A stretch of 43,203 nucleotides of DNA. Source: Acetobacter tropicalis. GTDB lineage: Bacteria > Pseudomonadota > Alphaproteobacteria > Acetobacterales > Acetobacteraceae. Shown one piece after another: positions 1 through 43,203 of the stretch. Position 1 is the first letter of the stretch; the number at the start of each line of letters is the position of its first letter. The stretch lies in the NCBI RefSeq assembly GCF_001580915.1, contig NZ_LHZQ01000196.1, forward strand, positions 1-43,203, written 5' to 3'. A model generated the notes under the pieces. The model saw only the letters and a list, made by a program, of their open reading frames with translations. It was not told the DNA's origin and did not search any database. A program made the translations under genes and the position numbers.

Positions 1-135
1 GGGTTGGGGTTGGGGTTGGGGCTGACCCGAAACCTCTGCCGCATGGGCTTTGGCTTGTAGAGGCCCAGAAGCGCCGATTATCCCTGCTGCCCCCATAAGT
101 ATGGCAGATGAAAGAAAATAAGATCTTAAAGACAT
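1..135 (-). CDS. Secreted protein, N-terminal fragment (gene runs off left edge)
   Basis: A 45-codon reading frame opens with ATG at 135 and runs off the window. A good Shine-Dalgarno (AAGGAG) lies about 12 bases upstream. The product begins with a clear Sec signal peptide: MSLR, then a hydrophobic stretch rich in Ala, Ile and Gly, ending in an AHA-AE cleavage site near residue 33. The first mature residues include a short Gln-Pro repeat (QPQPQP), which produces the GGGGTT-type repeat at the very start of the window. A Gln/Pro-rich segment after a signal peptide is common in TonB-dependent outer-membrane receptors and other envelope proteins, but too little is present to name a family. It is divergent from the hydrolase gene at 395. 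Confidence 0.7.
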   Translation of the reverse strand, partial: MSLRSYFLSSAILMGAAGIIGASGPLQAKAHAAEVSGQPQPQPQP

Positions 136-394
136 GGAAAAACGTGTCTCCTTCTGATGCGGCCTTCTTGCGTTGGCCTAACAACAAAACGGCCGCATGT
201 TTAACGTAAGAGTGTTGAAGCACCCACAGTGTCATCTGTCGAGATATCTCGGAGCCAAAACAAACACCCCCTTTCAAGAAAATGTGCATTGGCAGTTTTC
301 CTTGAACCGGTACGCTATTCCCCTGCCTGCGTTTCTTGCTCTGATCTGGTTTTACACCGTCTGTTCCAGCCCTCTCTTTCAGGACACTCTCTCC

Positions 395-1090
395 ATGCCA
401 ACATCCAGTACACCAACACTCTTTCCGCTTTCTGTCCCCACACTCCCCATCCAAGGAGAAAACGCCCATTTTCCCGTTCGGCGTATCTGGTGTGTCGGGC
501 AAAACTACGCGGAACACAGCCGAGAAATGGGTAGCAACCCGGACCGTGATCCTCCTTTTTTCTTCTCAAAACCAGCAGATGCCGTGACACAGGATTCTGT
601 CCTTCCGTTCCCGCCTCAAACCGATAACCTGCACCCTGAGGTGGAGCTTGTTGTGGCTATCGGCAGCGGGGGGACAGATATCTCTCCTGATACCGCACTC
701 AGTCACATCTATGGATATGCCGTGGGGCTGGACATGACACGGCGTGATCTTCAAGCCACAGCCAAGAAAACAGGAAGACCCTGGAGCCTTGCTAAAGGAT
801 TTGATGCATCCTGTCCTGTTTCTGCAATCAAACCAGCCTCTCACACTCCCGCTCTGACCCACAGCGCAATCACCCTGACAGTGAATGGTGAGATCAGACA
901 GTCTGGAAAAATTGACGATATGATATGGTCTATTCCAGAAATAATTTCCGCGCTTTCAAGGTCAGTACGGCTGGAAGCTGGAGATCTGATCATGACGGGC
1001 ACACCAGCGGGTGTAAGCCGTATTGTGAAAGGAGACAGACTTGACGCCAAATGTGAAAATATAGGAGAGTTATCCCTTACTTACATTTAA
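395..1090 (+). CDS. Fumarylacetoacetate hydrolase-family protein (fumarylpyruvate hydrolase-like)
   Basis: A 231-residue enzyme of the FAH superfamily, whose members hydrolyse or decarboxylate acylpyruvates using a divalent metal. Visible family features are the N-terminal IWCVGQNYAEH segment (residues 31-41), the EVE metal-ligand motif (E82, E84), GLDMTRRD with a likely third ligand D113, the AKGFD segment near 133-137 and MTGTPAGV near 210. Length and motifs fit the small YcgM/NagK type. The frame is open back to 197, but homology begins after ATG 395, which has an AGGA ten bases upstream, so I place the start there. It is convergent with the LysR gene. Nearby genes do not identify the substrate. 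Confidence 0.88.
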   Translation: MPTSSTPTLFPLSVPTLPIQGENAHFPVRRIWCVGQNYAEHSREMGSNPDRDPPFFFSKPADAVTQDSVLPFPPQTDNLHPEVELVVAIGSGGTDISPDTALSHIYGYAVGLDMTRRDLQATAKKTGRPWSLAKGFDASCPVSAIKPASHTPALTHSAITLTVNGEIRQSGKIDDMIWSIPEIISALSRSVRLEAGDLIMTGTPAGVSRIVKGDRLDAKCENIGELSLTYI

Positions 1091-1183
1091 TTATTTCTAA
1101 TTATTGTGCGCTTTTTTTAAGCTGATCATTCTGATTCTAGATGGCTTTCTGGCATTTATCTTCCTCATAGTAGAGAAGGCGTC

Positions 1184-2047
1184 TCAGTCTTCTCTCATGT
1201 AGTCCAGAAAAGCCTGAATAATGTTATTTTTAGCGTGCTTTCTCCAGACAAAGTAAACATCTGTCGGTCCAATACCGTCCATTCTAAGAATATTCAGTTT
1301 TCTGCCATGCGTGCGAAACTGAGCCACAACACTCTCTGGCATGCACGCCAACCCAATGCCTACATCCAGACAGGAAAGAATCAGATCATAGGATTCCATG
1401 GTCAGAACCGAGCGGGGTTGATATCCTTTCTGGTCCATCCATAATTCTGCACACCGTCTATAAAAACAATCCCTATTAAATAGGTAAATATCTGAACTTC
1501 TCATAATCTCCGGTGTTATTTTCTTGATATGCTGCGGCATAACCAAATACAGAGATTGATGGAACGCAAAGGATCCTTCCAGCAGTGTATTCTCAACAGG
1601 TCCATCCGTAATAGCGAGATCAATTTCCTCCTCACTCAGCATTCTTTCCAAAACAAAGCTTGAATGCTGTAAAACGTTCAGTTCCACATCAGGATGATCC
1701 ATTATAAACTGCGGCACATGTTTGGGAAGACATGTCAGAAACGCAACATCTAACGCGCCGACTTTCAGAATACCGCGTGATTTTGGCTTGGACCAAAGAG
1801 ATGGCAACCGCTCAGCCCGACTGACAATTTCCCGCGCTTCCCGATAAAAAAGGCGGCCTGCTGGCGTAATAAGCAATTTTTTACGATCTCTTACAAAAAG
1901 ATCCTGCCCAATATCCATTTCCAATTCTTGCAGGCGCATCGTAATATTAGAGGGAACACAGTTCATCTTGCGAGCGGCAGCTGCAATAGTACCGCCTTCT
2001 ACAATAGCACAAAAAAAACGGAGTTGAGACAGTTTGGGAACGTACAT
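1184..2047 (-). CDS. LysR-family transcriptional regulator
   Basis: A 287-residue protein with an N-terminal winged helix-turn-helix (about residues 4-62, KLSQLRFFCAIVEGGTIAAA) and a C-terminal effector-binding domain, the standard LysR size and layout. Three in-frame starts exist (GTG 2059, ATG 2053, ATG 2047). I prefer 2047 because GAGG lies about seven bases upstream of it. The gene is divergent from the aldehyde dehydrogenase at 2396 across 348 bp that contains three CATGTC-type half-sites, so control of that gene and of itself is the simplest inference. The inducer cannot be read from sequence. Confidence 0.9.
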   Translation of the reverse strand: MYVPKLSQLRFFCAIVEGGTIAAAARKMNCVPSNITMRLQELEMDIGQDLFVRDRKKLLITPAGRLFYREAREIVSRAERLPSLWSKPKSRGILKVGALDVAFLTCLPKHVPQFIMDHPDVELNVLQHSSFVLERMLSEEEIDLAITDGPVENTLLEGSFAFHQSLYLVMPQHIKKITPEIMRSSDIYLFNRDCFYRRCAELWMDQKGYQPRSVLTMESYDLILSCLDVGIGLACMPESVVAQFRTHGRKLNILRMDGIGPTDVYFVWRKHAKNNIIQAFLDYMRED

Positions 2048-2395
2048 TCTCATCCTCACTTAAAATGATGTTTTTGCTCTTTTTAAATCACTTTCTTTTA
2101 TACATGCCCTGTGAAAGCATGTCACTCAAGCGAGACATGAGTCCTCATAAAATCATGTCAGGAAAAATGATTTGAAAATCAAGGAACTGTTTGAAAACAA
2201 GAAAGATAGATAGCGGTATTTTATTCTGGATTGAGGCAGCACTTTACACCATAAGCCCTATTCCAGCCATACAGGCGGCACGTGCGCCGATGGTGAGATA
2301 TCCAGCATCACGAATAAAAAGTACCATGCGCTCTATCTGACTAATTTTTTAAGCGTTTCTTAATCCTTTTCAAATCTTTTAAGAAGGATATTTAA
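2048..2395. promoter_or_regulatory. Divergent lysR / aldehyde dehydrogenase control region
   Basis: This 348-bp gap between divergent genes holds three copies of one hexamer in alternating orientation: CATGTC at 2118-2123, GACATG at 2134-2139 and CATGTC at 2154-2159. The last two extend to a perfect 7-bp inverted repeat (GACATGA / TCATGTC) with a 12-base spacer, a plausible LysR-type binding site. A second inverted repeat, TTAAG-N5-CTTAA, lies at 2349-2363, close to the dehydrogenase start. The ribosome binding site AAGGA precedes ATG 2396. I did not find a convincing sigma-70 promoter pair by eye. Regulator assignment is inference. Confidence 0.5.
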
Positions 2396-3853
2396 ATGAC
2401 CAACACAGATCACAAAACGCACTATGGTTTGTTCATTAACGGCAAGTGGACAAAAGCATCTGGTAATAAGTTTACGGAAATCAAAAGTCCTGCCACTGGA
2501 AATGTGCTCGCACAGGTTTCTAATGGCAGTAAGAAGGACGTTGAACAGGCCGTAAATGCTGCCAACGCTGCTTTTTCTGCATGGAGCCGTAAAACGGCTG
2601 AAGAACGTGCGGATTTACTTTATGCATTCAAGGCCCTGCTTGAACGGGATGCTGACCGTTTGGCTCGCATTATTTCCAGTGAAATGGGCAAACCGCTGAA
2701 AGAAGCAAAGGTGGAAGTCGGTTTTGCCGCAGGCCTTTTGCGCTTTGCTGCCGAAAATACCCGACGCTTGGAAGGTGATATTGTTCCCGGCAGCCGCCCG
2801 GGTGAGAAAATTCTTCTGGAAAAAATACCACATGGGGTAATTGGTGGAATTTCTGCATGGAACTTCCCTTTGGCCCTTTTCACCCGCAAGGTTGCTCCTG
2901 CACTGGCGGCAGGCAATACCATTGTGATCAAACCTCATGAACTGGCCCCGCTGGCAGCGCTGGAAGCAACACAGTTAGCTGAGGAAGCAGGCATCCCTGC
3001 CGGTGTGCTGAATGTGGTAACGGGTGATGGTAAAGATGTTGGTACACCCTTGGTAGAACATCCCGGGGTTAAACTGATTACCATGACCGGCAGCACCGCC
3101 ACTGGCAAAAAGATCATGGCCGCTGCTGCCAACACTCTTAAAGAAGTGCGACTGGAACTGGGTGGCAAAGCACCTTTTATCGTCATGGAAGATGCTGATC
3201 TGGAAAAAGCAGCGGAAGCGGCTGTTCTTGCCCGTTTCACCAATGCGGGGCAGGTTTGTACCAGCAATGAACGCACCTACGTCCATTCTGCCATTTATGA
3301 TAAATTTTCCGTATTGGTAAGAAACAAAATTGATTCTCTGAAAGTCGGGAATCCGCTGGATCCATCCACAGACATGGGACCGAAAGTCAGCTTGCTTGAG
3401 CTGGAGAAAGTCCATGCCATGGTTGAAAAAGCCATATCACAAGGTGCGAAACTGGAAACCGGTGGCCAGCGCCTGAAAGGTGGGGTGTATAATCAAGGCT
3501 TCTTCTATGCTCCTACGCTGCTGACAGATGTGCGTGAAGACATGGATATTGTTAAAGATGAAGTATTCGGTCCGGTCATGCTGCTGACAAAAGTTTCAGA
3601 TTATGATGATGCTTTACGCCAGGCAAATGATTGCCGTTATGGCCTATCAGCTTATGTATTCACCAATGACCTGAAACGTATCATGCGGATCAGTTCTGAT
3701 CTTCACTTTGGGGAAGTCTATGTGAACCGAGAAGGCGGGGAAGCACCACAAGGTTTCCATCATGGTTACAAGGATAGCGGCCTTGGTGGTGAAGACGGAA
3801 AATACGGCCTTGAAGCCTATGTGCAGACCAAGACCATTTATCTGAACGCCTGA
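2396..3853 (+). CDS. aldA: Aldehyde dehydrogenase, AldA-like (lactaldehyde/glycolaldehyde type)
   Basis: A 485-residue NAD(P)-dependent aldehyde dehydrogenase that would oxidise a small aldehyde to its acid in the cytoplasm. Family residues are present: the oxyanion-hole Asn in AWNF (N156), cofactor-binding IKPHE near 178-182, the general base in LELGGK (E254) and the catalytic cysteine in GQVCTSNE (C288). The C-terminal stretch GEVYVNREGGEAPQGFH and the ending resemble E. coli AldA more closely than betaine or succinate-semialdehyde dehydrogenases, so lactaldehyde or glycolaldehyde is the likeliest substrate. It is probably controlled by the divergent LysR gene and is followed by a strong terminator. 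Confidence 0.87.
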   Translation: MTNTDHKTHYGLFINGKWTKASGNKFTEIKSPATGNVLAQVSNGSKKDVEQAVNAANAAFSAWSRKTAEERADLLYAFKALLERDADRLARIISSEMGKPLKEAKVEVGFAAGLLRFAAENTRRLEGDIVPGSRPGEKILLEKIPHGVIGGISAWNFPLALFTRKVAPALAAGNTIVIKPHELAPLAALEATQLAEEAGIPAGVLNVVTGDGKDVGTPLVEHPGVKLITMTGSTATGKKIMAAAANTLKEVRLELGGKAPFIVMEDADLEKAAEAAVLARFTNAGQVCTSNERTYVHSAIYDKFSVLVRNKIDSLKVGNPLDPSTDMGPKVSLLELEKVHAMVEKAISQGAKLETGGQRLKGGVYNQGFFYAPTLLTDVREDMDIVKDEVFGPVMLLTKVSDYDDALRQANDCRYGLSAYVFTNDLKRIMRISSDLHFGEVYVNREGGEAPQGFHHGYKDSGLGGEDGKYGLEAYVQTKTIYLNA

Positions 3854-3903
3854 CAAGACAGACGGGAAAGGTGCTTTAAAAAGACTTTCTCCGAATTATC
3901 CAT

Positions 3904-3935
3904 AAAAAACCCTTCCTGAATAAGGAAGGGTTTTT
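3904..3935. terminator. Bidirectional terminator between convergent genes
   Basis: The hairpin AACCCTTCCT-loop-AGGAAGGGTT has an A-run on its left side and a T-run on its right. It can therefore stop transcription both from the aldehyde dehydrogenase (plus) and from the beta-propeller gene ending at 3963 (minus). Confidence 0.9.
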
Positions 3936-3962
3936 CCCATTCTCGCGAAACGTCTTACCTAA

Positions 3963-5273
3963 TTACCGAAGAATACCTGTATGCCCCACAGAGTAGCGAC
4001 CTGGCTGCGGCCATACAGTCAAACCGTGAGGTTCAGCCCCCACGGGAATTTTCTGCATGGAACCATCTTCTGTGTTAATTTCATAAACAACATCATCAAA
4101 ACGGCCTGACAGCCAAAGTGTTTTTCCATCTGCGCTGACATTCCCCATATCTGGGCTACCACCACCGGGAATAGGCCAGTTTGCAACAATTTTGTTGGTT
4201 GCAAAATCAATCACCGTCACGCCACCCGCCTTACTGCGCGGTTTGCCATGGATTTTATGAGACCCACGGTTAGCAACATACATTTTAGTGCCATCCCGGC
4301 TTGGGTAAAGTCCGTGCGTTCCAATTCCAGTTGGAATAAACCCGATCTCACGGAAAGTATCGCCATCCACCAAGAACACACCATCTGCCATCATGTCAGC
4401 AATATAGAATGTCTTGCCGTTAGGAGAGATAAGAATATCCTGTGGCATCCCCCCACTTGAAAGCTTCAGGTATCCAAGAACCTTCCTGTTTACAGTATCA
4501 ACTTTCACCAGATGGCCACCAAATTCACAGGTGAAAATAGCATAGCGCCCATCAATAGAGAAATCTGCATGGTTCACGCCTTTACAGTCCGGCGTTTCAA
4601 CAGACTGCTGAAGCTCCATGGTATGCGGATCACGAAAATCCAGCCGTTTACGCGCCTCAGCCACCACAATGGCGGATTTGCCATCGGGTGTGAAATACAT
4701 GTTGTAAGGGTCATCCACCGCTACATTGGGGCCGGGTTTGCCCGTATGCGCATCAATAGGTGTCAGGCTACCATTGGTGGTGCCTTCTGCATTGTTTGTA
4801 ACCCACAGGGTGCGCAGATCCCATGAGGGCACAACATGCTGCGGGCTTTTACCAACGGGAAAACGGTCAACCACTTTGGATGTGGCAGGGTCAATCACAT
4901 ACACATCATTGGAGCGCAGATTGGGCACATAGACACGGGCCGGGTCCTGTGCAATTTGCGGAGCGATATGGCCTGCACCTGTTTCACTATACAGATTGTT
5001 CGGGTTGATAACGGCGGGCATGCCGGGAATGGTCTGCACAGCCGGAGCTGTAGCACCTGAAATAACAGGCTCACCCGCAGAGGAAGAAGAAGCCGGAACA
5101 GATACCGGTTGTGCAGAAGGAGGTGCCGCAGAAACGGGCTGCGACGGAATGGTAGCAGACGGGGGAGTCTGCACAGGGGACTGAGCGGCTTCCTGCGCCA
5201 TGGCAACGCCGTATCCCGTGCCCAAAGCAACAAGAACAGCCGTTGCGGCTGCCAGATGTCTTTTTACTACCAT
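3963..5273 (-). CDS. Secreted YVTN-family beta-propeller protein
   Basis: A 436-residue protein with a Sec signal peptide (residues 1-26, cleaved after AMA), a Pro/Ser/Ala/Gln-rich low-complexity linker to about residue 85, and then a series of YVTN/NHL-like propeller blades. Recognisable blade strands include ARVYVPNLRSNDVYVID, KMYVANRGSHK and TLWLSGRFDDVVYEI. Such repeats form a six- or seven-bladed periplasmic propeller, often found near quinoprotein or metal systems, but no catalytic residues can be assigned. Its promoter region contains a direct repeat (5298-5326). It ends against the bidirectional terminator. The molecular role is unknown. Confidence 0.8.
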   Translation of the reverse strand: MVVKRHLAAATAVLVALGTGYGVAMAQEAAQSPVQTPPSATIPSQPVSAAPPSAQPVSVPASSSSAGEPVISGATAPAVQTIPGMPAVINPNNLYSETGAGHIAPQIAQDPARVYVPNLRSNDVYVIDPATSKVVDRFPVGKSPQHVVPSWDLRTLWVTNNAEGTTNGSLTPIDAHTGKPGPNVAVDDPYNMYFTPDGKSAIVVAEARKRLDFRDPHTMELQQSVETPDCKGVNHADFSIDGRYAIFTCEFGGHLVKVDTVNRKVLGYLKLSSGGMPQDILISPNGKTFYIADMMADGVFLVDGDTFREIGFIPTGIGTHGLYPSRDGTKMYVANRGSHKIHGKPRSKAGGVTVIDFATNKIVANWPIPGGGSPDMGNVSADGKTLWLSGRFDDVVYEINTEDGSMQKIPVGAEPHGLTVWPQPGRYSVGHTGILR

Positions 5274-5297
5274 AATATTACAGACCGTACCTTTTTT

Positions 5298-5326
5298 GTA
5301 CTATTTTAGTGAACAACGTACTATTT
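5298..5326. repeat. Direct repeat GTACTATTT upstream of beta-propeller gene
   Basis: GTACTATTT occurs at 5298-5306 and again at 5318-5326, exactly 20 bases (about two helical turns) apart, 25-53 bases upstream of the start codon at 5273. A third GTAC lies at 5287-5290. Same-face spacing suggests a dimeric regulator site overlapping the promoter; the regulator is unknown. Confidence 0.45.
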
Positions 5327-5544
5327 AGCACATGCTTTTTTTTGCGTCTATTTCCACCTAAATCTGTAAAAACTTTCTTAAAGCCTATTTAAAACATCGT
5401 GCGTCAAGGACGTGTTAACCTTTTTTGAATCTGAAAAAAACCAATGACCACACGAAAGAGAACTACCTAAAAAACACATCATCTGGCTCCTAAAAACGAA
5501 ACCAACCAAACAGGTTTTTCAAACAGCCTCTCCTTTACTGTGCG

Positions 5545-6384
5545 CTACCTTCCACGGGCCTGTTCAATAGCCTGCACGGCTGCATTCACTTGCATGGCAA
5601 GTCCAGCCTGACCCAATGCGGCCGATGCACGGCGTGGGTCTCCACCATATATACCCTCAGCCGTAGAGGGCACTCCGGAAGCCCGCAGAGCCTGCTCTCT
5701 TACCATTGAGGGATCAACTGCCAGCATGAGCGAGGTATCACTGATGTCTGCATGCATACCAACATCCTTGCCATATCCCTTCTGCTTCAGCCAATCTGAA
5801 TATTGATGCGCCACGACGGTGTAATAGCCAGCAGCATACACTGCTTTTGCACCTGTTCCCTGCCATTTTCGCGTGAGTGTTTCTGCTGCTTTTTGCAGAT
5901 ATTTCTGGTAGCCACCATGATCTCCAAGAAACACTATCAGTTTGAATCCCTGCACCTGAAAACTTTCTCCTGCGGAGATAAGAAGTTTTTCAAAAACATC
6001 AGGAGAAACTGTAATGGTGCCCGGAAAACGCATATGAGATGTTCGGGGGGAGGTGCTTCCTTCCGGAACATAAGCCACAACCGGCGCTACAAGAGTATGT
6101 CCCGATTTTTGTGCTATCTGCTGTGCAAGATACAGCGCCCGCGTATTATGTTTACCTACCGCAATATAGGGGCCACTTTGCTCCGTGCCCCCTACAGGTA
6201 TGATTATTGTGGTAGTACCTGCTGCAATATCAACCTGAATTTCTTTCCAGGTCTGCTGCTCAAACAGAACGGAAGAGGATGCCGCGCAGACCGGGAGCGT
6301 GCTCCCGACAATGCCCGCACTGCACAGCAAACACGCAGCCATGTGCCGCCACGTGTTTTTTCCAGATAAACGCCGCATTCTCAT
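5545..6384 (-). CDS. Secreted creatininase-family protein
   Basis: A 279-residue member of the creatininase superfamily, metal-dependent amidohydrolases. A signal peptide spans about residues 1-34 (cleavage near VCA-AS), so it would act in the periplasm. The fold motifs are visible: [11 protein letters not shown] (E68), GKHN (H79), GDHGGYQ (D155, H156) and [10 protein letters not shown] (H211, D213, D216). The ligand pattern differs from classical creatininase: EQS instead of EQH, and HAD-D instead of HAGE-E. I believe this matches a distinct exported subfamily, so creatinine should not be assumed as substrate. The start ATG 6384 overlaps the uvrA stop (ATGA), which implies translational coupling; a second ATG lies two codons downstream. 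Confidence 0.82.
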
Positions 6385-9275
6385 TTTTTCTTCTTAGTTG
6401 TTTTTTTAGCAGGTTTTTTAAGAAGTAAAGGAGCCAGAAACCGGCCTGTATGGCTTTCAGGACAGGCGGCTATCTCTTCAGGCGTGCCTTCAGCCACAAC
6501 CTGACCACCACCATCTCCTCCTTCGGGGCCAACATCCACAATCCAGTCCGCGGTTTTGATCACTTCCAGATTATGCTCGATCACTACAACAGTGTTGCCC
6601 TGATCAACAAGCGCATGCAGTACTTCCAGCAGTTTCCGCACATCTTCCGTATGCAGTCCTGTGGTTGGTTCATCCAGAATATAAAGCGTGCGGCCTGTCG
6701 CCCGACGTGCCAGTTCCTTGGAAAGTTTAACACGTTGAGCTTCACCACCCGAAAGGGTTGTGGCCTGTTGACCCAACGCCACATACCCCAAGCCCACTTT
6801 TTGCAGAATGCTTAACCGGTCCCGAATACGGGTCTGGGCGGAGAAGTAGGGTACGGCTTCATCAACACTCATGGCCAGAACATCCGCAATGGATTTGCCA
6901 CGGAATTTGATATCCAACGTTTCCCGATTATACCGCTTTCCCTTGCAGGTATCGCATGTGACAAACACGTCAGGCAGGAAGTGCATCTCGATCTTGAGCA
7001 CACCATCGCCCTGACAGGCTTCACAACGACCACCCTTGACGTTGAAGGAAAAACGGCCCGGCTTGTAGCCGCGCGCCTTGCTTTCAGGTAGTTCGGCAAA
7101 CCAGTCACGAATAGGGGTGAAAAGATCCGTATAAGTTGCCGGGTTGGAGCGCGGTGTTCGCCCGATGGGAGACTGGTCGATATCAATAATTTTATCGAGC
7201 AGTTCTATCCCTTTTATCGCCTTGCAGGGTTCCGGTGTGGTTGAAGACCCCATCAGTTCCCGTGAGAGGGTTTTGTAAAGTGTATCAATCACCAGCGTGG
7301 ACTTGCCGCTGCCAGATACACCAGTCACGCAGGTAAATGTTCCCAATGGGAAGCGTGCAGTTACGTTTTTAAGATTATGCCCGCTTGCGCCTTCAACTGT
7401 CAGAATCCGTTTTTTATCAATCGGACGCCTTGTTTCCGGAACAGCAATTTTCTTGCGGCCAGACAGATACGCACCAGTGAGGCTTTCTGGTGACTTTGCA
7501 ACCTGTTCAGGCGTACCGGCAGCCACAACTGTACCGCCATTGACGCCCGCACCGGGCCCCATGTCAATCAGCCAGTCCGCACTGCGAATGGCGTCCTCAT
7601 CATGTTCAACAACAATCAGAGTATTCCCAAGTTTTTTCAAACGGTCCAATGTGCCAAGTAGGCGTTCATTATCACGCTGGTGCAAACCAATGGAGGGTTC
7701 ATCCAGCACATACAGAACCCCGGTCAACCCGGACCCGATCTGGCTGGCGAGCCTGATACGCTGGCTTTCGCCACCAGAAAGGGTGGCAGAACTACGGGAG
7801 AGAGTCAGATATTCCAGCCCTACATCATCCAGAAATTGCAGACGTTCCAGAATTTCACGCAGGATACGACGAGCAATTTCTGCTCTTTGTGGTGTCAGGG
7901 TGGGGAGCACCGTATCAAACCAGTCCAACGCCTTGCCAATTGGCAGATCACTGGCTTCCGCAATGGTTTTCTGAGCCACCTTCACGCACAGCGCTTCCGG
8001 CCGCAACCGTGCGCCATTGCAGACATGACAGGGCTTTTCAGACTGATAGCGTGAAAGTTCTTCACGCACCCACATACTATCCGTATTGGCCAATCGCCTT
8101 GAAAGGCTTCCGAGCACCCCTTCAAACGGCTTGGTTACGCTATAGCTTTTCTTGCCGTCCTTATACGTGAACGTCACATCTTCCAGACTACCATCCAGAA
8201 TACTGTTCTGCACATTTTCCGGCAGATCTTTCCACGGGGTTTCCATACTGACGCCAAAATGCTCGGCCAGGCTTTGCAATGTCTGGTCCAGCAGAGGCGA
8301 TTTTGCATCTTTCCAAGGCGCAATGGCGCCTTTTTTCAGGGAAAGAGACGGATTGGGCACAACCAGTGCAGGGTTGAAAAAGGTTTCCGTGCCAATCCCA
8401 TCACAGGATGGACAGGCCCCCTGCGGCGCGTTGAAGGAAAACAGCCGGGGTTCAATTTCTTCCAGCGTGAACCCACTTTCCGGGCAGGAAAAACGGGAGG
8501 AAAATACCAGCCGTTCTGGCGTGGCATCACTGTCACGCAGCACTTCTTCCGTGTAGGCAATGCCATCTGACAGTTCCAGCGCGGCTTCAAAACTGTCCGC
8601 CAGCCGCGTTTCAAGACCGGGTTTAACCACAATACGGTCAATCACCACTTCCACCGTATGCCGCAACTTGCGGTTCAGGGAAGGAACATCACCAATTTCA
8701 TACAGCGTGCCGTCCACCTTCACGCGGGTAAAACCCTTGCGTTGCAGTTCGGCCAGTTCCTTTCTGTATTCTCCTTTACGGTCCCGAATGACAGGCGAAA
8801 GCAGAAGCAGACGCGTGCCTTCCGGCAGTGCCATCACCCGGTCAACCATCTGGCTGACGGTCTGCGCCTCAATGGGCAGACCGGTCGCTGGGGAATACGG
8901 CACTCCGGCACGCGCCCACAGCAGACGCATGTAATCATAAATTTCTGTCACCGTGCCTACGGTAGAGCGCGGGTTCTTTGAGGTGGTTTTCTGTTCGATG
9001 GAAATGGCCGGAGAAAGCCCTTCAATCGAATCTACATCCGGCTTGCCCATCAGTTCCAGAAACTGGCGGGCATAGGCGGAGAGACTTTCCACATACCGGC
9101 GCTGGCCCTCGGCATAGATGGTGTCAAACGCCAGAGAAGATTTGCCGGAGCCAGAAAGGCCCGTCATCACGGTCAGGCTGTCCCGCGGGATATCAATATC
9201 CACATTCTTGAGGTTATGCACCCGCGCGCCACGAACGCGAATGGCCTGATGACCGGGCAGAGGGGTATTTTCCAT
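6381..9275 (-). CDS. uvrA: Excinuclease ABC subunit A
   Basis: UvrA, 964 residues, is the damage-sensing ATPase of nucleotide excision repair; it loads UvrB onto lesions. Both ABC modules are complete: Walker A GLSGSGKS near 39-46, Cys pairs CPSC and CHVC, signature LSGGESQR with Walker [10 protein letters not shown], a second Walker A GVSGSGKS, the C-terminal zinc module CEACQGDG...CDTCKGK, and LSGGEAQR with ILDEPTTGL. The tail is very Lys-rich ([12 protein letters not shown]). The frame is open back to 9422, but homology to the family starts at MENTPLP, so I use ATG 9275. The creatininase gene follows with a 4-base overlap. Confidence 0.97.
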
Positions 9276-9280
9276 CTTGG

Positions 9281-9305
9281 GTTCGCCGCCGTTCCTGTTT
9301 TGTCC
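9281..9305 (-). promoter_or_regulatory. Possible LexA (SOS) box before uvrA
   Basis: Alphaproteobacterial LexA binds GTTC-N7-GTTC (or its complement). Here GTTC at 9291-9294 is followed after seven bases by GTCC at 9302-9305 (7 of 8 positions match), and another GTTC lies at 9281-9284 with N6 spacing. uvrA is a usual LexA target. However, the site lies only 6-30 bases upstream of the start codon, and the match is imperfect. Confidence 0.25.
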
Positions 9306-9508
9306 TGTTGCTGTTGTAGCCCTTACCCATGCTGTATGGGAATGCTGCCCAACACACTTAATCTGCCCATATGGGCATGGATTGCCTGAATTCCCATTGC
9401 ACCGGGACGATTGATTGACCATCTAGAACGATAAGCGCGGCGCATGCCGCAAAATGTGGAGCGCTTTTTGCATGCCTCCACCGCAGTTTTGAGCAAGGAT
9501 AACACCAG

Positions 9509-10468
9509 ATGGACCATATTATCGGCCAGTCCCGTCCCGGCGCGCAGAATGAAGGCGTGGGCGCTCAGGCTTCTGCCCCGCTTGTTTCTGATGGCTCTCA
9601 GGCCACCTTCATGCAGGATGTGATTGAAGCAAGCCGCACCGTGCCTGTGCTGGTGGATTTCTGGGCCGACTGGTGTGGACCGTGCAAACAGCTTGCTCCT
9701 GTGCTGGAAAAAGTGGTGACGGCTGCCAAAGGCCGTTTGCGTCTGGTCAAAATTGATATTGAAGCCAATCGGGCGCTGACTGCCCAGCTGGCGCAGGTTG
9801 GTCTGCCGCTTCAGTCCATTCCGCTGGTTGCCGCCTTCTGGAAAGGGCAGATTCTGGATCTGTTCCAGGGAGCCCTGCCGGAAAGCGAGATCAAGAAATT
9901 TGTGGAAAACGTGCTGAAAGCCGCTGGTGGTGGCACGATGCCCGCAACCGAACTGCTTGAGCAGGCCAATGTGGCGCTGGAAACCAGCCGCCCTGAGCAC
10001 GCTGCCGAGCTCTATTCCGCCGTAATTGGGGAAGAGCCTGAAAACCCCAAGGCATGGGGTGGCCTGATCCGCGCCATGCTGGCGCTTGATGATGAAGAAG
10101 CAGCCGCAGCCGCCTTGGCGGATGTGCCTGCCAAAATTGCGGAAGCCCCGGAAGTTGTGGGAGCCCGCGCGGCCCTTGAACTGAAAAAGGAAGGCCGCAA
10201 AGCCGCCGAGGAAATGGAGGAAGTGCGGGCACGTCTGGCCGCTAACCCCAACGATTATGATGCACGCTGTGAACTGGCCACCGGGCTGAACGCCGCTGGC
10301 AAGCGGGAAGAAGCCGCAGATGAACTTCTGGCCGTGATCCGCGCTGACCGGAACTGGAAAGAAGGGGCTGCCCGCCTGCAACTGCTGCGCTTCTTTGAAG
10401 CCTGGGGGCATGATGACCCTGCCACCCTTGCGGCCCGCCGCAAGCTCTCCTCCCTCCTTTTTTCCTGA
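9509..10468 (+). CDS. cnoX: Thioredoxin-TPR co-chaperone CnoX/YbbN
   Basis: A 319-residue cytoplasmic protein with an N-terminal thioredoxin domain (about residues 30-140) carrying the active-site motif WCGPC (C56, C59) and a C-terminal TPR-like helical region of about 170 residues rich in Ala, Glu and Leu. This is the CnoX/YbbN architecture: a holdase and redox co-chaperone that passes clients to GroEL or DnaK. E. coli CnoX lacks one active-site cysteine, while this protein keeps both and may also be an oxidoreductase. AAGGA lies about ten bases upstream of ATG 9509. It is followed closely by the Lon-N-domain gene, a common pairing in alphaproteobacteria. Confidence 0.9.
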   Translation: MDHIIGQSRPGAQNEGVGAQASAPLVSDGSQATFMQDVIEASRTVPVLVDFWADWCGPCKQLAPVLEKVVTAAKGRLRLVKIDIEANRALTAQLAQVGLPLQSIPLVAAFWKGQILDLFQGALPESEIKKFVENVLKAAGGGTMPATELLEQANVALETSRPEHAAELYSAVIGEEPENPKAWGGLIRAMLALDDEEAAAAALADVPAKIAEAPEVVGARAALELKKEGRKAAEEMEEVRARLAANPNDYDARCELATGLNAAGKREEAADELLAVIRADRNWKEGAARLQLLRFFEAWGHDDPATLAARRKLSSLLFS

Positions 10469-10479
10469 TATCCGGACCG

Positions 10480-11181
10480 TTGGCTTCTTATTTCCCTGAT
10501 GACGAGGACATCCCGCGGGCCATTCCGCGGGTGTCTGACCTGACACTGGCCGATATTCCGGCCGAGATCGGGCTTTTTCCACTCAGCGGTGTCTTGCTGC
10601 TGCCGCGGGGAAAGTTGCCTCTGAACGTCTTTGAACCGCGCTATATTGCGCTGGTGGAAGATGCGCTGGCCTCCCACAGGCTGATTGGGTTGATTCAACC
10701 CGTCTGGAAGGAGGAAGATGCAGAAACAGATGACGCGCCTCCGCTTTACCATATTGGAAGCATTGGCCGGATAACCTCCTTTACGGAACGTTCTGATGGC
10801 ACATACGCTATCACGCTCAGCGGCATTGCCCGGTTCCGGCTTCTGCGGGAGACCGGGCTGCATCGCGGCTACCGGCAGGCCCGGATTGATGCGTCTTCCT
10901 TTGCATCTGACCTCAGCGAGCTTCCTTCCGCGCCTTTTGATCGCCAGAAACTGCTGGATTCCATGCGCCGGTATTTCCAGCAACGGGGGCTGGGCGCACG
11001 CTGGTCCGCCATTGAACAGATGGGAGATGATGTTCTCCTGGTCACCCTACCCATGATCTGTCCTTTCCCTCCGGCTGAAAAACAGGCATTGCTTGATGCT
11101 GGCACGCTGACAGACCGTGTGCGTGTGCTACAGATGCTGCTTGATCTGGCTGGCCCGGAAGATGAGGGGCCGCCTTCATGA
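10480..11181 (+). CDS. Lon N-terminal (substrate-binding) domain protein
   Basis: A 233-residue protein made of the Lon protease N-terminal domain alone (PF02190 type): IGLFPLSGVLLLPRGKLPLNVFEPRY near the start, then HIGSIGRI and the IARFRLL strand. There is no AAA+ ATPase and no Ser-Lys peptidase domain, so it is not a protease; such stand-alone domains presumably bind unfolded substrates, but their role is unproven. The start is TTG 10480, with GGA a few bases upstream; I see no better in-frame start before the conserved region. It lies 11 bases after cnoX, so the two are probably co-transcribed. Confidence 0.85.
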   Translation: MASYFPDDEDIPRAIPRVSDLTLADIPAEIGLFPLSGVLLLPRGKLPLNVFEPRYIALVEDALASHRLIGLIQPVWKEEDAETDDAPPLYHIGSIGRITSFTERSDGTYAITLSGIARFRLLRETGLHRGYRQARIDASSFASDLSELPSAPFDRQKLLDSMRRYFQQRGLGARWSAIEQMGDDVLLVTLPMICPFPPAEKQALLDAGTLTDRVRVLQMLLDLAGPEDEGPPS

Positions 11182-11204
11182 TGATTTTGTATGGATGATA
11201 CCTG

Positions 11205-11399
11205 ATGTCTGGTGCTGAAACCCACGCCCCACTTGATCCGCGCCTGCTTTCCCTGCTGGTCTGCCCCGTTACCAAAGGGCCGCTGACCTATAATGCTGAA
11301 ACCAACGAACTGGTCAGTCAGAAAGCCCATCTGGCTTTTCCTATCCGTGATGGCATTCCCGTCATGCTGCCTGAGGAAGCGCGTCACCTGGAAGGCTAA
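11205..11399 (+). CDS. Trm112-family protein
   Basis: A 64-residue protein with the Trm112/YcaR fold signature: [16 protein letters not shown], then [18 protein letters not shown]. Eukaryotic and archaeal Trm112 activates methyltransferases. The bacterial small form usually has one zinc-knuckle-like CPxxKGPL segment, as here, and no settled role. It is third in the cnoX operon, 23 bases after the Lon-N-domain gene. Confidence 0.85.
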
Positions 11400-11423
11400 C
11401 CTGCGGCAGGACACCATTCTTCC

Positions 11424-11843
11424 GTGATACATCGTTTTTCTCTGGCTCGGCCCAACCGGACAACCGGCATGCGGCCCCATTCTTCCGGTTTTCTGGTGGG
11501 GATAGGCCTTACACTCCTTTCCCTCCCGTTTCTGGGGGGCTGTCACAGAGAAATTGAAGGTGACAATATTGATCTTCCTTACGAGCGCCCCGGCCGTTTC
11601 ATGCCTGAAGCGGCCCCAGCGGAAGCACGCCGTGCCAAGGAACAGGAAGAACGCGAAGACATAGCCCGCGCCAACGGCCAGTTGCCAGAAGAAAAGCCCC
11701 AGAAGCCTGAAGACCGGTATGAAGCCCTTACCCCTGCCAACGCGGCCAACGGACCGCTGGATCAGGGCGATGGCCATTCCGTTATTCCGGAAACAGAAGC
11801 AATCTACGGCAAGCCGCCACAGCAAACGCAGCAACCCCGTTAA
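11424..11843 (+). CDS. Predicted lipoprotein
   Basis: A 139-residue protein if GTG 11424 is used, or 124 residues from ATG 11469. The shorter form begins MRPHSSG, followed by a hydrophobic segment and a lipobox ending PFLGGC, so the mature protein would be lipid-anchored at that Cys. The rest is charged and Pro/Glu/Ala-rich with a likely helical KEQEERED segment and no recognisable domain. GTG 11424 has AGGA 12 bases upstream, so the start is undecided. It ends the cnoX cluster. Function unknown. Confidence 0.7.
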   Translation: MIHRFSLARPNRTTGMRPHSSGFLVGIGLTLLSLPFLGGCHREIEGDNIDLPYERPGRFMPEAAPAEARRAKEQEEREDIARANGQLPEEKPQKPEDRYEALTPANAANGPLDQGDGHSVIPETEAIYGKPPQQTQQPR

Positions 11844-11943
11844 AAGCTGTCAGAAGCCGGAAAACGATTTATTAGCCTTCTCCAGCCTGAAGCACTCTCG
11901 GCGGTGTCTCTTTTGCCAACAGGGCAGCATGCTTCATACAAAC

Positions 11944-11983
11944 AAAAAACAGGCTTCCGCAGCGTTACGGAAGCCTGTTCTGT
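11944..11983. terminator. Bidirectional terminator
   Basis: The perfect 11-bp stem ACAGGCTTCCG / CGGAAGCCTGT (11949-11959 with 11968-11978) has an 8-base loop. A run of A precedes it, which is a T-run for the leftward amidohydrolase gene, and a T-rich tail follows it for the rightward lipoprotein gene. Confidence 0.88.
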
Positions 11984-12007
11984 TTGCAGTTTTTAATGCG
12001 CTGCGCG

Positions 12008-13456
12008 TTACCGCGGCACAAGTGGGCCATCAGCCCGCACGCCGCCGCGCCACACGGCGCTGATCTGATCAACCGCCGCGATATTCTGGGCAGGGTCAGC
12101 TTCCAGCACCACAAAATCCGCCCGCTTGCCGGGGGCAATGACCCCACGGTCAGACAGATTGAGCAAAGCCGCAGCCTGGCTGGTTGCCAGCCGGAGGGCC
12201 TGCAACGGTGTCAGCCCAGCCTCAACCAGCAGCCTGAGTTCCCGATGTTCGGCAAAGCCCGGAATACGGACAGGCGCAGCTCCGGAATCCGTGCCAAACC
12301 CGATTTTGACTCCCGCTTTATACAGGGCCAGCAAGTTCTGCTCATTCATGGCGACAGCTTTATGAGACGCCGCATCCAAAGGTGACTTAACAATTTTGTC
12401 CCGCCATGCTGCATCGGAGAACTGGCGGGTCAGGTCTTCACTCAGGCCCGCCTTCAGAACGGGATCATTCAGCAGGGCCGGCTGTTCGGCAAACAGATAG
12501 GTCGCTTCATCCAGGCTGATTGTTGGCACATACCATACGTTATGGCTTTTCATCAGAGAGATGAGTTCATCATCCACGGGTTCATCACGCACACCATGGG
12601 CAATAATATCCGCGCCCGCAGAAACCAGCTTTTTGGCATAAGCCAGATCATGAATGTGGACAGCCACCCGCACATTTTTGGCATGCGCTTCCGCCATCAC
12701 AGCCTGCCAGACCTCCGGCTTCATGACGGGCAGGGGCTTGGCTGATTTTACACCGTTACGGAAATCATCCACCCACAGCTTCACCATATCCGTGCCTTCG
12801 CTGACCATGGTATCCACGGCCTGACGGGCTTCTTCCGCCGTTGAGGGGCGAAAAATCTGGTCTTTCCCAACCTTGACCATCCCCTCCGGCGGCATGCCGC
12901 CCGGCACACCAATGCCCTGATCCACCCCGAACAGATCAGCGCCATCCGTGTTGGCATGCTGGGCTTTGCGAAGATCATCAAACAGAGGCGATTTGGTCAG
13001 GCCAAGTGCTGTTACGGTCGTCACGCCATAGCGCTCATACTGATCAAGTGCGGCCTTGATCACAGGAACTGTAAAGTTCTCCGCCCCCACTTTTGTTCCA
13101 GAGACCACCCCCACATGACTATGGTTGGTAATCAGCCCCGGAATAAGCGTTTTGCCGGACAGATCGATCCGCTTGGTCCCTTTTGGCGCCTTGACCGTGC
13201 CACTATGGCCGACTGCCGCGATGGACTGTCCTTTCACCAGAACAGCCATATCCTCCTGCTCAGGAGAATCTGTGCCATCAAACAGCCTGACATGGTCAAG
13301 CAAAACGGGGGTCGTTGCAGTAGCTGCCTCGGCTGGCAGACCTGACATCATAAAAGAGCTGGCCCCCGCAAGCAGCAGGGCTGAGAAACAAGAGCAAAGC
13401 CTGCGTTGTTTCTTCTGGCTGGGCAAATGTGTCTGCTCGATCGCCTGCTGTTTCAT
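12008..13456 (-). CDS. Secreted amidohydrolase (imidazolonepropionase-like)
   Basis: A 482-residue metal-dependent hydrolase with a signal peptide (about residues 1-45, basic region then LLLAGASSFMMSGLPAEA). Metal-site residues are in place: HSH (H112, H114), the Lys that is usually carboxylated in MVKLW (K226), HIHD (H267, H269), AHGV (H287) and GFGTDSG (D390). The C-terminal LSDRGVIAPGKRADFVVL segment is the usual small beta-domain. Exported members of this group act on cyclic amides or dipeptides; the substrate here is not evident. GGAAGAGG lies directly upstream of ATG 13456. The exporter gene ends 33 bases upstream, so the two likely form an operon. Confidence 0.88.
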   Translation of the reverse strand: MKQQAIEQTHLPSQKKQRRLCSCFSALLLAGASSFMMSGLPAEAATATTPVLLDHVRLFDGTDSPEQEDMAVLVKGQSIAAVGHSGTVKAPKGTKRIDLSGKTLIPGLITNHSHVGVVSGTKVGAENFTVPVIKAALDQYERYGVTTVTALGLTKSPLFDDLRKAQHANTDGADLFGVDQGIGVPGGMPPEGMVKVGKDQIFRPSTAEEARQAVDTMVSEGTDMVKLWVDDFRNGVKSAKPLPVMKPEVWQAVMAEAHAKNVRVAVHIHDLAYAKKLVSAGADIIAHGVRDEPVDDELISLMKSHNVWYVPTISLDEATYLFAEQPALLNDPVLKAGLSEDLTRQFSDAAWRDKIVKSPLDAASHKAVAMNEQNLLALYKAGVKIGFGTDSGAAPVRIPGFAEHRELRLLVEAGLTPLQALRLATSQAAALLNLSDRGVIAPGKRADFVVLEADPAQNIAAVDQISAVWRGGVRADGPLVPR

Positions 13457-13489
13457 GCCTCTTCCTTTTCAAGACACAATCAGGAAACC

Positions 13490-14731
13490 CTAGTCATCCT
13501 CCGTCCCGATGGCCGGAGCGCGACGGCGCATAAGATCAGCCGCCGCCATACCAAGGATTCCTGTCATCATGCCAATTGCTGTTGGTATAGCGCTACCGCC
13601 CGGCAGCATTCCCACCAATACACTACTCAGTGAACCGATACTGAACTGCATGGTTCCAAGCATGGCCGAGGCACTGCCCGCATGATGCCCATGATGATAA
13701 AAGGACATTACTGTGGCATTGGGTCCAATAAAGCCCAGAGCCCCTGTAATACTGGTAATAAGCGCACACGTAAGAATGGGATGATGTTCCCCGGCAATAC
13801 CGGCAAGTGCTAGTACAACAAACAGCACACCAACCCCAAGCGCCCATAGAAGAGCTGCTTCCAGCAGGAAGGGCATGGCAAATTTATGCACCAGCCGACC
13901 ATTTATCTGTGTCCCCAGAATAAAGGCAGCAGCATTGACGCCAAAGAACAGGCCGAATTGCCCAGCGGAGAAATGCAGCACCTGTTCAAAAAGCACTGGT
14001 GCACTGCCCAGGTAGGCAAACATGACAAAGGTGGAAAACGTGGCCAGCAACGCATTGGAGAAAAAAACGGGCTCTTTGAGGATCAGAATATAGCGGCTTG
14101 CAATTCTGACCGGCGAAAACGCAATCCGCCGTTCAGGGGCCAGCGTATCGGGCAGGGAGAGCAAAATACCAACAATGCCAGCAACCCCATAAAGCGCGCC
14201 AACCCAGAATATCCACCGCCAGTTGCCAAACTTGAGCACAATACTGCCAAGGCTGGGAGCAAGAACCGGCATGACGCCAAACACCAGCGTCAATTGCGAC
14301 ATGATGCGGGCGCCCTTTTTGCCTGTTGCCACATCCCGCACAATGGCACGGGGAATCACAGCACTGGCTGAACCGCCCACGGCCCCAAGAAAGCGACAAA
14401 GACAGAAGAGGTGATAATTCTGCACCATGGCGCAACCCGCAGACGCCACGGCAAAAATTGCCAGACCAATCACCAGCGGTGCGCGCCTGCCAAAGCGATC
14501 AGAAAGAGGCCCTTGGGAGAACTGGCCTATCGCCAGCCCGAAGAACCACGCGCCCAGTGTAAACTGTGCGGACCCCGGACCACCGCCCAGATCACGCTCC
14601 ACTTCCGGAAAAGCCGGAAGATACATATCTGTTGCAAGCGGACCAATGGCCGTTACCAACCCCAACAACACGATCAGCCAAGGGGTAAAACTACCGCTAG
14701 GCAACGTTTTTGGGGGAGAGAAGCGTGTCAT
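13490..14731 (-). CDS. Bcr/CflA-family MFS drug exporter
   Basis: A 413-residue inner-membrane transporter with about twelve hydrophobic segments. The family signature follows TM1 (PLATDMYLPAFPEVERDL), and the MFS motif A loop is GPLSDRFGRRAPL; RFLGAVGGSASAVIPRAIVRD is typical of Bcr/CflA drug:proton antiporters. The frame is open to 14854, but ATG 14731 (MTRFSPPK) gives the normal length. It precedes the secreted amidohydrolase in the same direction. The exported compound cannot be inferred. Confidence 0.88.
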   Translation of the reverse strand: MTRFSPPKTLPSGSFTPWLIVLLGLVTAIGPLATDMYLPAFPEVERDLGGGPGSAQFTLGAWFFGLAIGQFSQGPLSDRFGRRAPLVIGLAIFAVASAGCAMVQNYHLFCLCRFLGAVGGSASAVIPRAIVRDVATGKKGARIMSQLTLVFGVMPVLAPSLGSIVLKFGNWRWIFWVGALYGVAGIVGILLSLPDTLAPERRIAFSPVRIASRYILILKEPVFFSNALLATFSTFVMFAYLGSAPVLFEQVLHFSAGQFGLFFGVNAAAFILGTQINGRLVHKFAMPFLLEAALLWALGVGVLFVVLALAGIAGEHHPILTCALITSITGALGFIGPNATVMSFYHHGHHAGSASAMLGTMQFSIGSLSSVLVGMLPGGSAIPTAIGMMTGILGMAAADLMRRRAPAIGTEDD

Positions 14732-15151
14732 GTATGAAATCAGACCCGAAAAAAGGAAGAAATTGTTCTTTTGTCTCTCCGTCCTGTTTTGTCCAGCCAG
14801 ATCAGAACAAAGAGAGGCGCAGACCAGAACAGCAAAAAGCAGTTCCCTTAGCACACACCACTCTCCTTCCGCTGAACACCCCTAGACTGAAGAGATACGC
14901 TGCCCGCCAAGACTTCTGTGCGGTTCCTCTCTAAAGAACGACCGGAGGCCTCGTTTGCTTCTTTTATGAAGACATTTTTAACGGACAGAGGCGTTCTAAG
15001 TCTGAGGCGATGCTTCAAAAACAGCGCAAGATCATCTCAGGCGGCAGAAGAGCAGCTTCATTCATCAGACGCACATATTTTTGTGGCCAACAAGCAAAAC
15101 AATTTTGCCTAAGATCACAGTCAACAAAAAATTTATTGGGAGGGAGAGAAC
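14732..15151. other. Gene-free stretch between exporter and tRNA-Ala
   Basis: These 420 bases should carry the leftward promoter of the exporter gene and the end of the tRNA-Ala transcript. I see no credible gene, no strong hairpin with a T-run and no repeat. Open frames here are short, or are the reverse of the tRNA gene. Confidence 0.6.
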
Positions 15152-15227
<76 letters not shown>

Positions 15228-15240
15228 ACACTGTTCCAAG

Positions 15241-15262
15241 CATACCATTTGGGGGTGGTATG
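15241..15262. other. Hairpin in the tRNA-Ala leader
   Basis: The perfect inverted repeat CATACCA / TGGTATG with an 8-base loop lies between the tRNA-Ala promoter and the mature 5' end. It may be a processing element or simply a structured leader. Confidence 0.4.
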
Positions 15263-15273
15263 TGTGTGCATGC

Positions 15274-15302
15274 CTAATACAAGGCGTTTTTCTGGGTGGC
15301 AA
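15274..15302 (-). promoter_or_regulatory. Promoter of tRNA-Ala
   Basis: On the minus strand TTGCCA (15302-15297), 17 bases, then TATTAG (15279-15274): a sigma-70-like -35/-10 pair with ideal spacing, about 47 bases before the tRNA. Confidence 0.6.
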
Positions 15303-15312
15303 GCCCCTTTTT

Positions 15313-15945
15313 TCAGGAAATTATGACACCCATCTCACGCAGCGCACACAGAAGCGGCAAAAGAGGCAGACCCAGAATAGCAGTGTGATCTCCCTCTATT
15401 CTCTCAAACAGATGCAACCCAGGTCCTTCAACCCTATACCCCCCGACAGAGGCCAGACACCGCTCTCCTTCCTCTTCCAGATAGGTTTGCAAAAACGCAT
15501 CAGAGAATAACCGCATGGTCAGGTGCGGTTCAGACACATGCTGCCACAGCACACGGCCATTACGGCACACCACAACTGCTGTATGCAGCGTATGTGTCTG
15601 CCCACGCAGGGACAGAAGCTGATCTTGGGCGACCTGTCTGTCCTCTGGTTTGTCATAGAGAGCTCCCCGGCAAGACAGTATCTGATCTGCCCCGATGATA
15701 AAGGCATCTGGCATATCCACCGCCAGAGCTTTTGCTTCCGCCAAACGGAGGGCCACTGTTGCAGGAGGCCATCCCTCCCGCAGCCCTGCTTCCTTCAATT
15801 CCGTTTCATCAACAGAGGAGGGTCTGATGGAAAAAGCCAATCCTGCATTGGCCAGTACTATTCGTCTGATAGCAGACATACTGGCTAGTACTAGTTCGTG
15901 GCGTTTGTCCTGTAATGGAGTCGGCTTAAGTACTAAATCTGTCAC
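15313..15945 (-). CDS. maf: Maf-family nucleotide pyrophosphatase
   Basis: A 210-residue Maf/YceF/YhdE-type protein, a house-cleaning pyrophosphatase acting on non-canonical or bulk nucleoside triphosphates. Visible motifs are LVLASMSAIRR (residues 18-28; the usual form is LASxSPRR, so the Pro is replaced), the catalytic Asp in IGADQIL (D87), DKPED and LSLRGQTHTLHTAV, then the VGGYRVEGPG segment. The start appears to be GTG 15945; no alternative lies before the conserved LVLAS motif. In alphaproteobacteria maf flanks the replication origin and hemE, as here, and its first codons contain three GTAC sites of the origin cluster. Confidence 0.9.
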   Translation of the reverse strand: MTDLVLKPTPLQDKRHELVLASMSAIRRIVLANAGLAFSIRPSSVDETELKEAGLREGWPPATVALRLAEAKALAVDMPDAFIIGADQILSCRGALYDKPEDRQVAQDQLLSLRGQTHTLHTAVVVCRNGRVLWQHVSEPHLTMRLFSDAFLQTYLEEEGERCLASVGGYRVEGPGLHLFERIEGDHTAILGLPLLPLLCALREMGVIIS

Positions 15946-16226
15946 GTGAGCGAGTCTCTTTCAGGTACTGAGCAAAAAATAGGGGTGTGAGTACTATCCT
16001 GAGTACCGGGGTACATGTGGATTGTACGGCGATCATGACAAGCCCGTACCGAGTACCGTGCACAACCTGCAAGAGTCATGAACCGGTGAGTTGTACACAG
16101 CCTCATTGGGGTATTTTCTGGATAACTCGAAAAACCCCTGTTTTTCCAAGACTCTGCAATCTGTACACACTGTGGGAAAGATGGGGTACATTTTTGGAAT
16201 GGTGGGTACCCCGTCATCCACAGTAC
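15855..16226. repeat. GTAC cluster in the origin region
   Basis: GTAC starts at 15855, 15888, 15930, 15965, 15991, 16003, 16011, 16024, 16046, 16053, 16093, 16163, 16186, 16206 and 16223. Chance predicts one or two in this length, and the 2.9 kb of uvrA has about four. Contexts fall into groups: AGTACTA four times, AGTACCG twice, GGGTACAT twice and TGTACAC twice. Several abut DnaA-box-like 9-mers (TCATCCACA directly followed by GTAC; GTACATGTGGATTGTAC). The first three sites are inside maf. Spacing is irregular, 7 to 70 bases. Confidence 0.9.
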
Positions 16227-16275
16227 CTCTTAACCCCTACAATCAATTCTATCTTCTTTTTTTATAGTTAAGAGG
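15855..16275. other. oriC: Probable chromosomal replication origin (oriC)
   Basis: The gap between divergent maf and hemE is a known origin position in alphaproteobacteria (Caulobacter Cori lies next to hemE). DnaA-box-like 9-mers, each with one mismatch to TTATCCACA or its complement, are TCTGGATAA (16117-16125) and TCATCCACA (16214-16222). Weaker ones are TGTGGATTG (16016) and TGTGGGAAA (16171). Four GANTC sites, the CcrM methylation target, lie near 15919, 15952, 16074 and 16149. A T-rich, easily melted stretch (16227-16270) borders hemE. Fifteen GTAC tetramers fall between 15855 and 16226. parAB and two parS sites lie 11-15 kb away. There is no perfect DnaA box. Confidence 0.75.
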
Positions 16276-16315
16276 GCGTGGACAGGCTGGAAAAAGACGT
16301 GCAGGACTTCTGAGC

Positions 16316-17395
16316 ATGAGCAGCAAGACAGAAATCCCCCCCTCCAAGCGCCTTCTCAGAACCCTGAATGGTGAGGCCATGTGGCCACCACCGCTTTGGA
16401 TGATGAGACAGGCAGGACGCTTTCTTCCTGAATTCAGAGCCATGCGTGCGCAGGCTGATTTTCTGACGCGATGCATGACGCCAGATATCGCCACGGAACT
16501 GACATTGCAGCCCATCCGCCGTTTTGGAATGGATGGTGCCATCCTGTTTTCCGATATTCTGATCCTGCCTTGGGCATTGGGTCAGTCTTTAGAGTTTGTT
16601 GAAGGAAAAGGCCCTGTTCTGGGCGCTATCCGCAGCGAACAGGATTTTGCCAGACTGGACCGTAACCGCATTGCGGAGATTACCGCACCTGTTCTAGAAA
16701 CATTAAGCCGCCTGCGCAAAGTTCTTGATGGCCCGGACGATATTGGTGTGGCGAAGGGCGGAGCAACAACCCTGATGGGGTTCACTGGAGCTCCCTTTAC
16801 TGTGGCCTGTTACATGGTTGAAGGGGGTGGTTCGCGTGAATTTGCCATTACCCGGCAGATGGCGTTTGCCGAACCCGCGCTGTTTGATCGTATCATGGCT
16901 CTGCTGACAGAAACGACGGCAGATTACCTATGTGCCCAGATTGAAGCTGGGGCAGAAGCCGTCATGCTGTTTGATTCCTGGGCTGGTCTGCTTCCGCCCT
17001 CCGAATTCCGTAAGCACGTTATTGCGCCTACCCGGCAGATTGTTCAGGCTGTGAAAGCAAAACATCCTTCTGTGAAAATCATCGGTTTCCCGCGTCTGGG
17101 CGGCATGATGGTGCCGGAATATGCACGCGAAACGAGTGTAGATGTTGTGGCACTTGATACCAGTGCGGATCTGGCGCTGATGCGCGCGCAGGTGCCGGAG
17201 TCCATTGGTCTTCAGGGCAATCTGGACCCGATTGCCGTTCTGGCAGGTGGAGAGGCCATGCGACGGGAAGCGCTGGCAGTCAGAAATGCGGGTAAAGGCC
17301 GGGCTCATGTGTTCAACCTTGGTCATGGCGTGTTGCCGCAAACGCCTGTGGAACATGTTGCTGATCTGGTTAAAACAGTCAGGGAGACAGCATGA
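16316..17395 (+). CDS. hemE: Uroporphyrinogen decarboxylase
   Basis: HemE, 359 residues, decarboxylates the four acetate side chains of uroporphyrinogen III to coproporphyrinogen III in heme synthesis. It shows the N-terminal signature PPLWMMRQAGRFLPEFR (R31, R35), the catalytic Asp in LFSDIL (D80), GFTGAPFTVACYMVEGGGS, LFDSWAGLL and the C-terminal NLGHGVLPQTP loop. Length is typical. It heads the hemE-HAD-hemJ operon, and its promoter must lie within the proposed origin, as in Caulobacter. An AGGA lies about 11 bases upstream of ATG 16316. Confidence 0.98.
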   Translation: MSSKTEIPPSKRLLRTLNGEAMWPPPLWMMRQAGRFLPEFRAMRAQADFLTRCMTPDIATELTLQPIRRFGMDGAILFSDILILPWALGQSLEFVEGKGPVLGAIRSEQDFARLDRNRIAEITAPVLETLSRLRKVLDGPDDIGVAKGGATTLMGFTGAPFTVACYMVEGGGSREFAITRQMAFAEPALFDRIMALLTETTADYLCAQIEAGAEAVMLFDSWAGLLPPSEFRKHVIAPTRQIVQAVKAKHPSVKIIGFPRLGGMMVPEYARETSVDVVALDTSADLALMRAQVPESIGLQGNLDPIAVLAGGEAMRREALAVRNAGKGRAHVFNLGHGVLPQTPVEHVADLVKTVRETA

Positions 17396-18096
17396 TGGCT
17401 TCTCCTCTTGCTCTTTCCGCTGATGGCAGCCTGAAACTTGTCATTTTCGATTGTGACGGGGTTCTGGTGGACAGTGAGGAAACATGCTGCCGTATCAGTG
17501 CTCAGGAAGCGCGAGCAGCAGGTATGGACGTGCCGGATGATCTGGCCGTTGATACGTTTTCCGGCATGGCGCTGCCCAGTATTCAGGATGTTATTGAGCA
17601 GAAAACCGGAAAATCTCTTGGTGCGGATTGGGCTGCCAGAACGCAGGCTCGTTTTGTCGCCGCCATGAAGCAGGGCGTGGAGCCGATAGACGGTGTCTAT
17701 GCCATGCTTGAAGATGTTACAAAACTTGGTCTGCCTGTCAGGGTTGGTTCCAATTCTTCTGTTGAGGAAATGGATGCCAAGTTCATTGCCACCAATCTGA
17801 CGCCGTATTTTGAAGGACGCATTCATTCTGCACGGGATATGGGAATACCCAAACCGCGGCCGGATGTTTACCTGCATGCGGCAAAGGAAGAACAGGTTGC
17901 TCCTGCAAACTGTGTTGTTCTGGAAGACAGTAACACAGGAGCACGGGCGGCAATTGATGCCGGGATGATGTGCGTTCTACTGCGCAAGGCAGGTGAAGAG
18001 GTGCCTGACTGGCCAAATCTGTTTGTTATTCATCATCTTTGTGAATTTGCACCCCTTCTGAAAGAAGCCTTGAAGGCGCAGGGACGTCTGGCATGA
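17392..18096 (+). CDS. HAD-superfamily phosphatase (subfamily IA)
   Basis: A 234-residue HAD hydrolase. Motif I is IFDCDGVLVDSE, with nucleophile D20 and acid/base D22; the helical cap follows (about residues 30-100); motif II lies near VGSNSS; motif III/IV is KPRPDVYLHAAKE and VLEDSNTGARAA. This is the phosphoglycolate/beta-phosphoglucomutase-like group, and the substrate is undetermined. ATG 17392 overlaps the hemE stop and the gene overlaps hemJ by 4 bases, so it is translationally coupled within a heme operon. A direct role in heme synthesis is not implied. Confidence 0.88.
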   Translation: MMASPLALSADGSLKLVIFDCDGVLVDSEETCCRISAQEARAAGMDVPDDLAVDTFSGMALPSIQDVIEQKTGKSLGADWAARTQARFVAAMKQGVEPIDGVYAMLEDVTKLGLPVRVGSNSSVEEMDAKFIATNLTPYFEGRIHSARDMGIPKPRPDVYLHAAKEEQVAPANCVVLEDSNTGARAAIDAGMMCVLLRKAGEEVPDWPNLFVIHHLCEFAPLLKEALKAQGRLA

Positions 18097-18545
18097 CAAT
18101 TGAAGCCTTCCTGCCCTGGACACGCTGGTTTCTGGCGTTTCACGTCATGTCTGTCATGGCGTGGATGGCGGGGATGTTCTATCTGCCTCGGTTGTTTGTG
18201 TATCATTGCCAGGTGCAGATTGGATCGGAAGAAAGTGCGCGGTTCAAGATCATGGAACGTAGACTTCTGCGGGCTATTATCAATCCTGCCATGATTTCAA
18301 GCCTGTTTTTTGGTGTTCTTCTTGTTCTGACTCCCGGAGCTGTCGATTGGCATGCGGGCTGGTGGCATTGCAAAATGGCTGCTTTATTAGGAATGTTTGC
18401 GTTTCACGGTTTTTGTGCGCGGTGGCGTAAGGATTTTGAAAAAGATCAGAACCAGCATCCTGAACGGTATTACCGCATTGCCAATGAAGTACCGACAGTG
18501 CTCATGATGATTATCGTAATCATGGTTATTGTCAGGCCATTCTAA
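18093..18545 (+). CDS. hemJ: Protoporphyrinogen oxidase HemJ
   Basis: A 150-residue, four-helix inner-membrane protein of the HemJ (UPF0093/CopD-like) family, which oxidises protoporphyrinogen IX to protoporphyrin IX in many bacteria lacking HemG or HemY. Likely functional residues are His in AFHVMSVMAWMAGMFYLPRLFVYH (H17, possible heme ligand) and Lys in WWHCKMAALLG (K94). The C-terminal segment RIANEVPTVLMMIIVI is typical. It overlaps the HAD gene by four bases (ATGA) and completes the hemE operon. A strong terminator follows, so transcription does not run on to a rho gene as it may in other alphaproteobacteria. Confidence 0.93.
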   Translation: MTIEAFLPWTRWFLAFHVMSVMAWMAGMFYLPRLFVYHCQVQIGSEESARFKIMERRLLRAIINPAMISSLFFGVLLVLTPGAVDWHAGWWHCKMAALLGMFAFHGFCARWRKDFEKDQNQHPERYYRIANEVPTVLMMIIVIMVIVRPF

Positions 18546-18587
18546 AACCCTGTTTTATTATAATATTCTTTTCAATAAAAATTTTGT

Positions 18588-18625
18588 ATCTTCCAGGTCA
18601 TTATCCGATCTGGAAGATGTTTTTT
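18588..18625 (+). terminator. Terminator of the hemE operon
   Basis: The stem ATCTTCCAG / CTGGAAGAT (18588-18596 with 18610-18618) is extended inward by three more pairs, one of them G-T, with a 7-base loop and followed by a T6 run. Confidence 0.9.
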
Positions 18626-18650
18626 AAAAACCACTTATATCAATTGAAGA

Positions 18651-19241
18651 TCAAATAAGATTCTGAGCCCGAAGCATGCCGAAGGCGGCAAGGCTGACCA
18701 TGCAAGTAATCTGGTTTTTACGGATCATTTCTTCAACCTCTTCCAGTAGAAGGGTGTGACATGTCATGTCCTGTTCCGTATCCTCCCTGTTTGTTGGGCC
18801 GGGGGTCAGATCCGTGGCTAGATAGACGTGCCCTTTCTGTGTGGAATATCCTGCGCCCTGATACACTTCTCCGGCGTGATGCATGGTACGTGCAATCAGA
18901 CCAGTTTCTTCCCGTAGTTCTCCTGCCGCAACATCTGCGGGGGAGGCATCCGGGCGGGATTCCCACATCCCCATGGGGAGTTCCCACATTCGTTTGCCAA
19001 TAGGGTAACGATACTGGTTAACCAGCGTAATTGTTGGTTTGCCATCGTCTGTGCGGCCCAACGGCAGGATCACAACAAATTGACCCCGTTCAACCACGCC
19101 ATATAGCCCGTCTTTCCCATTGGGGCGGCGGATAATGTCTTCCCTTACGCGGGTCCATGGGTTTTCATAAGCAATGCGGGATGAGAGGACGAGGTATCCG
19201 CCTGCATCGGGGGATGACGTGGTCATGACGCGTAGTTCCAT
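18651..19241 (-). CDS. Nudix hydrolase (ADP-ribose pyrophosphatase-like)
   Basis: A 196-residue Nudix protein. The Nudix box is in ELPMGMWESRPDASPADVAAG-ELREETGL (residues 87-115), with the metal-binding EExG core ELREETG (108-114). N-terminal beta strands (RVREDIIRRPNG, GVVERGQFVVILPL) and QYRYPIGKRMWELP resemble ADP-sugar pyrophosphatases, which cleave ADP-ribose or similar nucleotides. ATG 19241 has GGAAG immediately upstream; ATG 19226 is an alternative. It is convergent with the hemE operon across the terminator. Confidence 0.88.
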   Translation of the reverse strand: MELRVMTTSSPDAGGYLVLSSRIAYENPWTRVREDIIRRPNGKDGLYGVVERGQFVVILPLGRTDDGKPTITLVNQYRYPIGKRMWELPMGMWESRPDASPADVAAGELREETGLIARTMHHAGEVYQGAGYSTQKGHVYLATDLTPGPTNREDTEQDMTCHTLLLEEVEEMIRKNQITCMVSLAAFGMLRAQNLI

Positions 19242-19365
19242 CTTCCGGTATCGGGAAGATCATATTTAACAGAATTCTTTCTCAAAAAGCACTTCTCCGC
19301 GTTCTGGCATAAGCCGGGGGAGTGTGTGAAGAGACAGCAAAAGCGGATTGTTCAAGGGTTTTATC

Positions 19366-20583
19366 ATGTCTGTTACGCCAGTACGTTCGCCCTCCGTCCT
19401 GATGACTATTTTGGCGGTCGTGCTTTTTACGCTGCTTTGTTACACCGTTATTGGCCTGCAAATGGCTGTTGTGCCGTTGTTTGTGCGGGAGAAACTGGGT
19501 TTCAGTTCTGCCATGGCGGGTTTTGCTGTTTCTGTGCAGTATCTGGCCACGTTTGCCACACGCGCAGGAGCTGGCCGCAGGATTGATACCATTGGGCCCA
19601 AGAAAGTGGTGCAGGTTGGGCTTGCGGCGGGCGTAGTCTCCGGGGTGATGCTGGCTATAGCAGGGGTTTTGACCTCTCTTCCGGCCCTGGCTCTGCTTCT
19701 TGTAATTGTAGGCCGTATCATTCTGGGGTTTGCGGAAAGCTGGGTGGCTACAGCGGCCATTGTCTGGAATATTCGGCGCGTGGGTGTGGCGCGCACAGCT
19801 CAGGTCATTTCCTGGAACGGCATCTGCTCCTATGGCGGCATTGCGTTAGGAGCACCGGTTGCGACCCTTCTTTATCATGCTCCTTCCTTATCCGTTTTTG
19901 GAGGTTTTTGCGGGGTAGGGCTGCTTTCAGCAGCATTGATGGGGATAGGCTTACCGTTGGCGCATCGTCAGCCTGCCGTCACACCTTTGCCAGCAACCAA
20001 GCCGCATTCCTTTTTCCATATTCTCTCGCGTGTGATGCCCTATGGTCTGGCGCTTGCATCCGGGTCAATCGGCTTTGGGGCGATCTCCGCCTTGCTGGCA
20101 CTTTATTTTGCAGATCAGAACTGGAGCGGAGCGGCAATAGGCCTCTCTCTGTTCGGTTCAGTTTTTGTGTTGACCCGTTTTGTCTTTACATCCCAGATTG
20201 CAAAGCGCGGTGGCATGGCTGTGGCTTTTGTCTCTCTGTTAGTGGAGGCGCTGGGGCTTTCCGTTCTGGCGTGGGGCAATTCCCCCCTCTGGGCCAATGT
20301 GGGTGCGGCTCTTTCCGGGGCCGGGTTCTCGCTTCTGTTTCCTGCGTTGGGAGTTGGGGCGGTCGAACAGATCGGGCCTGAAAACAGAGGGGCTGCCATT
20401 GGTGCATTTTCTGTTTTTCTGGATATTGCCATTGGCATTTCCGGCCCTCTTCTGGGGCTGATTATACCGCTATGGGGGTATGGTGTGCTGTTTCAGATAA
20501 CTGCCCTTTGCTGCCTGTTGGGAATGATGCTGTGTGTGGTGGTGAAAGGCCGCCAGCAGCATCATACGGCTGGCGTTTCCTGA
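19366..20583 (+). CDS. MFS transporter (YhhS/YfcJ-like)
   Basis: A 405-residue major facilitator protein with about twelve transmembrane segments. The motif A loop is GRRIDTIGPKKVV rather than the classical GxLaDrxGrr; together with RIILGFAESWVATAAIVW it points to the YhhS/YfcJ group of exporters. The frame extends upstream to TTG 19348, but ATG 19366 has AAGGG nine bases upstream. Substrate unknown. The LOG-family gene follows 48 bases later in the same direction, so they may be co-transcribed. Confidence 0.85.
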   Translation: MSVTPVRSPSVLMTILAVVLFTLLCYTVIGLQMAVVPLFVREKLGFSSAMAGFAVSVQYLATFATRAGAGRRIDTIGPKKVVQVGLAAGVVSGVMLAIAGVLTSLPALALLLVIVGRIILGFAESWVATAAIVWNIRRVGVARTAQVISWNGICSYGGIALGAPVATLLYHAPSLSVFGGFCGVGLLSAALMGIGLPLAHRQPAVTPLPATKPHSFFHILSRVMPYGLALASGSIGFGAISALLALYFADQNWSGAAIGLSLFGSVFVLTRFVFTSQIAKRGGMAVAFVSLLVEALGLSVLAWGNSPLWANVGAALSGAGFSLLFPALGVGAVEQIGPENRGAAIGAFSVFLDIAIGISGPLLGLIIPLWGYGVLFQITALCCLLGMMLCVVVKGRQQHHTAGVS

Positions 20584-20631
20584 ACAGGCGTGAGACAGTA
20601 ACGCATCATCTTGCAAGAGGAGAAAAAGCCG

Positions 20632-21216
20632 ATGCCTGTAATGCTGAGTGCTGTTGCCGTGTTTTGTGGATCCCGGTTTGGAAATAATCCGCTTTATCGG
20701 CAGGCAGCTCAGGAGGCCGGGCAGGTGTTGGCGGAGCAGGGCGTCAGGCTGATATATGGCGGTGGCGCACATGGCCTGATGGGCGTGGTGGCAGACGCAG
20801 CGCTGACAGCCGGGGGCACTGTAACAGGTGTTATTCCGGATTTTCTGGAAACCCGTGAAAAAATGCATGAGGGCGTGGCAGAACTGATTGTGGTGGACTC
20901 CATGCATGCGCGCAAACAGATCATGTTCTCGCGTGCGGATGCCTTCTGGATCCTGCCGGGTGGATTTGGCACCTTTGATGAGATGATGGAAATTCTGACA
21001 TGGAAGCAGCTTGGCCAGCATGCAAAGCCGATTATTCTGGTGAATGTGGCGCATTGGGCTGATCATGTCATTGCCATGCTGGATGCTGCGGTGGCGCAGG
21101 GATTTGCCGAGCCGGTTTCCCGTGCCATGATTCAGACTGTGCCGGATATTGAGACCGCACTGGCTTTTTCTCAGCCGCAAGCAGCACAGCAGAAAGTACC
21201 CGCCGGGCAACTGTAA
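20632..21216 (+). CDS. LOG-family nucleotide phosphoribohydrolase (TIGR00730 type)
   Basis: A 194-residue LOG family protein with the Rossmann-like fold: FCGSRFG, IYGGGAHGLMG (GGG 43-45), the catalytic Arg in MHARKQIMF (R94) and the diagnostic PGGFGTFDE (109-117). LOG proteins hydrolyse the N-glycosidic bond of (cytokinin) nucleoside 5'-monophosphates, or purine nucleotides in bacteria. They are sometimes misnamed lysine decarboxylases because of the PGGxGTxxE motif. The strong Shine-Dalgarno AAGAGGAG (20615-20622) fixes ATG 20632. Confidence 0.93.
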   Translation: MPVMLSAVAVFCGSRFGNNPLYRQAAQEAGQVLAEQGVRLIYGGGAHGLMGVVADAALTAGGTVTGVIPDFLETREKMHEGVAELIVVDSMHARKQIMFSRADAFWILPGGFGTFDEMMEILTWKQLGQHAKPIILVNVAHWADHVIAMLDAAVAQGFAEPVSRAMIQTVPDIETALAFSQPQAAQQKVPAGQL

Positions 21217-21229
21217 GACGCGATAAAGG

Positions 21230-21261
21230 GAGCAGAAATGCGTTTCCCTGCGTTTCTGCTC
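21230..21261 (+). terminator. Hairpin terminator after the LOG gene
   Basis: The stem GAGCAGAAATGCG / TGCGTTTCTGCTC pairs over 13 positions, two of them G-T, with a 6-base loop. The T-run is short (CTTGC), so termination may be partial. The tRNA-Pro -35 element starts immediately after it. Confidence 0.6.
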
Positions 21262-21290
21262 TTGCTAAAGTGGCACGAGAGCGGTATAGC
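21262..21290 (+). promoter_or_regulatory. Promoter of tRNA-Pro
   Basis: TTGCTA at 21262-21267, a 17-base spacer, then TATAGC at 21285-21290, 14 bases before the mature tRNA. Spacing and placement match a strong sigma-70-type tRNA promoter. Confidence 0.7.
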
Positions 21291-21304
21291 CCCGTGCAGG
21301 TCAT

Positions 21305-21381
21305 CGGAGTGTAGCTCAGCCTGGTAGAGCACTGTGTTCGGGACGCAGGGGCCGGAGGTTCGAATCCTCTCACTCCGACCA
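21305..21381 (+). tRNA. tRNA-Pro(CGG)
   Basis: A 77-base cloverleaf with encoded CCA (21379-21381). The acceptor stem CGGAGTG pairs with CACTCCG; the anticodon arm CTGTG-TTCGGGA-CGCAG gives anticodon CGG; the T-loop is GGTTCGAATCC. An AT-only hairpin (TTTTTC-loop-GAAAAA) follows. Confidence 0.97.
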
Positions 21382-22049
21382 GACTTTTTCCCTGAAAAAT
21401 AATAAATGCCGGTGCAGTCATTTGTAGGGGCATAGGCCGCAATAGTTTCGACATATTGCATGTCCATAGAATGCATTTGGATGTTCTGTGGGTTTTTTGT
21501 CAGCGGCTGTTTCGAGTGTCAGCGGTATTGAGAACTGATAGTCCTTTTTAATCCCGAATGCCTTTGCCGCCTTTGTCTTCTTACGTTTTAACGGCGTTTA
21601 AAAGGCAGGATCTTTGTGCTCCCAGAACACTGTAGCGTGATGGTAAGACCGCTTTTTCAGCCCTAAAATCTTTTGGCTTCCATCGGCTTCCAGTCATTTG
21701 AAAGAGCATTCAAAACGCTACCAGATCAGTCTGGTGAAGGGTTTGGCGGCTGGCTGAAGGTAGCTTTGTCATGCTGGTTCTGTATCGGTTTTCCCCCTGT
21801 CTTTGTGGCTTAAACCTCATGTTTTGGGCCGTTTCTTTCATGTTCTTATCTTTATACGCCATCAGATTGCCGTATAGCCGTAGGTAAGATGAACGTTTAC
21901 TGCGGATAGCGTTATTATTCCATGCTGTAAGACTGGATGGGGATGGAAACGCAGTGTCAAAAGCCCCATCTTTTTATAAGGAACCACTGGCTCGGTTGGA
22001 CAAACTGACGTCAGGTGGAATTGGATATCGACCCTGCGGGGGGAGGATC
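21382..22049. other. Gene-free stretch after tRNA-Pro
   Basis: These 668 bases contain no credible coding sequence on either strand. I translated parts by eye looking for transposase or phage remnants and recognised none. The first 30 bases hold the tRNA-Pro hairpin. Near 21586-21603 there is an imperfect inverted repeat (TTTTAAC / GTTTAAAA). The last part must carry the promoter and leader of the glycine-rich protein gene. Long spacing after a tRNA could mark decayed integrated DNA, but nothing here proves it. Confidence 0.5.
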
Positions 22050-22826
22050 ATGAAAAAACAAGCATCATTCAAATATAGCTTGGCGGTTTGCCTCTCTCTG
22101 GCAATCGGACTGGCTCCTGTGGCGCAGGCTCTGGCGCATCCGGGTGGTGGGCCGGGAGGCGGCGGTTTTCATGGTGGCGGCCCCGGCGGCGGTGGATTCC
22201 GCGGCGGCGGGGGAGGCTTTCGTGGTGGTGGTATGGGGCCAGGCGGTGGCTTTAGAGGCGGCGGGTTTGGCGGTGGCGGCTTTCGCCCCGGTGGTCCCGG
22301 CTTTGGCGGGCCTGGGGGGAGAGGCTTTAGGCCTGGAGGCCCGGGTTTTGGAGGCCCCGGAGGAAGAGGATTCTACCGGGGTGGTATGGGCTGGCGTGGT
22401 GGCCGCGGTGGCTGGGGCGGCGGTTGGGGCAGAGGTCCTGGCTGGGGTTACGGCGGATGGGGATATCCCTATTACAGTTGGGGGTGGGGTGGATATCCAG
22501 GTTGGGGCTGGGGAGCTGGCCCCTATGGCGGCTGGGGATGGGGTTGGGGCGCTCCGTTCGTCTTCGGTTCCGTTCTTGGCTTGGCTGTAGGAAGTGCCGT
22601 AGCGTCTTCTTATGATGGATACGAAAACCAGAATATCTACGCCCCTCAAAGCTATTACTATGGAGGCGCGTCTTCTCAGCCGGTGGGAGATCCAGCGTAT
22701 TCATCCTATCAGCAGCCTGTTTATTCCGGTGCTGCGCCCCAGACTGTCTCTCAGCCTTCTGATGTCGTGCGTTGTAGTGCTGGGCGTTTCTTTAATTCCC
22801 TGACGGAAAGCTGCGATAAACGCTGA
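22050..22826 (+). CDS. Secreted glycine-rich protein
   Basis: A 258-residue protein with a signal peptide (residues 1-29, cleaved after ALA) followed by about 150 residues that are mostly Gly, with Phe, Arg, Pro, then Trp and Tyr. The first part repeats GGGFRGGG-like units and a 17-residue module (GFRPGGPGFGGPGGRGF) twice in tandem; the second is WGWG-rich. A short hydrophobic segment (FVFGSVLGLAVGSAVA) is followed by a Tyr/Gln/Ser-rich tail ending with two cysteines (RCSAGRFFNSLTESCDKR). The GGGAGG ribosome site before ATG 22050 fixes the start. Length and composition suggest a surface or matrix protein; function is unknown. Confidence 0.8.
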   Translation: MKKQASFKYSLAVCLSLAIGLAPVAQALAHPGGGPGGGGFHGGGPGGGGFRGGGGGFRGGGMGPGGGFRGGGFGGGGFRPGGPGFGGPGGRGFRPGGPGFGGPGGRGFYRGGMGWRGGRGGWGGGWGRGPGWGYGGWGYPYYSWGWGGYPGWGWGAGPYGGWGWGWGAPFVFGSVLGLAVGSAVASSYDGYENQNIYAPQSYYYGGASSQPVGDPAYSSYQQPVYSGAAPQTVSQPSDVVRCSAGRFFNSLTESCDKR

Positions 22827-22870
22827 CTTCTTCATCAGGTTTCTGGTTTCAAGATATTACAGCAGCAAGG

Positions 22871-22905
22871 AAGGAGGAAAGGGGCAGCCCTTTTCTCCTT
22901 TCTGT
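22871..22905 (+). terminator. Hairpin terminator after the glycine-rich gene
   Basis: The stem AAGGAGGAAAGGG / CCCTTTTCTCCTT has 13 pairs, one of them G-T, and a 4-base loop, followed by a moderately T-rich tail. Confidence 0.6.
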
Positions 22906-22981
22906 ATTTATGGGCTGTAAAAAAACTGGGTTAGGGTTAGGGCTTGATAAGAAAAAGCTGATTTTCAGAAAGGGGATAAGT

Positions 22982-25069
22982 GTGGCGGTGTTCAGGTTTT
23001 TACGGGATTATCTGGCCTCCTGTGGCGGTATTGGATACCAGCGGCTCAGCCTTTCAAGCGGCCTTCTTGCTGTCGCCCTTCCCATTTGGGCCGCTCACGC
23101 AGCGGAACCGGATGCCCGTGAGATATTCGCGCCTTTGGCCTACCCACAGCCCGTAAACGTCTATCATTCCAGCAGCGGTGCGCCAGGACCTCAATCCTGG
23201 AAAAACCGCGCTGATTACGACATTCATGTCCAGATTGATCCTGCCACACATGTGCTCTCTGGCAGTGAAACACTCACCTATACCAATAACAGTCCGGATG
23301 CGTTGTCCTCTCTGTGGGTGCAACTTGACCAGAATTTGTATGCTCTGGGGGCACGGGCCTCCTTTGCCACGCCACGGTGGCTGCGTCAGCATACAGATGG
23401 GGTGGTGATTGATACGGTGGTTGTGCAGGATAATGGGCAGGAAACTCCTGTTTCACCCCTTGTCTCTGATACCCGTATGCAGGTGCCTCTGGCACGGGTT
23501 CTCACTGCAAATGGGGGGAAACTCATTCTTAAAATTTCGTGGCATTATCCTATCCCTGCTGAATGGGGTGGCCGTACGGCGTACAGTCAGGACCGGGATG
23601 GGGAGGTTTACGAGATTGCCCAGTTCTATCCCCGGATGGCTGTTTATGATGATGTCAGAGGTTGGGATACGGCCCCTTATCTGGGGCAGGAATTCTATCT
23701 GGAGTACGGTGATATTGATTACAGTGTTACCGTGCCCAAGGGGTTTCTGGTGGTTGGCAGCGGTGCGTTGACAAATCCGGAGGATGTACTGACAGCACAG
23801 GAACGCAGTCGTCTGGCTGATGCCGCCAAAAGTGAAACACGTGTGTTGATCCGCACGGAAGCGGATGTGAAGGCACTGGTTGAGCAGGTGCAGCAGGGGA
23901 CGCAAACATGGCGCTTCCACATGAGCAACACACGGGACGTGGCGTTTGTGGCCTCTCCAGCCCTCTTATGGGATGCCGCAAAGCTGGATCTACCACCGTT
24001 GGAAGGGGCTGATACCAAGAGCCCGCTTCCACGTTTGGCAATGTCCGTCTATCCGGCAGAAGCCGCTGGAGAGAAGAAGTGGGATCGGTCCACAGACTAC
24101 GTCAAACACGCGATCGAGTATTTTTCAGGAAAGTGGTACCCTTATCCATGGCCTAATGCTGTGAATGTGGGTGGGCATGGTGCGGCCATGGAATATCCCG
24201 GCATTGTCTTTGATGGAAAAGAGGATGCAGGCGCACAACTGTTCTGGGTGACCACCCATGAACTCGGGCATGGGTGGTTTCCCATGATTGTGGGCTCCAA
24301 TGAACGTCGTCACGCCTTTATGGATGAAGGCTTCAACACGTTTATTGATATGTATGCGTCAGAACATTTTAATCATGGGGAGTTTGCCCCCAAACATGAT
24401 GTGGAATTTGCCCCACAGACTGGCCAGCCGGCGGACGATATCGTCCCTGTGCTGAAAGATGAAGGTGCGCCGGCACTGATGACTGCGGCAGACCTTGTGC
24501 CAGAAAAATATAGGCATCCGGTAACATATTTTAAGGGTGCTTACGGACTGCAATTGTTGAGAGAAGAAATATTAGGGCCCCAGCGTTTTGACCGCGCTTT
24601 CAGGCGTTACATTGCTCTCTGGGCGTTCAGACATCCCACACCGTCAGATTTTTTCCGGATGATGGAAAGTGAAGGAGGAGAAGACCTCTCCTGGTTCTGG
24701 CGCGGATGGTATTTTAAAAACTGGGGGCCTGATTATGCACTGCGGTCGGTGTCTTATGTGAACGGTAACCCCTCTCAAGGGGCATTGGTGCATGTAAAAA
24801 ACAAGGGATGGCTACCTCTGCCCGTCGTGCTTGCTGTTACCTGGATGGATGGAAGCTCAGCGCGAGTGCTGATTCCAACGGAAACATGGTACCAGACGAA
24901 CGATGTTACACTGCAAATTCCCGGCAAGCAGGCAATCCGTTCAGCCGTGCTAGACCCTGACCATAAAATTCCCGATCTCGATCGGGGTGATAATGCGTTT
25001 GTTGTCAAAACAGATGTTTTTCACAAAGATACAGCATCCAATACGACTACGCGTATAACATCACCCTAA
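22982..25069 (+). CDS. Secreted M1-family metallopeptidase
   Basis: A 695-residue zinc peptidase of the M1 (aminopeptidase N-like) superfamily. The zinc site HEXXH-X18-E is complete: H426-E427-L428-G429-H430 and E449 in FMDEGFNTFID. The exopeptidase loop usually reading GAMEN is AAMEY here. After a signal peptide (SGLLAVALPIWAAHA) comes the N-terminal beta domain with YDIHVQIDPATHVLSGSETLTY. I place the start at GTG 22982, with AAGGGG six bases upstream, rather than ATG 22910, which would add 24 unusual residues and spoil the signal peptide. A strong terminator follows. Confidence 0.85.
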   Translation: MAVFRFLRDYLASCGGIGYQRLSLSSGLLAVALPIWAAHAAEPDAREIFAPLAYPQPVNVYHSSSGAPGPQSWKNRADYDIHVQIDPATHVLSGSETLTYTNNSPDALSSLWVQLDQNLYALGARASFATPRWLRQHTDGVVIDTVVVQDNGQETPVSPLVSDTRMQVPLARVLTANGGKLILKISWHYPIPAEWGGRTAYSQDRDGEVYEIAQFYPRMAVYDDVRGWDTAPYLGQEFYLEYGDIDYSVTVPKGFLVVGSGALTNPEDVLTAQERSRLADAAKSETRVLIRTEADVKALVEQVQQGTQTWRFHMSNTRDVAFVASPALLWDAAKLDLPPLEGADTKSPLPRLAMSVYPAEAAGEKKWDRSTDYVKHAIEYFSGKWYPYPWPNAVNVGGHGAAMEYPGIVFDGKEDAGAQLFWVTTHELGHGWFPMIVGSNERRHAFMDEGFNTFIDMYASEHFNHGEFAPKHDVEFAPQTGQPADDIVPVLKDEGAPALMTAADLVPEKYRHPVTYFKGAYGLQLLREEILGPQRFDRAFRRYIALWAFRHPTPSDFFRMMESEGGEDLSWFWRGWYFKNWGPDYALRSVSYVNGNPSQGALVHVKNKGWLPLPVVLAVTWMDGSSARVLIPTETWYQTNDVTLQIPGKQAIRSAVLDPDHKIPDLDRGDNAFVVKTDVFHKDTASNTTTRITSP

Positions 25070-25102
25070 GGTGCAGCACTGAGGCTTGTATTTCGGTAAA
25101 AG

Positions 25103-25142
25103 AAGGCCGCAGCGCTGTTTTCGGGCGCTCCGGCCTTTTTTG
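25103..25142 (+). terminator. Terminator of the M1 peptidase gene
   Basis: The stem AAGGCCG-C-AGCGC / GCGCT-C-CGGCCTT has a single C-C mismatch and a 9-base loop, followed by a T-run. The leftward ogt gene ends 14 bases beyond. Confidence 0.9.
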
Positions 25143-25155
25143 TTTGGGGACTGCG

Positions 25156-25605
25156 TTAAAGGGCTTCTTCCAAGTTTAGAAGCCAGCGTTTGTCATCCAG
25201 TCCCCCATCTCCAGAATAACCACCCAGCCCCCGTTGGGCGACAACACGATGGCATGGGATCAGGATGGGAATAGGGTTACGCCCTACAGCCTGACCAACG
25301 GAGCGCGGGCTACCGCCCACCTGTTTAGCCAGAGCCTGATAAGTAGTGACCTTACCCACGGGAATAGCGCACAAGGCAGCCCATATTTTCTTTTGATAAG
25401 GGGTACCAAAAGGATCTAGTGGGAAGGGGAAAGCTCCCATGGTTTTGGGTTCATCAAACCATTTGTCCAGCCAGTCTCGCGCTTCACATAGTAAAGGCGT
25501 TTCTGTTTGGTCCCGACCCCAGCCCCAGTCCAGGGAGATAATTTTTCCGTCTTCTTCTGAAAGAGTAAGCGGACCAAGCGGAGAGTGCAGAGAAAGCTGA
25601 GGCAT
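25156..25605 (-). CDS. ogt: Methylated-DNA--protein-cysteine methyltransferase
   Basis: A 149-residue suicide repair protein that takes the methyl group from O6-methylguanine onto its active-site Cys in IPCHRV. The helix-turn-helix region (TPYQKKIWAALCAIPVGKVTTYQALA), the Arg finger region (GSPRSVGQAVGRNP) and the C-terminal GLGGYSGDGGLDDKRWLLNLE segment are all present. I prefer ATG 25605 (AAGG eight bases upstream) to ATG 25620. It is divergent from trmE. Confidence 0.94.
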   Translation of the reverse strand: MPQLSLHSPLGPLTLSEEDGKIISLDWGWGRDQTETPLLCEARDWLDKWFDEPKTMGAFPFPLDPFGTPYQKKIWAALCAIPVGKVTTYQALAKQVGGSPRSVGQAVGRNPIPILIPCHRVVAQRGLGGYSGDGGLDDKRWLLNLEEAL

Positions 25606-26078
25606 AAAAGGAACCTTCATAGGGTAGGGCTTCAGAACAGAATGAACTCATTATACAGACACATGACGGTGCGGTCTTTAAAAGTACATATCCTCTTGAA
25701 GCGGCTTTATGCCGGTAGATTTTCTTAGATACCTACCCCTTTGAATGACCCAATAAGCTCCTGAATAGGAGGATTTTCTCATATGAGAGCATCGGGCGCA
25801 TTTGCTAAAGGGGCTTTTCTGTTTTCTCCATTTTTTTTCCGTTTTTGGGGCGTCCTTTGCAGGACATGGGTTTTGAGGCTTCTCTTTGGGATATGAGAGC
25901 CTCATGTTTTAGGGGTGGTTTTCTATTTGGGGCTACGCGGGAACAGGAAACTGTTTTAGAAAGCCTCAACCAACAAACAGATACACGTTTTTTCTTCATT
26001 AGAGCACAAAGGAGACGTTCTGTTTGGTGTCGGCTCATTGCCTTCTATCATGAGCCGGAAAGAGACGCTTCAGAAAGT
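25606..26078. other. Divergent ogt / trmE intergenic region
   Basis: These 473 bases separate divergent ogt and trmE. They contain a small ORF with a strong ribosome site (25783-25896), a perfect 12-bp palindrome TCTCATATGAGA (25777-25788), and a direct repeat ATATGAGAGC at 25781-25790 and 25891-25900. A 9-bp stem with one bulge, GAGGCTTCTC / GAGAGCCTC, lies at 25875-25903. Promoters of both genes must be here, but I cannot place them confidently. Confidence 0.5.
25783..25896 (+). CDS. Possible small hydrophobic peptide upstream of trmE
   Basis: A 37-codon ORF ([16 protein letters not shown]..., ending RLLFGI) preceded by a consensus AGGAGG (25767-25772) ten bases from its ATG. The product is Phe/Leu/Trp-rich with scattered Arg and Lys, like small membrane peptides. 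The start codon lies within a 12-bp palindrome, and the stop overlaps the right copy of ATATGAGAGC. Support is only the ribosome site and composition; it may be a leader peptide or chance. Confidence 0.35.
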
Positions 26079-27428
26079 ATGGAACAAGAAAAGGAGCAGG
26101 CCGCCGTGGGCTATCAGAATGAAGAGACTATTTTTGCGCTCTCAACTGGTCTGGGGCGAGCAGCCATTGCGGTTATGCGTGTAAGTGGCCCAGAGAGTGC
26201 GGGGTTGCTAGGCCGCTTGTGCGGCACGCTGCCGCCGTCGCGTAAGGCCGTTTTGCGGCGCCTATGGCATGATGCCAGCCTGCGGGATAATCTATTAGAC
26301 GAAGCGCTGGTGCTCTGGTTTCCCGGTCCTAACAGCTATACCGGTGAAGACGGCTTTGAACTGCATTTGCATGCTGGACCGGCCGTTATCAAAGCGGTTG
26401 CGCAGGCGCTGGTGGCCGGTGGTGCACGCCCGGCGGAACCGGGTGAATTTACCCGGAGAGCCTTCACAAATGGCCGTATGGACCTGGTGGAAGCAGAGGG
26501 TGTTGCTGACCTTGTGGATGCAGAGACAGAAAGCCAAAGGAAGTTGGCGCTGGCTCAATCTGATGGCGCTCTCAGCCGATTGTATGGAGAGTGGGCAGAG
26601 CGCCTTAAACGCGTTCTGGCCCATCAGGAAGCCCTGATTGATTTTCCGGATGAAGATCTACCGGAAGAGGTTGAACAGGGCCTGCTGAACGAAATTCATG
26701 CGCTTATTGCCGCCATGCAGCAGCACATTCAGGATGGAAAGCGAGGGGAACGAATTCGGCGTGGTGTGGTGTTTGCCATTGCCGGGCCACCTAATGCAGG
26801 TAAATCGAGCCTGCTGAACTGGCTTGCTGATCGTGACGCTGCCATCGTTTCTCCTGTGGCAGGTACCACGCGAGATGCCATAGAAGTTAATGGCAGTCTG
26901 GCCGGGGTTCGGGTGACGTTTGTTGATACGGCAGGCATGCGGGAAACTGAGGATGCTATTGAAGCCGAGGGTGTCAAACGGGCACTGTTTCACGTGAAAC
27001 AGGCGGATTGTGTGCTGCAAATGTTCGCGGGTGATATGTTGCCCGATAACGTCTTTCCTGGCGCTTTGCTGATAGGCAACAAAACAGACCTTGGGCCTGT
27101 GCCCGCGAAGGTGTTAGATGTGCCTGTACTTCCTGTCAGCTTGCAGACGGGTGAGGGGCTAAATGAGCTTCGCGCGGTGCTGGAGCAGAAGGTGGAAGCG
27201 TTGACGGCGCAAGCGGCTTCTGGCGCGCCGTTATTGACCCGCGCGCGGCATGAAGCGGGTGTAAAGGAAGCATGTGCGTGCCTGCAGCAGGCATTGGAAC
27301 AGGAATGGCCCGAAATGCGGGGTGAGGAATTGCGTCTGGCAATGCGGGCATTGGGCCGTTTGACAGGCCATGTGGGCGTGGAAGATCTGCTGGATGCTGT
27401 GTTCGGGCAGTTCTGTATTGGGAAATAG
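26079..27428 (+). CDS. mnmE (trmE): tRNA uridine-5-carboxymethylaminomethyl synthesis GTPase
   Basis: MnmE, 449 residues, works with MnmG to modify the wobble uridine (cmnm5U) of several tRNAs. It has the N-terminal formyl-THF-binding domain ([38 protein letters not shown]), a central helical domain and an inserted G domain with G1 [10 protein letters not shown]2 TTRD, G3 DTAGMRE and G4 NKTD, and it ends in the catalytic CIGK motif. ATG 26079 gives normal length, although its ribosome site is weak. A perfect parS site is embedded in the G domain where the protein reads LFHVKQAD. It heads trmE-mnmG-rsmG-parA-parB. Confidence 0.97.
26986..27001. promoter_or_regulatory. parS: parS centromere site (perfect), inside trmE
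   Basis: TGTTTCACGTGAAACA matches the 16-bp parS consensus at every position. ParB loads here and spreads to organise the origin region. The codons read LFHVKQ, a known signature of parS embedded in trmE. It lies about 11 kb from the proposed oriC. Confidence 0.95.
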
Positions 27429-27450
27429 GTTTGAAAAAGGCGGCGGAATA

Positions 27451-29316
27451 ATGGACCGTTTTTACGATGTGATTGTTGTTGGAGGCGGGCATGCAGGGTG
27501 TGAAGCCGCTGCTGCCGCTGCGCGCTGCGGTGCCCGAACACTCTTGTTGACGCATCACAAAAATACGGTGGGGGCTATGTCCTGCAATCCGGCTATCGGC
27601 GGGATTGGCAAAGGGCATCTGGTGCGTGAGATAGACGCACTGGACGGTATTATGGGCCGGGCTGCCGATCGTGCTGGAATTCACTTCAAACTCCTTAATC
27701 GGTCTAAAGGGCCAGCGGTGCAGGGGCCGCGCGCGCAGGCTGACCGGATGCTTTACAGGCAGGCCGTTCAGGAACTGCTGGCTGAAACGCCTCTTTTGGA
27801 CTGTGCCGAGGGGGCTGCCGGTGATCTTCTCTGTTCGGAAGATGGCAGCGTGCAGGGAGTCGTGTGCGAGGACGGGACGACCTATCGGGCAGGTGCTGTG
27901 GTTTTGACCACAGGAACTTTCCTGGATGGAATTATTCACATTGGGCATAAATCAAAACCAGCCGGGCGTGTGGGAGAACAACCCGCGGTTGCATTGGCCA
28001 AACGCTTGAGAAATCTGGGTTTGACCATGGGGCGTTTGAAAACAGGCACCCCAGCACGACTTATGAAGGAGAGTATTGATTGGTCTTCTTTGGCGGAAGA
28101 TAAAGGGGATGCACAGCCTGAACCCTTCAGCCGCTTGACCCAGACTATGACCAACCCACAACTGGTTTGCGGCATAACGGCAACAAACCAGAAAACACAT
28201 GATATTATAAAGAAGTATATTCATCTATCTGCTGTTTACGGAGGCGCTATTTCAGGCCGTGGACCGCGTTACTGTCCCTCGATAGAAGACAAGGTGGTGC
28301 GGTTTGCAGAGAAAGCCAGCCACCAGATTTTTCTCGAGCCAGAAGCACTCCCTGAGCATGAAGGGGGGCATCTTATCTATCCTAACGGCATTTCAACCAG
28401 CCTTCCGGCAGAGGTGCAGGAAGAGATGATTCACTCCATTCCGGGGCTGGAGCGCGCTGTTATCGCGCAGCCAGGTTATGCGGTTGAATATGATTATGTT
28501 GACCCACGAGAACTGACGTCCTCTCTGGAACTCAAAAAGTGTCCTAATCTTTTTTTGGCAGGCCAGATCAACGGGACGACAGGGTATGAAGAAGCTGGCG
28601 CCCAGGGGTTGCTGGCAGGCGTTAATGCAGCGCGACGGGCAGGAGGGCAAGAAGCTGTCAGCCTGGATAGAGGCAAGGCCTATATTGGCGTTATGGTGGA
28701 TGATCTGACAACACAGGGAGTTAGTGAGCCGTATCGCATGTTTACATCCCGTGCGGAGTATCGCCTTACCTTGCGGGCGGATAATGCGGATATGCGCCTT
28801 ACCCAACTCGGTATTGACTGGGGCTGTGTCGGCGCGGAACGAAAATCTGTTTTTGAAAAAGATTGCAAAGAAATAAAGCAGGTTTCAGAAAAAGCGGAGC
28901 AGGAAAGTTGGGCTCCTAACGCGCTGGTTCAGGCCGGTGTTAAAGTGGCCCTTGATGGTCGGCGCAGAACACTGTTGGAAATTCTAGGGTATGGCATAAC
29001 AGAGGAGGCTATTGCCACGCTGGCTCCGTGGTATCTTTCTGCCTCTGAAAGAGCTCGCCATTTTGTAACAACGGAAGCCCGCTATAAAGGCTACCTTGTG
29101 CGGCAGAAGCGGGAGATCAAGCAACTGGAAGCGGAAAGTGAAATCCGGTTTCCCGCCAGTATCAATTTCAGCGAAATTGGCGGATTAAGTGCTGAAATGA
29201 AGGAAAGGCTGGAACGCTCCCGACCAGAAAACTTTAGCGCAGCACAGAGAATTCCAGGCATTACGCCTTCTGCTCTGGTGGCCATTCTTGCGCATGTGCG
29301 GCAGAGGGTGGCCTGA
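27451..29316 (+). CDS. mnmG (gidA): tRNA uridine-5-carboxymethylaminomethyl synthesis enzyme (FAD)
   Basis: MnmG, 621 residues, is the FAD- and NADH-dependent partner of MnmE. It shows the FAD Rossmann motif [11 protein letters not shown] (residues 10-20), the family signature [42 protein letters not shown] and [21 protein letters not shown] near the C-terminus. Length is normal. The frame is open further upstream, but homology begins at [10 protein letters not shown], so ATG 27451 is the start. Its stop shares one base with the rsmG start (TGATG). Confidence 0.97.
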
Positions 29317-29912
29317 TGACCCTTGTTGTCCCAGGAATGAGTGTTTCACGTGAAACGCAGGAGCGGCTGGATGCCTTTGTGGCTCTGCTGGAAAAGTGGA
29401 ACCCGCGCATCAATCTGGTTTCCAGCCGGGACATGGCGTTTGTATGGGAACGTCATGTCCGTGATAGCCTGCAAATTGCCCCACTGGTGCAAGGGGCTTC
29501 CAGCTTTATTGATCTGGGGTCAGGCGGTGGGTTTCCGGGTGTGATTACTGCTATTGCGGCTAACGTGCCCGGAACCCTGATTGAATCAGATCAGCGGAAA
29601 GCGGCATTCCTGCGTGAGGCTGCGCGTGTTACGTTAGCACCCATAAAGGTGCTGGCTCAACGGATTGAACAGGCTGAACCTGAGCCGGCGCCCGTTGTAA
29701 CGGCCCGTGCACTAGCCGCCTTGCCCCGGTTGTTGGAGTGGACAGCCCCATTTCTGGCAAAAGGGGGAAAGGCTGTGTTTTTGAAAGGCCAGCAGGCCGA
29801 AGATGAGTTGACCGAGGCGAGACGAAGCTGGCACATGGATGTGTGTATCCACCCCAGTGTGACAAGCCATGATGGTGTGATTCTTGAAGTGAGCAATCTT
29901 GAACGTGTCTAA
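29316..29912 (+). CDS. rsmG (gidB): 16S rRNA (guanine527-N7)-methyltransferase
   Basis: RsmG, 198 residues, methylates G527 of 16S rRNA; its loss often gives low-level streptomycin resistance. The SAM-binding motif I is [12 protein letters not shown] (64-75), followed by [15 protein letters not shown] and a central [15 protein letters not shown]. The start ATG 29316 overlaps the mnmG stop, and a parS-like site lies in codons 9-14 (VSRET). It overlaps the start of parA. Confidence 0.95.
29342..29357. promoter_or_regulatory. parS: parS centromere site (15/16), inside rsmG
   Basis: TGTTTCACGTGAAACG differs from the parS consensus only at the last base. Encoding SVSRET near the start of rsmG is a recurrent location for parS. 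It is about 2.4 kb from the perfect site in trmE and just upstream of parAB. Confidence 0.9.
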
Positions 29913-30696
29913 GACCGATAAAAAAGCAAAGAAATGTTTCATTCTGGCGGTAGCAAACCAGAAGGGCGGCGTAGGAAAAACAACTACAGCCATTAATGTT
30001 GCCTCAGCCCTGGCGGAAGATGGTGCTCGCGTAGTTCTGCTGGATATGGACCCTCAGGGTAACGCCTCAACAGGGCTTGGTGTTGGGTATGATGCGCGGC
30101 AGGGTGGGGCTTATGCCTTGCTGATGCAGGAAAAACCTGCCGAGGAACTGCTCCAGCCCACAGAGATTGAAGGTCTTTCCGTTATTGCGGCGAACACAGA
30201 GCTTGTCGGGGCGGAAATAGAACTGGTTGATGAAGAGGGGCGTGAAGATCGGTTACGCACGGCTCTGGCTCCTCTGACCAAAACCGTTGATTATGTGATA
30301 ATTGATTGCCCCCCCAGTTTGAGCCTTCTTACGCTGAATGCGCTGGTTGCTGCGGATGGCGTATTGGCGCCGTTGCAGTGCGAATTTTTTGCGCTTGAAG
30401 GGCTGGGCCATCTGGTGAAGACCATTGAGCGTGTTCGCAAGAAACTGAACCCGCGGCTGAAGATAACGGGCATTGCGCTGACCATGTATGATCGGCGGAA
30501 CAATCTTTCAGAACTGGTTGCGGCAGATGCCCGCAGTTTCTTTGGTGATGATGTTCTGGAAACTCTGATACCCCGCAATATCCGTATTTCTGAGGCTCAG
30601 AGCCATGGTCAGCCAGTTATGGTGTATGACCCCAAGGCCAGTGGTGCTGCGTCCTACCGAGCGCTGGCTGAGGAAATCAAGAGGAGAACATCGTAA
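29899..30696 (+). CDS. parA: Chromosome partitioning ATPase ParA
   Basis: ParA, 265 residues, is the Walker-type ATPase that moves ParB-parS complexes. It has the deviant Walker A KGGVGKTT (residues 22-29) with both lysines, [13 protein letters not shown], the Walker B region [14 protein letters not shown], and a C-terminal [10 protein letters not shown]. The start is TTG 29899 or GTG 29905; there is no ATG in the conserved position, and both overlap the end of rsmG. It is followed after two bases by parB. Confidence 0.96.
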
Positions 30697-30698
30697 GC

Positions 30699-31610
30699 AT
30701 GGCTCGTAAACCTGCTGCCCGCCCCAAACTGGGCCGTGGTCTTGCCGCGCTACTGGGAGATACGGCTCCCGTAACGGCAGAGAAGGCTTCTTCCTCATCA
30801 GGTAAAGGGGAGCAGGCGGTCGCGCCAGCAAGCACGCTGCCTGTTGAGGCTCTTGTTCCTGGCCCTTTCCAGCCCCGGCAGGACATGGAACCTGCGGCAC
30901 TGCAGGAACTGGCGGATTCCATTCGGGCGCGGGGTATCCTGCAACCCATTCTTGTGCGGCCTGACCCGGATAAAAAAGACCAGTATCAGATTATTGCCGG
31001 GGAGCGGCGCTGGCGTGCGGCGCAACTGGCGCAGTGTCATACCGTGCCGGTTCTGGTGCGTGATCTGGATGAAGTAGACGCCATGGCGGCAGCCCTGGTG
31101 GAAAACCTCCAGCGTGCGGATCTGAACCCGATAGAAGAAGCTGAAGGGTTCAGCAGGCTGATGGAAGATTACAGCCTGACGCAGGATGAACTAGCCAAAG
31201 CCATTGGCAAATCCCGCCCGCATGTTGCCAATACCCTGCGCCTTTTACGTCTGCCTGATTCCGTGCGGAAAGCGGTAGGGAGCGGCGCATTATCCGCCGG
31301 ACATGCAAGAGCCCTGCTTGCGCACCCAGACCCCATTGCTGCTGCTCATGATGTGCTGACCAAAGGTCTTTCTGTCAGGCAGACGGAAGCTTTGGTGCAG
31401 GCGGCGATTGAAAACAAGACCAAACCCCAGAAGCCAGAGCAGACCAAAAAGGCACGTGATCCTGAGATTGCAGCGCTGGAACGGGATCTTGCAACGCGTC
31501 TTGGTTTGCGCGTGAAGGTGAATTTTGATGGCCGCAAAGGTGGCTCTCTCGAAATTCATTACAACAGCCTGGACCAACTGGATGACGTTCTCTCTCGTCT
31601 GAAATCTTGA
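30699..31610 (+). CDS. parB: Chromosome partitioning protein ParB
   Basis: ParB, 303 residues, is the CTP-dependent clamp that loads at parS. Its N-terminal LGRGLAALLG segment (residues 11-20) matches the ParA-stimulating and membrane-proximal type seen in ParB. The CTP-binding domain includes QPRQDM, GILQPILVRP and GERRWRA (101-107), then ALVENLQRADLNPIEEA. The helix-turn-helix is near LTQDELAKAIGKSRPHVANTLRLL, and a short C-terminal dimerisation domain ends the protein. AGAGGAG lies upstream of ATG 30699. The holA gene that often follows elsewhere is not present; tRNA-Lys comes next. Confidence 0.97.
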   Translation: MARKPAARPKLGRGLAALLGDTAPVTAEKASSSSGKGEQAVAPASTLPVEALVPGPFQPRQDMEPAALQELADSIRARGILQPILVRPDPDKKDQYQIIAGERRWRAAQLAQCHTVPVLVRDLDEVDAMAAALVENLQRADLNPIEEAEGFSRLMEDYSLTQDELAKAIGKSRPHVANTLRLLRLPDSVRKAVGSGALSAGHARALLAHPDPIAAAHDVLTKGLSVRQTEALVQAAIENKTKPQKPEQTKKARDPEIAALERDLATRLGLRVKVNFDGRKGGSLEIHYNSLDQLDDVLSRLKS

Positions 31611-31619
31611 AATTCAGAC

Positions 31620-31648
31620 TTGTGCTTTGAAGGGGAGGGTGATACAAA
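31620..31648 (+). promoter_or_regulatory. Promoter of tRNA-Lys
   Basis: TTGTGC at 31620-31625, a 17-base spacer, TACAAA at 31643-31648, about 28 bases before the tRNA. It follows the parB stop by ten bases, so the tRNA can be expressed independently of parAB. Confidence 0.6.
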
Positions 31649-31676
31649 GCCCTCACTTCAGTCCACAAGACTGTAA

Positions 31677-31752
<76 letters not shown>

Positions 31753-32376
31753 ATTTTTTCAAAAAATCAGGTGGTTTAAAGACTTTAGGGTCATTCATCC
31801 TTATGGCCCTCCAGAGTCATCTGAACGCTGCTTTTAGGTTCGTAGGGTGGTTTTTCCCTTATCTACCTACACCGATACCGGCTCTTGGGGGCCAGTCGTT
31901 CCTCACAATCCTTTATTTTGCGTAGATATAGCTTTTCTCGGCAATTTCGCAGGTATGATTTACCTTTGGCGTGGTCCGGGTGGCATGGTCGCTAGAGATT
32001 TTAGACCATCCCTAAAGCGTAAAAACAGACCAGCCAGAACCTGCATCGGCTGGAGGCTAATGAGCATCTGGTTCGTTTTTGGTTGATGGACATTCAAAAG
32101 CTGCTCATTGATCTCTTGGCGCTTTTAGACCTTAAATTTTCTATGCTTTCACCCAAGATAGCAGGCAGAAAACGCAGATCATACCCGCAGGATAACGGGA
32201 GAGTTCTGCCTGTAGTCGGCCGGTGTGCCGTTTTGGTATGTGGAACCAAAGAGTGCGTGACGTCCTTTAGCTGGTATCAACGCCGCCCAAAGTGTCTCCG
32301 GCATAGGCTGTCTGCCAAGGCAGGTAAGTAAGGTCGGGCGGGGTCTTCATACCTGTTGGAGGAAGGAGCTCATCTT
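31753..32376. other. Gene-free stretch between tRNA-Lys and GST
   Basis: These 624 bases begin with an A/T hairpin (ATTTTTTCAAAAAAT) directly after the tRNA, continuing into AGGTGGT; a similar module follows tRNA-Gly. Open frames of 77-82 codons exist, but they lack ribosome sites and have the composition of noncoding DNA. I looked for hallmarks of RNase P RNA, SRP RNA, 6S RNA and tmRNA and saw none. The last part carries the GST promoter. Confidence 0.5.
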
Positions 32377-33072
32377 ATGATTACCGTGCATCATCTGGAT
32401 AATTCCCGTTCACAGCGGGTTTTGTGGCTGCTGGAAGAACTGGAACTTCCCTATGATATCCAGTTTTACAAGCGTGACCCTAAAACCATGATGGCTCCAA
32501 AATCTCTGCAGGCCATTCACCCACTGGGCAAGTCTCCAGTGATAACTGACACGGACGGGAACGTGACGCTCGCAGAAAGCGGGGCGATTATCGAATATCT
32601 TATCAATAAATACGGCAATGGCCGACTGGCCCCAGCGCGCGACACTCCCGAATATGTTCGCTTCATATACTGGCTGCATTATGCAGAAGGATCAGCCATG
32701 CCTCCGCTATTGCTCAAACTGATATTCGGGATGCTGCCAAAACAGGCTCCTTTGCCCTTTCGTCCTTTTGCTTTCCTGATTTCAAAAGGAGCACAGACGG
32801 GGTTCATAAATCCACAGGTCAAACTGCATATGGATTATTGGGAACGTAGGCTGTCGGAAAGCGAATGGTTTGCAGGGAGTGATTTTACCGCAGCAGATAT
32901 TCAGATGAGCTTCCCTCTTGAAGCGGCGGCGGCACGTGCGGGGGCAACGGATAATCGGCCGCATGTCAGAGCATTCCTGCGCTGTATTCATGGCCGTCCA
33001 GCCTATCAGCGCGCTCTGCAGCGCGGTGGGGCATATGTTTACGCCAGTGAGGGCCGCACCTCCTCATCCTGA
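32377..33072 (+). CDS. Glutathione S-transferase family protein
   Basis: A 231-residue cytoplasmic GST. The N-terminal thioredoxin-like domain contains NSRSQRVLWLLEEL (residues 9-22), with a Ser in the usual glutathione-activating position, then HPLGKSPVI with the conserved cis-Pro and ESGAIIEYL, the gamma-glutamyl site. An all-helical C-terminal domain follows, with SEWFAGSDFTAADIQMSF, whose Asp is the conserved N-capping residue. GGAAGGAG eight bases before ATG 32377 fixes the start. The specific conjugation or isomerase substrate is unknown. Confidence 0.92.
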   Translation: MITVHHLDNSRSQRVLWLLEELELPYDIQFYKRDPKTMMAPKSLQAIHPLGKSPVITDTDGNVTLAESGAIIEYLINKYGNGRLAPARDTPEYVRFIYWLHYAEGSAMPPLLLKLIFGMLPKQAPLPFRPFAFLISKGAQTGFINPQVKLHMDYWERRLSESEWFAGSDFTAADIQMSFPLEAAAARAGATDNRPHVRAFLRCIHGRPAYQRALQRGGAYVYASEGRTSSS

Positions 33073-33397
33073 GTTATGAGGGGACATGTGTTCTCATGCT
33101 ATGAGTATGACCGTACAGGCGGAAAGAATCGCCCTGATATATTTGTGGAATACGGAGTGGGAACGAATTTCTGGATGAGGCAAAAACCTCACTCTGCTCA
33201 AAAAATAGATAGGGTAACAAAGGACAGAACCATCACTCATGGTCGGCTAAGTCTAAAATCCGACCATCAGGGGTTTACACAACGGTTTTCTATCCCTCTT
33301 GAGTCGAGGTCTTGTATGCCTATCCTTTTTCAGACTAAAAATTGAGTATTCTTTTTTAAGAGAAGCATGATCTGTTTTGTCTGGGTTTTCAGAAAAA
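33073..33397. other. Gene-free stretch between GST and the DUF4186 gene
   Basis: These 325 bases contain a perfect 8-bp inverted repeat, ATGGTCGG / CCGACCAT (33239-33267, 13-base loop), not followed by a T-run. It may end the GST transcript or serve as an operator. An 89-codon frame from 33076 has no ribosome site and no recognisable homology, so I do not call it. Confidence 0.45.
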
Positions 33398-33865
33398 ATG
33401 ACGTCTGTGTCTCAAGGGGATCTGTTTCCTCTTGCGCTTGATCTACCGGAGGTTGACCCTACGCTATGGCAGAAACTGGCGCGCTCTGCGTTTCGGCAGC
33501 AGTTTCATTTAAATACATCTGATCGGGCATATTTGGAAAAAAAGGGGCTGACGGCTGTTCTGGAGCATGGAGCCGATTTTATTGCGAAACGGCTTGCTCC
33601 TGCTGAACCAGAAAAAGACGGTCGGCAAACACCGTGGAAGGGGCACCCAGTCTTTGTGGCTCAACATGCTACGGGAACATGTTGCCGGTCTTGCCTTGAA
33701 AAATGGCATCATTTTACCAAAGGGCTACCGTTAACCTTTGATCAGCAAATCTATATTCTGGCGGTTATAGGGGCATGGCTGGAACGGGAAGAAAAAATGC
33801 CCGTAAGTGTGGAAGAAAATGCTCCCGTCAGGCTTTACAAGCGAAAATACCGCCGCAACCTGTAG
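33398..33865 (+). CDS. DUF4186-family protein
   Basis: A 155-residue protein matching what I recall of DUF4186: FRQQFHLNTSDRAYLEKKG, then HGADFIAKRLAP, the KDGRQTPWKGHPVFVAQHAT segment and CCRSCLEKWH. The last part contains H83, H90, C95, C96, C99 and H104, which look like a metal-binding set. No function is established for the family. ATG 33398 is poorly served by a ribosome site, but the conserved core begins after it. It is convergent with the Ubi hydroxylase gene, their stops five bases apart, with a small AGCCC/GGGCT hairpin (33864-33880) over the junction. Confidence 0.78.
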   Translation: MTSVSQGDLFPLALDLPEVDPTLWQKLARSAFRQQFHLNTSDRAYLEKKGLTAVLEHGADFIAKRLAPAEPEKDGRQTPWKGHPVFVAQHATGTCCRSCLEKWHHFTKGLPLTFDQQIYILAVIGAWLEREEKMPVSVEENAPVRLYKRKYRRNL

Positions 33866-33870
33866 CCCTG

Positions 33871-35064
33871 TTAAGGGGCTGTGGTATGGCGATCCATCAG
33901 GAGAGTGGTGACGGCATTTTTAAAGGGTGTGAAGGCATCTGCCAGCCGAAGCCCGGTTTCCCGAAGATGTCGGAAAGGGGCTCCATCATGCGTGTAAAGT
34001 GTCGCAATCCCGTTGGTACCTGCAAAGAGCGGAGCGGTTGGCAGACGGTGCTTCTGTTCAAAACGGCGTAGTCCCTGTGCCAGACCAGCATCCCCGTTTG
34101 TAGAGACGTTGCGAGTGACTTCCTGAGAGAGAATTTCCTGTCCGCGTAGACCCAGATTGAAGCCGTGGGCTGTAATGGGGTGCATTCCCACAGCAGCATC
34201 TCCTACAAGGGCGAGACGGCGGGCTGTGAAGCGATGCGCATAGACTCCTTTCAGGGGATAGGCATGGCGGGTGCTGACAAGCCGCATTGTGCCCAGACGG
34301 TTGCCAATGCGCTTCATGATTTCTGCATTGAAAGCATCACGTGGGGCTTCCAGAAGGCGTTTAATATCATCTGGTGGCAGGGTGAGCACCAGAGAGGATG
34401 CCATGCCATTGACCGGCAGGAGGGCGACGGTCTGGCCTTCATCAAACCACTGCGTGGCAATGTTGTGATGAGGAGAATCATGCGCCATGCGACACACCAG
34501 CATGGTGCGCTTGAAATCATGAATAATGGAGCCAATTCCGGCACGCCGACGAGTTGGGGAGAAGCGTCCATCAGCCCCTACAACCAGTTGCGCCTGCAGT
34601 TGCCCTTTTGAATGATGCACCACGGCCTGCGCGGGATTTTGCCGGACGGTTTCAACCGTAACGCCATCAAGCAATGTAATTCCGGGGCGGGTAGCCGCAG
34701 CAGCGTACAGCGCGCGACGGATGTGATTGTTTGAAACCAGCCACCCTAGAGCATCCACCCCTCGGCCATGCGTATCAAACGTAAGGGGATGGCGAAACTT
34801 TCCTGTTTCTACACGCGCTTCCCGAAGCGGGCAGATTGCGGAGTGGGGAATATGATTCCACGCTCCGTTTTCCTGCAAAATGCGGACAGAATGATGTGTA
34901 AGGGCAATTTCCCGACCATCGAAGGACGGTTCTTCCCACACGGTTGCTGGTGCACGTTCCAGAACAGTGACGGAAAGCCCAACGCTTTCAAGAGAAAGTG
35001 CCGTGGCAAGCCCAACAGGGCCTCCACCAATAATGGCAACATCAGTCTGCTCTGCAGTCTGCAT
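33871..35064 (-). CDS. UbiH/UbiF/Coq6-family FAD hydroxylase
   Basis: A 397-residue flavin monooxygenase that most likely hydroxylates the ubiquinone ring. It has the FAD dinucleotide motif IIGGGPVGLA (11-20), the GREIAL segment, the family DG motif VVGADGRFSPTRR and the second FAD motif RLALVGDAAVGMHPITAHGFNLGL, which is diagnostic for Ubi hydroxylases. Which ring position it acts on (UbiH, UbiF, UbiI, UbiL or UbiM) cannot be decided. AAGGA lies nine bases before ATG 35064. It lies five bases after the nitroreductase gene and is the last gene of the his-led operon. Confidence 0.88.
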   Translation of the reverse strand: MQTAEQTDVAIIGGGPVGLATALSLESVGLSVTVLERAPATVWEEPSFDGREIALTHHSVRILQENGAWNHIPHSAICPLREARVETGKFRHPLTFDTHGRGVDALGWLVSNNHIRRALYAAAATRPGITLLDGVTVETVRQNPAQAVVHHSKGQLQAQLVVGADGRFSPTRRRAGIGSIIHDFKRTMLVCRMAHDSPHHNIATQWFDEGQTVALLPVNGMASSLVLTLPPDDIKRLLEAPRDAFNAEIMKRIGNRLGTMRLVSTRHAYPLKGVYAHRFTARRLALVGDAAVGMHPITAHGFNLGLRGQEILSQEVTRNVSTNGDAGLAQGLRRFEQKHRLPTAPLFAGTNGIATLYTHDGAPFRHLRETGLRLADAFTPFKNAVTTLLMDRHTTAP

Positions 35065-35069
35065 GGTGA

Positions 35070-35660
35070 TCAGTCCTTATCTGCCGCAAAAGTAACAGGG
35101 GTGCCGGTCCAGTAGGCTGTAAAATCCGCTGGGTCTGGCCTGCGGGGAGAAATCGGTTTGCCAGAAGGTGTGCCGATAAAAAGGAAACCAGCCAGTTTAT
35201 GTGGCGCAGGGAAACCGAGTTCAGCGGCAAGAACCGGATCATCCACCACATCGCCGGAAACCCACACACCCCCAAAGCCGGTAGCGTGTAGGGCGTTCAA
35301 CACGTTCATGGTAGCGGCAGCAACTGCCATTTCCTGCTCCCATAACGGGATTTTGTGTTCCGGCCGGAGATGCATGCCCAAGGCAAGGATCATGGGCATG
35401 GTTGAAAACCGCTGCCGACGCTTGGTAATTTTTGCGTCAGGAACATCAGCATCAATGCGTTGCATGCTGTCGATGATCCGTTCCGCCATAAGCGGTCTGG
35501 CCTCTCCTTCAATGACAACGTAGCGCCAGGGCCGGAGTTTACCATGATCTGGCGCACGCATGGCTGCCGCCAGAATGTCAGAAAGCTGTGCTGCTGAGGG
35601 CGCAGGTTCCGCCAGATGGTCTGTGGAGGCTCGGCTGAGAAGCATTTCCATGGGGGTCAT
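35070..35660 (-). CDS. Nitroreductase-family flavoprotein (YdjA-like)
   Basis: A 196-residue FMN-dependent nitroreductase fold protein. It shows MRAPDHGKLRPWRYVVIEG (FMN phosphate-binding region), the middle ALGMHLRPEHKIPLWEQEMAVAAATMNVLNALHATGFGGVW and a C-terminal GFLFIGTPSGKP. The small size and the APDHGKLRPWR motif resemble E. coli YdjA. The physiological substrate is unknown. It sits between hinT (41-base gap) and the Ubi hydroxylase (5-base gap). Confidence 0.88.
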   Translation of the reverse strand: MTPMEMLLSRASTDHLAEPAPSAAQLSDILAAAMRAPDHGKLRPWRYVVIEGEARPLMAERIIDSMQRIDADVPDAKITKRRQRFSTMPMILALGMHLRPEHKIPLWEQEMAVAAATMNVLNALHATGFGGVWVSGDVVDDPVLAAELGFPAPHKLAGFLFIGTPSGKPISPRRPDPADFTAYWTGTPVTFAADKD

Positions 35661-35701
35661 GATCGGAAACTCCGGCTTGGGAAACGGATATTTGGTTTTA
35701 A

Positions 35702-36076
35702 TCAGACAGGAAAAGGCGGAAGGGTTTTGCCCCCAAGCAGATGCAGATGGAAGTGCGGTACTTCCTGCCCTGCATTCTGTCCTGCATTGGTGATAACACG
35801 ATATCCGCTTTCTTCCAGTTTCAGGTCAGCGGCAATCTGCCCTGTGGACTGCATGACAGCGGCAATTTCATCAGCGCTGGCATTTTTGCTGAAATCAATA
35901 AAAGAGACGTACGGTTTTTTGGGAATGATGATGACATGCACGGGTGCTTTGGGTGCAATATCATGAAACGCCAGCACCCAGTCGTTTTCAAAAACCTTCT
36001 TGCATGGAATATCACCACGCAGAATTTTTGCGAAAATATTGTCCGGATTGTAGGGACCTGTTCCGTTAACAGCCAT
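35702..36076 (-). CDS. hinT: HIT-family purine nucleoside phosphoramidase HinT
   Basis: A 124-residue HIT protein: FAKILRGDIPCKKVFE near the start and the histidine triad VPHFHLHLLGG (H108, H110, H112), which hydrolyses adenosine phosphoramidates and acyl-adenylates. ATG 36076 shares its first base with the hisE stop (TGATG), so translation is coupled to hisE; a GTG one codon upstream is less likely. Position behind hisE suggests historic linkage rather than a role in histidine synthesis. Confidence 0.93.
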   Translation of the reverse strand: MAVNGTGPYNPDNIFAKILRGDIPCKKVFENDWVLAFHDIAPKAPVHVIIIPKKPYVSFIDFSKNASADEIAAVMQSTGQIAADLKLEESGYRVITNAGQNAGQEVPHFHLHLLGGKTLPPFPV

Positions 36077-36561
36077 CACTTATCCTTTTTTGCAAAAGTT
36101 TCTTTAGGACGAGATGCTTTTTCAGCAATACCGCTTACACCCTCACGGCGGCGCAGTTCAGCCCAGACTTCCTCCGGGGTAACGCCTGCATCAACCCACA
36201 GAACAACAAGGTGGTAAAGTACATCAGCACTTTCTCCAACCAGAAGATCCTTGCGGCCTGCTACGGCTTCAATCAGACATTCAACGGCCTCTTCACCAAA
36301 TTTCTGCGCAATCTTGTACGTGCCACGAGAGAGCAGACGTGCGGAGTGGCTAACGGAAGGATCTGTGTCTTTCCGGCTGAGAACCACATCATACAGTCGG
36401 TCCAGAACAGTCTTGTCAGCAGGTTCGTTCAGAAGATCATCCTGCACGATCTCTGCTTTGGTTTCCGCCTGTTTTGCTGAAGCAGCCTTTTTGGACTGGC
36501 CTTTGCCAGTAGCCTTTGAAGCGGTTTTGGCGCTGGGTTTGGTGCTGACTTTCTTGATCAT
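36076..36561 (-). CDS. hisE: Phosphoribosyl-ATP pyrophosphohydrolase with Lys/Ala-rich N-terminal extension
   Basis: A 161-residue HisE, which hydrolyses PR-ATP to PR-AMP, the second step of histidine synthesis. The MazG-like core (about residues 50-150) has [25 protein letters not shown], then [13 protein letters not shown] and [14 protein letters not shown], whose Glu and Asp residues bind Mg. Typical HisE has about 105-110 residues; here a low-complexity segment rich in Lys, Ala, Ser and Thr adds about 45 residues at the N-terminus and a charged tail follows the core. ATG 36561 overlaps the hisF stop (ATGA). No internal ATG lies before the core, so the extension is probably translated. Confidence 0.92.
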
Positions 36562-37346
36562 GCGCGTAGGTTTGCCTGAAAAGGGGAGGGAGAAGGACGA
36601 ACCGGCAGTCCGGCTTCAGCCAGCGCCGTTTTAACCTGGGAAACCGTAAACTGGCCAAAATGGAAGACGCTGGCAGCCAGAAGCCCCGTGGCGCCAGCCT
36701 GAGCGCCTTCCACAAAATGTTCAAGCGCGCCAACGCCGCCAGAAGCGACAATTGGCAGGCGAACCGCCTGTGTGGCGGCTTTCAGAAGGTCAAGATCAAA
36801 CCCGGAGCGTGTGCCATCACGGTCCATGGAGGTGAGCAGAATTTCTCCCGCCCCACGTTCAGCCACTTCCTTGCACCACTCTATCGCGTCACGCCCGGTG
36901 GAGGTGCGGCCCCCATGAGTATAAACTTCCCATTTGCCAGGAGCGGACTGTCGGGCGTCAATGGCCACAACGACGCATTGGCTGCCAAACTTGCGGGCGG
37001 CTTCATTGATCAGTTCGGGGCGGGACACTGCGGCGGAGTTCATGGCGCATTTGTCTGCACCAGCCAGAAGCAGGCGGCGCATGTCTTCTGTGGCGCGCAC
37101 ACCGCCACCTACCGTCAACGGCAGGAAAATCCGCTCTGCAGTGCGGCTGACCACGTCCAGAATCGTGTCACGGTTTTCGTGGCTGGCGGTAATGTCCAGA
37201 AAAGTCAGTTCGTCAGCGCCTGCGGCATCATACAGTGCGGCCTGTTCAACCGGGTCCCCTGCATCGCGCAGGGAGACAAAATTGACGCCTTTGACAACGC
37301 GTCCGTTTTTGACATCCAGGCAAGGAATAACGCGCAGTTTGAGCAT
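36558..37346 (-). CDS. hisF: Imidazole glycerol phosphate synthase cyclase subunit
   Basis: HisF, 262 residues, is the TIM-barrel partner of HisH; it makes imidazole glycerol phosphate and AICAR from PRFAR and ammonia. Catalytic Asp residues are D11 in [14 protein letters not shown] and D130 in VVVAIDAR. Phosphate loops are LTVGGGVR and [11 protein letters not shown]-terminal tail of about ten residues follows the barrel. It starts one base inside the hisA stop and overlaps hisE by four bases, so it is tightly coupled in the his operon. Confidence 0.97.
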
Positions 37347-38680
37347 CAGGCCAGAACCTTGAGCGCTTCTGCGGGAGAAACACGGCCATCATACAGAGCA
37401 CGGCCTACAATCACGCCCTCAATACCGGGAGCCTGATCGGCCGCTTTGCGCAGGGCTGCCAGATGGTCGATCGAGCCAACACCGCCGCTGGCGATAACGG
37501 GAATGGTGACCGTATTGGCCAGAGCAACCGTCTGTTCCAGATCGAGACCTTCCAGCATGCCGTCCCGGCTGATCTCCGTGAAAATAATGGCGGCAACGCC
37601 TGCTTCCTGCATGCGCAGCGCCAGTTCCGTGGCCTGCATGTCTGAAACTTCTGCCCAGCCTTCCGTGGCGACGTGGCCGGAACGGGCATCAATGCCCGCC
37701 ACAATGCGGCCCGGAAAGGCGCGGCATGCTTCGCGCACCAGCGCCGGATTTTTTACAGCGACCGAACCAAGAATAACGCGCGTAACGCCAGCTTCCAGCC
37801 AGGAGGCAATGGCCTTCATGTCACGCAGTCCCCCGCCAAGCTGCATGGGGACGGTTGATGCTTCCAGAATGGCCCGTACGGCGGGCACGTTGGCGGACTG
37901 TCCTGCAAAAGCGCCGTTCAGATCAACGGCATGCAGCCATTTGAACCCGGCATTACACCAGGCACGAGCCTGTGCCGCGGGATCATCTGAATAAACGGTG
38001 GCATCTTCCATCTCGCCCCGGCGCAGACGTACGCAGGCGCCATCTTTCAGATCAATGGCGGGGTAAAGCGTCAAAGGGCGGGAAGAGGAGGATGTGTATT
38101 CGGCGGGAGCAACGTCTGCCTGGGTCATGCGGGGTGCTTCTGCTGTTGCGGGACGGGCGTTATCAAGAAGTTTGGTAAAGAACAGGCCTGATACGGTCTG
38201 ATCGCCAATGCGGGCATAGTGTGGATGGGTACCCCACTGTTCAAAACCCGCCTTACGGAACAGATCAATGGCGGCGGTCTGCGTTTCTGGCACATCCACG
38301 TTCAGCACACGGTAGCCCATGCTGCGGGCGGCGTTTTCCACCTCCTGCAACAGGAGGGTGCCTAGCCCCTGTTTCCGGGCATAAGGCGCAACAAACAGGT
38401 GCATCAGCGTGACGCACATGGCCTGAGCCTCGTTATTGCGGGCGGCGCGGACCAGTTGCGCACAGCCGACAATCACGCCATCCAGCCGCACGGCAAACAG
38501 CATGCGTTCGGGCACCAGAAGCAGCCCTTTGAAATAGCGCGCCAGAACCTGCCGCCCCTGCGGCTGTATCCAGCCAAAACCGCCACCGTCCAGAATGGCG
38601 GCATCTACGGCTTCACACAGGGCCTGAAGATCATCTTCATCCAGTTTAAGGATACGTTGAACGGGTTTTTTCCGAGACAT
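37346..38680 (-). CDS. hisA: Fusion of GNAT acetyltransferase and HisA
   Basis: One uninterrupted 444-residue frame. Residues 1-172 form a GNAT acetyltransferase: [19 protein letters not shown] contains the acetyl-CoA loop R102-x-x-G105-x-G107, followed by [23 protein letters not shown] 30-residue Ala/Pro/Ser linker follows. Residues 203-444 are HisA, the ProFAR isomerase, with catalytic D210 (YPAIDLKDG) and D331 (AGIDARSG), GGGLRD and VIASGGVGS. Normal HisA has about 240 residues. An internal ATG (38128) before the HisA part could give a separate HisA as well. The stop and start overlap hisF and hisH by one base each, so the fused unit occupies the normal hisA slot. Confidence 0.92.
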
Positions 38681-39342
38681 CAGACCGCCCAGCGTGTTTC
38701 AGGCTGCCAAGCCAGAAAATTGGCCAGAATCCGCAGCCCGACGGTCTGGCTTTTTTCAACATGGAACTGCGTGCCCGCCACATTGCCGTTGCAGACAAAG
38801 GCAGGCACGGCCCCTCCGTAATCCGTGGTGGCGATCAAGGTCTCCGGTGCAGCCCCCTGCAAGGCATAGGAATGCACAAAATAACCGTGCGGAGCGGTGC
38901 CCAGTCCTTCCGTCAAGGGGTGGGGCTGGGTGAGGTTGAGTTCATTCCAGCCCATCTGTGGCAGCCGCAGGCCGGGGGCCTCCATGGGCGTAATGTCTCC
39001 CTTTATCCAGCCAAAGCCGGGGGTAACGCCGTGTTCCAGCCCGCGCTCGGCCATAAGCTGCATGCCCACGCAGATACCTAGAAAAGGCGTGCCGTTGCGT
39101 GTGGCGGTGAGCAGCGCATCCTTCAGGCCCGGCTGCGTATCCAACCCTTGCGCGCAATCCGCAAAGGCCCCCTGACCGGGCAGGATGATACGGTCGGCCT
39201 CCAGCACTGCGGAGGGTGAATTGGTAATGGTGACTGTGGCCGCAATGCCAGAGAGTTCGGCCGCGCGTGCTGCTGCGCGTGCTGCGGAAGCCAGATTGCC
39301 GCCTTCATAATCAATAACGGCAATGGAGAGAGACTGGGTCAT
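38680..39342 (-). CDS. hisH: Imidazole glycerol phosphate synthase glutaminase subunit
   Basis: HisH, 220 residues, supplies ammonia from glutamine to HisF. The class I amidotransferase triad is present: C91 in LGICVGMQL, H194 and E196 in TQFHVEKSQ. The N-terminal IAVIDYEGGNLAS and LPGQGAF segments are typical. I use ATG 39342, with GAGG just upstream, rather than GTG 39354. Its stop overlaps the first base of the GNAT-HisA gene. Confidence 0.96.
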   Translation of the reverse strand: MTQSLSIAVIDYEGGNLASAARAAARAAELSGIAATVTITNSPSAVLEADRIILPGQGAFADCAQGLDTQPGLKDALLTATRNGTPFLGICVGMQLMAERGLEHGVTPGFGWIKGDITPMEAPGLRLPQMGWNELNLTQPHPLTEGLGTAPHGYFVHSYALQGAAPETLIATTDYGGAVPAFVCNGNVAGTQFHVEKSQTVGLRILANFLAWQPETRWAV

Positions 39343-39467
39343 GGGACCTCGCACTTATGGTCCTGTTTGGAAAACGGGCTGGCATACCCCGGAGGGACAG
39401 CGCCCGCTGGATCATTCTGAAACAGGCTGAGCAGGCAGCCACGGCGTGGCGCCAGACCCGGCCCTGT

Positions 39468-40064
39468 TTACAGCACTCCCTTGGTTGAGGGAATGGCCCC
39501 CTGCGCCCGAGGGTCCATCTCAACTGCCATGCGCAGGGCGCGGGCAAGAGCCTTGAACGCGGCTTCTGCAATATGGTGGCAATTTTTACCTGCTTTTTCC
39601 GTCAGATGCAGGGTGATCATGCTGGACATGGCAAAGGCGCGGAAAAATTCTTCCACCAGTTCGGTATCCAGTTCACCAATGCGGTCGCGGTCAAAAGTGG
39701 CGTCAAATGCCAGAAAGGGACGGCCGGAAAGGTCAACCACAGCTTCACACAGCGCTTCATCCAGCGGCACAAGCGCGTGGCCAAAGCGGCGCACACCCCG
39801 TTTGTCGCCCAGCGCCTGCCGCAATGCCTGGCCCAGTGCTATCCCGGTGTCTTCTACGGTGTGATGACCATCAATATGCAGGTCTCCCCGCACTTTTACC
39901 GTCAGATCCAGCAGGCCATGCTTGGCCAGTGCTGTCAGCATATGGTCAAAAAAACCGATGCCGGTATCAATGTCTGCCTGTCCTGATCCATCCAGATCAA
40001 GAGTGACGGCAATATCTGTCTCGCTGGTAACGCGATGAAGGGTGGCTTGGCGCGGTGTGCTCAT
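39468..40064 (-). CDS. hisB: Imidazoleglycerol-phosphate dehydratase
   Basis: HisB, 198 residues, dehydrates imidazole glycerol phosphate and uses Mn coordinated by two His-rich motifs: [11 protein letters not shown] (H67, H68, E71, D72) and its repeat [13 protein letters not shown]. It is the monofunctional form without the HAD phosphatase domain of the enterobacterial fusion, so histidinol-phosphate phosphatase must be elsewhere. ATG 40064 gives the normal length. It is first in the operon, 125 bases before hisH; that gap holds no gene and no evident terminator. Confidence 0.97.
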
Positions 40065-40128
40065 GATGCGGAGTCTATAGCCGAAGAGTGCGGCAGATAC
40101 CATCATGCATGCGGTGGGGCAGAACCTC

Positions 40129-42177
40129 TCAGGGAACGTTCTGTTCCAGTTCCGTCAGCCAGAGTGTGGCATTGCCATCGGACGGAGCGCGCCAGTCTCC
40201 ACGGGGAGAAAGGCTGCCGCCAGCCATGATTTTCGGCCCGTTGGGCATGGCGGAGCGCTTGAACTGGCTGGTGGCGAAAAAGCGCCGTAGGAAAACGCGC
40301 AGCCAGTGTTTGATGGTGGGCAGATCATACGTCTTCCGTTCGGCCTGCGGAAAGCCGGGTGGCCACGCGCCTGCATCGGCGTCCTGCCATGCCTGTTGCG
40401 TCATGTAGGCGATACGGGAGGGAGTGAAGCCGTAGCGCAGCACGTAAAACAGGGTAAAATCATGCAGGGCGTAGGGACCAATAATGTCTTCCGTGCTCTG
40501 AATGCTTCCATCCGCGCCGGCGGGCACCAGTTCTGGGGAGATTTCCGTGGCCAGAATGGTGGAGAGCAGGGGCGTGACCTCGGCCGAGAAATGGCCCGAG
40601 GCGATGGCCCAGCGAATGATGTGCTGGATAAGAGTTTTTGGCAGGCCCGCATTCACATTGTAATGGGCCATCTGGTCGCCTACACCATAGGTGCACCAGC
40701 CCAATGCAAGTTCTGAGAGATCGCCGGTGCCAATCACCAGTCCATTATGCATATTGGCCAGCCGGAACAGGAAATCCGTGCGCAGTCCTGCCTGCACGTT
40801 CTCAAAAGTGATGTCATGCACGGGCTCGCCTTGGGCAAAGGGATGTTTGATCTCCTTGAGCATAAGGGTGGCTGCGGGGCGGATATCCAGAAGCTCGTTG
40901 CCTGTGCCAAGAGCCGCCATAAGGGCCTGCGCACTGGCGAGGGTTTTTTCCGTCGTGCCAAAACCGGGCATAGTGTAGCCCAGCACAGCGGAACGCGGCC
41001 AGCCGAGTTCATCTGCGGCACGCACGGCCACCAACAGCGCCTGCGTGGAATCCAGCCCCCCGGAAATGCCGATGACCATGGTTTTGGCGCCACTGGCGCG
41101 CAGGCGTTGCTTGAGGGCGGTTACCTGAATGGTAAAGGCTTCAAAACAGTCCTGCGCCAACCGCGCGGGATCACTTGGCACAAACGGAAAACGTGCAAGC
41201 GGGCGGCGTAGTCCCAGATCTGCCTGTGGTGGGGCGAGAGTGAAGGATATTCGCCGCCAGTCTGGCGCGTTGGCTGTCATGGCCTGCGCGTTGGCCGCAA
41301 AGGAGCCCATGCGCAGGCGTTCCTGCCGTAACAGCATGAGATCAATATCTGCCGTGACTGTCTGAGCCGTGGAGGGAAAGCGTTCGCTCTCGGCAAGCAG
41401 GACACCATTTTCAAAGATGGAAATCTGGCCATCCCACGCCACATCGGTTGTGGATTCGCCAGCGCCTGCGGCGGCGTAAATATAGGCGGTAACGCACCGC
41501 GCAGATTGGGACTGGCACAGAAGTGTGCGTGTCTCCGCCTTGCCGACTGTGATGTCACTGGCGGAGGGATTGGCGAGCAGCGTAGCCCCCGCCAGCGCTG
41601 CCAACGTGCCGGGCGGGACGGGGACCCACATATCCTCGCAAATTTCCACTCCCAGACAGAACCCGGGTAGATCTGTGGCATCAAACAGCAGATCCGCGCC
41701 GAAGGGCACAACCCTGCCATCAAGAAGGATGCTTTGCCCACGGACTCCTGCACCCGGGGTAAAATGCCGGGCCTCATAAAATTCGCGGTAATTGGGCAGG
41801 AAGCTTTTGGGCACGATCCCCAGAATGGTGCCGCGATGCAGAATGACGGCACAATTATACAGGGTGTTGTTGTGGCGAAGGGGAGCACCTACAACCAGAA
41901 CGGGCAAGAGAGAAACTGAGGCAGCGGCAAGCTCTGTCAGTGCGGCTTCTACGGCGTTGAGCAGAGCTTCCTGCTGGCGCAGATCATCAATGGCGTATCC
42001 GGACAGCCCAAGTTCGGGAAAGACGCATACCGCACACCCGTCCTCCGAGGCTGCCCGTGCGGCGTTCAGAGTGTGTTGCAGGTTAGTGGCCGGATCTGCC
42101 AGAGAAACAGGAACAGTGCAGGCGGAAACACGGGCAAAGCCGTGATGATACAGGGCGTGAAATGGGGAAACCGGCAC
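40129..42177 (-). CDS. nadE: Glutamine-dependent NAD+ synthetase
   Basis: NadE, 682 residues, is the two-domain type that makes NAD from nicotinic acid adenine dinucleotide using glutamine. The N-terminal nitrilase-like glutaminase has the triad E55 (FPELGLSGY), K124 (VPKSFLPNY) and C180 (VEICEDMW), close to the spacing in the Mycobacterium tuberculosis enzyme. The C-terminal synthetase has the P-loop GISGGLDST and later [16 protein letters not shown]. The frame reaches TTG 42210, but AGGAGG at 42186-42191 points to GTG 42177. It lies 64 bases upstream of hisB in the same direction, so the his operon may be read through from it. Confidence 0.95.
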
Positions 42178-42328
42178 TGAACTGCCCTCCTGATCCTGAA
42201 ACGGGCGCAATGATTGCAGAGAAGCCTTTCAACGCCAATATCACTGCGCGCTCTCCCTCCAAATGGTGATGGCCCAACGGTGCAGGAGAGGGCTGAAACA
42301 AAAGCATAAAAAAATATCAAATACCCCC

Positions 42329-42357
42329 TTGCGCGTTTTCTCTTTCCCTCGTAGAAG
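42329..42357 (+). promoter_or_regulatory. Possible promoter of tRNA-Gly
   Basis: TTGCGC at 42329-42334, a 17-base spacer and TAGAAG at 42352-42357, 13 bases before the tRNA. The -10 is a poor match, but spacing equals that of the three other tRNA promoters in this window. Confidence 0.45.
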
Positions 42358-42370
42358 GTGGCCATCCGAT

Positions 42371-42445
42371 GCGGGCGTAGCTCAGGGGTAGAGCACAACC
42401 TTGCCAAGGTTGGGGTCGTGGGTTCGAATCCCATCGCCCGCTCCA
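42371..42445 (+). tRNA. tRNA-Gly(GCC)
   Basis: A 75-base cloverleaf with encoded CCA (42443-42445) and discriminator U. The acceptor stem GCGGGCG pairs with CGCCCGC; the anticodon arm CAACC-TTGCCAA-GGTTG gives anticodon GCC; the T-loop is GGTTCGAATCC. Confidence 0.97.
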
Positions 42446-42470
42446 GATTTTCAAAAAATCTAGGCGGTAA
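42446..42470. repeat. Post-tRNA A/T hairpin module, shared with tRNA-Lys
   Basis: The self-complementary GATTTTCAAAAAATC followed by TAGGCGGT closely resembles ATTTTTTCAAAAAATC-AGGTGGT after tRNA-Lys (31754-31776). tRNA-Pro has a similar TTTTTC-loop-GAAAAA. It may be a tRNA 3'-processing or weak termination element. Confidence 0.5.
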
Positions 42471-42475
42471 GCATC

Positions 42476-42499
42476 AAGGTCGCGAAAGCGGCCTTTTTT
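42476..42499 (+). terminator. Terminator of tRNA-Gly
   Basis: AAGGTCGC / GCGGCCTT (eight pairs, one of them G-T) closed by a GAAA tetraloop and followed by a T6 run from within the stem. Confidence 0.9.
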
Positions 42500-42575
42500 G
42501 CGTTTTAGGGACGTTTAAAGCGCCAGATATAGAGGTGCGGCAGGCTGTGTGGTTCCATACGTCCTGCGTGTTTGT

Positions 42576-42614
42576 GCCCGATGGTTCTGCATCGGGCGGC
42601 TTTTCTTTTTTTCT
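42576..42614 (+). terminator. Second rightward terminator-like hairpin
   Basis: The perfect stem GCCCGATG / CATCGGGC with loop GTTCTG is followed by a T-rich tract (42601-42614). It backs up the tRNA-Gly terminator and may protect the convergent glycosyltransferase gene from read-through. Confidence 0.75.
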
Positions 42615-42669
42615 CACCTGTCCGAATTTTCTGTCCGTTTATTCCGTTGCTGTTCGTGTAAATACGTTT

Positions 42670-43203
42670 TTATGCGGGAGCATCGTCTCTGGGGGCGGCA
42701 TGCGGCGTGGTCAGGCGCAGCCAGGGGTGACGTGCTTCCAGCAATGTCACCACCCGCGGTTTGTGGTTGGGTGTTTCTGTGACCCCATTGGTCATGGAGG
42801 ACCCGTGGCGACGATATTCAGCTAGAATTTCCGGTACATGCACGCCTGTGAAGCCGCGTTCCGCAAAATGGCACCACAGATCAAAATCTTCCCAACCCAT
42901 GGCGTCTCGCTGCACGTAGTAGCCACCGGCTGCGGCCCACGCCCATTTGGCAACCATGGCCATGGCGTCAATATAGTTGCCGGGCATAAGGGCAAGGGGC
43001 TGAAACGGACGGTCACCCAGAACATCAGTCTGGATATGCGTTCCAAACTGTTGAATTGTTGGGTAAGCAAACGCTGCATTTTCTACCTTCATGGCGTGCA
43101 GAAGATGTTCACACGCGGCGGGTAACAGCTTGTTGTCCGCATCCAATTGCATGGCGTAAGGGGTTTCCGTTGCTGCCATGCCGATATTCCGTGCGCCGCC
43201 TAA
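42670..43203 (-). CDS. Family 2 glycosyltransferase, C-terminal part (gene runs off right edge)
   Basis: 178 residues of an incomplete protein whose N-terminus lies beyond the window. The visible start reads LGGARNIGMAATETPYAMQLDADN, which contains the GT2 ARNxG helix and the metal/nucleotide-binding DAD motif. Then come TPYAM, NYIDAMAMV and the acceptor-side GWEDFDLWCHFAERG with the ED catalytic-base region. It probably transfers a sugar to a surface polysaccharide or a protein. The tail after about residue 150 is Pro/Ala-rich. No membrane segment is seen in this part. Confidence 0.85.
   Translation of the reverse strand, partial: LGGARNIGMAATETPYAMQLDADNKLLPAACEHLLHAMKVENAAFAYPTIQQFGTHIQTDVLGDRPFQPLALMPGNYIDAMAMVAKWAWAAAGGYYVQRDAMGWEDFDLWCHFAERGFTGVHVPEILAEYRRHGSSMTNGVTETPNHKPRVVTLLEARHPWLRLTTPHAAPRDDAPA

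Follow-up and report, generated by a model that had tools for sequence, protein, structure and literature searches.

Fifteen copies of the palindrome GTAC lie within 372 bp (positions 15855 to 16226) of the Acetobacter tropicalis DNA analysed here, a stretch of 43,203 bp that we refer to as the window. The interval is almost certainly the chromosomal replication origin (oriC). The density of the cluster, its conservation among relatives, its coincidence with the switch of GC skew and the co-occurrence of an orphan DNA methyltransferase, MTase2, led us to favour the interpretation that the GTAC sites are methylated by MTase2 and that their methylation state controls initiation at oriC; both the methylation in vivo and its effect are what we infer from these data.

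Dense GTAC cluster between maf and hemE

The window contains 57 GTAC sites. Direct counting confirmed that 15 of them are in the 372 bp interval, with start positions 15855, 15888, 15930, 15965, 15991, 16003, 16011, 16024, 16046, 16053, 16093, 16163, 16186, 16206 and 16223. The remaining 42,831 bases contain 42 sites (0.98 per kb), which corresponds to an expectation of 0.37 per 372 bp. GTAC is the most over-represented tetranucleotide of the interval (approximately 40-fold), and the Poisson tail probability for 15 sites in 372 bp is 1.5e-19, or 6e-15 when multiplied by the window length. The source assembly is a draft genome (3.56 Mb, 222 contigs), in which the pattern GTAC-N0-30-GTAC-N0-30-GTAC occurs at 14 places of the forward strand: seven represent the cluster, and the other seven are isolated triples. 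As the densest other 372 bp stretch of the window has four sites, GTAC is not equally dense elsewhere, a finding on which the original prediction had made its proposal depend. One isolated trio lies in the window itself, at 5287 to 5321, away from the origin. The features of the region are as follows.

15313-15945, minus strand: maf (Maf-like protein, PF02545), from open reading frame and Pfam match, start codon provisional
15855-16226, no strand: GTAC cluster, 15 sites, from direct count and conservation in relatives
15991-16056, no strand: dense block of six GTACs, GAGTAC-CGGGGTACATG-TGGATTGTAC ... CCGTACCGAGTACCG, left part of the conserved core in the 23-locus alignment
16057-16065, minus strand: DnaA-box-like TTGTGCACG, one mismatch
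16091-16099, plus strand: DnaA-box-like TTGTACACA with GTAC 16093 inside, this GTAC in 23/23 aligned loci
16117-16125, minus strand: DnaA-box-like TTATCCAGA, one mismatch
16161-16169, plus strand: DnaA-box-like CTGTACACA with GTAC 16163 inside, this GTAC in 23/23 aligned loci
16184-16222, plus strand: conserved segment GGGTACATTTTTGGAATGGTGGGTACCCCGTCATCCACA with two invariant GTACs and DnaA-box-like TCATCCACA at 16214-16222
16220-16280, no strand: A+T-rich stretch (65-70% in 40-base windows), by its composition a candidate unwinding element
16316-17395, plus strand: hemE, uroporphyrinogen decarboxylase (PF01208), from open reading frame and Pfam match

The cluster had been placed between maf and hemE and extending into both genes. 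The intergenic position and the overlap with maf, whose 5′ end carries the first two or three GTACs, were borne out; hemE, which starts at 16316, contains none of the sites. A minus-strand tRNA-Ala (GGC) gene occupies 15152 to 15227, separated from the 3′ end of maf by approximately 90 bp.

DnaA-box-like nonamers were scored with TTRTNCACA, which we take to be the consensus, allowing one mismatch. Five are found in the 481 bp between 15840 and 16320, compared to 46 in the 43-kb window. The predicted proximity of GTACs to such boxes holds: the sites at 16093 and 16163 are inside TTGTACACA and CTGTACACA, respectively, and the site at 16223 directly abuts TCATCCACA. The same 481 bp contain one GATC and four GANTC sites. 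TTAA-N7-TTAA, the CtrA site, was sought in this segment and was not found.

Conservation of the cluster in Acetobacteraceae

hemE was searched in 150 genomes of the family representing 102 genera (145 had the gene), and the upstream regions of 90 genomes (30 loci of the first search and 60 further ones) were examined with a threshold of at least seven GTACs per 400 bp. The cluster is kept between maf and hemE in related genera, as anticipated: 33 of the 90 genomes have it within 400 bp upstream of hemE, and three more have a moved cluster. In other families the maximum was three GTACs per 400 bp upstream of hemE (28 genomes with loci, of 70 with hemE).

Of the first 30 loci 23 were aligned, leaving out four that had no cluster at hemE and three near-duplicates. 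Ten GTAC sites are common to at least half of the aligned loci (12 to 23 of 23), four of them to all 23, and in most cluster loci the spacing between GTACs is almost constant. Column conservation is 0.92 for the GTACs, 0.74 for their flanks and 0.62 for the other columns of the core. The bases flanking the conserved sites are diverse (A.T, G.A, T.A, C.C, G.C and others). Beyond the ten shared sites, the 7,998 masked bases contain 63 GTACs, as opposed to 29 GATC, 29 TCGA and 28 CATG. Since the flanks vary and the 63 extra copies occupy less-shared positions, the unit under selection looks like the word GTAC, retained and added, rather than a longer site.

The core pattern GGGGTACRTTTT-N8-12-GGGTACCCC was scanned over one genome per species (84,980 species) and matched 109 stretches. 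The 80 listed of these 109 were all from Acetobacteraceae, one match each, and included Acetobacter, Gluconobacter, Komagataeibacter, Gluconacetobacter, Novacetimonas, Asaia, Bombella, Acidomonas, Tanticharoenia, Brytella and Parasaccharibacter. The best 400 bp of the 109 core loci had a median of 13 GTACs (range 4-16; in the lowest locus, L241, the match lies approximately 40 bases from the end of its stretch). The pattern was derived from acetic acid bacteria, so the scan demonstrates its specificity and not the absence of other forms of the cluster.

The cluster very probably marks the replication origin

The assignment of the interval as the probable replication origin was substantiated by the change in sign of GC skew that coincides with the cluster in relatives, including three genomes in which the cluster is away from hemE. 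These three, G118 and G032 (Bombella-type) and G101, have a cluster with the same core elements at a distance of 24-26 kb (G032/G118) or 19.5 kb (G101) from hemE. Skew was computed in 5-kb windows. In G118 it is -0.09 in the 882-887 kb window and +0.11 in the next one (887-892 kb), with the cluster at 887.2-887.4 and hemE at 912 kb. The switch of G032 falls between the 55-60 and 60-65 kb windows (cluster at 59.5-59.7, hemE at 85.6 kb). For G101 the switch is in the 40-45 kb window, which also contains the cluster (42.2-42.4 kb), with hemE at 61.9 kb; here the later 60-65 kb window is negative again. In G126, of which 20 kb in each 100 kb were sampled, cumulative skew reaches its minimum in the 1.6-Mb window, and the cluster is at 1.65 Mb. 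In the loci concerned (L309 of G118, L320 of G032 and L316 of G101) the maf-hemE pair was left behind, 20-26 kb from the origin. In all three the skew switch is at the moved cluster and not at hemE, so the cluster belongs functionally to the origin and not to the promoters of maf and hemE; a role as a part of these promoters was rejected.

MTase2 as the candidate modifying enzyme

The original prediction had named a DNA methyltransferase as one of two possible users of the sites, and the family-wide distribution of an orphan enzyme, together with a phage relative linked to RsaI, argues for this option, with the function deduced rather than observed. The genome encodes two PF01555 proteins, an orthologue of CcrM and MTase2. 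MTase2, an N6_N4-class methyltransferase of 282 aa, is encoded outside the window, on contig G000:C175. Its TSPPYN motif is invariant in 12 sequences; TSPPY is presumably a methyltransferase signature. In the loci read, MTase2 is accompanied by genes for Tim44-like, MltA and Smr proteins and by an open reading frame similar to c-type-cytochrome peroxidases, and no restriction gene was recognisable within 1.5 kb on either side. MTase2 is thus an orphan methyltransferase, without a cognate restriction enzyme within 1.5 kb on each side.

MTase2 was found in 71 of the 150 family genomes. Across the class (337 genomes), matches at E 1e-50 were restricted to four members of the family. More distant relatives are encoded by plasmids and phages: the best (52% identity) is in Paracoccus alcaliphilus, a truncated one is in P. 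pantotrophus, and those of phages have 43-49% identity. Four genomes of the outgroup have their MTase2 gene less than 10 kb from hemE and hence close to the presumed origin (the L360 region of G109, G010:C147, G143:C1 and G064:C155).

The predicted structure of MTase2 has a mean pLDDT of 68, with low values in the middle region. Cytosine-N4 methyltransferases lead its profile matches in the PDB, followed by adenine enzymes, and the best NCBIfam match is an adenine enzyme, far below the cut-off. In Synechococcus phage Syn19 the MTase2 relative (43%) overlaps a gene labelled R.RsaI endonuclease. This is the depositor's label, the same gene of phage Syn2 is annotated as 'hypothetical', and it has neither a Pfam nor a PADLOC match. 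RsaI cuts GTAC. Identity between MTase2 and the Syn19 protein is 37% over residues 24-123, 48% without gaps over 124-215 and 47% over 216-275, whereas identity to CcrM in the same regions is 30%, 18% (with 25 gaps) and 40%. Residues 124-215 are the presumed recognition region. These sequence relationships point indirectly to GTAC as the word that MTase2 probably modifies. M.RsaI methylates GTAC to yield m4C (PMC6256690), and PMC4357717 describes M.PabI and M.CviQI as forming m6A in GTAC. The modified position is probably N4 of the cytosine, with m6A possible too in view of M.PabI and M.CviQI.

Profiling of rival enzymes covered CcrM and D12. The CcrM orthologue, which matches NF050803 over the full length (E 1.4e-190, under the Caulobacter-tuned cut-off), was rejected as it is also present in genomes without clusters. 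The D12 enzyme was rejected as it is missing from nine of 14 cluster genomes (this genome and eight of 13 others).

MTase2 and the cluster occur together

In the 90 genomes MTase2 and cluster were found together in 36, MTase2 without cluster in 17, cluster without MTase2 in none and neither in 37 (Fisher p = 2e-12). Of the 53 genomes with MTase2, 17 stay below seven GTACs; MTase2 thus does not require the cluster. Moved clusters were counted in G118, G032 and G101 only; the whole-genome search for triples, evaluated among the matches listed, covered seven of the 37 that lack MTase2 and 13 that have MTase2 but no cluster (G020 and 12 of the 17).

In a tree of hemE from 53 genomes, the acetic acid bacteria form the part that is marked by the cluster. 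Within this part the three genomes without MTase2 (G066, G029 and G116) are the three without cluster. A single clade for them was not rejected (AU p 0.43), and the co-loss amounts to one or two evolutionary events; an independent-pairs test had three pairs, too few to reach significance. In the outgroup, mean GTAC number is 2.3 with MTase2 (n=17) and 0.7 without (n=34; p 9e-5, ignoring kinship), and 16 of 17 genomes with MTase2 have a GTACC lying 50-180 bp ahead of hemE, compared to 12 of 34 without (p 6e-5, also ignoring kinship). Outside the origins, Markov-corrected GTAC frequency did not tell genomes that have MTase2 from those that lack it; avoidance of GTAC throughout the genome was therefore rejected as a sign of the enzyme.

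Origins lacking the enzyme

The skew switch lies directly upstream of hemE in G029 and G116 and also, though weak, in G066. The origin regions of G029, G116 and G066 have one, zero and zero GTACs and two, four and 14 TTATNCACA boxes, respectively. The 14 boxes of G066 (locus L056) are perfect copies of TTATCCACA on both strands, within approximately 270 bp at about -491 to -223 from hemE. Cluster origins contain any TTATNCACA in two of 36 cases and on average 1.6 copies of TTGTACACA. Canonical boxes are also few in outgroup origins (0.4-0.6), therefore the contrast in boxes is mainly a feature of the genomes that lost MTase2. An excess of GANTC or GATC as a substitute for GTAC was sought in G066, G029 and G116 and was not found.

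The mean number of GANTC sites per best 400 bp is 4.2 in cluster genomes and 4.0 in genomes without MTase2. Five outgroup genomes, all without MTase2, have 9-13 GANTC per 400 bp upstream of hemE (expected approximately 1.2): L105 (G003), L096 (G102), L061 (G036), L084 (G121) and L059 (G059). Within the same family, these are origin clusters built on another methylation word, that of CcrM. G043 (L045), also without MTase2, has nine GATCs in the best 400 bp of its origin-like region, with GATC where others have GTAC.

Possible role of GTAC methylation

We propose that methylation by MTase2 regulates initiation, a reading that we consider about twice as probable as not. Both strands of the GTACs would carry the mark except in S phase, when passage of the replication fork would leave them hemimethylated. 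The methylation state could tune the binding of DnaA or of an as yet hypothetical reader of hemimethylated sites; this is suggested by the two conserved GTACs inside TTGTACACA and CTGTACACA and by others that abut boxes. The fresh copy of the origin would be barred from refiring until MTase2 restores the mark. A SeqA-like reader was absent from all seven genomes searched, with a positive E. coli control. A more far-reaching version, which we regard as tentative and rather doubtful, is that GTAC N4-cytosine methylation is the main initiation clock in acetic acid bacteria, that GTAC-bearing DnaA boxes replaced TTATNCACA, that the reader is other than SeqA, and that bacteria which lost MTase2 rebuilt their origins with canonical boxes, such as the 14 perfect ones of G066.

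GTAC could instead be the core site of an origin protein that is indifferent to methylation, or of a DnaA with altered preference, MTase2 being merely co-inherited. The two GTACs inside DnaA-like boxes would fit such a protein, as would the scarcity of TTATNCACA in cluster origins compared to the 14, 4 and 2 copies in the three cluster-less relatives, and so would a co-loss that amounts to one or two events. However, the flanks vary and only a four-base palindrome is common to the sites, which is short for a binding protein and usual for a methyltransferase; moreover, the MTase2 association recurs in the outgroup and the phage relative of MTase2 is linked to RsaI. We therefore consider this explanation unlikely, though the most serious competitor among those weighed here.

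Even if MTase2 does methylate the origin GTACs, the purpose might be strand discrimination or repair close to the origin, segregation, or transcription of maf and hemE. Methylation clusters can influence promoters, and some of the GTACs reach into maf, but in G118, G032 and G101 the cluster is found at the skew switch and no longer beside maf and hemE, and the GTACs adjoin DnaA-like boxes; a purpose of this kind seems improbable. Least credible of all is that the GTACs are passively carried along in a strongly conserved origin sequence or result from chance or local composition. The whole core is indeed conserved, including the flanks, but passive conservation would not account for the 63 further GTACs at positions without wide sharing, the 40-fold enrichment over the window, or the ceiling of three sites in the 28 genomes of other families.

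The regulation of initiation by MTase2 methylation, if it operates, would be a candidate methylation switch with a different word and enzyme and without SeqA, in cultivable and harmless bacteria of industrial interest (vinegar, cellulose, bee symbionts). The relatives without MTase2 and GTAC sites are a natural control, by which replication timing by an orphan methyltransferase becomes directly testable. The GTAC cluster also pinpoints the origin in acetic acid bacteria, even away from hemE.

Comparison with known systems

In E. coli, palindromic GATC sites are crowded at oriC, where the solitary methyltransferase Dam and the sequestration protein SeqA act on them. To our knowledge, this is the sole system in which control of initiation by methylation is understood in detail. 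The A. tropicalis origin appears analogous in having a four-base palindrome packed at oriC and a solitary methyltransferase, but the word is GTAC, only one GATC occurs between 15840 and 16320, and MTase2 belongs to the N6_N4 class. The original prediction was right in assuming the Dam/SeqA system to be lacking: SeqA was found in none of seven genomes and a Dam-type D12 methyltransferase is missing from this one.

MTase2 resembles CcrM of Alphaproteobacteria as an orphan enzyme of the N6_N4 class, and a CcrM orthologue is encoded by the same genome. CcrM, however, is also present in cluster-less relatives, and GANTC, whose methylation yields m6A (PMC6256690), is not the clustered word. With M.RsaI of Rhodobacter blasticus 28/5 MTase2 shares, by the published description, the presumed motif and base, whereas M.RsaI is part of a restriction-modification system (PMC6256690). 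The N6_N4-class fold with TSPPY and the N4-cytosine relatives likewise connect MTase2 to RsaI-type enzymes.

Searches of the open-access literature listed no paper on methylated GTAC, or on clustering of this word, in acetic acid bacteria, and the accessible parts of PMC4686929 and PMC5390034 contain nothing on GTAC. The kind of system is already known as orphan-methyltransferase origin clusters; its motif, enzyme and clade were not found in that literature. According to Blow et al. 2016 (PMC4752239), motif clusters at origins are conserved between species and correlate with orphan methyltransferases, the cases named in the figure legend being GATC in Gammaproteobacteria, TTAA in Arthrobacter, CTCGAG in Nocardia and CTAG in Haloarchaea, where the main text has m4CATG. 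The present cluster agrees with theirs in enrichment at the origin, orthologous conservation, correlation with MTase2 and lack of a restriction partner within 1.5 kb. It differs in the word GTAC, in the family Acetobacteraceae, in its position beside maf and hemE and not dnaA, and in the occurrence of the word within DnaA-like boxes; their motifs were derived from methylomes, whereas here the link between motif and enzyme is deduced. In Burkholderia, as described in PMC7364216, methylation of CACAG and GTWWAC by orphan enzymes was measured inside or beside the DnaA boxes of the origins. Motifs and enzymes are different there and methylation is presumed here, but the two cases are alike in combining an orphan enzyme with motifs inside or beside origin DnaA boxes.
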